A stretch of 38,608 bases of DNA, taken from contig JAPLLN010000050.1 of NCBI GenBank assembly GCA_026387475.1, positions 1-38,608 of the forward strand, given 5' to 3'. Of this stretch, positions 1 to 38,608 are shown in pieces. The notes beneath the pieces were generated by a model. The model did not search any database and was not told the DNA's origin. It was given only the letters and a program-made list of their open reading frames with translations. The position numbers were made by a program, and so were the translations under genes. Origin of the DNA: Candidatus Omnitrophota bacterium. Its GTDB lineage: Bacteria; Omnitrophota; Gorgyraeia; Gygaellales; Profunditerraquicolaceae. The first letter of the stretch is position 1. Every line of letters begins with the position of its first letter.

Positions 1-1650
1 GAAGTTCCATATCAATAACCCCAACATTCCCAGAAGTATCCAGACAAAATAAGTCGGTAGTACGCCGTTATGCAAAAAGCTTAGCGGCTTGGAAATAACG
101 GCTAATTTCTTCCCCTGCTCATATATATCAAAAACACCTTTCTCCGCCGACTTATAAATGCCTTTTAACAATCCGTACTCGCTAATCGTATTGTAAAATT
201 CCCCCCCGCTTACCGCGTTAGGGGTAAAATCTATCGGCTCTCCGCCCACGAAGACTTTATCCTGACGGTAGCGCGGCCGGAAGAAATTAAAATGGAATAT
301 AAAGAAACCTATGATCAAAGCAAGAATTATCAACGCGGTGGATGCCCCCGCATACCAGATACCCGTAAATTCTACCCCGGGGACTGCCGGAAGGATAAAA
401 TATTTAAGCGGGAGTTGAAAAGCGAACACGCCGAAAACGACGCAGATACCGGCTAAGATAAGGCACGGGAGCCACATCGCAAAAGGGACTTCTTCGCTTT
501 TTGATTTTACTTCCTGATTATTGCGCTGGCCTAAGAATACGGAATGGATCAGTTTCATAAATGAAGCCAGGGTCAACCCCGAGCCGAAGAGCGCCACCAC
601 AAGGCATAAAGCGACTAAGAAACGTTCCGGGCCTGATGCGCCTAATTTCTGGATCAACCCCTGATAGATCATCCATTTAGAGACAAAACCGTTAAACGGA
701 GGAACGCCGGAAATAGAGAGGCTGGCGATAAGGCATGATATATAGGTAATAGGCATTAACCGGCCCAAGCCGCCTAGTTCATCCAATTCCGTAGTCTTAG
801 CGCGGTATTCCACGTTTCCCGCGGTTAAGAATAAACATGATTTATACACCGCGTGGTTTAACATATGGAAAATTCCCCCGGCTATTCCGATGGGATTTCC
901 TGTAGCAATTCCCAGGACCATGTAACCTACCTGCGAAACCGCATGATAACCCAAGAGCTTTTTCATGTTATGCTGCACTAAAGCCATCATTACCGCCGCC
1001 AGCACCGTAAAGGCGCCGATGAGCATCAAGAAAATACTCATAGCCGTGTTCATCTCAAAAATATTAAGCGAGATCCTGGCCAACAGATAAACCCCTAATA
1101 ATTTGTCCAACGACGCCGGAAGATACGCTACCACCGGGACTGGCGCGTCTTTTGCGCAAGGAGGGATCCAGGAATGAAGCGGCATTGCTCCGGCCTTGGC
1201 AAAACACGCTAAGGCAATACAGACATAAGCTAACGCAGGCAAATAATAACTGCTGGATAAACGCAGGCGGATGCTATCCATCTGAAACGTCCCGGTAAGA
1301 TAAAAAAGTATGCCCACTCCCAGGATCATCAGGGCGTCTGTCCCGCCGACGATAATCAGCGTTTTCTTAGCCACCTCGCCGGTATTGTCGGCCCCGAAGT
1401 TTATCAAAAGATACAAAAGGAATCCTAAGAAACCCCAGAAAATAAGCAGAATGGCAAGATTGTTAGTAAGCACTACCCCTACTGCCGAGGCGGCAGTCAA
1501 TATAATATAGGCATAATATTGCAAAAGGCGTTTCTTCCCTCGCATGAACTTCAATGAATATATAAAAGTCAGGATAAAAAATAACCCTATGGCCGGGACC
1601 AAAAATCCGTTTAAGGCATCAATCTTAAAATAAGGATAGTGCAGGCTCAT
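1..1650 (-). CDS. NuoL/HyfB/Mrp-type proton(sodium)-translocating antiporter-like subunit of the hydrogenase complex, partial (runs off left edge)
   Basis: Not in ORF track because it is open to the edge. Translation from CAT at 1648-1650: MSLHYPYFKIDALNGFLVPAIGLFFIL...AGAMPLHSWIPPCAKDAPVPVVAYLPASLDKLLGVYLLARI...GYHAVSQVGYMVLGIATGNPIG...; stop of upstream gene overlaps start (ATGA). Confidence 0.9.
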   Translation of the reverse strand, partial: MSLHYPYFKIDALNGFLVPAIGLFFILTFIYSLKFMRGKKRLLQYYAYIILTAASAVGVVLTNNLAILLIFWGFLGFLLYLLINFGADNTGEVAKKTLIIVGGTDALMILGVGILFYLTGTFQMDSIRLRLSSSYYLPALAYVCIALACFAKAGAMPLHSWIPPCAKDAPVPVVAYLPASLDKLLGVYLLARISLNIFEMNTAMSIFLMLIGAFTVLAAVMMALVQHNMKKLLGYHAVSQVGYMVLGIATGNPIGIAGGIFHMLNHAVYKSCLFLTAGNVEYRAKTTELDELGGLGRLMPITYISCLIASLSISGVPPFNGFVSKWMIYQGLIQKLGASGPERFLVALCLVVALFGSGLTLASFMKLIHSVFLGQRNNQEVKSKSEEVPFAMWLPCLILAGICVVFGVFAFQLPLKYFILPAVPGVEFTGIWYAGASTALIILALIIGFFIFHFNFFRPRYRQDKVFVGGEPIDFTPNAVSGGEFYNTISEYGLLKGIYKSAEKGVFDIYEQGKKLAVISKPLSFLHNGVLPTYFVWILLGMLGLLIWNF

Positions 1651-2264
1651 TTTATCTTAAGCAAGTTACGCGCGATCTTCTTGGCGTGGTAATAGACCGC
1701 AGCGGTAAAATCCAGCATATTTAAAAACATATTGCAGGCCATAGGCGTGCAGACGCCCTGGATCATCCTCTCGTTGTGTTTTTTGCGGTACTCATCGACC
1801 ATATTATCTATATGCTCTTCTTTCCTTAATACTATTTTGACTAGACTCAAATCCCCTCTTTCGAAAGCAAAAGCGATCTCATCAAGCGCTTCCAGCGTCT
1901 TATTATAAAGGGCCTCGTATTCCTTAACCGCGTCTTCCGTGAAAAGCAGCCTCTCTTCTATTTTGATCTGCACCCTCTCCAGGATATCTTTGCAGTAATC
2001 GCCGATAAGTTCAAAGTCCTCGACCACTTCGGCGAATAATACGGCTACTTCGCGCATATGCGCATCCTGATTACCTTTTCCCAATTTAACCAGGTCTGCG
2101 GCGATGTCCTTCTCCATATTGTTAAGATTGTTTTCATCCTCGAGGATCCCCGGGATAAGGTCGGCATTGTGCTCCATAAAGGTGCGATGGGTCATCTGCC
2201 ACATCTTCAAGGCCAGCTTGGACATATCCTTTAATTTATTCTTGATACTATTCAGGTCGTCCAT
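1647..2264 (-). CDS. PhoU/DUF47-like helical protein inside hydrogenase operon
   Basis: All-helical 205 aa with two PhoU-like repeats (FAEVVEDFELIGDYCKDI; LRKEEHIDNMVDEYRKKHNERM); overlaps large-subunit gene by 17 nt. Confidence 0.7.
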   Translation of the reverse strand: MDDLNSIKNKLKDMSKLALKMWQMTHRTFMEHNADLIPGILEDENNLNNMEKDIAADLVKLGKGNQDAHMREVAVLFAEVVEDFELIGDYCKDILERVQIKIEERLLFTEDAVKEYEALYNKTLEALDEIAFAFERGDLSLVKIVLRKEEHIDNMVDEYRKKHNERMIQGVCTPMACNMFLNMLDFTAAVYYHAKKIARNLLKIK

Positions 2265-3462
2265 TCGGCCATCCCTCCTTTATCTTATTCGTTTTCTCTT
2301 GAGATAACCTGACCAGATCCCAACCGTTCATAATCTTTTTATTATCCGCCTTGTTGATAACAGCTACCCTCTCCGTGCAGCAATAACAGGGGTCGACCGC
2401 TGCCAGGGTAAGCGTGGCGTCTGAAATAGTCCCGCCAACGGCAGCGACTTTATCGGAAGCAACGTTCATAAAGCTGGGCGCGCGTATCTTATGCCTTACC
2501 GGACGGTTCGTCCCGTCGCTTTTAATATAATGGATGCATTCTCCGCGCGGCGCCTCCACCCTGCCAATACCTTCGCCGGGAGGAACATCTTTGACGTTAG
2601 CGTCGATCTCGCCTTTTGGCATCTTATTCAAGGCCTGATTGATAATATTGATGGAATCCTCCATCTCCAAAATCCTGACCATAGTCTTAGCAAAGATATC
2701 TCCGTCTTTCTCCAGGACCACATTCCAATCGATGGTGTTCATCAAGAATGCGCCATACGGCTCATCCCTTCTTATGTCAATATTTACCCCCGATGCCCGG
2801 GCAGTGGGGCCGACCACGCACCAGTCAATGGCCTGCTCTTTGGTGAGTGTCCCGGCAATTTTAAGCCGCGCTTTGATCACCGGGTCATCGTTAATAGCGC
2901 CGTAAAACATTTTTATAGACGGCGCAAGGTTATCCAGCATTTTCTTCAGCTCCGGGATATCTTCGTCTTTGATGTCGCGGCGGACCCCACCGATTTTAAA
3001 CATGGCGTAATTATTCCGGTTACCGGTGACCATTTCAAACATATCCAAAACCGGCTCGCGGTATTTCCAGGCCCACATCCAGACCGTGTTGTAGCCTATA
3101 AAATGCCCGGCGAGCCCCAGCCAGAGCAGATGAGAATGTATCCTCTGCAGCTCGTCGATAATGGTGCGGATATATAAAGCGCGCTCGGGGACGATGTTCG
3201 CTTCGCCTCCGAATAAATCTTCGACTGCCAGCACATAAGCGTAGGGGTGGCTTGAAGAACATATCCCGCAAATGCGCTCCACCAGAAAAGCGATCTGGTC
3301 ATAGTGTTTTGATTCCGCGAGCTTTTCAATACCCCTGTGATTATAACCGATTATAATATCTATATCGACGACCTTCTCTCCTTCCACATATAGCTGGAAA
3401 AATTCCGGCTCTTCCTGCATAGGGTGATACGGCCCGATAGGAACGATTACCTTATGACTCAT
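2248..3462 (-). CDS. Group-4-type [NiFe] hydrogenase large subunit (HycE/EchE/NuoD-like)
   Basis: Both metal-ligand motifs present: RICGICSSSH (L1) and DPCYCCTER (L2). Confidence 0.95.
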   Translation of the reverse strand: MSHKVIVPIGPYHPMQEEPEFFQLYVEGEKVVDIDIIIGYNHRGIEKLAESKHYDQIAFLVERICGICSSSHPYAYVLAVEDLFGGEANIVPERALYIRTIIDELQRIHSHLLWLGLAGHFIGYNTVWMWAWKYREPVLDMFEMVTGNRNNYAMFKIGGVRRDIKDEDIPELKKMLDNLAPSIKMFYGAINDDPVIKARLKIAGTLTKEQAIDWCVVGPTARASGVNIDIRRDEPYGAFLMNTIDWNVVLEKDGDIFAKTMVRILEMEDSINIINQALNKMPKGEIDANVKDVPPGEGIGRVEAPRGECIHYIKSDGTNRPVRHKIRAPSFMNVASDKVAAVGGTISDATLTLAAVDPCYCCTERVAVINKADNKKIMNGWDLVRLSQEKTNKIKEGWPNGRPE

Positions 3463-3886
3463 TTTTTCTCCTTAAAGGAAATTCTCCCTCCGGCCAATCT
3501 TCAGCCAAGAGGAGGCGTTTTAAATTCGGATGCCCCTTAAAATTTATCCCGAGCATCTCCCAGATCTCCCTCTCTACCCACTCCGCGCCCCTGAATATCG
3601 GCGCTATGGAATCGATCTCGGGCCGTTTTTTGTCTTTGATCAGAGCGCGTAAAGAATAGACCTCACCCGCTTTGTCAAAACTGAAATGATAGAGCATTTC
3701 AAAACCTTCAGGCAGGTCAATGCCGGATGCGGTCGAGAACCGCAACCCCAAACCCTTAAAGATAAACTCTACCGATTTATACACATCATTGGGCTCGACC
3801 GTAAAATAAATCCTGCGCGCCGAGCGCTCATCCCAGACCTTGATCTTATTACCTAAACCGTCTTTTATCTTGTCACGCATATTCAT
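3452..3886 (-). CDS. NuoC-like/HycE N-terminal domain 30-kDa subunit
   Basis: REIWEMLGINFKGHPNLKRLLLAEDWPEGEFPLRR NuoC signature; overlaps large-subunit gene. Confidence 0.9.
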   Translation of the reverse strand: MNMRDKIKDGLGNKIKVWDERSARRIYFTVEPNDVYKSVEFIFKGLGLRFSTASGIDLPEGFEMLYHFSFDKAGEVYSLRALIKDKKRPEIDSIAPIFRGAEWVEREIWEMLGINFKGHPNLKRLLLAEDWPEGEFPLRRKNES

Positions 3887-3888
3887 GA

Positions 3889-4314
3889 TTATTTACCTTT
3901 TCTTATCTTGGTTACCAGCTTCACAATACCGTCTATCATCGCCTCCGGACGGGGTGGACAACCCGGGATATAGAGATCGACCGGTAAAATTTTATCTAAC
4001 GGTTCGCATACATTGTAACTATCCCTGAACATGTGGCGGGATAACGCGCACTGGCCCACCGCTACTACCACGCAGGGTTTAGGCGCCTGTTCGTATATTT
4101 TTTTCATACGCGGCACGCTCTTTCTATTCATCGCCCCGGTGATCAAAATGGCGTCGGCGTGGCGCACGGAACCTATCAATTGGATCCCGAATCTCTCTAC
4201 ATCAAAGCGGGGAGTAAATAGATCGAGTATCTCGATATCGCAGTTATTGCAGGAACCCGCGCTTACGTGAAAGACCCAGATCGATTTAGTCAGTGCTTTT
4301 ATTTTTAAACTCAT
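3889..4314 (-). CDS. NuoB/HycG-like hydrogenase small subunit
   Basis: 4Fe-4S ligands SCNNCD, GQCAL, PGCPPRPEA. Confidence 0.92.
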   Translation of the reverse strand: MSLKIKALTKSIWVFHVSAGSCNNCDIEILDLFTPRFDVERFGIQLIGSVRHADAILITGAMNRKSVPRMKKIYEQAPKPCVVVAVGQCALSRHMFRDSYNVCEPLDKILPVDLYIPGCPPRPEAMIDGIVKLVTKIRKGK

Positions 4315-5225
4315 TATTGCCCCACCAGCGCTAAAATCACGGAAGCAACCGCCATAAAGGTCGGGACCTTCCAGAAAAATCCCAGTGCCTGGTCTATTCT
4401 CACCCGCGGGTTGGTATTTTTTACTAAAACGATAAAAAACAGTAATCCGATATATTTTAAGACCATAAAAAGCAAACTCGTGTCCTTGCCCATAAACAGG
4501 ATGATCAAAAATACCGGCAAGATATAAAGCATAACCGCCTTGGTAAGCTTAAAAACAGCCAGAGGCAGGCCAGAATATTCTATCAGCGTTCCGCACATCA
4601 ATTCCTGGTCTGCTTCCGCGATATCAAAAGGCGGATAACCTAATTTTGCCTGCATACAGAAAAAACAGACTATGAAAGCCAGGGCCCCGGACCAGGAGGC
4701 TATGTTAGAGGCGCCGAGCGCCTGCAGCTCTAATATCTTTCCCAGCTGAATAGAGCCCCCGCATTTGATGATCAAGGCCACAATGGAGAGTACGAACGGG
4801 AGTTCGTAAGCTAAAATAAGTTTTAATTCCCGCGACGCGCCTACCGAGGCCAGAGGATTGCGCGAAGCAGAGGCGCCCAGGATCATGGCAATAGCCGGAA
4901 TCAGCATCAAATAAATCACCACGATCAAGTCTCCGTTAAATCCCGAGGCGCTGGATCTTAAATTCATCCCCAATATCGTAGCCACCAACCCGGCGCTTAA
5001 GAACCCCAGATAAGGAGAAAAAAGAAAAGTAAATTTGGATTGAGCCGGATAGATCGTCTCTTTACCCAGAAGTTTTATTATATCGGTAAAATTCTGGTGC
5101 CAGGGGGGGCCGACGCGGAATTGAACGCGGGCAGAAAGCTTCCGGTCAAACCAACCTGCAAGCAGGCCGATTACGGCGCTAAACAATAAACCCGGAAAGA
5201 TCAAATAATTAAATAATAGCGTCAT
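4314..5225 (-). CDS. NuoH/HycD/HyfC-like membrane subunit
   Basis: Multi-TM; FDRKLSARVQFRVGPPW and PPFDIAEADQELMCGTLIEYSGLPLA motifs. Confidence 0.92.
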   Translation of the reverse strand: MTLLFNYLIFPGLLFSAVIGLLAGWFDRKLSARVQFRVGPPWHQNFTDIIKLLGKETIYPAQSKFTFLFSPYLGFLSAGLVATILGMNLRSSASGFNGDLIVVIYLMLIPAIAMILGASASRNPLASVGASRELKLILAYELPFVLSIVALIIKCGGSIQLGKILELQALGASNIASWSGALAFIVCFFCMQAKLGYPPFDIAEADQELMCGTLIEYSGLPLAVFKLTKAVMLYILPVFLIILFMGKDTSLLFMVLKYIGLLFFIVLVKNTNPRVRIDQALGFFWKVPTFMAVASVILALVGQ

Positions 5226-5713
5226 TTCTTTTTAGGCTGAATATCATCTCTCGACCACTTCAGCGTATGTACCGCTAAATGCTCTCCGACAAAATAAATA
5301 TTCTTTTCCGCATCCTCTTCGACTTCCCGCACTTCTACGGCATGTTCCGGACAACTCCCTGCGCACTTGGGTAAGACCGTATTCAACCCCAAGCAAAAAT
5401 CGCATCTTGAATCAAGATACGGGATAAAATCCTGGAAGATTATCCCAAAGGGGCAAGCTATGGAACAGGTCTTACAGCTCGTGCAGCGCATCTTATAGCG
5501 CTTGATGTGCCCGTCGGCTGCTCGCTCCAGCGCGTTGTGATAGCATGAATTCACGCAAGGCGCTTCTTCGCAGTGCCTGCAGATAGTGGCGAAGGTCGCG
5601 TATTCGCGCAGCGAACTTAACCCGTTATTCTGCGGGTGGTAAAAATAATCGCAGGCGGCCCTGCACTCCTTGCATTTGTTGCAAACGTCTAAATCGATAA
5701 ATAATCTCTTCAT
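5222..5713 (-). CDS. HycB/HyfA-like polyferredoxin electron-transfer subunit
   Basis: Multiple Cys clusters CNKCKECRAAC, CRHCEEAPCVNSC, CTSCKTCSIACPFG, CDFC...CAGSCP. Confidence 0.9.
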   Translation of the reverse strand: MKRLFIDLDVCNKCKECRAACDYFYHPQNNGLSSLREYATFATICRHCEEAPCVNSCYHNALERAADGHIKRYKMRCTSCKTCSIACPFGIIFQDFIPYLDSRCDFCLGLNTVLPKCAGSCPEHAVEVREVEEDAEKNIYFVGEHLAVHTLKWSRDDIQPKKK

Positions 5714-5716
5714 AGA

Positions 5717-6535
5717 TCAATCCCAAATATCGCGTATGTCTTTCAATTCTTCATAAGTAAATACCGGACCATCTTTGCAGGCGTAATATTTACCGACGCG
5801 GCAGTGCCCGCATTTACCCAGGCCGCAGGACATATTATTCTCCATGGATAAATAAATATCCGGCGGCTTGAATCCCAGATCCAGAAGCTTGAGGGTCACA
5901 AATTTCATCATTACCGGCGGGCCGCAGACAATTGCTACGGCCTTATTCATATCCAAAGGCAGGTCTTTTAATATAGTAGTGACCAGGCCGACGTTCCCCT
6001 GCCACGCCTCGTCGCCTACGTCAACGCTGGTTACGATATCCACTTTCTCTTTTTGCGCCCATTGGGGGAGCGCGTCTTTATAGATTATATCCTGCGAGGT
6101 GCGCGCGCCGTAGCGCAAGAGCACCTTATTATAATCCTCTATTTTGGCGAATAAACTAAAGAGGAGCGAGCGCAAAGGCGCCAACCCCACCCCGCCGCCG
6201 ATGATGAGGATATCCTTGCCCTTAAACTTTTCTAAAGGATAGCCTTTGCCGTAAGGGCCGCGGATACCAACTGTCGCGCCCTTCCCAATACTATTAAGTT
6301 TTCCGGTGATCGTTCCGGCCTTCATGATGGTGAAATCGATCTTATCTTTTACCTGCGGGTCAGAAGAAGGAGTGAAAGGCGCTTCGCCGACTCCCGGGAG
6401 AGTAAGTTCGACAAATTGGCCGGTAGCAAAAGAAAACGCAGCCTTCGGCCGCAAGACAAAAGTCTTGATATTGGCGGTCTCCTGAATTATCTCCTCTACC
6501 TGGGCCTCAAGCGGCTGGTATATATTTTTCTTCAT
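5717..6535 (-). CDS. FAD/NAD(P)-binding oxidoreductase, sulfhydrogenase gamma (HydG)/AsrB-like
   Basis: GPYGKGYPLE, IIGGGVGLAPLRSLL, CGPPVMMKFV and C-terminal SMENNMSCGLGKCGHCRVG 2Fe-2S motif. Confidence 0.92.
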   Translation of the reverse strand: MKKNIYQPLEAQVEEIIQETANIKTFVLRPKAAFSFATGQFVELTLPGVGEAPFTPSSDPQVKDKIDFTIMKAGTITGKLNSIGKGATVGIRGPYGKGYPLEKFKGKDILIIGGGVGLAPLRSLLFSLFAKIEDYNKVLLRYGARTSQDIIYKDALPQWAQKEKVDIVTSVDVGDEAWQGNVGLVTTILKDLPLDMNKAVAIVCGPPVMMKFVTLKLLDLGFKPPDIYLSMENNMSCGLGKCGHCRVGKYYACKDGPVFTYEELKDIRDIWD

Positions 6536-7601
6536 ATAGCCTTCTTAAAATATGGCGGATGTCGATCTTACCCGGGCAGACGTCGATGCAGCGGCCGCAT
6601 CCGCAGCACGCCTGAAATCCCAGATTATCGATAAAGAAATCGAATTTTTTCATATAACGGTTCCTCAACCGCATATAGCGCATGCGCAGAGGATTAGCCC
6701 CTCCGGCAACACGGCTGAAATTTTTAAGAAGGCAGCCGTCCCAGCTGCGCGCCTTCTTTGCTCCTCCCTCAGCCGGTTCATCGGAGAGCAGAAAACAATG
6801 GCACGTATCGCAGATAAAAATGCAACCTCCGCACTCTACACAGGTCTTCATCTGCTCCTGCCAGACGCCGGAATTAAATCCGGATGTCACTATATCTTTA
6901 AGCGTCTCTTTCTTGGGTATCTTATGCGGGGCTAAATGCTCTTCCATACGCTTGATCACGGTCTCTCTTTTAGCGGAACGGCCGGAGATCTGGCCAAAGG
7001 TGGCGGGTGTAAATAATTTCCTAATGCCGTCTATAGCCTTGCTCCCCTTGGAAGTAGCTATATCTACCAGGAAGCCATTACCCGTCGGAGAGAGATTAAG
7101 GTCAAACCCTGCTGTTGCGTGCGGATTTATATCAAAGGCGCGGCAAAAACAAGACTCTTTAAAAGACGGACAGTCTCCGGCGATAATAAGCGTTTCTTCC
7201 CTTCTCTCTTTATAAAGAGGGTCGGCGTCAACACCCTGCAGAAATACGTAATCCATCACCTTTAAAGCAAAGATATCGCAATTTTTTATCCCGCAGATAG
7301 CCGCAGGCTTTCCTTTCACGCCTTTCGGAGTCTCCGGGAAATATCCGCAAAGGTCTTCTTTAAAATGGACGAAAAACGTGCGTGCCGGCTCAATCGCGCG
7401 GTACTCGCTGAAGACTGCGTCTTCAATCTTGATTTCGGAGTATTTTTTCAGGGTATAATCTTCGGAAGGGAGGTTAAAATTATGCTCGCACTTGATCTTA
7501 AACGGTGTCGCGGCTTTTACAGGCAGATAAAGCTCGTAATCCGAAGCTATGCGGTCGTAAAACTTAAAAATATCCTCGTTCTTAAGGAAGAGTGTATCCA
7601 T
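6507..7601 (-). CDS. 4Fe-4S protein, sulfhydrogenase beta (HydB)/AsrA-like
   Basis: CGIKNCDIFALKVMDYVF, CVECGGCIFICDTCHCF, CCGCGRCIDVCPGKIDI; overlaps the FAD/NAD gene. Confidence 0.9.
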   Translation of the reverse strand: MDTLFLKNEDIFKFYDRIASDYELYLPVKAATPFKIKCEHNFNLPSEDYTLKKYSEIKIEDAVFSEYRAIEPARTFFVHFKEDLCGYFPETPKGVKGKPAAICGIKNCDIFALKVMDYVFLQGVDADPLYKERREETLIIAGDCPSFKESCFCRAFDINPHATAGFDLNLSPTGNGFLVDIATSKGSKAIDGIRKLFTPATFGQISGRSAKRETVIKRMEEHLAPHKIPKKETLKDIVTSGFNSGVWQEQMKTCVECGGCIFICDTCHCFLLSDEPAEGGAKKARSWDGCLLKNFSRVAGGANPLRMRYMRLRNRYMKKFDFFIDNLGFQACCGCGRCIDVCPGKIDIRHILRRLYEEKYIPAA

Positions 7602-7647
7602 TAATAAAAACTCGGCTTAAAGGTTAAAAATATGGGCGAGGGATAGA

Positions 7648-7676
7648 ATATTATCATAATTAATTTCGCCTGTCTA
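7648..7676 (-). promoter_or_regulatory. Putative sigma70 promoter of hydrogenase operon (TAGACA-N17-TAATAT, TG-extended -10)
   Basis: Minus strand TAGACAGGCGAAATTAATTATGATAATAT upstream of the 7601 start. Confidence 0.45.
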
Positions 7677-7694
7677 TAAGTATTTAACGCCACC

Positions 7695-8822
7695 TTAACT
7701 CATCGACTTGCGGAACCTTAAAGTGCTGAAACCTATGACCATCAACCCCATAAAGAACAACGGGACCAGCTGGATCCAGAGGATATCGATGCCTGACCCC
7801 TTCAAGAATATACTGCGGATGACCACCATAAAATAACGCAGAGGATTAATGAACGTAAACCACTGGATGACCTGCGGCATATTCGCGATAGGGTAGGCAA
7901 ACCCCGATAAAAGCACGGTCGGCATGTAAAAAAGGAATACCGACATCATTGCTTCCTGCTGGGTCGATGATACCGTAGAGATAAACAACCCTATGCCTAA
8001 AGTAGTGAACAAATAAATGCAAGTCGAAAAAAGCAAAAGAAACAGGTTGCCTCTCAAGGGAAGATGGAACCAAAGAACGCCCAGAATGGTGATCAGGGTT
8101 ATCTGTATAAGGGCTATGACTCCGAAAGGCATAAGTTTTCCTATGATAAGTTCTATCGGTTTAATGGGGCTTACAGTCAACTGCTCCATTGTCCCGATCT
8201 CTTTCTCTTTTACTATAGCCATAGCCGAAAGCAATAAAGACATCATAGTCACGATGGTCGCGATGACCCCGGGTAGATAATAATTTCGCGAAATAAGGTT
8301 TCCGTTAAACCAGGCGCGATCCCGCAGATCAACGCTGGGCACGTTGCTGATCTTGCCGGTTGCCAGCGCTTCATTCTTACTAAGCTCCTGCTGGTAATTT
8401 TCTATAATTGTGCCGGCGTAACCCATGACGATCATCGCGGTGTTGGAGTCTGTGCCGTCAAAGGTAAGCTGAACCGCGGCGTCTTTGCCTGCCTCGAGGT
8501 TGCGGCCGAAACCGCGGTCGATGTGTATTACAACGCTGGTGACACCCCTATCAAGAAGCTTGGTCTGCTCTCTCTCGCTGCTGATGAAATGCTCGGGGAC
8601 AAAATACTTAGAATAGGTAAACCTGCGCAAGAGTTCCCTGCTCTCCGAGGTATTATCCCGGTCAAAGACCGCGGTCGGCACATAATTAATATCTTTATTC
8701 GCAGCATACCCAAAGAGGATTATCTGAAGCAGGGGTGTTATAAAGATGACCGTCTTCATCCTCGGGTCGCGGAAGATCTGCTTAAATTCCTTTATCAGAA
8801 TCGCCCTGATCCTTTCAAACAT
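7695..8822 (-). CDS. ABC-2 type transporter permease (YbhR/YbhS-like)
   Basis: Six-TM ABC-2 architecture; KEIGTMEQLTVSPIKPIELIIGKLMPF. Confidence 0.92.
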   Translation of the reverse strand: MFERIRAILIKEFKQIFRDPRMKTVIFITPLLQIILFGYAANKDINYVPTAVFDRDNTSESRELLRRFTYSKYFVPEHFISSEREQTKLLDRGVTSVVIHIDRGFGRNLEAGKDAAVQLTFDGTDSNTAMIVMGYAGTIIENYQQELSKNEALATGKISNVPSVDLRDRAWFNGNLISRNYYLPGVIATIVTMMSLLLSAMAIVKEKEIGTMEQLTVSPIKPIELIIGKLMPFGVIALIQITLITILGVLWFHLPLRGNLFLLLFSTCIYLFTTLGIGLFISTVSSTQQEAMMSVFLFYMPTVLLSGFAYPIANMPQVIQWFTFINPLRYFMVVIRSIFLKGSGIDILWIQLVPLFFMGLMVIGFSTLRFRKSMS

Positions 8823-8823
8823 C

Positions 8824-9966
8824 TTAAGCCACCCTCTTTTTGAATCTTTTTATCGCCAGGCCCAGCATAAGAAATGCGAAAAGGAAGAGAAAAAGCGTCT
8901 CATCCCACATAGCGCTCATCCCCGCGCCCTTTAAGAAACAATTCCGCAAGATCACGATATAATAGCGCGCCGGGATAAAATAAGTAACGGCCTGGACGAA
9001 TTTAGGCATATTAAATATCGGATAAATAAACCCGGAGAGAAGAATGGTCGGTATCATCGTAGTCAGGCTTGCCAGCTGGCTTGCCATCAATTGGGAGCGG
9101 GCTACTACGGAGATATATATGCCCTGGCTCAATGCGCCGGTTAAGAAAAGCGCGCTTAAAAATAAAAGCATCAGATAGCTGCCCCTGAAAGGCACTCCAA
9201 AAAGAAATCTGGCCATTATCAAACCGACGATGAGATCAAAAAATCCGATGGCAAAATAAGGAAGGAATTTACCGATTATCAACTCCGGGCCTTTTACCGG
9301 GGTGGAGATGAGTTGCTCCATCGTCCCCCTCTCCCACTCCCTGGCAATGCATATCGAAGAAAGAAGGGCTACGATGATCATAATGATCATGGCGATGACC
9401 CCGGGGATGATAAACCAGGTGCTCACCAGGCCCATGTTATACCAGATCCTGGAGCGCGCATCGATTGTAGGCGGCGGATTAAGTCCGTGACCGGCGAAAT
9501 CATTGTTTATCAGGTCAATATTGTACTTTGCGACTACCGACCTGACATAACCCATAGCGATAGTAGCGGTGTTGGCATCGCTTCCGTCTACGATCAGTTG
9601 CAGAGGCGCGGCCTTTCCGCTTTCGATATAATGCGAGAAGTCTTTAGGTATAATCATGGCCATCAAGACATCTCCCTTATTGATCTTTCTTTCTATATCC
9701 CGGTAATTATCCGTGTATGAAACGATATTGAAATATTTGGAGTTCTCGAAATTGCGCATAAAATCGCGGCTGATCTTTGATGAAGCGTCCTGATTCCAAA
9801 CTACGGTGCGCACATGGTCGATATCCAGCGAGAGCCCGTAACCGAAAATAAGGAGCAGAAATATGGGAATACCCAAAGCCAGCGCCAGCGACCGGGGGTC
9901 GCGCTTGATCTGGATGAATTCTTTTAAGGCTATTGCCTTAATTCTTTTTAAGCTCTGCGCGGTCAT
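8824..9966 (-). CDS. ABC-2 type transporter permease (YbhR/YbhS-like)
   Basis: WERGTMEQLISTPVKGPELIIGKFLPY; paralogous to the adjacent permease. Confidence 0.92.
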   Translation of the reverse strand: MTAQSLKRIKAIALKEFIQIKRDPRSLALALGIPIFLLLIFGYGLSLDIDHVRTVVWNQDASSKISRDFMRNFENSKYFNIVSYTDNYRDIERKINKGDVLMAMIIPKDFSHYIESGKAAPLQLIVDGSDANTATIAMGYVRSVVAKYNIDLINNDFAGHGLNPPPTIDARSRIWYNMGLVSTWFIIPGVIAMIIMIIVALLSSICIAREWERGTMEQLISTPVKGPELIIGKFLPYFAIGFFDLIVGLIMARFLFGVPFRGSYLMLLFLSALFLTGALSQGIYISVVARSQLMASQLASLTTMIPTILLSGFIYPIFNMPKFVQAVTYFIPARYYIVILRNCFLKGAGMSAMWDETLFLFLFAFLMLGLAIKRFKKRVA

Positions 9967-10903
9967 ATTCTTCTATCGAAGAGACAAATACGTCTTCCAG
10001 TGAAGGAAGTATTTTATTTACGCTGAAATCCTTTGCCCCTTCTTTATTTAAAAAATCGCTTATAAGTGGGACTGCTTTTACGCTGTCATAAACTACGGCG
10101 TGGATATTCGCCCCGAATAACGCCGCTTCCTTTACGCCGTCGATCTTTCTTATCCTATCCAACCAGCTTTGGGCCTCGGCGAGTTGGATCTCCAACACCT
10201 GGTTCTTCATCCCCGTTGTCTTCATCTCCTGGGGCGTACCCTGGGCGATTATGGTGCCGTGATAGATCAGCACCATGCGGTTGCAGTTCTCCGCCTCATC
10301 CATATAATGCGTGGTCACAAATACCGTCACGCCTTGAGCCGCAAGGCCTTTGATGATACTCCAAAAGTTTTGCCGCGTGATCGGGTCTACGCCCGACGTA
10401 GGCTCATCAAGAAAGATTATCTTTGGTTTATGTAAGAGCGCGCAACCTAAAGCCAATCGCTGTTTCCAGCCTCCGGCCAGAGTGGCGGTAACCTTATCCC
10501 CCATCCCCTCTAAACCCGCGATCGTTAAAGTAGCTTCAAAGCGCTCTTTTCTCTCCTGACGCGGTATCTTGTATATCCCGCTGTAGAAATCAATATTCTC
10601 CCCGACCGTAAGGTCGTTATAGAGAGAAAACTTTTGCGACATATATCCGATATGCTCTTTTATCTTATGCTGCTCTTTGATAATATCAAAACCTCCGACT
10701 TTACCTTCCCCTGAAGTCGGCGGGATTATACCGCAAAGCATCCTGATAGTAGTGGATTTTCCCGCGCCGTTCGGCCCTAAGAAACCGAAGATCTCGCCTT
10801 GGGCCACCTGGAAATTTATTTTATTCACCGCGGTGAAATTCCCGAATTTCTTTTCCAGGCCCTGAACGCTTACCGCTATATTATTGACCGTCTCTACTGT
10901 CAT
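9938..10903 (-). CDS. ABC transporter ATP-binding protein
   Basis: Walker A GPNGAGKST; signature-like ATLAGGWKQRLALG; Walker B IIFLDEPTSGVDP. Confidence 0.95.
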   Translation of the reverse strand: MTVETVNNIAVSVQGLEKKFGNFTAVNKINFQVAQGEIFGFLGPNGAGKSTTIRMLCGIIPPTSGEGKVGGFDIIKEQHKIKEHIGYMSQKFSLYNDLTVGENIDFYSGIYKIPRQERKERFEATLTIAGLEGMGDKVTATLAGGWKQRLALGCALLHKPKIIFLDEPTSGVDPITRQNFWSIIKGLAAQGVTVFVTTHYMDEAENCNRMVLIYHGTIIAQGTPQEMKTTGMKNQVLEIQLAEAQSWLDRIRKIDGVKEAALFGANIHAVVYDSVKAVPLISDFLNKEGAKDFSVNKILPSLEDVFVSSIEEYDRAELKKN

Positions 10904-11621
10904 ATTCTTTTATTATGGTAACAAATGCCTCTTCTAAAGTTTTAGCGTTGAATTCTTTCTTGATTTCACCAGGAGTGGCGCAACGCAGGAGTTTCCCTTT
11001 ATGAATAAGCCCCACCCTGCCGCAGCGCTCCGCCTCATCGAGATAACATGTGGAACAGAAAATAGTGACCTTTTCTTTAAGTAATTCGTAGAGTATTCCC
11101 CAGAAATCCCGGCGCGAGACCGGGTCAACGCCGTTAGTCGGCTCATCTAAAAATAAAACTTTGGGGGTATGTATCAACGCGCAGGCAAGGCCTAATTTCT
11201 GTTTCATCCCGCCGGAGAGTTTGCCCGCAAAACGCTCTTTAAACGGCAGAAGCCCGGAGAAACCCAGCAGCCGTTCGATAGCCTCGGGGCGCTTATCTTT
11301 TGCCACACCGTAAACATCGGCGTAGAAATTGATATTCTCTAAAACGCTTAATTCTTCATAGAGCCCGAAGCGCTGGGACATATAGGCAATATGTTCTTTC
11401 AGGGGTTCGGACTCTTTTACGGTGTGTTTATTGTAGACCCAGGCCTGGCCTGCGGTAGGATTCATTATTCCGGTCAAGAGGCGCATAGTGGTAGTCTTTC
11501 CCGCGCCGTCCGGCCCGACTAACCCGAAGATCTCCCCCTCCTGAACCTCAAGGTTAAGTTGGTCGAGGGCAGTCAATTCCCCGAATTTACGGGTAAGGTT
11601 CTCGGTCTTTATGGTAACCAT
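10881..11621 (-). CDS. ABC transporter ATP-binding protein
   Basis: GPDGAGKTT, LSGGMKQKLGLA, VLFLDEPTNGVDP. Confidence 0.95.
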   Translation of the reverse strand: MVTIKTENLTRKFGELTALDQLNLEVQEGEIFGLVGPDGAGKTTTMRLLTGIMNPTAGQAWVYNKHTVKESEPLKEHIAYMSQRFGLYEELSVLENINFYADVYGVAKDKRPEAIERLLGFSGLLPFKERFAGKLSGGMKQKLGLACALIHTPKVLFLDEPTNGVDPVSRRDFWGILYELLKEKVTIFCSTCYLDEAERCGRVGLIHKGKLLRCATPGEIKKEFNAKTLEEAFVTIIKEYDSRDGQ

Positions 11622-11630
11622 GGAAATTAG

Positions 11631-12473
11631 TTATTCAATTTCTATGTAAGCGTCAGCGGGCATCCCGGGCTTTAAGTCCAGACTGGAATTATCAGCCCTG
11701 ACTTTTATTCTGTAGACGTACTTCACCCTCTCTTCGGTAGTCTGGATGTATTTGGGCGTGAATTCGGTTTCACTGGATATGAATGAGACCCGGCCTTTGT
11801 ATTTTTTGTGCGGGTAGGTATCGGTCATGATGTACGCCGGTTGGTTAAGTTTTACCCGGCCGAGGTCCTTTTCGTTGATATACGCGGTGACCCAGATATT
11901 ATTCAAATCCACCGCGGTAAATACCGGAGCGCCCGGCTGCACCACTTCTCCGGCGAGGGCACTCTTTACCAGAACAAAACCATTCAGTTGAGAAGTTAAA
12001 TCCGTAAAGCCTAAACGGGTCCTGGCCAGATCAAGAGAAGCCCTGGCCTGCTCCATATTCGCGCGGCTGGAATCAGCTTTAGTCTTGGCGGTATCGCGCT
12101 GCTGGGCGGATATAGCGCCTGCTTTATAAAGATTCTCGGCGCGCTCATAATCGACCTTATCCAGCGCGTACTGGTATTCATCCGCCCTTAACGCAGCCTC
12201 GTCTTCGGCCACGACCTTAGAGAGCTCGTCGGTATTAAGCCTTGCCACCACATCCCCGACCTTGATCACCTTTCCTTCATCGGTAAGAAGCTCGGTTATC
12301 TGGCCGTTGACCCGGAAAGAAAGGCGCACGTCATCCCCCTCCATATTGCCGGAGACCTTGATCACCTTTACGTTACGCCTCTCCTTCAGGATGATATACG
12401 CGGAAACACCCGCGGCGATCAGGGCTGCGATCACGATTAGAAATACGGGTTTAATTTTTAGCTTTATTTTCAT
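11631..12473 (-). CDS. HlyD/YbhG-family membrane fusion protein
   Basis: N-terminal TM anchor, long helical hairpin, barrel-sandwich region GFVLVKSALAGEVVQPGAPVF. Confidence 0.92.
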   Translation of the reverse strand: MKIKLKIKPVFLIVIAALIAAGVSAYIILKERRNVKVIKVSGNMEGDDVRLSFRVNGQITELLTDEGKVIKVGDVVARLNTDELSKVVAEDEAALRADEYQYALDKVDYERAENLYKAGAISAQQRDTAKTKADSSRANMEQARASLDLARTRLGFTDLTSQLNGFVLVKSALAGEVVQPGAPVFTAVDLNNIWVTAYINEKDLGRVKLNQPAYIMTDTYPHKKYKGRVSFISSETEFTPKYIQTTEERVKYVYRIKVRADNSSLDLKPGMPADAYIEIE

Positions 12474-14049
12474 TTTTATTCTCCTTTAAGACTTGCGTGC
12501 CCATGCTCCGTTCAAGACTGGCTCTAGCCATGATATAATCGTAAGTCCCCGACGCCAGATTCTGCTCTACCTGCGCCAAGGCTACCTCCGAATCCAAGAC
12601 ATCAAGATTTATTCCTACCCCGCTGATATACCTGACCTCGGAGATCTTTAACGCCTCTTTTGCCTCCGCGATATTATCTTTCTGGGAATCGATCACCGTC
12701 TGCGCTTCTTTCATATTAAGCACTGCCTGTTTTACGTCTACGGCGACCTGGTCGGAAACATTGTCTTTGCTGATGAGCGCCTGGGAATACCTGGCCTTGG
12801 CCGCGTCTACCCTGGATTTGGTCAAGAATCCGTCGAATATAGGCACTGTCACCGCTACCCCGACATCCCAATTATTGTGCCGGTTATTAAATATATTTGC
12901 CAGATTGCCCGATCTGTAAGAAAAATCCGCGCTACCCTCAACTTGAGGGAGCCATCCCGAGCGCGCGTACTTGATCCCCCATTTGCTGATGTCTATGCCC
13001 AAAGACTTAACTATCATTTCCGGCTTGTTAAGGTAGGCTACTTTCAGGAATTCGCTTTCTTTTATTTCTATCGGAATATGGCGCAACCGGTCTTCTATCC
13101 TTAAATCCGCGCTCTGTTTAAAGGCAAGTAGTTTCTTTAATTCGGCTTTGATCAGATCAACCGCGTTATCCGCCTGGATCAATTGCGGCATTAATAATGA
13201 TACCTGCACCTTGGACTGTAAAAGGTCGAACCTTGAAGATGTGCCGCGTTCGTACCTGTTCTTTACTTCCAGGAAATGGGCCTTAGCCTGGCCTAAAAGT
13301 TGTTGGGCAATGCGTTGATTCTCATACGCAAATAGGAGGCCGTAATAAAGCCTCTTGGTCTCGAATTCCACATCCAGCTTTTTGGCGCGCAGGCCTTCTT
13401 CCTGGCTCTTAAAGGTAAGTTGTTTCTGCCTAAGGCTAGAGATATTTGCCCCGCCGCTGTAAATCGTTTGCGTTGCGTTTACACCGACCTGGTTATCGTT
13501 CTTGTACCCGGCGAAGACTCCGTAATCTTTACTCGAACTTAACGCTGAAGTGGCAGTAGGTACAGCGGCCCGGCGGGTATAGCTTGCCTGGGCATTTACA
13601 TCCGGCAGGAAGGCGCTGCGCGCGCCTATTATGTCAGCCCGGGCTGCCTCCACTTCTTTCTCCTGGATCTGGATATCTTTATTATTTTTGTAGGCGACGC
13701 GCACGGCATCGGTAAGGGAAGTAAAGACTAAAGACTCGGAAGCATTCTCGGCGCAGAAAGCGATTTGCGCAAAGAAACAGATAAGGAATAAGATTAAAGC
13801 GGATTGTTTTGAGATGATGCTTTTTAATTCGTTGTAAATGGGATAGGATTTGTTGACTTTGAAAAATCTGGCGTTGGCCCGGTACTCGCTAGTCAAGACC
13901 CCTTCCTTTTCAAGGTTGTTCAGGGTCTTTTGGAATACTCCGGGTTTTTTTCTTAAGAGGCGGCCGAGCTCCTGCATATAAAAAGCGCGCTCGCTTTGAG
14001 TAAAGAAGAGCTTTAAAAGGCGGGTCTTGTTTTTAGTCAGCTGCAGCAT
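12451..14049 (-). CDS. Winged-helix DNA-binding domain fused to TolC-family outer-membrane efflux protein
   Basis: Residues ~1-80 wHTH (FYMQELGRLLRKKPGVFQKTLNNLEKEGVLTSEYRANARFFKVNKSYPIYNELKSII), then signal-peptide-like SALILFLICFFAQIAFCAENA, then TolC repeats; one uninterrupted 532-codon frame. Confidence 0.88.
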   Translation of the reverse strand: MLQLTKNKTRLLKLFFTQSERAFYMQELGRLLRKKPGVFQKTLNNLEKEGVLTSEYRANARFFKVNKSYPIYNELKSIISKQSALILFLICFFAQIAFCAENASESLVFTSLTDAVRVAYKNNKDIQIQEKEVEAARADIIGARSAFLPDVNAQASYTRRAAVPTATSALSSSKDYGVFAGYKNDNQVGVNATQTIYSGGANISSLRQKQLTFKSQEEGLRAKKLDVEFETKRLYYGLLFAYENQRIAQQLLGQAKAHFLEVKNRYERGTSSRFDLLQSKVQVSLLMPQLIQADNAVDLIKAELKKLLAFKQSADLRIEDRLRHIPIEIKESEFLKVAYLNKPEMIVKSLGIDISKWGIKYARSGWLPQVEGSADFSYRSGNLANIFNNRHNNWDVGVAVTVPIFDGFLTKSRVDAAKARYSQALISKDNVSDQVAVDVKQAVLNMKEAQTVIDSQKDNIAEAKEALKISEVRYISGVGINLDVLDSEVALAQVEQNLASGTYDYIMARASLERSMGTQVLKENKNENKAKN

Positions 14050-14056
14050 ATCCCTC

Positions 14057-14117
14057 TGTATGTTTTAAGCATACAATCGTATGTTTTACGGATACAATTA
14101 TATGCTTAAGGCATACA
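14057..14117. promoter_or_regulatory. Three 19-bp imperfect palindromic operators at exact 21-bp spacing
   Basis: Minus strand: TGTATGCCTTAAGCATATA (14117-14099), TGTATCCGTAAAACATACG (14096-14078), TGTATGCTTAAAACATACA (14075-14057). Confidence 0.85.
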
Positions 14118-14125
14118 GAAGTCAA
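14097..14125 (-). promoter_or_regulatory. Sigma70-type promoter TTGACT-N17-TATAAT of the efflux operon
   Basis: Minus strand TTGACTTCTGTATGCCTTAAGCATATAAT; the spacer is filled by one of the palindromes. Confidence 0.8.
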
Positions 14126-14132
14126 GGATTAT

Positions 14133-14579
14133 TTAAGCCCCCAGCTTGGCCCTGACTAAATCGCTGACTAACTTACCGCCTGCCTGGCCGGCGATCTTAG
14201 AGTTTACTTCCTTCATCACCTTGCCCATGTCTTTGATACCCTGGGCTCCGGTTGCGGCTACGGCTTCCTCTATTACTTTCTTGATCTGCTCTTCGGAAAG
14301 TTCAGGAGGCAGGTACGTCTTTAGTATTTCGGCTTCTTTTTTCTCTTTATCCGCCATTTCGAGGCGGTTGCCCTTGGTAAACTGCTCAATGGAGTCCTGA
14401 CGCTGCTTGATCTGCTTTTTGATGACCACTACTACTTCGCTGTCGTCAAGTTTTGCCTTCTTTTTATTAGTCGCGGCATTTATCATGTCAGCGCGTAAAA
14501 AGCTCAAAACAGAGCTTTTTAAGGTGTCGCGCGCCTTCATCGCATCCTTATAATCATTCATGATCTTTTCTTCCAGCAT
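14133..14579 (-). CDS. yqeY: GatB/YqeY domain protein
   Basis: KSSVLSFLRADMINAATNKKK...LKTYLPPELSEEQIKKVIEEAV...DMGKVMKEVNSKIAGQAGGKLVSDLVRAKL. Confidence 0.93.
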   Translation of the reverse strand: MLEEKIMNDYKDAMKARDTLKSSVLSFLRADMINAATNKKKAKLDDSEVVVVIKKQIKQRQDSIEQFTKGNRLEMADKEKKEAEILKTYLPPELSEEQIKKVIEEAVAATGAQGIKDMGKVMKEVNSKIAGQAGGKLVSDLVRAKLGA

Positions 14580-14593
14580 AAGCCCCCCTTGTT

Positions 14594-15490
14594 CTATAGG
14601 ACTATCTTTTTAAATTGTTTAAGCCTGGCCGTCAGATCCCCAAGACTTAATCCGGCGGTCCTATCCAGCCCGAAATCTTCGATATTAAAAGACGCGGCGA
14701 TCGTTCCGTATGCCAGGGCGTTTTTGATGCTTGCAGCATCAACTTTACCCGTTCTGGCGAGGTAACCCATAAATCCTCCGGCAAAGGTGTCCCCTGCTCC
14801 GGTAGGGTCGATGACTTTTTCGCAAGGGTAAGCCGGGAGCGCAAAAATAAATTTACGGCTATAAAACAAAACCCCGTGCTCGCCTTTTTTTATCAGGATC
14901 ATCTCCGGGCCCAGGGCGCGCAGACGCTTAGCCGCCTTGAGCAGATTATTCTCGCCTGAAAGGCTGCGCGCCTCCTGGTCATTAGCCACAAAAATATCCA
15001 CCCTTTTAAGCATTTTCAATAAGGCCCGGCGCTGGGTATCTATCCAGAAGTTCATCGTATCCATTGCCACTAACCGCGGCGCGCGAATCTGATCGAGCAA
15101 TTTCCTTTGAATATGCGGGTCGATATTCGCCAGAAAAACGTATTTGATATTCTTCTGTTGCGCGGTGATCTTAGGATCAAAGGTAAGCAAGACCCCTAAT
15201 TCAGTCTTCCGGGTGATCGCCGTGTTTAGATCTCCCTCGTATTCTCCTGTCCAGCTGAAAGATTTTCCTTTCTCGCGGGTGAGCGCGTCTAAGATCACCC
15301 CTCTCTGTTTGAGAAGATTTATATACTTGGCAGGAAAATCTTCTCCCACCGCTGCCACAATATTGACCGGAGTAAAAAGCCGGGCAGACATCGAGAAATG
15401 CGCTGCTGACCCGCCCAAGATATTCTTACGCAGGCCAAAAGGCGTCTTTACCGTATCGGTTGCTACCGTTCCCAGGACGATTAGGCTCAT
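14594..15490 (-). CDS. PfkB-family sugar kinase
   Basis: DPTGAGDTFAGGFMGYLA signature; start set to MSLIVLGTVATD (ATGA overlap with uppP stop) rather than ORF-track 15529. Confidence 0.9.
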   Translation of the reverse strand: MSLIVLGTVATDTVKTPFGLRKNILGGSAAHFSMSARLFTPVNIVAAVGEDFPAKYINLLKQRGVILDALTREKGKSFSWTGEYEGDLNTAITRKTELGVLLTFDPKITAQQKNIKYVFLANIDPHIQRKLLDQIRAPRLVAMDTMNFWIDTQRRALLKMLKRVDIFVANDQEARSLSGENNLLKAAKRLRALGPEMILIKKGEHGVLFYSRKFIFALPAYPCEKVIDPTGAGDTFAGGFMGYLARTGKVDAASIKNALAYGTIAASFNIEDFGLDRTAGLSLGDLTARLKQFKKIVL

Positions 15491-16230
15491 TTTATGAATA
15501 TCAAGGTTAATACCGCTATTATCGCGCAATAATACCCGAAATAATACAACTTAGCTTTCTTTAACACCTGCTGCAGGAGCCGGAGCGCGAGCAATCCGAC
15601 TAAAAAGCTTACCACGGCACCCAAAGCTAGTTCAAGAGGATTTAATTTAAGAGAAAAATCGATTTTCCTTGCCTCCAGAATGGCGGCTGCGAATATCGCC
15701 GGGATGCTTGCCAGAAATGAAAAGCGGAAAGCGATATTCCTGTCGATCTTCCTGAATAACAGGCTGGATACCGTCATACCGGAACGGGATACTCCCGGAA
15801 TAATAGCAAGCCCTTGAGCCAGGCCCAGGAACGAAGCATCCTTAAAATTCAGGTCCTCTCTTTTTGCGTCCATAAATCTTTGGGCGGCAAAAAGAATTGC
15901 GGCGGTGATCAACCAGCCAAAGGCTACTGCCCGCGGAGAAGAAAATAGCGCTTCAAAGAAATCTTTCCCCGATAAACCTATGACGCCGGTGATGGCCGTT
16001 ACAATGATCACCAGGGTAATCAATTTCAGGCTGCGTAATAATTTCAGGATATCCTTGAAAAAGAAAACCAGGAGAGATAAACATGTGCCCAGGTGCAGTA
16101 TCACGGTTATGGCAATGGCTTCTTGCGATAAACCGAATAGTCTTTCCAAGACTACCAGATGCCCGGAGCTGCTTACCGGCAAGAACTCGGTCAACCCCTG
16201 GACAATTCCTAGAATAATTAATTTAAGCAT
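15487..16230 (-). CDS. uppP: Undecaprenyl-diphosphatase (BacA/UppP)
   Basis: GIVQGLTEFLPVSSSGHLVV and GVSRSGMTVSSLL motifs. Confidence 0.96.
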   Translation of the reverse strand: MLKLIILGIVQGLTEFLPVSSSGHLVVLERLFGLSQEAIAITVILHLGTCLSLLVFFFKDILKLLRSLKLITLVIIVTAITGVIGLSGKDFFEALFSSPRAVAFGWLITAAILFAAQRFMDAKREDLNFKDASFLGLAQGLAIIPGVSRSGMTVSSLLFRKIDRNIAFRFSFLASIPAIFAAAILEARKIDFSLKLNPLELALGAVVSFLVGLLALRLLQQVLKKAKLYYFGYYCAIIAVLTLIFIK

Positions 16231-16849
16231 GGTTTTTTAAGAATCCTTCCATAAATTCCGGCAGAGGCGCGCGTAATTTTACGTTCTTTCCGGTTTGCGG
16301 ATGCAAAAATTCAAGGCCCTCGGCATGCAGACATAACCTCTTGGCCCTTAATTTAAAATCCCTGCGAAAAGCAAAACGGTCATCCCCGACAATAGGATGC
16401 CCGAGATGTTTAAAGTGTATCCTGATCTGATTAGTCCGTCCGGTCTTCGGCTCTGCCTTGATAACCGTAAAATCTTTTTTTCTCTCTATTACTTTATAAC
16501 CCGTAAGGGCGTTCTTACCTTCAATAGGCGCCTTTATTTCCCCGGAATCAGCAGAAACCTGCCCTTGTGTAAAGGCTATGTATGATTTCTTTACCCTTCT
16601 CTGCTTAAACTCCTCCATCATTTTCTCTTCAATAGCCTTACCCTTGGCGTAGATCATCAGGCCGGAGGTCTCTCTATCCAGCCGGTGGCAGGGATGGAGA
16701 CGGTATGCCAAGCCCCTCTCCTTTAAATCATCATTCAGGATGCTTGTCAAAGTGCGCGATTCGTTTTTAGGCGTGGGCACGCTTAATAATCCCGCCGGCT
16801 TATCCACTACGACCAGATAATCGTCCTCGTAAACAATGGGGTTATTCAC
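16223..16849 (-). CDS. RluA-family pseudouridine synthase
   Basis: HPCHRLDRETSGLMIYAKG and KTGRTNQIRIHFKHLGHPIVGD motifs. Confidence 0.93.
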   Translation of the reverse strand: MNNPIVYEDDYLVVVDKPAGLLSVPTPKNESRTLTSILNDDLKERGLAYRLHPCHRLDRETSGLMIYAKGKAIEEKMMEEFKQRRVKKSYIAFTQGQVSADSGEIKAPIEGKNALTGYKVIERKKDFTVIKAEPKTGRTNQIRIHFKHLGHPIVGDDRFAFRRDFKLRAKRLCLHAEGLEFLHPQTGKNVKLRAPLPEFMEGFLKNHA

Positions 16850-17772
16850 TATATTATTTCAAGCATCCGGTCAAGCGCGTGTCTTGCGCGCTGGCGGATT
16901 TCATCGGAGACCCTTACCTCTTCCTTCATCTCCTCCAGGGCCCAGAGGATCTTCTCCTGGGTGGTGCGTTTCATATTCGGGCATATCGCCCGCTCGCTTG
17001 CCGCGTAAAATTCTTTAGTCGGATTATCCTTTTTGAGCCGGTAGATAAGGCCGACCTCGGTGCCGACAATAAATTCTTTGGCTTCCGATTCTTTGGCGAA
17101 TTTACCCATCAGGCTCGTCGATAAGACTACATCAGCTAAAGCCACTACCGCAGACAAACATTCAGGATGCACCATTACCTTGGCAAAGGGATGGAACTTT
17201 CTCTCGCGGTTGATATCCTCGGGGAGGATCTTGACGTGCGTAGGGCAATATCCGTTCCAGCTGATGAGTTTTCTGCCGGTTTGTTTCGATGTATAGTCAG
17301 CCAGATATTTATCCGGTATAAAAATAATCTCTTTTTTATCTTTTAAGGCGTTGACCACGGCTACGGCATTGGTAGAAGTGCAGCAGTAATCCAGTTCCGC
17401 TTTTACATCAGCAGATGTATTCACATAACCGACGACTACCGCCTCGGGGTGCTCTTTTTTCAGCTTTCTCACGTCGGCAGCGGTGATCATATTCGCCATG
17501 GGGCATCCGGCGTGGACATCGGGGACGATCACCTTTTTATCCGGCGAGAGTATAGAGGCTGTTTCAGCCATAAAATGCACCCCGCAAAAGACTATGACCT
17601 TAGCGTCGGTCTTGGAGGCAATGCGGCTTAACTCCAAAGAATCGCCGCGGAAATCCGCCACATCCTGGACCTCGGGGAGCTGGTAATTGTGCGCCAGAAT
17701 AACGGCATTGCGCTTCTTCTTAAGCTCTTTGATCTTCTTCTCTAAATCATCGCGGAATATCTTTTTCAACAT
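16849..17772 (-). CDS. nadA: Quinolinate synthase
   Basis: VILAHNYQLPEVQDVADFRGDSLELSR, VFCGVHFMAETA, CSTN, MVHPEC. Confidence 0.96.
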   Translation of the reverse strand: MLKKIFRDDLEKKIKELKKKRNAVILAHNYQLPEVQDVADFRGDSLELSRIASKTDAKVIVFCGVHFMAETASILSPDKKVIVPDVHAGCPMANMITAADVRKLKKEHPEAVVVGYVNTSADVKAELDYCCTSTNAVAVVNALKDKKEIIFIPDKYLADYTSKQTGRKLISWNGYCPTHVKILPEDINRERKFHPFAKVMVHPECLSAVVALADVVLSTSLMGKFAKESEAKEFIVGTEVGLIYRLKKDNPTKEFYAASERAICPNMKRTTQEKILWALEEMKEEVRVSDEIRQRARHALDRMLEII

Positions 17773-17773
17773 C

Positions 17774-18844
17774 TTAATCTAACGCCCTTTCTATTATTCC
17801 TCCGCCTAATACCTTATCCCTGGAGTAGAATACTGCGGACTGGCCCGGGGTAATAGCAAACTGCGGATGCTTAAAGGTTATTTTTAGTTTATTTTTAAAA
17901 GCAACAACCTCTGCGGCTGCTTCTTTGTGATTATACCTTATGCGCACCTTTAAAACAACTTTCTTTTTTATAGGTTTTGCAATAAAATGCGCGTCTTTGA
18001 CCAGGAGTTGTTTCTTTAGAACATCTTCTTTGGCGCCCAGGGTCAATTCATCAGTCTTAGGATCTATCTTGGTTATATAAACCGGATAACCCAAAGCAAC
18101 CCCCAGGCCTTCGCGCTGACCGATGGTATAAAATGCGACACCTTTATGCGAACCGAGCACATTCCCTTTTTTATCCACAATCTCCCCGGGCCTGATTTTA
18201 TCCTTCAGATAGCTTTTGATAAACGGACGGTAATCTACTTCGGGCAAGAAGCATATCTCCTGGCTTCCTACCTTATCCGCCACTGCCAGGCCGAATTTCC
18301 TGGCTAATTCCCTGACTTGTGTCTTAGTGTATCCGCCGAGAGGAAAGATCAAATGTTTAAGCTGATTTTGGCTTAGGCGATAAAGGAAATACGATTGGTC
18401 TTTATGTAAATCTTTGGCTTTCTTGAGTTGGAGGCCGTCTTTGATTTTAGCGATCCTTACATAGTGGCCGGTAGCCAGATATTTAGCATCCAGAGAGAGC
18501 GCTTTTTTAAGCAAATGGTCGAATTTCAGATATTGATTGCAGCGCACGCAAGGGTTAGGCGTGCGGCCGCTGGCGTATTCCGCCAGAAAATCCTTGATCA
18601 CATACTCATTAAGGGCCTTCTGCATATTCAGCACATAATGCTTGATCCCTAATTTATGACAGACACGCCGGGCATCCTCAATTCCCTGAATGCCGCAACA
18701 GGCAGGCTTTTTTCTATCGGCGTCTTTCAGGTTAAAACACATAGTAATACCGATAACCTCATAGCCCTGCTCCTTTAAGAGAGCTGCCGCCACCGAGGAA
18801 TCCACCCCCCCGCTCATCGCCACAACTACACGAATCTTTTTCAT
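17774..18844 (-). CDS. mnmA: tRNA-specific 2-thiouridylase
   Basis: VVAMSGGVDSSVAAALLKEQG, TPNPCVRCNQYLKFD, KDQSYFLY. Confidence 0.96.
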   Translation of the reverse strand: MKKIRVVVAMSGGVDSSVAAALLKEQGYEVIGITMCFNLKDADRKKPACCGIQGIEDARRVCHKLGIKHYVLNMQKALNEYVIKDFLAEYASGRTPNPCVRCNQYLKFDHLLKKALSLDAKYLATGHYVRIAKIKDGLQLKKAKDLHKDQSYFLYRLSQNQLKHLIFPLGGYTKTQVRELARKFGLAVADKVGSQEICFLPEVDYRPFIKSYLKDKIRPGEIVDKKGNVLGSHKGVAFYTIGQREGLGVALGYPVYITKIDPKTDELTLGAKEDVLKKQLLVKDAHFIAKPIKKKVVLKVRIRYNHKEAAAEVVAFKNKLKITFKHPQFAITPGQSAVFYSRDKVLGGGIIERALD

Positions 18845-18849
18845 ATAAT

Positions 18850-19179
18850 TTAAGCTCGGTACATAATTACGTTAGCTTTCTCCAACGTAATTAAGCCTTC
18901 TTTTACCATCTTGTCAAACTCGGGGAGGATTTGATTGATCTTTTCTTCGCTATCGACTATCTCTATGACTATGGGCAGATCCTCCGAGAGGCGCAATAAT
19001 TTAGCCGTATGCATATGGCTCTTGCAGCCAAAACCCATAAATCCTTTAATCACGGTTGCTCCCGCCATCCCCCGCTTTTTAGCGAGCAGGACAATTTCTT
19101 CATAAAGCGGCTTCCCATTCCATTTATCGGCTTCTCCGATAAAAATCCTCAACAATTTCCCGTCTGCCGGAATCTTCAT
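18850..19179 (-). CDS. DUF190 domain protein associated with crcB
   Basis: LRIFIGEADKWNGKPLYEEIVLLAKKRGMAGATVIKGFMGFG. Confidence 0.92.
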   Translation of the reverse strand: MKIPADGKLLRIFIGEADKWNGKPLYEEIVLLAKKRGMAGATVIKGFMGFGCKSHMHTAKLLRLSEDLPIVIEIVDSEEKINQILPEFDKMVKEGLITLEKANVIMYRA

Positions 19180-19195
19180 ATTGCCTCCTTTAATA

Positions 19196-19570
19196 TTATA
19201 TTACTTCGCCCAATATTACGCCGATCCTAAAAACTAAAAAACCTACTACCACGCTACTTAATATATTCGCGAATGCCCTAATGGATTCTCCGTCTTTTAT
19301 TAGGTTATTAGTCTCCAGGATAATGGTCGAGAACGTGGTGAAGGCCCCGCAAAACCCGATCATCAACAGAAGCTTTGCGTTAGAATCAAGCAAGAACTTG
19401 TTTTCAGAGACCGACACTAAGAAACCGATTATAAAACAACCGGACAGATTAACCGCCAGAGTCCCGTATGGGAAACTTGTTCCGAAGACCCTGTAGATAA
19501 ACCCGGACAATAAATAACGGGCTAATGTACCTATTGTACCACCGATAACCAGATTAATAAACTTTATCAT
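19196..19570 (-). CDS. crcB: Fluoride channel CrcB/FluC
   Basis: GGTIGTLARYLLSGF...FPYGTLAVNLSGCFIIGFL...GFCGAFTTFSTI; true start MIKFINLVIGG with GGAGGG SD; ORF-track start at 19624 lies inside the riboswitch. Confidence 0.94.
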   Translation of the reverse strand: MIKFINLVIGGTIGTLARYLLSGFIYRVFGTSFPYGTLAVNLSGCFIIGFLVSVSENKFLLDSNAKLLLMIGFCGAFTTFSTIILETNNLIKDGESIRAFANILSSVVVGFLVFRIGVILGEVI

Positions 19571-19587
19571 AAGATCTTCCCTCCTTA

Positions 19588-19620
19588 AAAATAAAAAACC
19601 CCTACTTTTATAAGTAGAGG
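19588..19620 (-). terminator. Intrinsic terminator forming the expression platform of the fluoride riboswitch
   Basis: Minus strand CCTCTACTTATAAAAGTAGGGGTTTTTTATTTTT; the 5' arm shares CCTCTAC with the aptamer 3' end. Confidence 0.85.
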
Positions 19621-19673
19621 TCATCAGCCGGAATTTTTACGGCGGTTCCCTTAGGCGAACCTCATCGCCCTCC
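19614..19673 (-). ncRNA. Fluoride riboswitch (crcB motif RNA)
   Basis: Minus strand GGGAGGGCGATGAGGTTCGCCTAAGGGAACCGCCGTAAAAATTCCGGCTGATGACCTCTAC matches the known motif (GGGCGATG..GCCC..GCTGATG.CCTCTAC pattern) directly upstream of crcB. Confidence 0.95.
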
Positions 19674-19686
19674 CAAATGTTAATCT

Positions 19687-19714
19687 ATTATATCAAAAAT
19701 TAATTAACGGACAA
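19687..19714 (-). promoter_or_regulatory. Sigma70 promoter (TTGTCC-N16-TATAAT) upstream of fluoride riboswitch
   Basis: Minus strand TTGTCCGTTAATTAATTTTTGATATAAT. Confidence 0.65.
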
Positions 19715-19732
19715 GGTAAATTAATGGCTTGA

Positions 19733-20248
19733 TTATGAAGGTTTCTCTATATAGAAGCCCAACGGCCCTTTCTTTTTAATCGGCGGCGGCTCTATTAGTT
19801 CCTTGAGCGCCTTGAAGACTATAAGGAATTGTTTATCGTATTTCTTCTCCAGCTCTTCAATCTTGCGCTTCAGGTTTACGCTGGTCAAAAGCACCCTGCG
19901 CAGCTGAATAAACGCCCGCATAATCTGGATGTTCACGCGTATTGCCCTCTTGCTGCGCAATACGCTGGAAAGCATAGCAACACCTTGTTCGGTGAAAACG
20001 TACGGCAACTTACGCGTACCGCCCCAGCTTGATATGCCATTTTGGCACATCAAGTTCTCGAATTCCTCCCTGGTTAATTGAAACATAAAGTCTTCGGGAA
20101 ACCTGTCAATATTGCGCCTAACCTGACGAGTCAATTGGCCCGTATCTACCTCATACAGTTTCGATAGGTCCCGATCTAACATAACCCTTTTACCTCTGAT
20201 TAATAGAATCTTTGCTGCGACTATATCCACCAAAATACCGTTAGCCAT
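19733..20248 (-). CDS. ORF6N domain-containing protein
   Basis: KILLIRGKRVMLDRDLSKLYEVDTGQLTRQVRRNIDRFPEDFMFQLTREEFENL...LPYVFTEQGVAMLSSVLRS. Confidence 0.93.
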   Translation of the reverse strand: MANGILVDIVAAKILLIRGKRVMLDRDLSKLYEVDTGQLTRQVRRNIDRFPEDFMFQLTREEFENLMCQNGISSWGGTRKLPYVFTEQGVAMLSSVLRSKRAIRVNIQIMRAFIQLRRVLLTSVNLKRKIEELEKKYDKQFLIVFKALKELIEPPPIKKKGPLGFYIEKPS

Positions 20249-20355
20249 ATTCCCCTCTCCTTTCTACATCAATAGACGAAGAGGATGGCAAAATCTAACG
20301 CAGAAAAACTGTATTAGCGGACTGACGCGGCGCGATTTCGAGCGAATAGATGCTT

Positions 20356-20434
20356 AGTTTTACGGGAGACGCCGGTGAAGCCTCGAGGAGCATATAGCGA
20401 CGAGAGGCAAACCGGCGGCAGGACCCGTAAAACT
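20356..20434. repeat. 79-nt nested inverted repeat / structured element of unknown function
   Basis: AGTTTTACGGG ... CCCGTAAAACT (11 bp perfect), inside it CGCCGGT/ACCGGCG (7 bp), inside that GCCTC/GAGGC (5 bp). Confidence 0.75.
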
Positions 20435-20440
20435 CCCACA

Positions 20441-20475
20441 AAACAAAGAGGCCCGGAAATTCCTTCCCGAGCCTC
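20441..20475 (-). terminator. Intrinsic terminator downstream of cold-shock gene
   Basis: Minus strand GAGGCTCGGGAAGGAATTTCCGGGCCTCTTTGTTTT. Confidence 0.75.
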
Positions 20476-20500
20476 TAATGTTTGTCTCAACTACCAGGTC

Positions 20501-20701
20501 TTATAGCTTCACTACGTTCTTAGCTTGCTCACCTTTGGGGCCTTTTTCGATCTCGAACTCGACTTCCTGGCCTTCCTCTAAGGTCTTATAGCCATCACCC
20601 GTGATCGCTGTGTGATGCACAAATACATCAGCACCCGATTCAGGAGTAATAAACCCATAACCCTTCTGGTTTGAGAACCACTTTACTTTACCTTTTGCCA
20701 T
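20501..20701 (-). CDS. Cold-shock protein (CspA family)
   Basis: [30 protein letters not shown]. Confidence 0.97.
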
Positions 20702-20749
20702 TACTTACTACCTCCTTTCCTACTATATTTGCAATAGTAAATAACGGCG

Positions 20750-20787
20750 AAAAAAAACCGCAAGGCGGACAACTTATTACCTTACGG
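20750..20787 (-). terminator. Terminator-like hairpin within the cold-shock gene leader (possible attenuator)
   Basis: Minus strand CCGTAAGG-TAATAAGTTGTCCG-CCTTGCGG-TTTTTTTT: 8-bp stem plus T8, between promoter and start codon. Confidence 0.6.
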
Positions 20788-20825
20788 CTAAAGCCCTTCC
20801 ACTCCTTATTTACTACTTCTGAAAA

Positions 20826-20853
20826 AGTATACAACAATTATTATATTAGTCAA
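20826..20853 (-). promoter_or_regulatory. Sigma70 promoter TTGACT-N16-TATACT of cold-shock gene
   Basis: Minus strand TTGACTAATATAATAATTGTTGTATACT. Confidence 0.7.
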
Positions 20854-20868
20854 GCGATTATTTGACTT

Positions 20869-21162
20869 TTAAGCCCTGACCTGGTCGACTTTGCTAAGGT
20901 TAAAGTACCCTAACACCTTGACCCGCGCCTTGGATTTACCCACCAGCCAATCATGGTATTTGCCCATAAAACGGTCATGCCGGGCCTTCGCCTTCCATTC
21001 GTAAACCGAAGCGTATTGATCCTTAAAACCATGGCGCTTCATCGTGTAGTAGGCGATAAAACCCTTAGCCTTTTTGGCATAAGCTGCCCACATCCTGGAG
21101 TCTTTGCGGTATTGAGCTACTTCTTTAGGCTTGATCTCGAATAATACTGAATGAATGAACAT
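20869..21162 (-). CDS. Hypothetical protein, possible ABM/ferredoxin-like-fold (dimeric alpha-beta barrel) domain
   Basis: 97 aa MFIHSVLFEIKPKEVAQYRKDSRMWAAYAKKAKGFIAYYTMKR...YASVYEWKAKARHDRFMGKYHDWL. Confidence 0.6.
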   Translation of the reverse strand: MFIHSVLFEIKPKEVAQYRKDSRMWAAYAKKAKGFIAYYTMKRHGFKDQYASVYEWKAKARHDRFMGKYHDWLVGKSKARVKVLGYFNLSKVDQVRA

Positions 21163-21183
21163 TTATCCTCCCGTAGGATAATT

Positions 21184-21211
21184 ATTATATACGCGAAAAC
21201 CGTATTTCCAA
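21184..21211 (-). promoter_or_regulatory. Putative promoter TTGGAA-N16-TATAAT upstream of 97-aa ORF
   Basis: Minus strand TTGGAAATACGGTTTTCGCGTATATAAT. Confidence 0.5.
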
Positions 21212-21218
21212 GACAAAT

Positions 21219-23018
21219 TTACCACTGCAGCCTTACTCCGCCTTCAAGCCACCTGCCGGGCTGGGGTATACCCTCGATCTCTTCGTAATCAACGTTGCCT
21301 AAATTAGTCCCTTCAAAAAACACCTGCGAATTCCTGTTAATGTCATAGCTTAGGCGCATGCTAAGCAGAAACCATCCTCCTCTGCCGGGTTTTTTCTTAT
21401 AAACAAAACCCAGCTCCTGCGCCCCGAAAGGAAGATGGAAGATCAGCGCGCTGTTAAACAGATGCTTAGTGTAGTTCGGGCCGTATTTATAGATAAGCCC
21501 CGACTCGTTGATATTCTTATTAACGTAAGTATACCCGGCGTTAAGATCAGCGATCTTATTCAATTTTAGCTTTATGTTGTTTTCAAACCCGAGCACCTTA
21601 TCGCTGGTGATATTCTCCACCTGCCATTTGGCCTGGGACGGAGAATGTTTTACCCAGTCGATCACATCTTTCTCTTGTCTGAAGAAGAATGTCCCGTTAT
21701 AAGCGACACGGGAAGACTTAAAATCATATCCGGCCTGATAATTTAAGGCGCTCTCCGCGCTCAAATTCGCATCACCCAGGGTAGTCGGATCGCTGTAATA
21801 AAGTTCGGTAAACGACGGTATGCGCATACTGCGGGAAACCCCTAGATTAAAAGAATTAAAATCATTCAAGGAATATTTTAACGCGAGCGATCCGGTATTA
21901 ACACCGTCGAATGTGGAAAAATCGTCAAACCTGAACGATGCGCCCAAAGAAAGATTACCCGGCAGGTCCTTGGAATCATCCAGAAATATGCTCTGGTGCT
22001 CGCGAATATGTTTCCCCAGGTTGGAAGAGCGTATTAGTTCCTGCCCGTATTCAAGCCCCAGCCCCGCCTTACCTATAATACCGGCGTCCTTCTGAAAATA
22101 AATATTCGGGGTGAACATATCCGTGCGGTGGTCATTGCGGTAGGTTGAGCGCTGCAGGGTCTTATCCAAAAGGAATTTATCAAAGTGCCTGCGCCAGAGA
22201 AAATTAGGCTTAATAGTAAGGCCTTCTTTTTCCAGGACCAAACCGGTATTTAACAAGAAGGTCTTAGTCCACTCTTTTGATTCGTATTTACTGCCGGGAG
22301 TGTAAAAATCAAACGCGCCGAATTCTTTCTCCTGGTAACCGAAATTCAGATTAAATGCGCCGTTGGGAAGATCGACGCTCGAAGTTAAATTAGAAGTAAA
22401 CTTCCTGAAATCCGTATCCGGCTTAAAACCTCCGGACTGGGCGTTTTCAACCGAAATACGCGCGCCGATATTATTTATCTTATCGCTGGCGCTAAACAGG
22501 ACCGATCCGGTGCGATACTCTCCTCCTTTAAGCTCAAGGAAGAGTTTTCTCTCCTGCGGCTTCTTGACCTGAAAGTTTATAGCGCCCCCCATAGCATCCG
22601 GGCCGAAGACCGATGACCCGGCTCCGGGGATCACTTCAATACGCTCTAGATCCTGGCTGGTAAACGGCAGGTCGGAATTGTGATGCGCGGTCTGCGGGTC
22701 ATTGATGCGCTGGCCCGACAAAAGCATAAGCACGCCCTGAAAGGTCGAGCCTCGCAGAGAGAAATCCGTCTGGATACCTTCCTTTAACGAACGGCTCTGC
22801 AGGTCAACCGGAGTAATGCCCAGGGTCTCGACAGGCGAATCCGCGGGGAGGTCCCCGGCAGTATCGTATCTTACGCTATAGGCGCTGCTTAAATGCACCT
22901 TGGCCTTGCTTACGACAATGGGTTCGAGCTTAAATCCGGAATTATCTTCAGCCGCGACCGGGCCGCAGACAAGGAAGATCAAAATAAAAAATAAACCGTA
23001 TACCCTGTTTTTCAGCAT
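21219..23018 (-). CDS. TonB-dependent outer-membrane receptor (BtuB-like architecture); candidate biotin-related transporter
   Basis: Signal peptide, plug-domain text (GSTFQGVLMLLSGQRINDPQTAHHNSDLPFTSQDLERIEVIPGAGSSVFGPDAMGGAINFQVK) and beta-barrel; substrate guess rests on the upstream BirA-type operator. Confidence 0.92.
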   Translation of the reverse strand: MLKNRVYGLFFILIFLVCGPVAAEDNSGFKLEPIVVSKAKVHLSSAYSVRYDTAGDLPADSPVETLGITPVDLQSRSLKEGIQTDFSLRGSTFQGVLMLLSGQRINDPQTAHHNSDLPFTSQDLERIEVIPGAGSSVFGPDAMGGAINFQVKKPQERKLFLELKGGEYRTGSVLFSASDKINNIGARISVENAQSGGFKPDTDFRKFTSNLTSSVDLPNGAFNLNFGYQEKEFGAFDFYTPGSKYESKEWTKTFLLNTGLVLEKEGLTIKPNFLWRRHFDKFLLDKTLQRSTYRNDHRTDMFTPNIYFQKDAGIIGKAGLGLEYGQELIRSSNLGKHIREHQSIFLDDSKDLPGNLSLGASFRFDDFSTFDGVNTGSLALKYSLNDFNSFNLGVSRSMRIPSFTELYYSDPTTLGDANLSAESALNYQAGYDFKSSRVAYNGTFFFRQEKDVIDWVKHSPSQAKWQVENITSDKVLGFENNIKLKLNKIADLNAGYTYVNKNINESGLIYKYGPNYTKHLFNSALIFHLPFGAQELGFVYKKKPGRGGWFLLSMRLSYDINRNSQVFFEGTNLGNVDYEEIEGIPQPGRWLEGGVRLQW

Positions 23019-23024
23019 ACGGTT

Positions 23025-23052
23025 ATTATAAAAGTTTAGAGCTAATTGTCAA
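23025..23052 (-). promoter_or_regulatory. Sigma70 promoter TTGACA-N16-TATAAT of TonB receptor; -35 lies in BirA operator arm
   Basis: Minus strand TTGACAATTAGCTCTAAACTTTTATAAT, followed 6 nt later by the ATG. Confidence 0.8.
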
Positions 23053-23077
23053 CCAATTATTTATTACTGGTTGACAT
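23046..23077. promoter_or_regulatory. BirA-type biotin operator
   Basis: TTGTCAACC-N14-GGTTGACAT; inner arms TGTCAACCA/TGGTTGACA perfect inverted repeat; adjacent to a birA encoding an HTH domain. Confidence 0.78.
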
Positions 23078-24033
23078 TACCTCGCATGCACCACGTCCCC
23101 GGCCATCACCTTCTTGATGACCCCCGAGTCTTTGCGGATGAGGAGCCCGCCGTCAATATCGATATTTACCGCCTCCCCCTCAATATGCTCCCTCTGGCAA
23201 TAGACCTTGACCCTTTTGCCCAAAGTCAGGCTGTATTCGCGCCATTTTTCCAGAACACCCTTGACTCCTTTTTGCTGCCAGGCCAGATAGTTATACTCCA
23301 TGCGGCGCAAGATTTCTTGCAAAAGCCCCACGCGGTTTAACTCCTCTTTTTTCTGCTCTTTTAATGAAGTAGCGCCGCTGATCAATGCCAATTTACCGTT
23401 ATTGACGTTCAATCCGATACCGATGACCACAAAATTTACCTTATCCATCTCGGCGTTAAGCTCCGTAAGTATCCCGCCGATCTTTTTATGGTGAATGAAT
23501 ATATCATTTGGCCATTTGATCTCACAGGAGATGCCCGTGAATTCCTTAATCGCCTCGACAATACTCACCCCCGCAAGAATGGTAAGTATCGAGGCCGAGT
23601 TAGGCAGGACCTTGGGCCTTAAGATCAAAGAGAAATATAATCCTTTATATTTAGGAGAAAACCAGTTTCGCCCCATCCTTCCCCTGCCCTTGGTCTGCGA
23701 TTCCGTCAAAACCAGCGTCCCGTCAACAGCGCCCTTCAAGCCGAGTTGCCCCGCGGCATCCATAGTCGAAGAGACGCTGTCAAAATATATTATCTTCTTC
23801 CCCAGTATCTGGGTATTCAGGCCGCGCAGGACTTCAAATTCAAATAATCTGTCCGGGGCTGACTCCAGGCGGTAGCCTAAATGCGGGACAGCCACGATAT
23901 CGTAGCCGTTATCGCGTAATTCCTGGATATGTTTCCAGAGCGCCTGACGGCTTACACCTAACCGTGAGCTTATCTGGTCGCCGGAAACATAATCCTGTTT
24001 CTTTCTAAGGGCTTCTAAGATTTTTTCTTGCAT
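23077..24033 (-). CDS. birA: Bifunctional biotin ligase/repressor BirA
   Basis: N-terminal HTH (DYVSGDQISSRLGVSRQALWKHIQELRDNGYDI) plus ligase motif GRGRMGRNWFSPKYKGLYFSLIL and KWPNDI. Confidence 0.96.
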   Translation of the reverse strand: MQEKILEALRKKQDYVSGDQISSRLGVSRQALWKHIQELRDNGYDIVAVPHLGYRLESAPDRLFEFEVLRGLNTQILGKKIIYFDSVSSTMDAAGQLGLKGAVDGTLVLTESQTKGRGRMGRNWFSPKYKGLYFSLILRPKVLPNSASILTILAGVSIVEAIKEFTGISCEIKWPNDIFIHHKKIGGILTELNAEMDKVNFVVIGIGLNVNNGKLALISGATSLKEQKKEELNRVGLLQEILRRMEYNYLAWQQKGVKGVLEKWREYSLTLGKRVKVYCQREHIEGEAVNIDIDGGLLIRKDSGVIKKVMAGDVVHAR

Positions 24034-24067
24034 GATTATTTTTTATCGCCTGCCCCGTGAAGAAGGC

Positions 24068-25246
24068 TTATTTACCGGGTTTATTTACGGGGTAGAGCGG
24101 AGACATGGCGCGTAATTTGCTTACGATCTTAGGCAGGTTATCCATAAAATAATTTATATCGTCCTCTGTCGTCCAGCGGCCCATACTTATCCTTAACGAT
24201 CCGTGGGCGACTTCATGAGTAAGGCCGATAGCCAAGAGTACATGCGACGGCTCAAGAGACGACGAGGTACAGGCTGAACCGGTGGAACAAGCGATACCCA
24301 ACATATCCAGATTCAATAGTATTGATTCCCCTTCGATATATTTTATGGAGAAATTAACGTTATTAGGGAGCCTCTTAATAGGATGCCCGTTAAGGATCAC
24401 ATCCGGGATCTTCTCGGGTATCTCTTTGATCATCCTGTCGCGCAAGGCGCTCTGGAATTTCGCTTCTTTTTCCAGGTTCTGGCGGCATAATTCCACGGCC
24501 TTACCCAAGCCGACTATACCCGTGGTATTATAAGTAGATGCGCGCCTGCCTTTTTCCTGATCCCCGCCGTGCAGAAATCTTTCCACGCGCGTGCCTTTTC
24601 TGATATACAGAGCGCCTACGCCTTTAGGCCCGTAAAATTTATGCACCGAAAGCGATAAAAGATCGACATTCAAGTCGTCCACATTCACGGGAATGTGGCC
24701 TACGGTCTGCACCGCGTCGGTATGAAAATATACGCCCTTTTCGTGAGCGATCGATCCTATCTCGGCGACGGGTTGAATAGTGCCGATCTCATTATTAGCG
24801 TGCATTACCGATATAAGAATTGTCTTATCGGTAATAGCCTTCTTGATATCACCCGGATCGACTAATCCGAATTTATCTACTCCGATAAAGGTGACCTTAA
24901 AACCTCTTTTTTCTAAAAATTTGCAGGGCTCGCTCACCGCGTGATGTTCGATAGCGGTTGTAATAATATGATTGCCTTTCTTTTCCATTGCCCTGGCCAC
25001 ACCTTCGACAGCAGTGTTATCCGACTCTGTGCCGCCGGAAGTAAAAACGATCTCTTCCGGTTTAGCCCCTAAAAATGAGGCGAGGCTTTCGCGCGCATCC
25101 TCTATACCCTTTTTGGCATCTTGACCGAACGAATGCAGGCTAGAGGCATTTCCGGACAACTCAAAAAAATACGGCTCCATTGCCTTAAGCACCTCGGGGT
25201 CGCAAGGCGTAGTAGCGGCGTAATCTAAATATACTTTTTTCATCAT
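24068..25246 (-). CDS. Cysteine desulfurase (NifS/IscS family)
   Basis: VYLDYAATTPCDPEV, SVHKFYGPKGVGALYIRKG, ACSTGSACTSSSLEPSHVL. Confidence 0.95.
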   Translation of the reverse strand: MMKKVYLDYAATTPCDPEVLKAMEPYFFELSGNASSLHSFGQDAKKGIEDARESLASFLGAKPEEIVFTSGGTESDNTAVEGVARAMEKKGNHIITTAIEHHAVSEPCKFLEKRGFKVTFIGVDKFGLVDPGDIKKAITDKTILISVMHANNEIGTIQPVAEIGSIAHEKGVYFHTDAVQTVGHIPVNVDDLNVDLLSLSVHKFYGPKGVGALYIRKGTRVERFLHGGDQEKGRRASTYNTTGIVGLGKAVELCRQNLEKEAKFQSALRDRMIKEIPEKIPDVILNGHPIKRLPNNVNFSIKYIEGESILLNLDMLGIACSTGSACTSSSLEPSHVLLAIGLTHEVAHGSLRISMGRWTTEDDINYFMDNLPKIVSKLRAMSPLYPVNKPGK

Positions 25247-26043
25247 ATTACCTCGTTCAAGCTCCCCGTGCGGTAACCTTCCAGATCCACGGTTATATAA
25301 TTATAACCCAATTTTTTTAATTTGTCGACTAGGGCTTTGCGTTTGGCGATCAAAAGCGGGACGTCGTTTTTATCGACTTCGATGCGGCATAATCCGTTGT
25401 AATGGCGTAAACGCACCTGGCTAAACCCGAGTTTTCTTAAGAATACTTCGCCCTTATTAATGCGCTCCAGTATCCGGCTGGAGATCGCTGTCCCGTAAGG
25501 GATGCGCGAGGCAAGGCAGGCAAGGCTGGGCTTATCCGCCGTAGGAAGCCATAAACGCTTGCTCATTTTGCGGATATCATCCTTGGTAAATCCCGCTTCC
25601 ACTAACGGAGAGCGCACCCCCATCTCTTTCTTTGCCCGGTTCCCGGGACGGAAGTCCGCTTTATCGCTGCAATTGCTGGCATCTAATACATATTTTAATT
25701 TATTGCGGTGAGCAATCGCCTTAAGTTTGCTGAAAAGCTCTTTTTTGCAGTAGTAGCAGCGTTGAGTAGGATTGGATATGAATTTTTTGTCTTTTACTTC
25801 ATCGGTGCGGATTATTTTATGGCGCGCGCCTACAAGCTTGGCGATCTTTTTAGCGTAGAGTAACTCTTCTTTCGGGTAAGTCGGGGAGGTCGCAGTGACG
25901 GCGAGCAGGCTTTCTTTGGGTAAAAGTGTGGCAGCTACTTTAAGCAGGAACGCGCTGTCAACTCCTCCGGAGAAAGCGATAAGGCAAGATCTATATTTTA
26001 AGATAAGTTTTTTAAGCTTATCCTGCTTACTATAAAGCGACAA
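25243..26043 (-). CDS. LarE-like ATP-dependent sulfur transferase (PP-loop)
   Basis: AFSGGVDSAFLLKVA; RCYYCKKELF; PSLACLASRIPYG. Confidence 0.88.
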   Translation of the reverse strand: MSLYSKQDKLKKLILKYRSCLIAFSGGVDSAFLLKVAATLLPKESLLAVTATSPTYPKEELLYAKKIAKLVGARHKIIRTDEVKDKKFISNPTQRCYYCKKELFSKLKAIAHRNKLKYVLDASNCSDKADFRPGNRAKKEMGVRSPLVEAGFTKDDIRKMSKRLWLPTADKPSLACLASRIPYGTAISSRILERINKGEVFLRKLGFSQVRLRHYNGLCRIEVDKNDVPLLIAKRKALVDKLKKLGYNYITVDLEGYRTGSLNEVI

Positions 26044-26251
26044 CCTCTTTAACCTCGGGGACTTCCTGTTTTAAGATCTTTTCAACGCCGTTCTTTAAAG
26101 TCATCTGGGACATGGGACAACAACCGCAGGTGCCGGTAAGCCTTAATTTTACTACCCCGTCTTTGCTTACATCGACTAATTCCACATTGCCTCCGTCAGC
26201 CATAAGCATGGGGCGTATCTTATCTAATGCCTTCTCGACTTTGTCTTTCAT
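26030..26251 (-). CDS. NifU C-terminal domain (Nfu-type) Fe-S scaffold
   Basis: IRPMLMADGGNVELVDV...LTGTCGCCPMSQMTLKNGVEKIL. Confidence 0.94.
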   Translation of the reverse strand: MKDKVEKALDKIRPMLMADGGNVELVDVSKDGVVKLRLTGTCGCCPMSQMTLKNGVEKILKQEVPEVKEVVAL

Positions 26252-26262
26252 GTTGGTCTCCT

Positions 26263-26880
26263 TTATTTGATTATACCATTATTAAGCACATATTCCAGTA
26301 TTACATCCGCCTGCTTGGCCGCGGCAATGCTTACGCGCGGCGCCAGCGGAGGATTCTTGGCAACATCCGATTTAAGGTCGCCGATCAAAACCAGGTTTTT
26401 CTTAAGCCTGTGCACCATGATCTCGTCGCTTGAGCCGACTCCGCCTAAACCCGAGACCCCGACGATAAATTTACCCGTACCCAGGAGCTCCTGCACCAGC
26501 ATACTCTTGTACTCCGCCTTATCAAAACACTCGGCGATGATACCGCAATCTTTAAATAAATCCCTGATATTGGCATCTTCAATACGCTCCTGCCTAGCAT
26601 CGATCTCTAAGCCCGAATTAATTCTGCATAGATTATCCCTAAGCGCCAGGACCTTAGCCATCCCTACCTGATTAGCGAAGTAAAACTGTCTATCCAGATT
26701 AGCCGGAGAAACCACATCAAAATCAATTATGGTCAGGCGCTTAAAACCCACCCTTACCAGAGTTAGCGCGCAGTTTGAACCCAGGCCGCCTGCCCCGGCA
26801 ATACCGACGCGCGTATTCTGGAGGCGCCTGAAATTATCTTCTCCGAATTTCTTGATTAAGTTCTCGATCAATGTTTCCAT
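26263..26880 (-). CDS. thiF: ThiF-type sulfur-carrier adenylyltransferase
   Basis: VGIAGAGGLGSNCALTLVRVGFKRLTIIDFDVVSPANLDRQFYF; next to thiH. Confidence 0.9.
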   Translation of the reverse strand: METLIENLIKKFGEDNFRRLQNTRVGIAGAGGLGSNCALTLVRVGFKRLTIIDFDVVSPANLDRQFYFANQVGMAKVLALRDNLCRINSGLEIDARQERIEDANIRDLFKDCGIIAECFDKAEYKSMLVQELLGTGKFIVGVSGLGGVGSSDEIMVHRLKKNLVLIGDLKSDVAKNPPLAPRVSIAAAKQADVILEYVLNNGIIK

Positions 26881-26881
26881 T

Positions 26882-27898
26882 TTAAATCGGCATCCAATCC
26901 TTTAAAACCGGCTGATAGCCTAATTTATAAAGCATGGTCTTTATTTCTTCGATTGACCTTTGGTCCTGGATCTTGAATTGCGCCGACTCCGGCGCTCCTT
27001 CCAGGGTATGCCCTCCCACCAGAGTGCTTGAACCTGCTGAAATGCGCGTTATCCCCAAAGGAATAAGATTCTCGCGCAGACTGGCGCTCTCTCTCGTCGA
27101 TAGGCTTATACTTAAGCGCGGCAACTTCAGGCGCAGATATATAATGATCTGGGCCAAGTCCCTGTCGTTTACCGCGTAAGCCGGTTTAAATCCGGATACC
27201 TGCGGCCGGATGCGCGGGAGGGAAACTCCGATCTCAACATCGGGGAATTTATCCTGTAAATATTGCGCATGCAGGCCGAGCATGAAAGCCTCGGTTTTCC
27301 AGTCATTCAGCCCCAGAAGCGCGCCGATATTAACTGACCTCATCCCTGCCCGAGCCCCCCGCTCCGGAGCATCTAACCGGAAAAGGTAATCCTTTTTCGG
27401 CCCCGCGGGATGCACTTTGGAATAGATCTCTTCATCATAAACTTCCTGATAAATAGTCAGGCCGTCTACTCCGGCAGCTACAAGCGAGGCATATTCAGGT
27501 TCGCTTAGAGGATAGATCTCAACGGAAATAGAAGAAAAGTAACCCTTGAGAACCTTGATGCAATCCTTGATATATTCAAGGGGGCTCTCTGACCTATCTT
27601 CTCCGGTTAAAATAAGTATATGCTTTAATCCGGTGGAACTTATAAAGCGCGCTTCCGCTGCAACCTCATCAAGAGATAATTTCCTTCTTTCGATATTATT
27701 CTTTATATTAAATCCGCAGTAAACACAGGAGTTATCGCAATAATTAGCCAGATACATCGGAGTATAAAGCTGGATGGCGCGGCCGAAAAATCTCAAGGTC
27801 AGGTCTCTGGCCAGAACCGCTTTTGTTTCAAGGCCATTTTCATCGTCAGGCTCAAGCCTCTTACCTTTATTTTGGGAATAGACCTGATAAAAACCCAT
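26882..27898 (-). CDS. thiH: 2-iminoacetate synthase ThiH (radical SAM)
   Basis: YLANYCDNSCVYCGFN (CxxxCxxC) and ThiH-type context. Confidence 0.94.
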   Translation of the reverse strand: MGFYQVYSQNKGKRLEPDDENGLETKAVLARDLTLRFFGRAIQLYTPMYLANYCDNSCVYCGFNIKNNIERRKLSLDEVAAEARFISSTGLKHILILTGEDRSESPLEYIKDCIKVLKGYFSSISVEIYPLSEPEYASLVAAGVDGLTIYQEVYDEEIYSKVHPAGPKKDYLFRLDAPERGARAGMRSVNIGALLGLNDWKTEAFMLGLHAQYLQDKFPDVEIGVSLPRIRPQVSGFKPAYAVNDRDLAQIIIYLRLKLPRLSISLSTRESASLRENLIPLGITRISAGSSTLVGGHTLEGAPESAQFKIQDQRSIEEIKTMLYKLGYQPVLKDWMPI

Positions 27899-27901
27899 CT
27901 C

Positions 27902-28678
27902 TTAACTTTCTTCTCTTAAGAATCCGGTAAGCGGAGAGGAAGGCTCAGGATTATCGCGGCTTGAGGGTATCCCCGTAACATAGGCCAACCGCCCTGCTTC
28001 AACCGCTTTGCTGAAAGCAACCGCATATCCGACGGGGTCACGGCTGACGGCAATAGCAGTATTCACCAGAACCGCAGCGCACCCTAATTCCATGCATGTG
28101 CAGGCATCCGATGGCCGGCCAAGCCCGGCATCAACAATAACCGGGATGCTAAGTTCTTTAACCAAGATCTCGACAAGTTCCTTAGTCCTTAAACCGCGGT
28201 TAGTGCCTATTGGTGAGCCTAAAGGCATTACCGCAGCAGCGCCCGCTTCCAACATCCTGCGGGCAATTGATAGGTCCGGGTTCATGTAAGGAAAAACCAC
28301 AAAACCCTCTTTAGCTAGAATCTCCGTAGCCTTAAGAGTTTCGATATTATCCGGAAGCAAATATTTATTATCTTTGACTACTTCTATTTTAATCCAGTTT
28401 CCGCTCCCTGCTGCTTTTGCTAGGCGGGCAATACGCACTGCCTCATCGGCATTGCGCGCTCCCGACGTATTGATCATCACATTGCAGCCTTTAGGAATAT
28501 AATCCAGGATGTTTTCCTCTTTAGAGCGGGTATCGACCCTACGCAAGGCGACTGTTGCTACATCGACCTTGGATGCCGCCAGGGCCTTTTTCATTACCTC
28601 ATAGCTGGAAAATTTTCCAGTACCTATAAAAAACCTGTTGGCAATGGACTTCCCCGCTATTTTAAGCGAATCTTCCAT
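27902..28678 (-). CDS. thiG: Thiazole synthase
   Basis: [34 protein letters not shown]...[28 protein letters not shown]. Confidence 0.96.
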
Positions 28679-28680
28679 AA

Positions 28681-28881
28681 TTATCCCCCTCCGACGAAAC
28701 TGACTATTTCTATACTATCAAGTTCGCGCAAATCAACCCCTCCCCACTCTTCCTTAGGGATAATGCGCAAGTTATGCTCGACCACGATATGTTGCGCGCA
28801 GAGCCCAATCTCTGAAATAAGCTGGGCAAGATTCAATTTCTTTTCGATATCCTCGCTTTTTCCGTTAATTTTAATCTTCAT
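28681..28881 (-). CDS. thiS: Sulfur carrier protein ThiS
   Basis: [18 protein letters not shown]...[34 protein letters not shown]-terminal GG; start set to the internal Met. Confidence 0.9.
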
Positions 28882-28909
28882 AATAATGGAAGGTGGCTTC
28901 CGGAAGGAA

Positions 28910-29500
28910 TTATTTTTGAATAACAAAAATCGCGTTCAAGGCAAAAAGGTTCGGCCAGAAACCGACCTCTCTCTTCTTACCTAAATAACGCACATGCAAG
29001 ATCTTAAAACCCTTGACCGCGCAATAGTACTTGAAATCGCTGATACTTAAGAACCGCACGTTAGGCGTATCAAACCAGTGATAAGGCAGCGATTTAGTGA
29101 TCGGCGCCTTCCCCCGGAAGAACATCATGAGGCGCGCCCTTATGTGGGCGAAATTGGAAAACCCGATTATAGCTTTGTTGCCTACGCGCAATGTTTCATC
29201 CATGACCAGGTCGATCTTCTTTACCTCTTGTAAGCTCTGATTGAGTATCACATAATCAAAAGACTTATCCGGATAATCCGTCAGCCCGGAATCGATATCG
29301 CTGTGGAATACGCTTAAGCCTTTCTCAACACACTGATACACCGCCTCTTCGCTGATCTCAATACCCTGAACCAGGGCGCTTCTTTCTTTGGCCAAAAGGT
29401 ACAAAAGATCTCCATTGCCGCAGCCTAAATCCAAAACTCTGGATCCCTGCTCGACGATATCGGTAATAATCCTGTAATCCAGGCTTACATTTTCGCTCAA
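28910..29500 (-). CDS. metW: MetW family methyltransferase-like protein
   Basis: RVLDLGCGNGDLLYLL, QGIEISEEAVYQCVEKGLSVFHSDID; downstream of metX. Confidence 0.94.
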   Translation of the reverse strand: MSENVSLDYRIITDIVEQGSRVLDLGCGNGDLLYLLAKERSALVQGIEISEEAVYQCVEKGLSVFHSDIDSGLTDYPDKSFDYVILNQSLQEVKKIDLVMDETLRVGNKAIIGFSNFAHIRARLMMFFRGKAPITKSLPYHWFDTPNVRFLSISDFKYYCAVKGFKILHVRYLGKKREVGFWPNLFALNAIFVIQK

Positions 29501-29504
29501 CTTG

Positions 29505-30641
29505 CTACCTCGCTATATTGTACCCGTGAAAAGTCTTTTTCAGGAAATGCTTGATCAGGCGCGTCTCTTCTTCGACCTCTAGAAGAAATGCGTCATGCCC
29601 GTAAGTGGAATTTATTTCGCAATAAGTAGCATCCACCCCGCGGATCTTTAACTGGCGCACGATATCCTGCGACTGGTACGACGGATAGAGCCAGTCAGAC
29701 TTAAAAGAGATCACCAGGAAACGCACATCAATAGCCTTGGGGATCAATTTAGCTCCCGACAGATCGAAATAATCCATGGCCTTAGTCACATACAGATAAG
29801 AGTTGGCATCAAAGCGCTTCACGAAATTATCTCCGCGGTAACGCAAATAGCCCTCGACTTCAAAATCCGTAGTAAACTTAAAGCTGTAATCTTTATCTTT
29901 CAGTTTGCGGGAGAATTTTTCCTCCATGGACTTATCGCTCATATAAGTGATATGCCCGATCATGCGCGCAACAGCTAGGCCCCGTTCGGGCTTATCGGAA
30001 TCATAATAATTGCCTTCATTCCAGGCAGGGTCAGCCATTACCGCCTGCCTCCCGACTTCATCAAAAGCGATCTGTTGCGGGGAGTGCTTCAAGGCGCAAG
30101 CTATGGGTATTGCGCTTTGCATATTCTTAGGAAAACTCGCCACCCACTGCAGAACCTGCATTCCGCCCATTGATCCGCCGATGACACAAAGTAATTTCTT
30201 TATACCGAGGTTATCGATCAAATGTTTCTGCGCCCGGACCATATCCGCTATAGTAATTACGGGAAAACTTAACCCGTAGGGCTTATTGGTCTGGGGATTT
30301 ATCGACGACGGGCCGGTCGAACCGCGGCATCCTCCCAGGCAATTAGAACAGATTACAAAATATTTATCAGTATCTAACGCCTTGTCCGGGCCGATCATAT
30401 CGTTCCACCACCCCGGGTCTTTATCTCCTTCGTGAAAACCCGCAGCGTGCGCATCTCCGGATAAAGCATGCACCACAAGAATGGCATTGGTCTTCTCCGG
30501 ATTTAGTTCACCGTAAGTCTCATAAGCGAGCGTAATAGGGCCCAAGGCCTTCCCTGAATCAAGTTTCAATTCATCGGGAGACTCTCCGAATGTAAAATAC
30601 TGCTGTTTAACCAGCCCTATATTCTCTGCTTTTAAAGTCAT
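29505..30641 (-). CDS. metX: Homoserine O-acetyltransferase
   Basis: [46 protein letters not shown] nucleophile elbow. Confidence 0.95.
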
Positions 30642-31573
30642 GCTAAATACTCCTGAAATAGCCAGGTGGAAAGATATCTCTCGCCTGTATCCGGGAGAAC
30701 TACTACTATGGTTTTACCTTTTGATTCTGCTCTTTTGGCAACTTCCATGGCTGCCCACATGGCTGCTCCGCTGGAAATCCCTACAAAAATGCCTTCCTGA
30801 CGCGCTAACTTCCGGGCTGTTGCCCCGGCATCATCATTACTGACCTTGATGATCTCGTCGATGACCTTGAGATCTAATATCTGCGGCACAAAACCCGCGC
30901 CTATGCCTTGAATCTTATGCGGGCCGGGTTTTCCTCCGGACAAGACCGGTGAATCCGCCGGTTCAACGCCGATGACTTTCAAAGCGGGATTTTTTTTCTT
31001 AATAGCTTCCCCTACTCCGGTTATTGTACCACCCGTCCCGATTCCGGCAATAAAAATATCGACTAAGCCGCCCGTATCTTTCCAAATCTCTTCGGCAGTA
31101 GTCTTACGGTGTATCTCGGGATTAGCCGGGTTATTAAACTGCTGCGGGACAAAACTATTCGGGGTTTTCTCAGCCAGCTCTTCGGCTTTTTCAACTGCTC
31201 CCTTCATTCCTTTAGCGCCTTCGGTCAAAACAAGCTCTGCCCCGAAGATCTTCAAAAGCTGTCTGCGCTCGACACTCATAGTATCAGGCATGGTCAGGAT
31301 CAATTTATAACCTTTTGCCGCAGCCACAAATGCCAGGGCAATCCCGGTGTTACCGCTGGTCGGCTCAATGATCACCGAATTCTTATTTAATAGCCCTTTT
31401 TTCTCGGCATCCTCGATCATAGCCACGCCGATCCTGTCCTTGACGCTCGAGAGCGGGTTAAAAAACTCTAATTTTGCTAATACCGTTCCTCCCATACCCT
31501 GGGTCAGCTTGTTTATTTTAACCAGAGGCGTATGGCCGACGGTTTTAGTTATATCGCTGTATATACCAGACAT
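30638..31573 (-). CDS. cysK: Cysteine synthase
   Basis: [18 protein letters not shown]-lysine motif, [20 protein letters not shown]. Confidence 0.95.
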
Positions 31574-31633
31574 TTAATCCTCCTTGCCCACAGGGGCACA
31601 CCGGCGCAATTCCGATTAGCGCCGGGTGTAACG

Positions 31634-32968
<1,335 letters not shown>

Positions 32969-33000
32969 TTACTGATTTAATTATTATCCGTCAGTTTCAA

Positions 33001-33741
33001 TTATTGCACAACAGAAATCTTACTCAGACCCACCTCCTTTAGGAAATTCTCCCTGGATATCTGCTCGATCAACAGGGCAAGCCGCTGTTTGGGCTTAGCG
33101 TTATTTTTAAAGAATTTAACCACTGCATCGATTATCTTTAAAACTTCATCCTCAGTGAAAACCCGGTTTAGTTTAAAACCTATGCACGGGGTCTTTCCGC
33201 CGCACCCCCCCAGATATACTGCATAACCTACCCGCTTTTCTCCTCCCTGAATATCCACGGCCCCGTGTATCCCTATTTCAGACTGCTGCGCGCGGGTGCA
33301 AGAATTAGGGCATCCGGAAATAGCGATCTTAAATTTATGCGGCAAGTCCATCGCGCATTTTATATGCAACTCATTTTCTATACGGTCGTAAAGCGCGAAG
33401 GTATTTATTAGGCCGGATTTACACCAGTTATTCCCCGGGCAAGTAGTAGTAGTACGCAGGCGCGCGCCCGATGTCCCGGTCTCAATACCGGCAGACTTAA
33501 CCCGTGCCTCGGTTTTCTCAATATCCTCAAATTTAATAAAAGGTATTTCCACGCCCTGCCGCGCAGTCAAGTGTAGAAAGCCATTACCGAACTCCTCGGA
33601 AATCTTGGCCAGTTCATTCATCGCCTTTTTATCATAATTCCCATGGGGCATTCTGGCCCGCAAGAGAAAGAGCCCTTCTTGTTTTTGTTTCAGGAACCCG
33701 CGTTTCTTTAAAGCATCATAATCTAAATTTTCGGGTATCAT
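33001..33741 (-). CDS. Small siroheme-[4Fe-4S] sulfite/nitrite reductase-like protein
   Basis: TCPGNNWCKSG (Cx5C) and ISGCPNSCTRAQQSEIG (Cx3C) siroheme-cluster ligands; 246 aa with no extra ferredoxin domain. Confidence 0.88.
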   Translation of the reverse strand: MIPENLDYDALKKRGFLKQKQEGLFLLRARMPHGNYDKKAMNELAKISEEFGNGFLHLTARQGVEIPFIKFEDIEKTEARVKSAGIETGTSGARLRTTTTCPGNNWCKSGLINTFALYDRIENELHIKCAMDLPHKFKIAISGCPNSCTRAQQSEIGIHGAVDIQGGEKRVGYAVYLGGCGGKTPCIGFKLNRVFTEDEVLKIIDAVVKFFKNNAKPKQRLALLIEQISRENFLKEVGLSKISVVQ

Positions 33742-35000
33742 TAGTCTTTCTCCTTTTTTGCCATCTGTTTAAACGCAAGCCTGGCAGCATCGATCGTGCG
33801 GATAATATCGCTTTTTTTGTGGCTAAAAGAAATGAAGTTAGCCTCAAATTCGGAAGGAGCAAGAAATATCCCCTTCCCAAGCATCAAACGGTAGAACGCA
33901 ACAAAATCTGCTTTCTTTTTGAATCTTAGGCTGAACATACTTTCATAGCTTGCCACATTTAAATCTATGCCGGATAAACCTGCCTCTCTGATCAGATTTG
34001 ATTTCAGATGATCAACAAGCTTCTTAAGCTGCGGATAACTGTTTTTAAGTTTGCGCAAAGCTCTTAATGTGCTTAAGCCTGACTGCATAACAACAGGGTT
34101 TCCGGAAAATGTGGATGCCTGGTAAACCTTACCCAAAGGGGCGAGATTATCCATAATTTTAGCTCTCCCTCCAAAAGCTCCGACAGGCAACCCTCCGCCG
34201 ATGATCTTGCCAAAGGTTATCAGATCAGGCGTGATCCCAAATTTTCCGGCAGCAGTCCCGTAATGGAACCTGAAACCCGTAATTACTTCATCAAAGATCA
34301 ATATCGCGCCGTGTTTTTTGGTGATCGCCCGGATTCTTTTCAAGAATTTAATATCCGGTGATATAACTCCGTAATTTCCTCCTACCGGTTCGACTATTAC
34401 CGCGGCAATTTGAGAGCCGAATTTGGCAAAAACCTTTTCTAAATATTTGCTATCTCCAAAAGGCGCAACTAAAGTATGCTTAATAAAATCTTTCGGCACT
34501 CCGGAGCTCGCAGGTATCTGTAATGTGGCTAAGCCCGAGCCGCTTTTGGCTAAAAGATAATCCGCGGAGCCGTGATAAGAATGTTCAAACTTTAAGATCT
34601 TGAGCCTACCGGTGTAGCCGCGGGCCAGGCGCACCGCCCCCATCACTGCTTCTGTTCCGGAATTAACAAATCGGATCTTATCAATAGACTTTACGGCCTT
34701 TTTTATCTCCTGGGATAATTCTATCTCTGTCTCACAGGTCAAACCAAAACTTAAACCCGCACCTATTTTTGCTCTTATATCCTTGACAACCCGGGGATGA
34801 GCATGGCCAAGAATAGCCGAGCCCCAGGAAAGGACATAATCGATGTATTTTCGGCCGTCGAGACCATAGAGGCCCGCGCCTTGGCCGCTTTTGATCAAAA
34901 TCGGCTCTCCGCCCACATAATTAAAACTGCGCACCGGGCTATCTACTCCGCCGACCAGGTTTTTATCGGCAACTTGCAATAAATCTTTCACTTTTGCCAT
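33741..35000 (-). CDS. hemL: Glutamate-1-semialdehyde 2,1-aminomutase
   Basis: GGVDSPVRSFNYVGGEPILIKSG...FDEVITGFRFHYGTAAGKFGITPDLITFGKIIGGGLPVGAFGG. Confidence 0.96.
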   Translation of the reverse strand: MAKVKDLLQVADKNLVGGVDSPVRSFNYVGGEPILIKSGQGAGLYGLDGRKYIDYVLSWGSAILGHAHPRVVKDIRAKIGAGLSFGLTCETEIELSQEIKKAVKSIDKIRFVNSGTEAVMGAVRLARGYTGRLKILKFEHSYHGSADYLLAKSGSGLATLQIPASSGVPKDFIKHTLVAPFGDSKYLEKVFAKFGSQIAAVIVEPVGGNYGVISPDIKFLKRIRAITKKHGAILIFDEVITGFRFHYGTAAGKFGITPDLITFGKIIGGGLPVGAFGGRAKIMDNLAPLGKVYQASTFSGNPVVMQSGLSTLRALRKLKNSYPQLKKLVDHLKSNLIREAGLSGIDLNVASYESMFSLRFKKKADFVAFYRLMLGKGIFLAPSEFEANFISFSHKKSDIIRTIDAARLAFKQMAKKEKD

Positions 35001-35506
35001 TTTGCGATATCCTTAGCGTGGTAGCTGATAATAAAATCAGCTCCCGCGCGCTTTATTGAAGTTATAATTTCCTTCACCATTTCTCTCTCATTCCACAAAC
35101 CCTGTTTTGCTCCGTATTTTACGAACGCGTATTCACCGCTTACATTATATGCAGCTGTCGGATAATCAAATTTGGTTTTTGCCTCCTTGATTATATCCAG
35201 ATAGCTAAGCGCAGGCTTGACCATCACCATATCCGCGCCCTCTTTGATATCCGTCTCGATCTCATCAAGCGCCTGCGAGGCCTTAGAATAATCTAACTGG
35301 TAAGCCGATCTATCCCCGAATGCCGGAGCGGAATTTGCGGCATTACGAAAGGGGCCGTAAAAATTAGAAGCGAACTTTGCGGAGTACCCTAATATCTTCA
35401 CCTTAGGTAACCCGTTTTTATCCAACGCCTTTCTTATTGCCTTAACCTGGCCTTTGGCTATAGCCGAAGGCGCTACCCAATCTACCCCTGCTTCAGCATG
35501 CCTCAA
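34988..35506 (-). pseudogene. hemB: HemB (ALA dehydratase) C-terminal fragment
   Basis: HAEAGVDWVAPSAIAKGQVKAIRKAL...GYSAKFASNFYGPFRNA...MVMVKPALSYLDII; TTG start; keeps both catalytic-lysine segments; lacks N-terminal half. Confidence 0.8.
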
Positions 35507-35658
35507 TTATTTATCCCTAATGCGCGCGCCTCTTTGACATCGCTTAGCAGGCGATCAGGAGAAAATACGAAAACCCCGGGGAAATTATTAATTTCCTTCT
35601 TTAAATTTCTCCCGCTTTTTACAAAATAGGGATATATGAGCTTATTTAAACTTATCAT
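35503..35658 (-). pseudogene. hemB: HemB N-terminal fragment (51 codons)
   Basis: Below ORF-track cutoff: MISLNKLIYPYFVKSGRNLKKEINNFPGVFVFSPDRLLSDVKEARALGINN*; matches the HemB N-terminal region (DLIYPxFV...PGV...) then stops; overlaps the C-terminal fragment (TTGA). Confidence 0.75.
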
Positions 35659-36373
35659 CGCGTATCTTCTTCCCGTAATTGACTACTTCTCCTACAATAA
35701 AAACCGCCGGAGACTTAACTCTATATTGCTTTGTTTTATCAACGATATCTTTTAATGTACCCGGGATAATCCTCTCCTCCGGCGATGTCCCGCGCTCAAT
35801 GAATGCGCAGGGAGTATTTTTGCTTTTCCCGGAAGCGAGTATGGCCTCGACTACGTTCCTTATATTAGCTACTGCCATCAAATAGACCAGCGTGTCGCAA
35901 TCAGGTGCGTCGAGCTTATCCCCATTGCTTTTCCTTCCGGTAAGTACCGCTATTGATGAATACTTTCCTTTTCTGGTCAATGGGATACCAAAACTTTCCG
36001 GAGCGGAAAAAGCAGAGGTTATCCCCTGGATGATCTCAAAATCAATGCCTTTATTCTTTAAGTATAAAACTTCTTCGATACCGCGGCTAAAAACCAGAGG
36101 GTCTCCCCCCTTTAATCTTGCTACTATCTTGCCCTGCTTGGCAAATTTAGAAAGCAGTTTATTTATCTGCGCCTGCTCCAATAAATGCAGGCCGTCTGCC
36201 TTGCCGCAGCAGATGAGCTGCGCTTTTTTCTTGGCAAAACGCAAAAATTCAGCCGACGCCAGGAAGTCGTAAAGAATGACGTCTGCTTCTTTTATCTTTT
36301 TAAGGCCCTTGACGCTGATTAATTCCCAGTCCCCGGGCCCTGCTCCAATAATATAGACTTTACCTCTTGCCAT
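35642..36373 (-). CDS. cobA: Uroporphyrinogen-III C-methyltransferase (SUMT), without fused HemD domain
   Basis: VYIIGAGPGDWELISVKGLKKIKEADVILYD, RLKGGDPLVFSRGIEE. Confidence 0.94.
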   Translation of the reverse strand: MARGKVYIIGAGPGDWELISVKGLKKIKEADVILYDFLASAEFLRFAKKKAQLICCGKADGLHLLEQAQINKLLSKFAKQGKIVARLKGGDPLVFSRGIEEVLYLKNKGIDFEIIQGITSAFSAPESFGIPLTRKGKYSSIAVLTGRKSNGDKLDAPDCDTLVYLMAVANIRNVVEAILASGKSKNTPCAFIERGTSPEERIIPGTLKDIVDKTKQYRVKSPAVFIVGEVVNYGKKIRDDKFK

Positions 36374-36984
36374 CTCTCCCTTTTTGCTACCAACGATAAA
36401 CTCCCTTGCCTTGGATGGGTCGGGAAATCATTTAAATTAAGGACTTCGGTTATTCTGTGCTCCAGCCCCAGCCGGATCAAGGCAGCGTGAGCAACGATCA
36501 AGCCGTCGAACTTACCGGCATCCATCAGGGCCAGGCGCTCCTGGACATTGCCCCTTACGTCTACGATCAACAAATCCGGGCGTATTTTGCGTAACTGCTC
36601 TTTCCTTCTTATGCTGCTGGTGCCGATCCGGCTATTCTTACTAATTCCGGACAACGGTAGATTAACTCTTGAAATAAAGCAATCATTGGGAGCAATAGAG
36701 GGCGTCTGGAAAACAACGTTCAATCCGCAAGGGGTAACTTCAGGCAGATCCTTGCTGGAATGTACCGCCAGGTCTATCTCATCTCTTAAAAGCGCCTCGT
36801 CTAATTCCCGGGTAAAAAAATCCAACCCCTCAACATCGGATAGCGGAGTAATGCGGTCTTTATCCCCCAGCGTAAGATAGGTCTTAACCTGAAATTCCGC
36901 ATGAGGAAACAACCTGCTTATTTCAGCGGCCTGACGTAAGGCTAACGGACTCGGCCGGCTCCCCAGTTTCAATACTCTTTTCAT
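36319..36984 (-). CDS. hemC: Porphobilinogen deaminase HemC, lacking C-terminal domain 3
   Basis: MKRVLKLGSRPSPLALRQA, EIDLAVHSSKDLP, IGTSSIRRKEQL; no GGCxxPxG cofactor-Cys motif; start moved from 37080. Confidence 0.85.
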   Translation of the reverse strand: MKRVLKLGSRPSPLALRQAAEISRLFPHAEFQVKTYLTLGDKDRITPLSDVEGLDFFTRELDEALLRDEIDLAVHSSKDLPEVTPCGLNVVFQTPSIAPNDCFISRVNLPLSGISKNSRIGTSSIRRKEQLRKIRPDLLIVDVRGNVQERLALMDAGKFDGLIVAHAALIRLGLEHRITEVLNLNDFPTHPRQGSLSLVAKRERWQEVKSILLEQGPGTGN

Positions 36985-37894
36985 ATATCTTAACCCTCTC
37001 CTCAACAAGGTATCCTGCCAAACAAAGCTTTTCCTGCATTGATTTATTATGCGCTTCAAAATACACAGTAAGATCGTCAAGATTTTTTAAGATAATCCCG
37101 TTTATATCTTTTGCCTGCGGCTCGATATCCCGGGGAACGGCTAAATCATAGATATAGAGCGGCTTCTCTCTTTTTAGAACGATCTGATTGAGCTGGTCTT
37201 TTCTTAAAATATAGTGCGGGCTGGCAGTAGCGCTGATCAAAATATCGACGCTGTCTAAGCCCTGCGTCAAATCCTCGAAACTTATAGTATTACTTTGCGA
37301 GGAAGCCGCTAATTCTAAAGCGCGCCCCCTATTCTTACGGGAGACAAAGAACAGCTCAATATTACCCGGTTTATCTTTTGCCAGAAGTTCGGCGATCTTT
37401 CCCGTACCTACAACGATTGCTTTTAAATTGCCGTTTTCAGGAACGTATTTTTCTATATCTTTATACAAGAAGCTAGCTACATTATTAAAATCCATGTTCA
37501 ATCCGGCCTGCTCACGAATATTTAAGGCTTCCGAATAAGCCCTCTCCCAAATAGCTGATAAACCTGCGGGCAAATTACTAATCCATGCATTAAGCTGACC
37601 TAGGATCTGGGTTTCGCCCCTTAATTGAGATTCAAGTCCGGATGCTAAACGCAGGGCATGGCGGAAAACTTCAGCATTACCTGAAATAAAATGCCAGCCT
37701 TGCGGTATTTTAGGGAATGCGGAAACTTTTTTACCTGCACCGTAAATCTCAATACGGTTGCAGGTCGAAAGTAACGCTGTTTCCCGGAAAATTACGCCTA
37801 AAGAAAAAAATATATCCTTACGCTTCTTATAAGACTCTTCGCGTAAAGCTATATCAGCCCTTTGATGGTCTAAACCGACAAGATAAAAACCCAT
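36923..37894 (-). CDS. hemA: Glutamyl-tRNA reductase, short form
   Basis: LLSTCNRIEIYG catalytic Cys; ASGLESQLRGETQILGQ; GTGKIAELLA; C-terminal dimerisation domain apparently absent. Confidence 0.9.
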   Translation of the reverse strand: MGFYLVGLDHQRADIALREESYKKRKDIFFSLGVIFRETALLSTCNRIEIYGAGKKVSAFPKIPQGWHFISGNAEVFRHALRLASGLESQLRGETQILGQLNAWISNLPAGLSAIWERAYSEALNIREQAGLNMDFNNVASFLYKDIEKYVPENGNLKAIVVGTGKIAELLAKDKPGNIELFFVSRKNRGRALELAASSQSNTISFEDLTQGLDSVDILISATASPHYILRKDQLNQIVLKREKPLYIYDLAVPRDIEPQAKDINGIILKNLDDLTVYFEAHNKSMQEKLCLAGYLVEERVKIYEKSIETGEPAESVSLTSGR

Positions 37895-38342
37895 TCCAAT
37901 TCCCCTTAATATAATTTTTTAAATCCCGCGACAATACCGGATCGCGTCCATCAGTATAAACAGCAACAATGGCCTTCCCGCTCTTAAACACCGCCGGAGA
38001 AATAAACGTGCTCAAAGCTGGCTTATCCACTACGTTCACCAATATCCCCTTAGCCTTCGCCCACTGACTTACTTTACTATTCACAATAAGGTCATCCGTA
38101 GCCGCGATCACTAAGCCACTCCCTGATAGATCCGATCTACGTACTTTCCGGCATATCCATTTTATTTTCCTGCTCTTAGCTAACCGTTTTAAGTTGGACG
38201 TGAGAGAGGGAGATACAATTTTTACCGCTCCACCTGCTTGAAGCAGGCTTAATGCCTTACGCTGCGCGACTAATCCTCCACCTACAATAAGTGTTTTGCT
38301 GCCGCTGATATTCAACGCAACAGGATAATATCTTTTCATCAC
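37854..38342 (-). CDS. Precorrin-2 dehydrogenase/sirohydrochlorin ferrochelatase (CysG N-terminal/Met8-type)
   Basis: [41 protein letters not shown]...[41 protein letters not shown]. Confidence 0.92.
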
Positions 38343-38608
38343 GCCTCAAAATACTGCTGAACGGAGAAATATCTTTCTCCGGTGTCAGGAAGCACTGTGA
38401 CTACGGTTTTACCTTTTCCCAGGCCTTGTCCAACCTTCAGTGCCGCCCAGACTGCCGCGCCGCTTGATATACCCACAAATAGCCCTTCTTCTTTTGCTAA
38501 ACGGCGGGCATACGCGAACGCATCCCTGTCTTCTACCGTAATTACCTCATCTATGATCGAACGATTTAAGATTTCCGGGATAAAACCCGCTCCGATCCCT
38601 TGTATTTT
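38339..38608 (-). CDS. cysK: Second cysteine synthase-family protein, C-terminal part (runs off right edge)
   Basis: Edge-open translation [89 protein letters not shown]; similar to the product of 30638-31573. Confidence 0.9.

Follow-up and report, generated by a model that had tools for sequence, protein, structure and literature searches.

Organization of the locus

The window analysed here, a stretch of 38,608 nucleotides from a MAG of Candidatus Omnitrophota, carries an operon for a YbhGFSR-like ABC efflux pump (Table 1). Its first gene opens with the ATG at 14049 and continues to 12451 through 532 codons without any internal stop, and its product is a genuine fusion of a winged-helix (wHTH) domain, a signal peptide and a full TolC/OEP channel. 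The initial annotation had described this single frame joining a wHTH to TolC without giving its strand, which is the minus strand.

Table 1. Features of the fusion gene, its promoter region and the downstream pump genes
Feature	Position	Strand	Remarks
wHTH-signal peptide-TolC fusion gene	12451-14049	-	532 aa; heads the operon; frame also open in homologues
Predicted winged-helix DNA-binding domain, residues 1-81	13807-14049	-	AF2 topology, Foldseek, homology to wHTH-nucleotidyltransferases, purifying selection
Recognition-helix motif KPGVFQ, residues 35-40	within 13807-14049	-	
Predicted internal signal peptide QSALILFLICFFAQIAFC, residues 82-99	13753-13806	-	Rule-based prediction; hydrophobicity and small -1 residue
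Mature TolC/OEP outer-membrane channel, residues 100-532	12454-13752	-	PF02321 (two matches), TIGR01844, Foldseek to OprM/TolC
HlyD/YbhG-like periplasmic adaptor	11631-12473	-	PF16576/PF13437; overlaps the end of the fusion gene
ABC ATPase 1	10881-11621	-	PF00005; conserved order
ABC ATPase 2	9938-10903	-	PF00005; conserved order
ABC-2 permease 1	8824-9966	-	PF12698; conserved order
ABC-2 permease 2	7695-8822	-	PF12698; conserved order
Predicted sigma70-like promoter	14097-14125	-	TTGACT 14125-14120, 17 bp, TATAAT 14102-14097; from sequence; layout shared by all 14 loci examined
Predicted operator site 1, GTATGCCTTAAGCATAT	14100-14116	-	In the -35/-10 spacer, overlapping the -10
Predicted operator site 2, GTATCCGTAAAACATAC	14079-14095	-	About at the expected transcription start
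Predicted operator site 3, GTATGCTTAAAACATAC	14058-14074	-	In the 5' leader

The fusion is the only channel gene of this complete pump operon, whose genes overlap or nearly touch, so that the whole pump should fall silent once the first promoter is repressed. The order of the pump genes is the same in genomes with fused and unfused channels, as far as the contigs reach. The gene preceding the fusion is YqeY, and there is no separate TetR (CecR) regulator at the locus. The unfused orthologous operons are devoid of this wHTH; one of them (G004) has a TetR gene directly upstream of TolC, and another (G025) has PadR- and AbrB-like genes upstream. From this arrangement, the wHTH fusion appears to occupy the regulatory place of a separate regulator. 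The G025 locus (L060) also holds a second, divergent TolC gene just upstream of the unfused operon, with the PadR-/AbrB-like genes before it.

Domains of the fusion protein

The Pfam search, a check proposed in the initial annotation, yielded no model above its cut-off for residues 1-99; the C-terminal part (about four fifths of the protein) matched PF02321 with two OEP repeats (E 3e-67). The channel part also matched TIGR01844 with an E value of 5e-49, under that model's own cut-off. Foldseek aligned the modelled channel with OprM, TolC and VceC (E 1e-5 to 1e-4, probability 1.00, TM about 0.3-0.4), the underlying AF2 model being of low confidence (pTM 0.44).

Residues 1-81 are homologous to the wHTH part of a family of wHTH-nucleotidyltransferase proteins, most of which, unlike the fusion, end in a nucleotidyltransferase domain and not in an OEP. 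The AF2 model of the fusion (pLDDT about 70-80 in this region) shows three helices followed by a two-strand wing and then a long helix continuing into the signal peptide (H6-17/H25-32/H40-48/E52-57/E60-65/H72-99); a separate model of the wHTH alone was poor (pLDDT 54) and was left unused. Comparisons with PDB profiles gave weak matches to wHTH regulators of the MarR/ArsR type, as did Foldseek with MarR/ArsR-type repressors, and no Pfam match to Trans_reg_C (the OmpR-type wHTH) was found in the protein. Homology and modelled topology identify residues 1-81 as a predicted wHTH domain.

The signal peptide was assigned by rules. In all 28 homologues with a complete N-terminus, the predicted signal stretch exceeds every other 11-mer of the protein in hydrophobicity, and the residue at -1 of the predicted cleavage site is small. 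The stretch is followed by an AXA-like site, which by the same rules lies at C99|A100 in the protein of the window. A role of Cys99 as a lipoprotein residue was considered and rejected, as it is preceded by Phe and is replaced by A, G or S in relatives; signal peptidase I therefore fits better. A signal peptidase I was found in six relatives and gave no match in the MAG of the window, which is 82% complete and does encode an RseP-family protease. These features are compatible with export and cleavage that would leave an active stub behind.

Conservation of the fused reading frame

The same uninterrupted frame is present in at least 29 genomes, found among the relatives and GTDB genomes, that belong to 18 genera of three families, all of them Omnitrophota; 28 have a complete N-terminus and one begins at a contig edge. 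These homologues share ancestry, and statistics drawn from them are not independent trials. Judged from these sequences, the conservation of the open frame is far beyond chance. With respect to same-genus G001, the wHTH exhibits 12 synonymous and no non-synonymous changes, and the TolC part shows a dN/dS of 0.05; by these counts, the wHTH and the channel part are both under purifying selection.

An assembly join or a frameshift would be conceivable in a window that comes from an incomplete MAG, the more so as one relative (G190) has a frame break at this place. However, separate assemblies from 18 genera hold the identical uninterrupted frame, with no indel splitting it into two ORFs, and in no relative examined do this wHTH and TolC appear as separate adjacent intact genes. 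An artefact of this kind has next to no probability. Another explanation is that two products are made: a channel whose translation mostly begins inside the frame, at TTG52 or some other codon, and a full-length chain that is only a regulator. The window does contain TTG52, and in many homologues a start-like codon falls within the final 30 codons of the wHTH. Nevertheless, the scarcity of in-frame starts before the signal that had been pointed out for this gene is borne out, since residues 2-115 hold only ATG25 and TTG52, and the position of TTG52 is start-like in only 6 of the 28 homologues, being TTA in G001. Start positions are scattered, and five of the 28 have no ATG, GTG or TTG at all across the 39 codons ahead of the signal core. 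The whole chain must in those cases be translated from the wHTH start, which, on this codon evidence, is the only possible origin of the channel in at least some members. We regard a two-product arrangement as quite improbable.

Three relatives carry altered versions of the gene. In G001 (L033/L045, 990-3248), the fusion frame continues into the HlyD adaptor to give a wHTH-TolC-HlyD protein of about 753 aa in which the end of TolC and the start of the adaptor are absent, by either a real deletion or an assembly error. In G051 (L061/L044), wHTH, signal peptide and operator array are intact and TolC ends after about 35 mature residues, followed by a phosphofructokinase-like ORF. In G190 (L102/L158), the wHTH does not differ from that of a fused relative, and the array is still present; TolC is decayed, the frame stops about five residues past the wHTH, and the pump operon is not nearby. 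The persistence of wHTH and array in G051 and G190 despite the loss of TolC suggests that the wHTH may be able to function without export.

A predicted operator array in the promoter of the fusion gene

Upstream of the fusion ATG (14058-14116) lie three predicted operator palindromes (GTATGC-N5-GCATAC) at intervals of 21 bp, an array that the initial annotation had missed. Site 1 falls within the -35/-10 spacer and overlaps the -10 at all 14 loci examined. In a relaxed test, which allowed sites of 16-18 bp and steps of 20-22 bp, arrays were found before all 28 complete fusions, each scoring above all of its 400 dinucleotide shuffles; the sequences tested had also supplied the consensus, and the shuffles were scored in the identical way. 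By the same test, arrays were absent upstream of the four unfused orthologues scored (G008 was left out). Because sites of 16 bp and steps of 20 bp occur in some members, a stricter test that fixed the site at 17 bp and the step at 21 bp attained p = 0.003 for no more than about half of the 28.

The tandem array occurs nowhere else in the genome of the window, in which a second close copy of the fusion's wHTH was not found either. An isolated palindrome-like sequence, GTATATTTTTTTCATAC, is located at 4093-4109 of the window, outside any array, and is probably due to chance. In G031 (L056/L107), two extra palindromes are present upstream of the promoter beside the usual three, five in all.

Predicted operators of the wHTH family

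The wHTH family to which residues 1-81 belong is found in 141 of 334 Omnitrophota genomes, where its usual partner is an MNT-type nucleotidyltransferase (PF01909/PF18765), TolC being the partner in the present group. According to a survey of upstream regions (loci L111, L112, L115, L062-L071 and L121-L157), most genes of this family bear palindromes on their own promoters, the sequence of which varies with the recognition helix. PGxFQ helices accompany TATGC/GCATA, GNLSR accompanies GTTGTA/TACAAC, VSMIRK accompanies TGTAAT/ATTACA, AGTIRR accompanies GAGTAC, and TIHREL accompanies GTTCTC. When the partner is not TolC, two or more TATGC/GCATA half-sites are present in 7 of 9 wHTH genes with a PGxFQ helix and in 0 of the 40 whose helix is different (Fisher p 4e-7, a value that relatedness makes too small). 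In four cases (L136, L139, L140 and L156), the same type of wHTH is joined to a zeta-toxin-like P-loop kinase, with a PF06414 match on L136, and these genes also carry palindromes on their own promoters.

In these sequence pairings, the operator class follows the recognition helix of the DNA-binding domain and not the fusion partner, and the palindromes of the wHTH-nucleotidyltransferase family of the Omnitrophota amount to a natural operator code. Since the operator class follows the wHTH whatever its partner, the wHTH fused to TolC would be a working DNA binder at its own promoter. This match between operator and helix is the strongest evidence for the predicted own-promoter binding, and across the family it supplies predictions of binding that are ready for use. 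In 92% of bootstrap trees, the TolC-type wHTHs cluster together within the PGxFQ wHTH-nucleotidyltransferases, which suggests one fusion event; the tree of the TolC domain leaves the ancestral status of the unfused orthologues unsettled.

Proposed mechanism

We consider it probable that the protein is synthesized as a precursor composed of a wHTH autorepressor, a cleavable Sec signal and a TolC channel, and that the stub cut from it represses its own YbhGFSR-like operon. Translation of the full chain from the wHTH start is supported by the codon comparisons, and the predicted binding of the wHTH to the three-palindrome array is strongly supported by comparison among the homologues. The position of the operators implies that this binding would repress the operon, and the fused wHTH is most likely a dedicated autorepressor of the efflux operon.

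According to this proposal, the signal peptide would insert as the wHTH folds in the cytosol, signal peptidase I would cut after residue 99, and the channel would proceed to the outer membrane. Left behind for each channel chain would be a cytosol-facing wHTH-signal-peptide stub of roughly 99 residues, either held at the inner membrane or freed by RseP-type cleavage of the signal peptide; RseP is reported to cut signal peptides, that of E. coli TolC included (Saito 2011, cited in PMC9360617). The stub, which would probably persist after export and may respond to it, would bind the three palindromes as a dimer and shut the pump operon. With one stub per channel chain, repressor dose would equal channel synthesis in a 1:1 feedback. 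Such a tie had been suggested for this gene before, and it is well supported, as autorepression, by the conserved frame and arrays, the purifying selection and the lack of a conserved internal start. A coupling of repression to secretion is plausible.

More tentatively, export itself may be the signal, with cleavage and then either RseP-type release or loss of the stub setting the level of active wHTH; we hold this to be possible rather than probable. If so, the operon would read the channels delivered across the inner membrane, and a signal peptide headed by a DNA-binding domain would act as a counter of secretion flux. Export may either raise or lower repression: a long-lived stub would count delivered channels, and a short-lived one would leave the unexported precursor as the repressor.

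A reading based on the latter case, in which the unexported precursor represses and the wHTH is lost when the stub decays after cleavage, would make the system a sensor of export failure and not a counter of delivered channels. An intact cytosolic wHTH would be present before export, and in the AF2 model the helix 72-99 joins the wHTH to the signal peptide without a linker, so that membrane insertion could alter the geometry of the dimer. Furthermore, signal peptide remnants are normally degraded (PMC9360617), a fate that could destroy the repressor and that counts against the stub model. However, the same sequence data fit the stub model equally, and we judge this reading unlikely. The protein might also be a one-component regulator that, like ToxR and CadC, stays uncut and anchored in the membrane, with the TolC part as a periplasmic sensor instead of a channel, as an N-terminal wHTH, a single transmembrane stretch and a periplasmic C-terminal part would allow. 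Against this, the C-terminal part is an entire OEP, strongly conserved and subject to purifying selection, and comes from the sole channel gene of a complete pump operon, and the predicted cleavage site has its small residue throughout the homologues, which makes an uncut regulator very improbable. The precursor that leaves a repressing stub behind is the reading that we prefer.

As a rule, efflux pumps are controlled by ligand-sensing repressors that are separate proteins. In the fusion, a single chain comprises both repressor and channel, so that their amounts cannot be uncoupled at synthesis. The signal peptide would carry a working DNA-binding domain, and the fusion is a compact system in which to ask whether an outer-membrane protein, through its export, can act directly back on the transcription of its gene.

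Comparison with known systems

No published account of a wHTH-TolC fusion was found in the open-access literature searched. As far as could be checked, the component parts are of known kinds and their union in one exported precursor is new.

ToxR and CadC hold an OmpR-type wHTH at the N-terminus, followed by one membrane segment and a C-terminal part across the membrane. The fusion shares this layout with them; nevertheless, its wHTH shows no Trans_reg_C match, and the chain of ToxR and CadC is not cut into an exported channel. Also comparable are the wHTH-nucleotidyltransferases of the Omnitrophota, which share the homologous wHTH, an equal operator class for an equal recognition helix, and arrays with 20-21-bp steps on their own promoters, and differ in bearing a C-terminal nucleotidyltransferase (in four cases a zeta-toxin-like kinase) in place of an exported channel. 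The antitoxin AbiEi represses its operon with an N-terminal wHTH that binds inverted repeats overlying the operon's promoter (PMC3985639). This resembles the autorepression proposed for the fusion; AbiEi belongs, however, to a separate two-gene toxin-antitoxin system without a signal peptide.

The E. coli YbhGFSR ABC efflux operon is controlled by a separate TetR regulator, YbiH/CecR (PMC7190983). Both operons comprise an adaptor, ABC ATPase, two ABC-2 permeases and a dedicated local regulator, and the E. coli pump is thought to pair with a TolC-type channel. In E. coli, however, the TetR gene is separate and TolC is encoded elsewhere, whereas in the window an unrelated wHTH is fused to the channel; the operon of the window has two ATPase genes and otherwise corresponds to the YbhGFSR-type make-up.

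Regarding the export step, autotransporters are Sec-exported outer-membrane proteins whose N-terminal part ahead of the signal core is unusually long; unlike in the fusion, no folded DNA-binding domain is described for these long signal sequences (PMC2805444). In the RsiV/sigmaV system, signal peptidase and then site-2 protease cut RsiV, thereby controlling transcription (PMC9044953). RsiV shares with the fusion, for which cleavage is predicted, a cytosolic regulatory domain ahead of a signal-peptidase site; it is an anti-sigma factor with a lysozyme-binding sensor, in contrast to a DNA-binding domain placed before an outer-membrane channel. In iRhom2, the signal peptidase complex frees an N-terminal cytosolic fragment that alters transcription (PMC7618786), a parallel to the proposed stub, although iRhom2 is a eukaryotic rhomboid-like pseudoprotease that acts via partners such as CtBPs and not as a wHTH repressor of its own operon. 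RsiV and iRhom2 together show that proteins whose cytosolic N-terminus has a regulatory role can be substrates of signal peptidase.

Follow-up and report, generated by a model that had tools for sequence, protein, structure and literature searches.

Tandem palindromes at the promoter of a wHTH-TolC fusion gene as probable autoregulatory operators of an Omnitrophota efflux operon

In an Omnitrophota MAG, the first gene of an ABC tripartite efflux operon encodes a wHTH domain fused to a TolC-type outer-membrane channel (OEP), and three tandem palindromes overlap the promoter of this gene. Which protein reads these palindromes, and with what effect on the operon? We address this question in the window, a stretch of 38,608 nucleotides that is one whole contig of a MAG with 118 contigs and 1.26 Mb, and in related genomes. 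The palindromes are very probably autoregulatory operators, with the repressor domain fused to the operon's own outer-membrane channel.

The promoter array and the fusion gene

An earlier note on this DNA had described three tandem 19-bp palindromes at an exact 21-bp pitch on a TTGACT-N17-TATAAT promoter. The minus-strand sequence bears this out: the array is real and its sites start exactly 21 bp apart (Table 1), but all three palindromes are imperfect and the second is the weakest. The first site, said to fill the spacer, takes up most of it and reaches four bases into the -10 box, while the second lies over the expected start-site region and the third adjoins the Shine-Dalgarno (SD) sequence, both as described. 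Sites over the -35/-10 and start region have the placement typical of a repressor. The -35 box is mostly TTGACA in the orthologues whose upstream regions were compared.

Table 1. Coordinates of the promoter array, the fusion gene and its operon in the window, and of second arrays at loci in related genomes
Feature	Position	Strand	Basis or remark
-35 box TTGACT	14120..14125	-	sequence
-10 box TATAAT	14097..14102	-	17-bp spacer; sequence
Candidate operator 1, TGTATGCCTTAAGCATATA	14099..14117	-	PWM 22.6 bits, best in the window; conserved
Candidate operator 2, TGTATCCGTAAAACATACG	14078..14096	-	PWM 9.2 bits, 4th in the window; position conserved
Candidate operator 3, TGTATGCTTAAAACATACA	14057..14075	-	PWM 18.4 bits, 2nd in the window; conserved
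Shine-Dalgarno-like GAGGGAT	14050..14056	-	precedes ATG at 14049; sequence
wHTH-OEP fusion gene, 532 aa	12451..14049	-	translation; Pfam OEP E=3e-67; fusion conserved
wHTH domain, residues 1-82	13804..14049	-	AF2 winged helix, mean pLDDT 86; MarR/ArsR-like fold matches
Signal-peptide-like hydrophobic segment, residues 83-100	13750..13803	-	ends AFCA before E101
Efflux operon remainder after the fusion gene	7695..12473	-	ORFs and Pfam
HlyD	11631-12473	-	ORF and Pfam
ABC ATPases, two	10881-11621, 9938-10903	-	ORFs and Pfam
ABC2 permeases, two	8824-9966, 7695-8822	-	ORFs and Pfam
Second array, L111	8515-8561
Second array, L112	8461-8500
Second array, L113	2076-2115
Second array, L114	2400-2442
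Second array, L115	8816-8856
Second array, L116	963-1034
Second array, L117	1635-1674

The fusion runs from the wHTH through a signal-peptide-like segment to the channel, whose Pfam OEP domain places the gene in the TolC/OEP family. A hydrophobic stretch is found at the equivalent place in the orthologues compared, and the signal peptide would be cleaved after AFCA, before E101. An internal translation start yielding a separate TolC was considered and rejected, as there is no conserved start or SD and none in the window's own gene. Since the wHTH precedes the signal-peptide-like segment with no conserved internal start, repressor and exported channel are produced as one chain.

AF2 predicts with confidence a winged helix (helices 6-17, 25-32 and 36-49, wing 52-65), followed by a long helix (72-99) that runs into the hydrophobic stretch and at whose end confidence drops. 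Fold matches obtained with Foldseek are mostly MarR/ArsR-type repressors, including HlyU, MexR, MepR and AdcR, and together with the model they point to a winged-helix DNA-binding fold. At the sequence level, a search of the PDB with the wHTH returned nothing below E=0.05, and Pfam and NCBIfam give no classification: Pfam places it in neither the MarR nor the ArsR family above cut-off (MarR_2 reaches 12.0 bits where 27 are required), and we therefore call the domain MarR/ArsR-like in fold only.

Conservation of the array with the wHTH

With a PWM built from 52 sites of other genera (this genus left out), the three sites rank 1st, 2nd and 4th across the 38.6 kb. The triple at 21-bp pitch scores 50.2 bits, against -33.9 at the next best place in the window and a maximum of -8.9 among 60 dinucleotide shuffles, and a chance origin of the array is thereby rejected. 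Palindromy alone, with the motif ignored, is only modestly exceptional (40/54 for the triple, against a maximum of 38 in 60 shuffles), and conservation therefore carries the case. A sequence-only array model yields a single array both for the window and for the whole genome. The genome-wide motif scan proposed earlier likewise returned this one array, plus a lone further exact pattern match (C104:1582) that we rejected as an operator because it is a single site within a coding gene. We also rejected the idea of a generic repeat, which the earlier note had raised: the array occurs once in this genome and, in relatives, at the fusion locus, with a small number of additional arrays.

The array model was then applied to 128 genomes of the order with a cut-off of E<=1e-4. 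Fusion-type wHTHs (E<=1e-40) are present in 33 of them, and an array lies at the promoter of the wHTH gene in 32; in the lone exception, G013, the contig begins inside the wHTH gene. None of the 95 genomes of the order without this wHTH has an array at the same cut-off. Because 23 of the arrays found had served to train the model, what is informative are the absences and those loci that took no part in training. Conservation upstream of homologues, which the earlier note had named as a check, is seen throughout the order wherever the contig reaches far enough. At least 25 of the order's fusions are ORFs above 500 aa. Their upstream regions usually have TTGACA followed by TATATGC-N5-GCATATA-like sites at a pitch of 20-21 bp, the first in the spacer, in two to five copies; across an alignment of 23 arrays the TAT and ATA cores never change, unlike the spacers. 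The palindromes thus overlap the wHTH gene's own promoter and are conserved with the gene. In three genomes the fusion ORF ends early, at 86, 138 and 376 aa (L043 in G119, L026 in G051 and L065 in G081), with the upstream array present; we take this to mean that either the genes are disrupted or the assemblies are in error. Genomes without the fusion gave weak R1 matches (E above 1e-3), which we treated as chance: of the ten looked at, one lies ahead of the wHTH-MNT gene L120 (see below) and most others fall inside genes.

OEP relatives that lack the wHTH gave no array match up to E=1 (17 loci, 98.6 kb), and operator sites are absent upstream of the four nearest. Judged from sequence, a 68-aa XRE-like gene lies just upstream of the OEP in G037 and a TetR-like gene in G004, with no recognised regulator just upstream in G025 and G008. 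The regulators at the head of this one operon type look interchangeable.

Seven genomes (G081, G026, G010, G096, G100, G029 and G058) have a second array, usually two-site, ∼0.3-1.1 kb from the main one. In six of the seven, this array sits at a convergent junction, past the 3' end of a small divergent gene (∼152 aa, without a Pfam match in L113), and looping between main and distal operators is one possible explanation. Arrays were also observed near yqeY and Fer4_22-like genes, which are operon neighbours in this window, in G017 (L108, 216-264) and G007 (L109, 2454-2514). The fusion is on another contig in both, and these arrays could be left-over operators after relocation or part of a wider regulon. 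In G079, a two-site array (L110, 8783-8824) follows the last operon gene, before a phosphofructokinase-like gene.

The same wHTH in MNT-type proteins

A phylum sample of 386 genomes contains additional wHTH-OEP fusions, of family f38 (G302) and family f23 (G239, G198 and G180). Three of these four have an array match (E<=1e-4), G239 being the exception, and the 19-bp PWM gives the f23 sites low scores. The nearest wHTHs elsewhere in the phylum (E 1e-33 to 1e-40) belong to nucleotidyltransferase-type (MNT) proteins of 188-192 aa, one of which (L174) is confirmed as NTP_transf_2. At several of these loci the downstream ORFs resemble HEPN proteins by eye, and at the more distant L120 both MNT and HEPN are confirmed by Pfam. 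The window gene itself is not an MNT-HEPN toxin-antitoxin gene, as it carries an OEP instead of an MNT and only the wHTH is common.

Of the eight wHTH-MNT genes that share the recognition helix of the wHTH-OEP, six are preceded by a pair of operator sites spaced exactly 21 bp, and the best site at each of the six loci outscores every one of 200 shuffles; L180 shows a single site, and at L181 no site passes the threshold. Since most MNT genes whose likeness is limited to the wHTH carry these sites, the operator tracks the wHTH rather than its partner domain. Of nine wHTH-MNT genes that are more distant again, five have a palindrome <=50 bp from the start that no shuffle reaches and that differs in sequence from the efflux array; the other four fail this palindrome-versus-shuffle test. 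Several of the distant wHTH-MNT genes (L130-L136), whose recognition helices are of other types, have different palindromes immediately before the start. This distant family may generally autoregulate through upstream palindromes. One array-like match (L182, G353:C107:10639-10682, E 5e-6) lies in a genome without a wHTH match at 1e-20; either the contig end or divergence of the wHTH may explain it.

In a tree built on 84 columns, the OEP wHTHs and the close MNT wHTHs form one group (support 100/98), with weak support for a single origin of the OEP set (43/88). We conclude that the wHTH and operators of the channel and of the MNT-HEPN-type modules have a common origin; the transfer most likely went from antitoxin to channel, a direction that we infer.

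Autorepression, its alternatives and its relatives

In the order, the sites are confined to wHTH-bearing genomes and absent from OEP relatives that lack the wHTH, and most of the close MNT wHTHs have them too, which argues that they are operators of the fused wHTH. Autorepression by this domain, as suggested in the earlier note, thus gains support from the comparison. A MarR/ArsR-like wHTH dimer, formed from the N-terminal 82 residues, would bind TATGC-N5-GCATA-type sites, either as the full-length wHTH-OEP or as a stub left after signal-peptide cleavage. Dimers seated on site 1 (the spacer and the beginning of the -10) and on site 2 (the start-site region) would exclude RNA polymerase, and with site 3 and the same-face 21-bp pitch neighbouring dimers could cooperate. 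The conserved pitch of 20-21 bp suggests this cooperativity, and binding, dimerisation and repression by the wHTH are predicted from the comparisons above. We counted against autorepression the lack of a site above threshold at L181, the poor 19-bp fit of the f23 fusions, the training of the array model on 23 of the arrays found and the place of the repressor domain before a signal-peptide-like segment, which may limit the amount of it that can reach DNA.

Sequence alone cannot tell which protein binds, and the sites might be occupied by another, unlinked regulator while the fused wHTH serves something else. This is improbable, as sites and wHTH co-occur without exception in the order (G013 being a contig edge), MNT genes with only the wHTH in common mostly have the sites, and no other regulator gene is linked. 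Activation by the wHTH, instead of or besides repression, would fit the distal arrays in seven genomes but is very unlikely given that the main sites cover the spacer, the -10 and the start region, so that a dimer bound there would keep polymerase out. We find it scarcely credible that the array is non-regulatory DNA, be it a generic repeat, leader RNA hairpins or an AT-rich promoter that looks palindromic: palindromy alone is only slightly above the shuffled maxima, but transcription is expected to start downstream of site 1, genera share pitch and cores while differing in spacers, and this genome has a single array.

A more tentative proposal ties autorepression to export. The uncleaved cytoplasmic precursor would repress, and secretion and cleavage would relieve repression or anchor the wHTH stub in the inner membrane. 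In many genera a single chain comprises the wHTH, the signal-peptide-like segment and the channel, no conserved internal start divides them, and in the AF2 model helix 72-99 continues into the hydrophobic segment. However, the argument is one from domain order, and the wHTH may merely report the amount of protein made. It is conceivable, if rather speculative, that the DNA-binding domain and operators of a toxin-antitoxin system were captured as an extended signal-peptide N-region, giving a transcriptional sensor of outer-membrane channel biogenesis in which the precursor represses and export or cleavage relieves repression or anchors repressor and DNA at the membrane.

Efflux-pump autorepressors are well known. 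MexR and MepR, of MarR/ArsR type, likewise have a winged-helix fold and palindromic operators over an efflux promoter, but are separate soluble proteins, whereas the wHTH here is the N-terminus of an exported channel. The MNT-HEPN toxin-antitoxin modules (PMC2701414, PMC3710099) have the closest wHTHs and mostly the same operators at 21-bp pitch, but with a nucleotidyltransferase partner and a HEPN gene where the window has an OEP and an ABC exporter. In operon content, the locus is similar to the E. coli ybiH(cecR)-ybhGFSR operon, which comprises a TetR regulator, a membrane fusion protein, an ABC ATPase and two permeases (PMC7190983), and the G004 operon has a TetR gene before its OEP. The window's regulator is fused to an operon-encoded OEP, whereas E. 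coli ybhGFSR is thought to use a TolC encoded elsewhere. The secretion monitors SecM, VemP and MifM join an export signal to a regulatory element (PMC7897499), and ToxR has a cytoplasmic N-terminal wHTH ahead of a membrane segment (PMC7496328). Both likenesses are resemblances only: the monitors act by translation arrest, and ToxR/CadC-type proteins keep their membrane helix and periplasmic domain. No published wHTH-TolC fusion was found in the library of papers searched; as far as we found, the novelty is a repressor fused ahead of an exported channel's signal peptide.

The common domain links toxin-antitoxin-type regulation to efflux control, and the compact wHTH/operator pair can be tested in E. 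coli. The locus also raises the question of whether signal-peptide processing of an outer-membrane protein can feed back on its own transcription: with the wHTH placed ahead of a signal peptide, transcription might be tied to channel biogenesis by way of export and cleavage.
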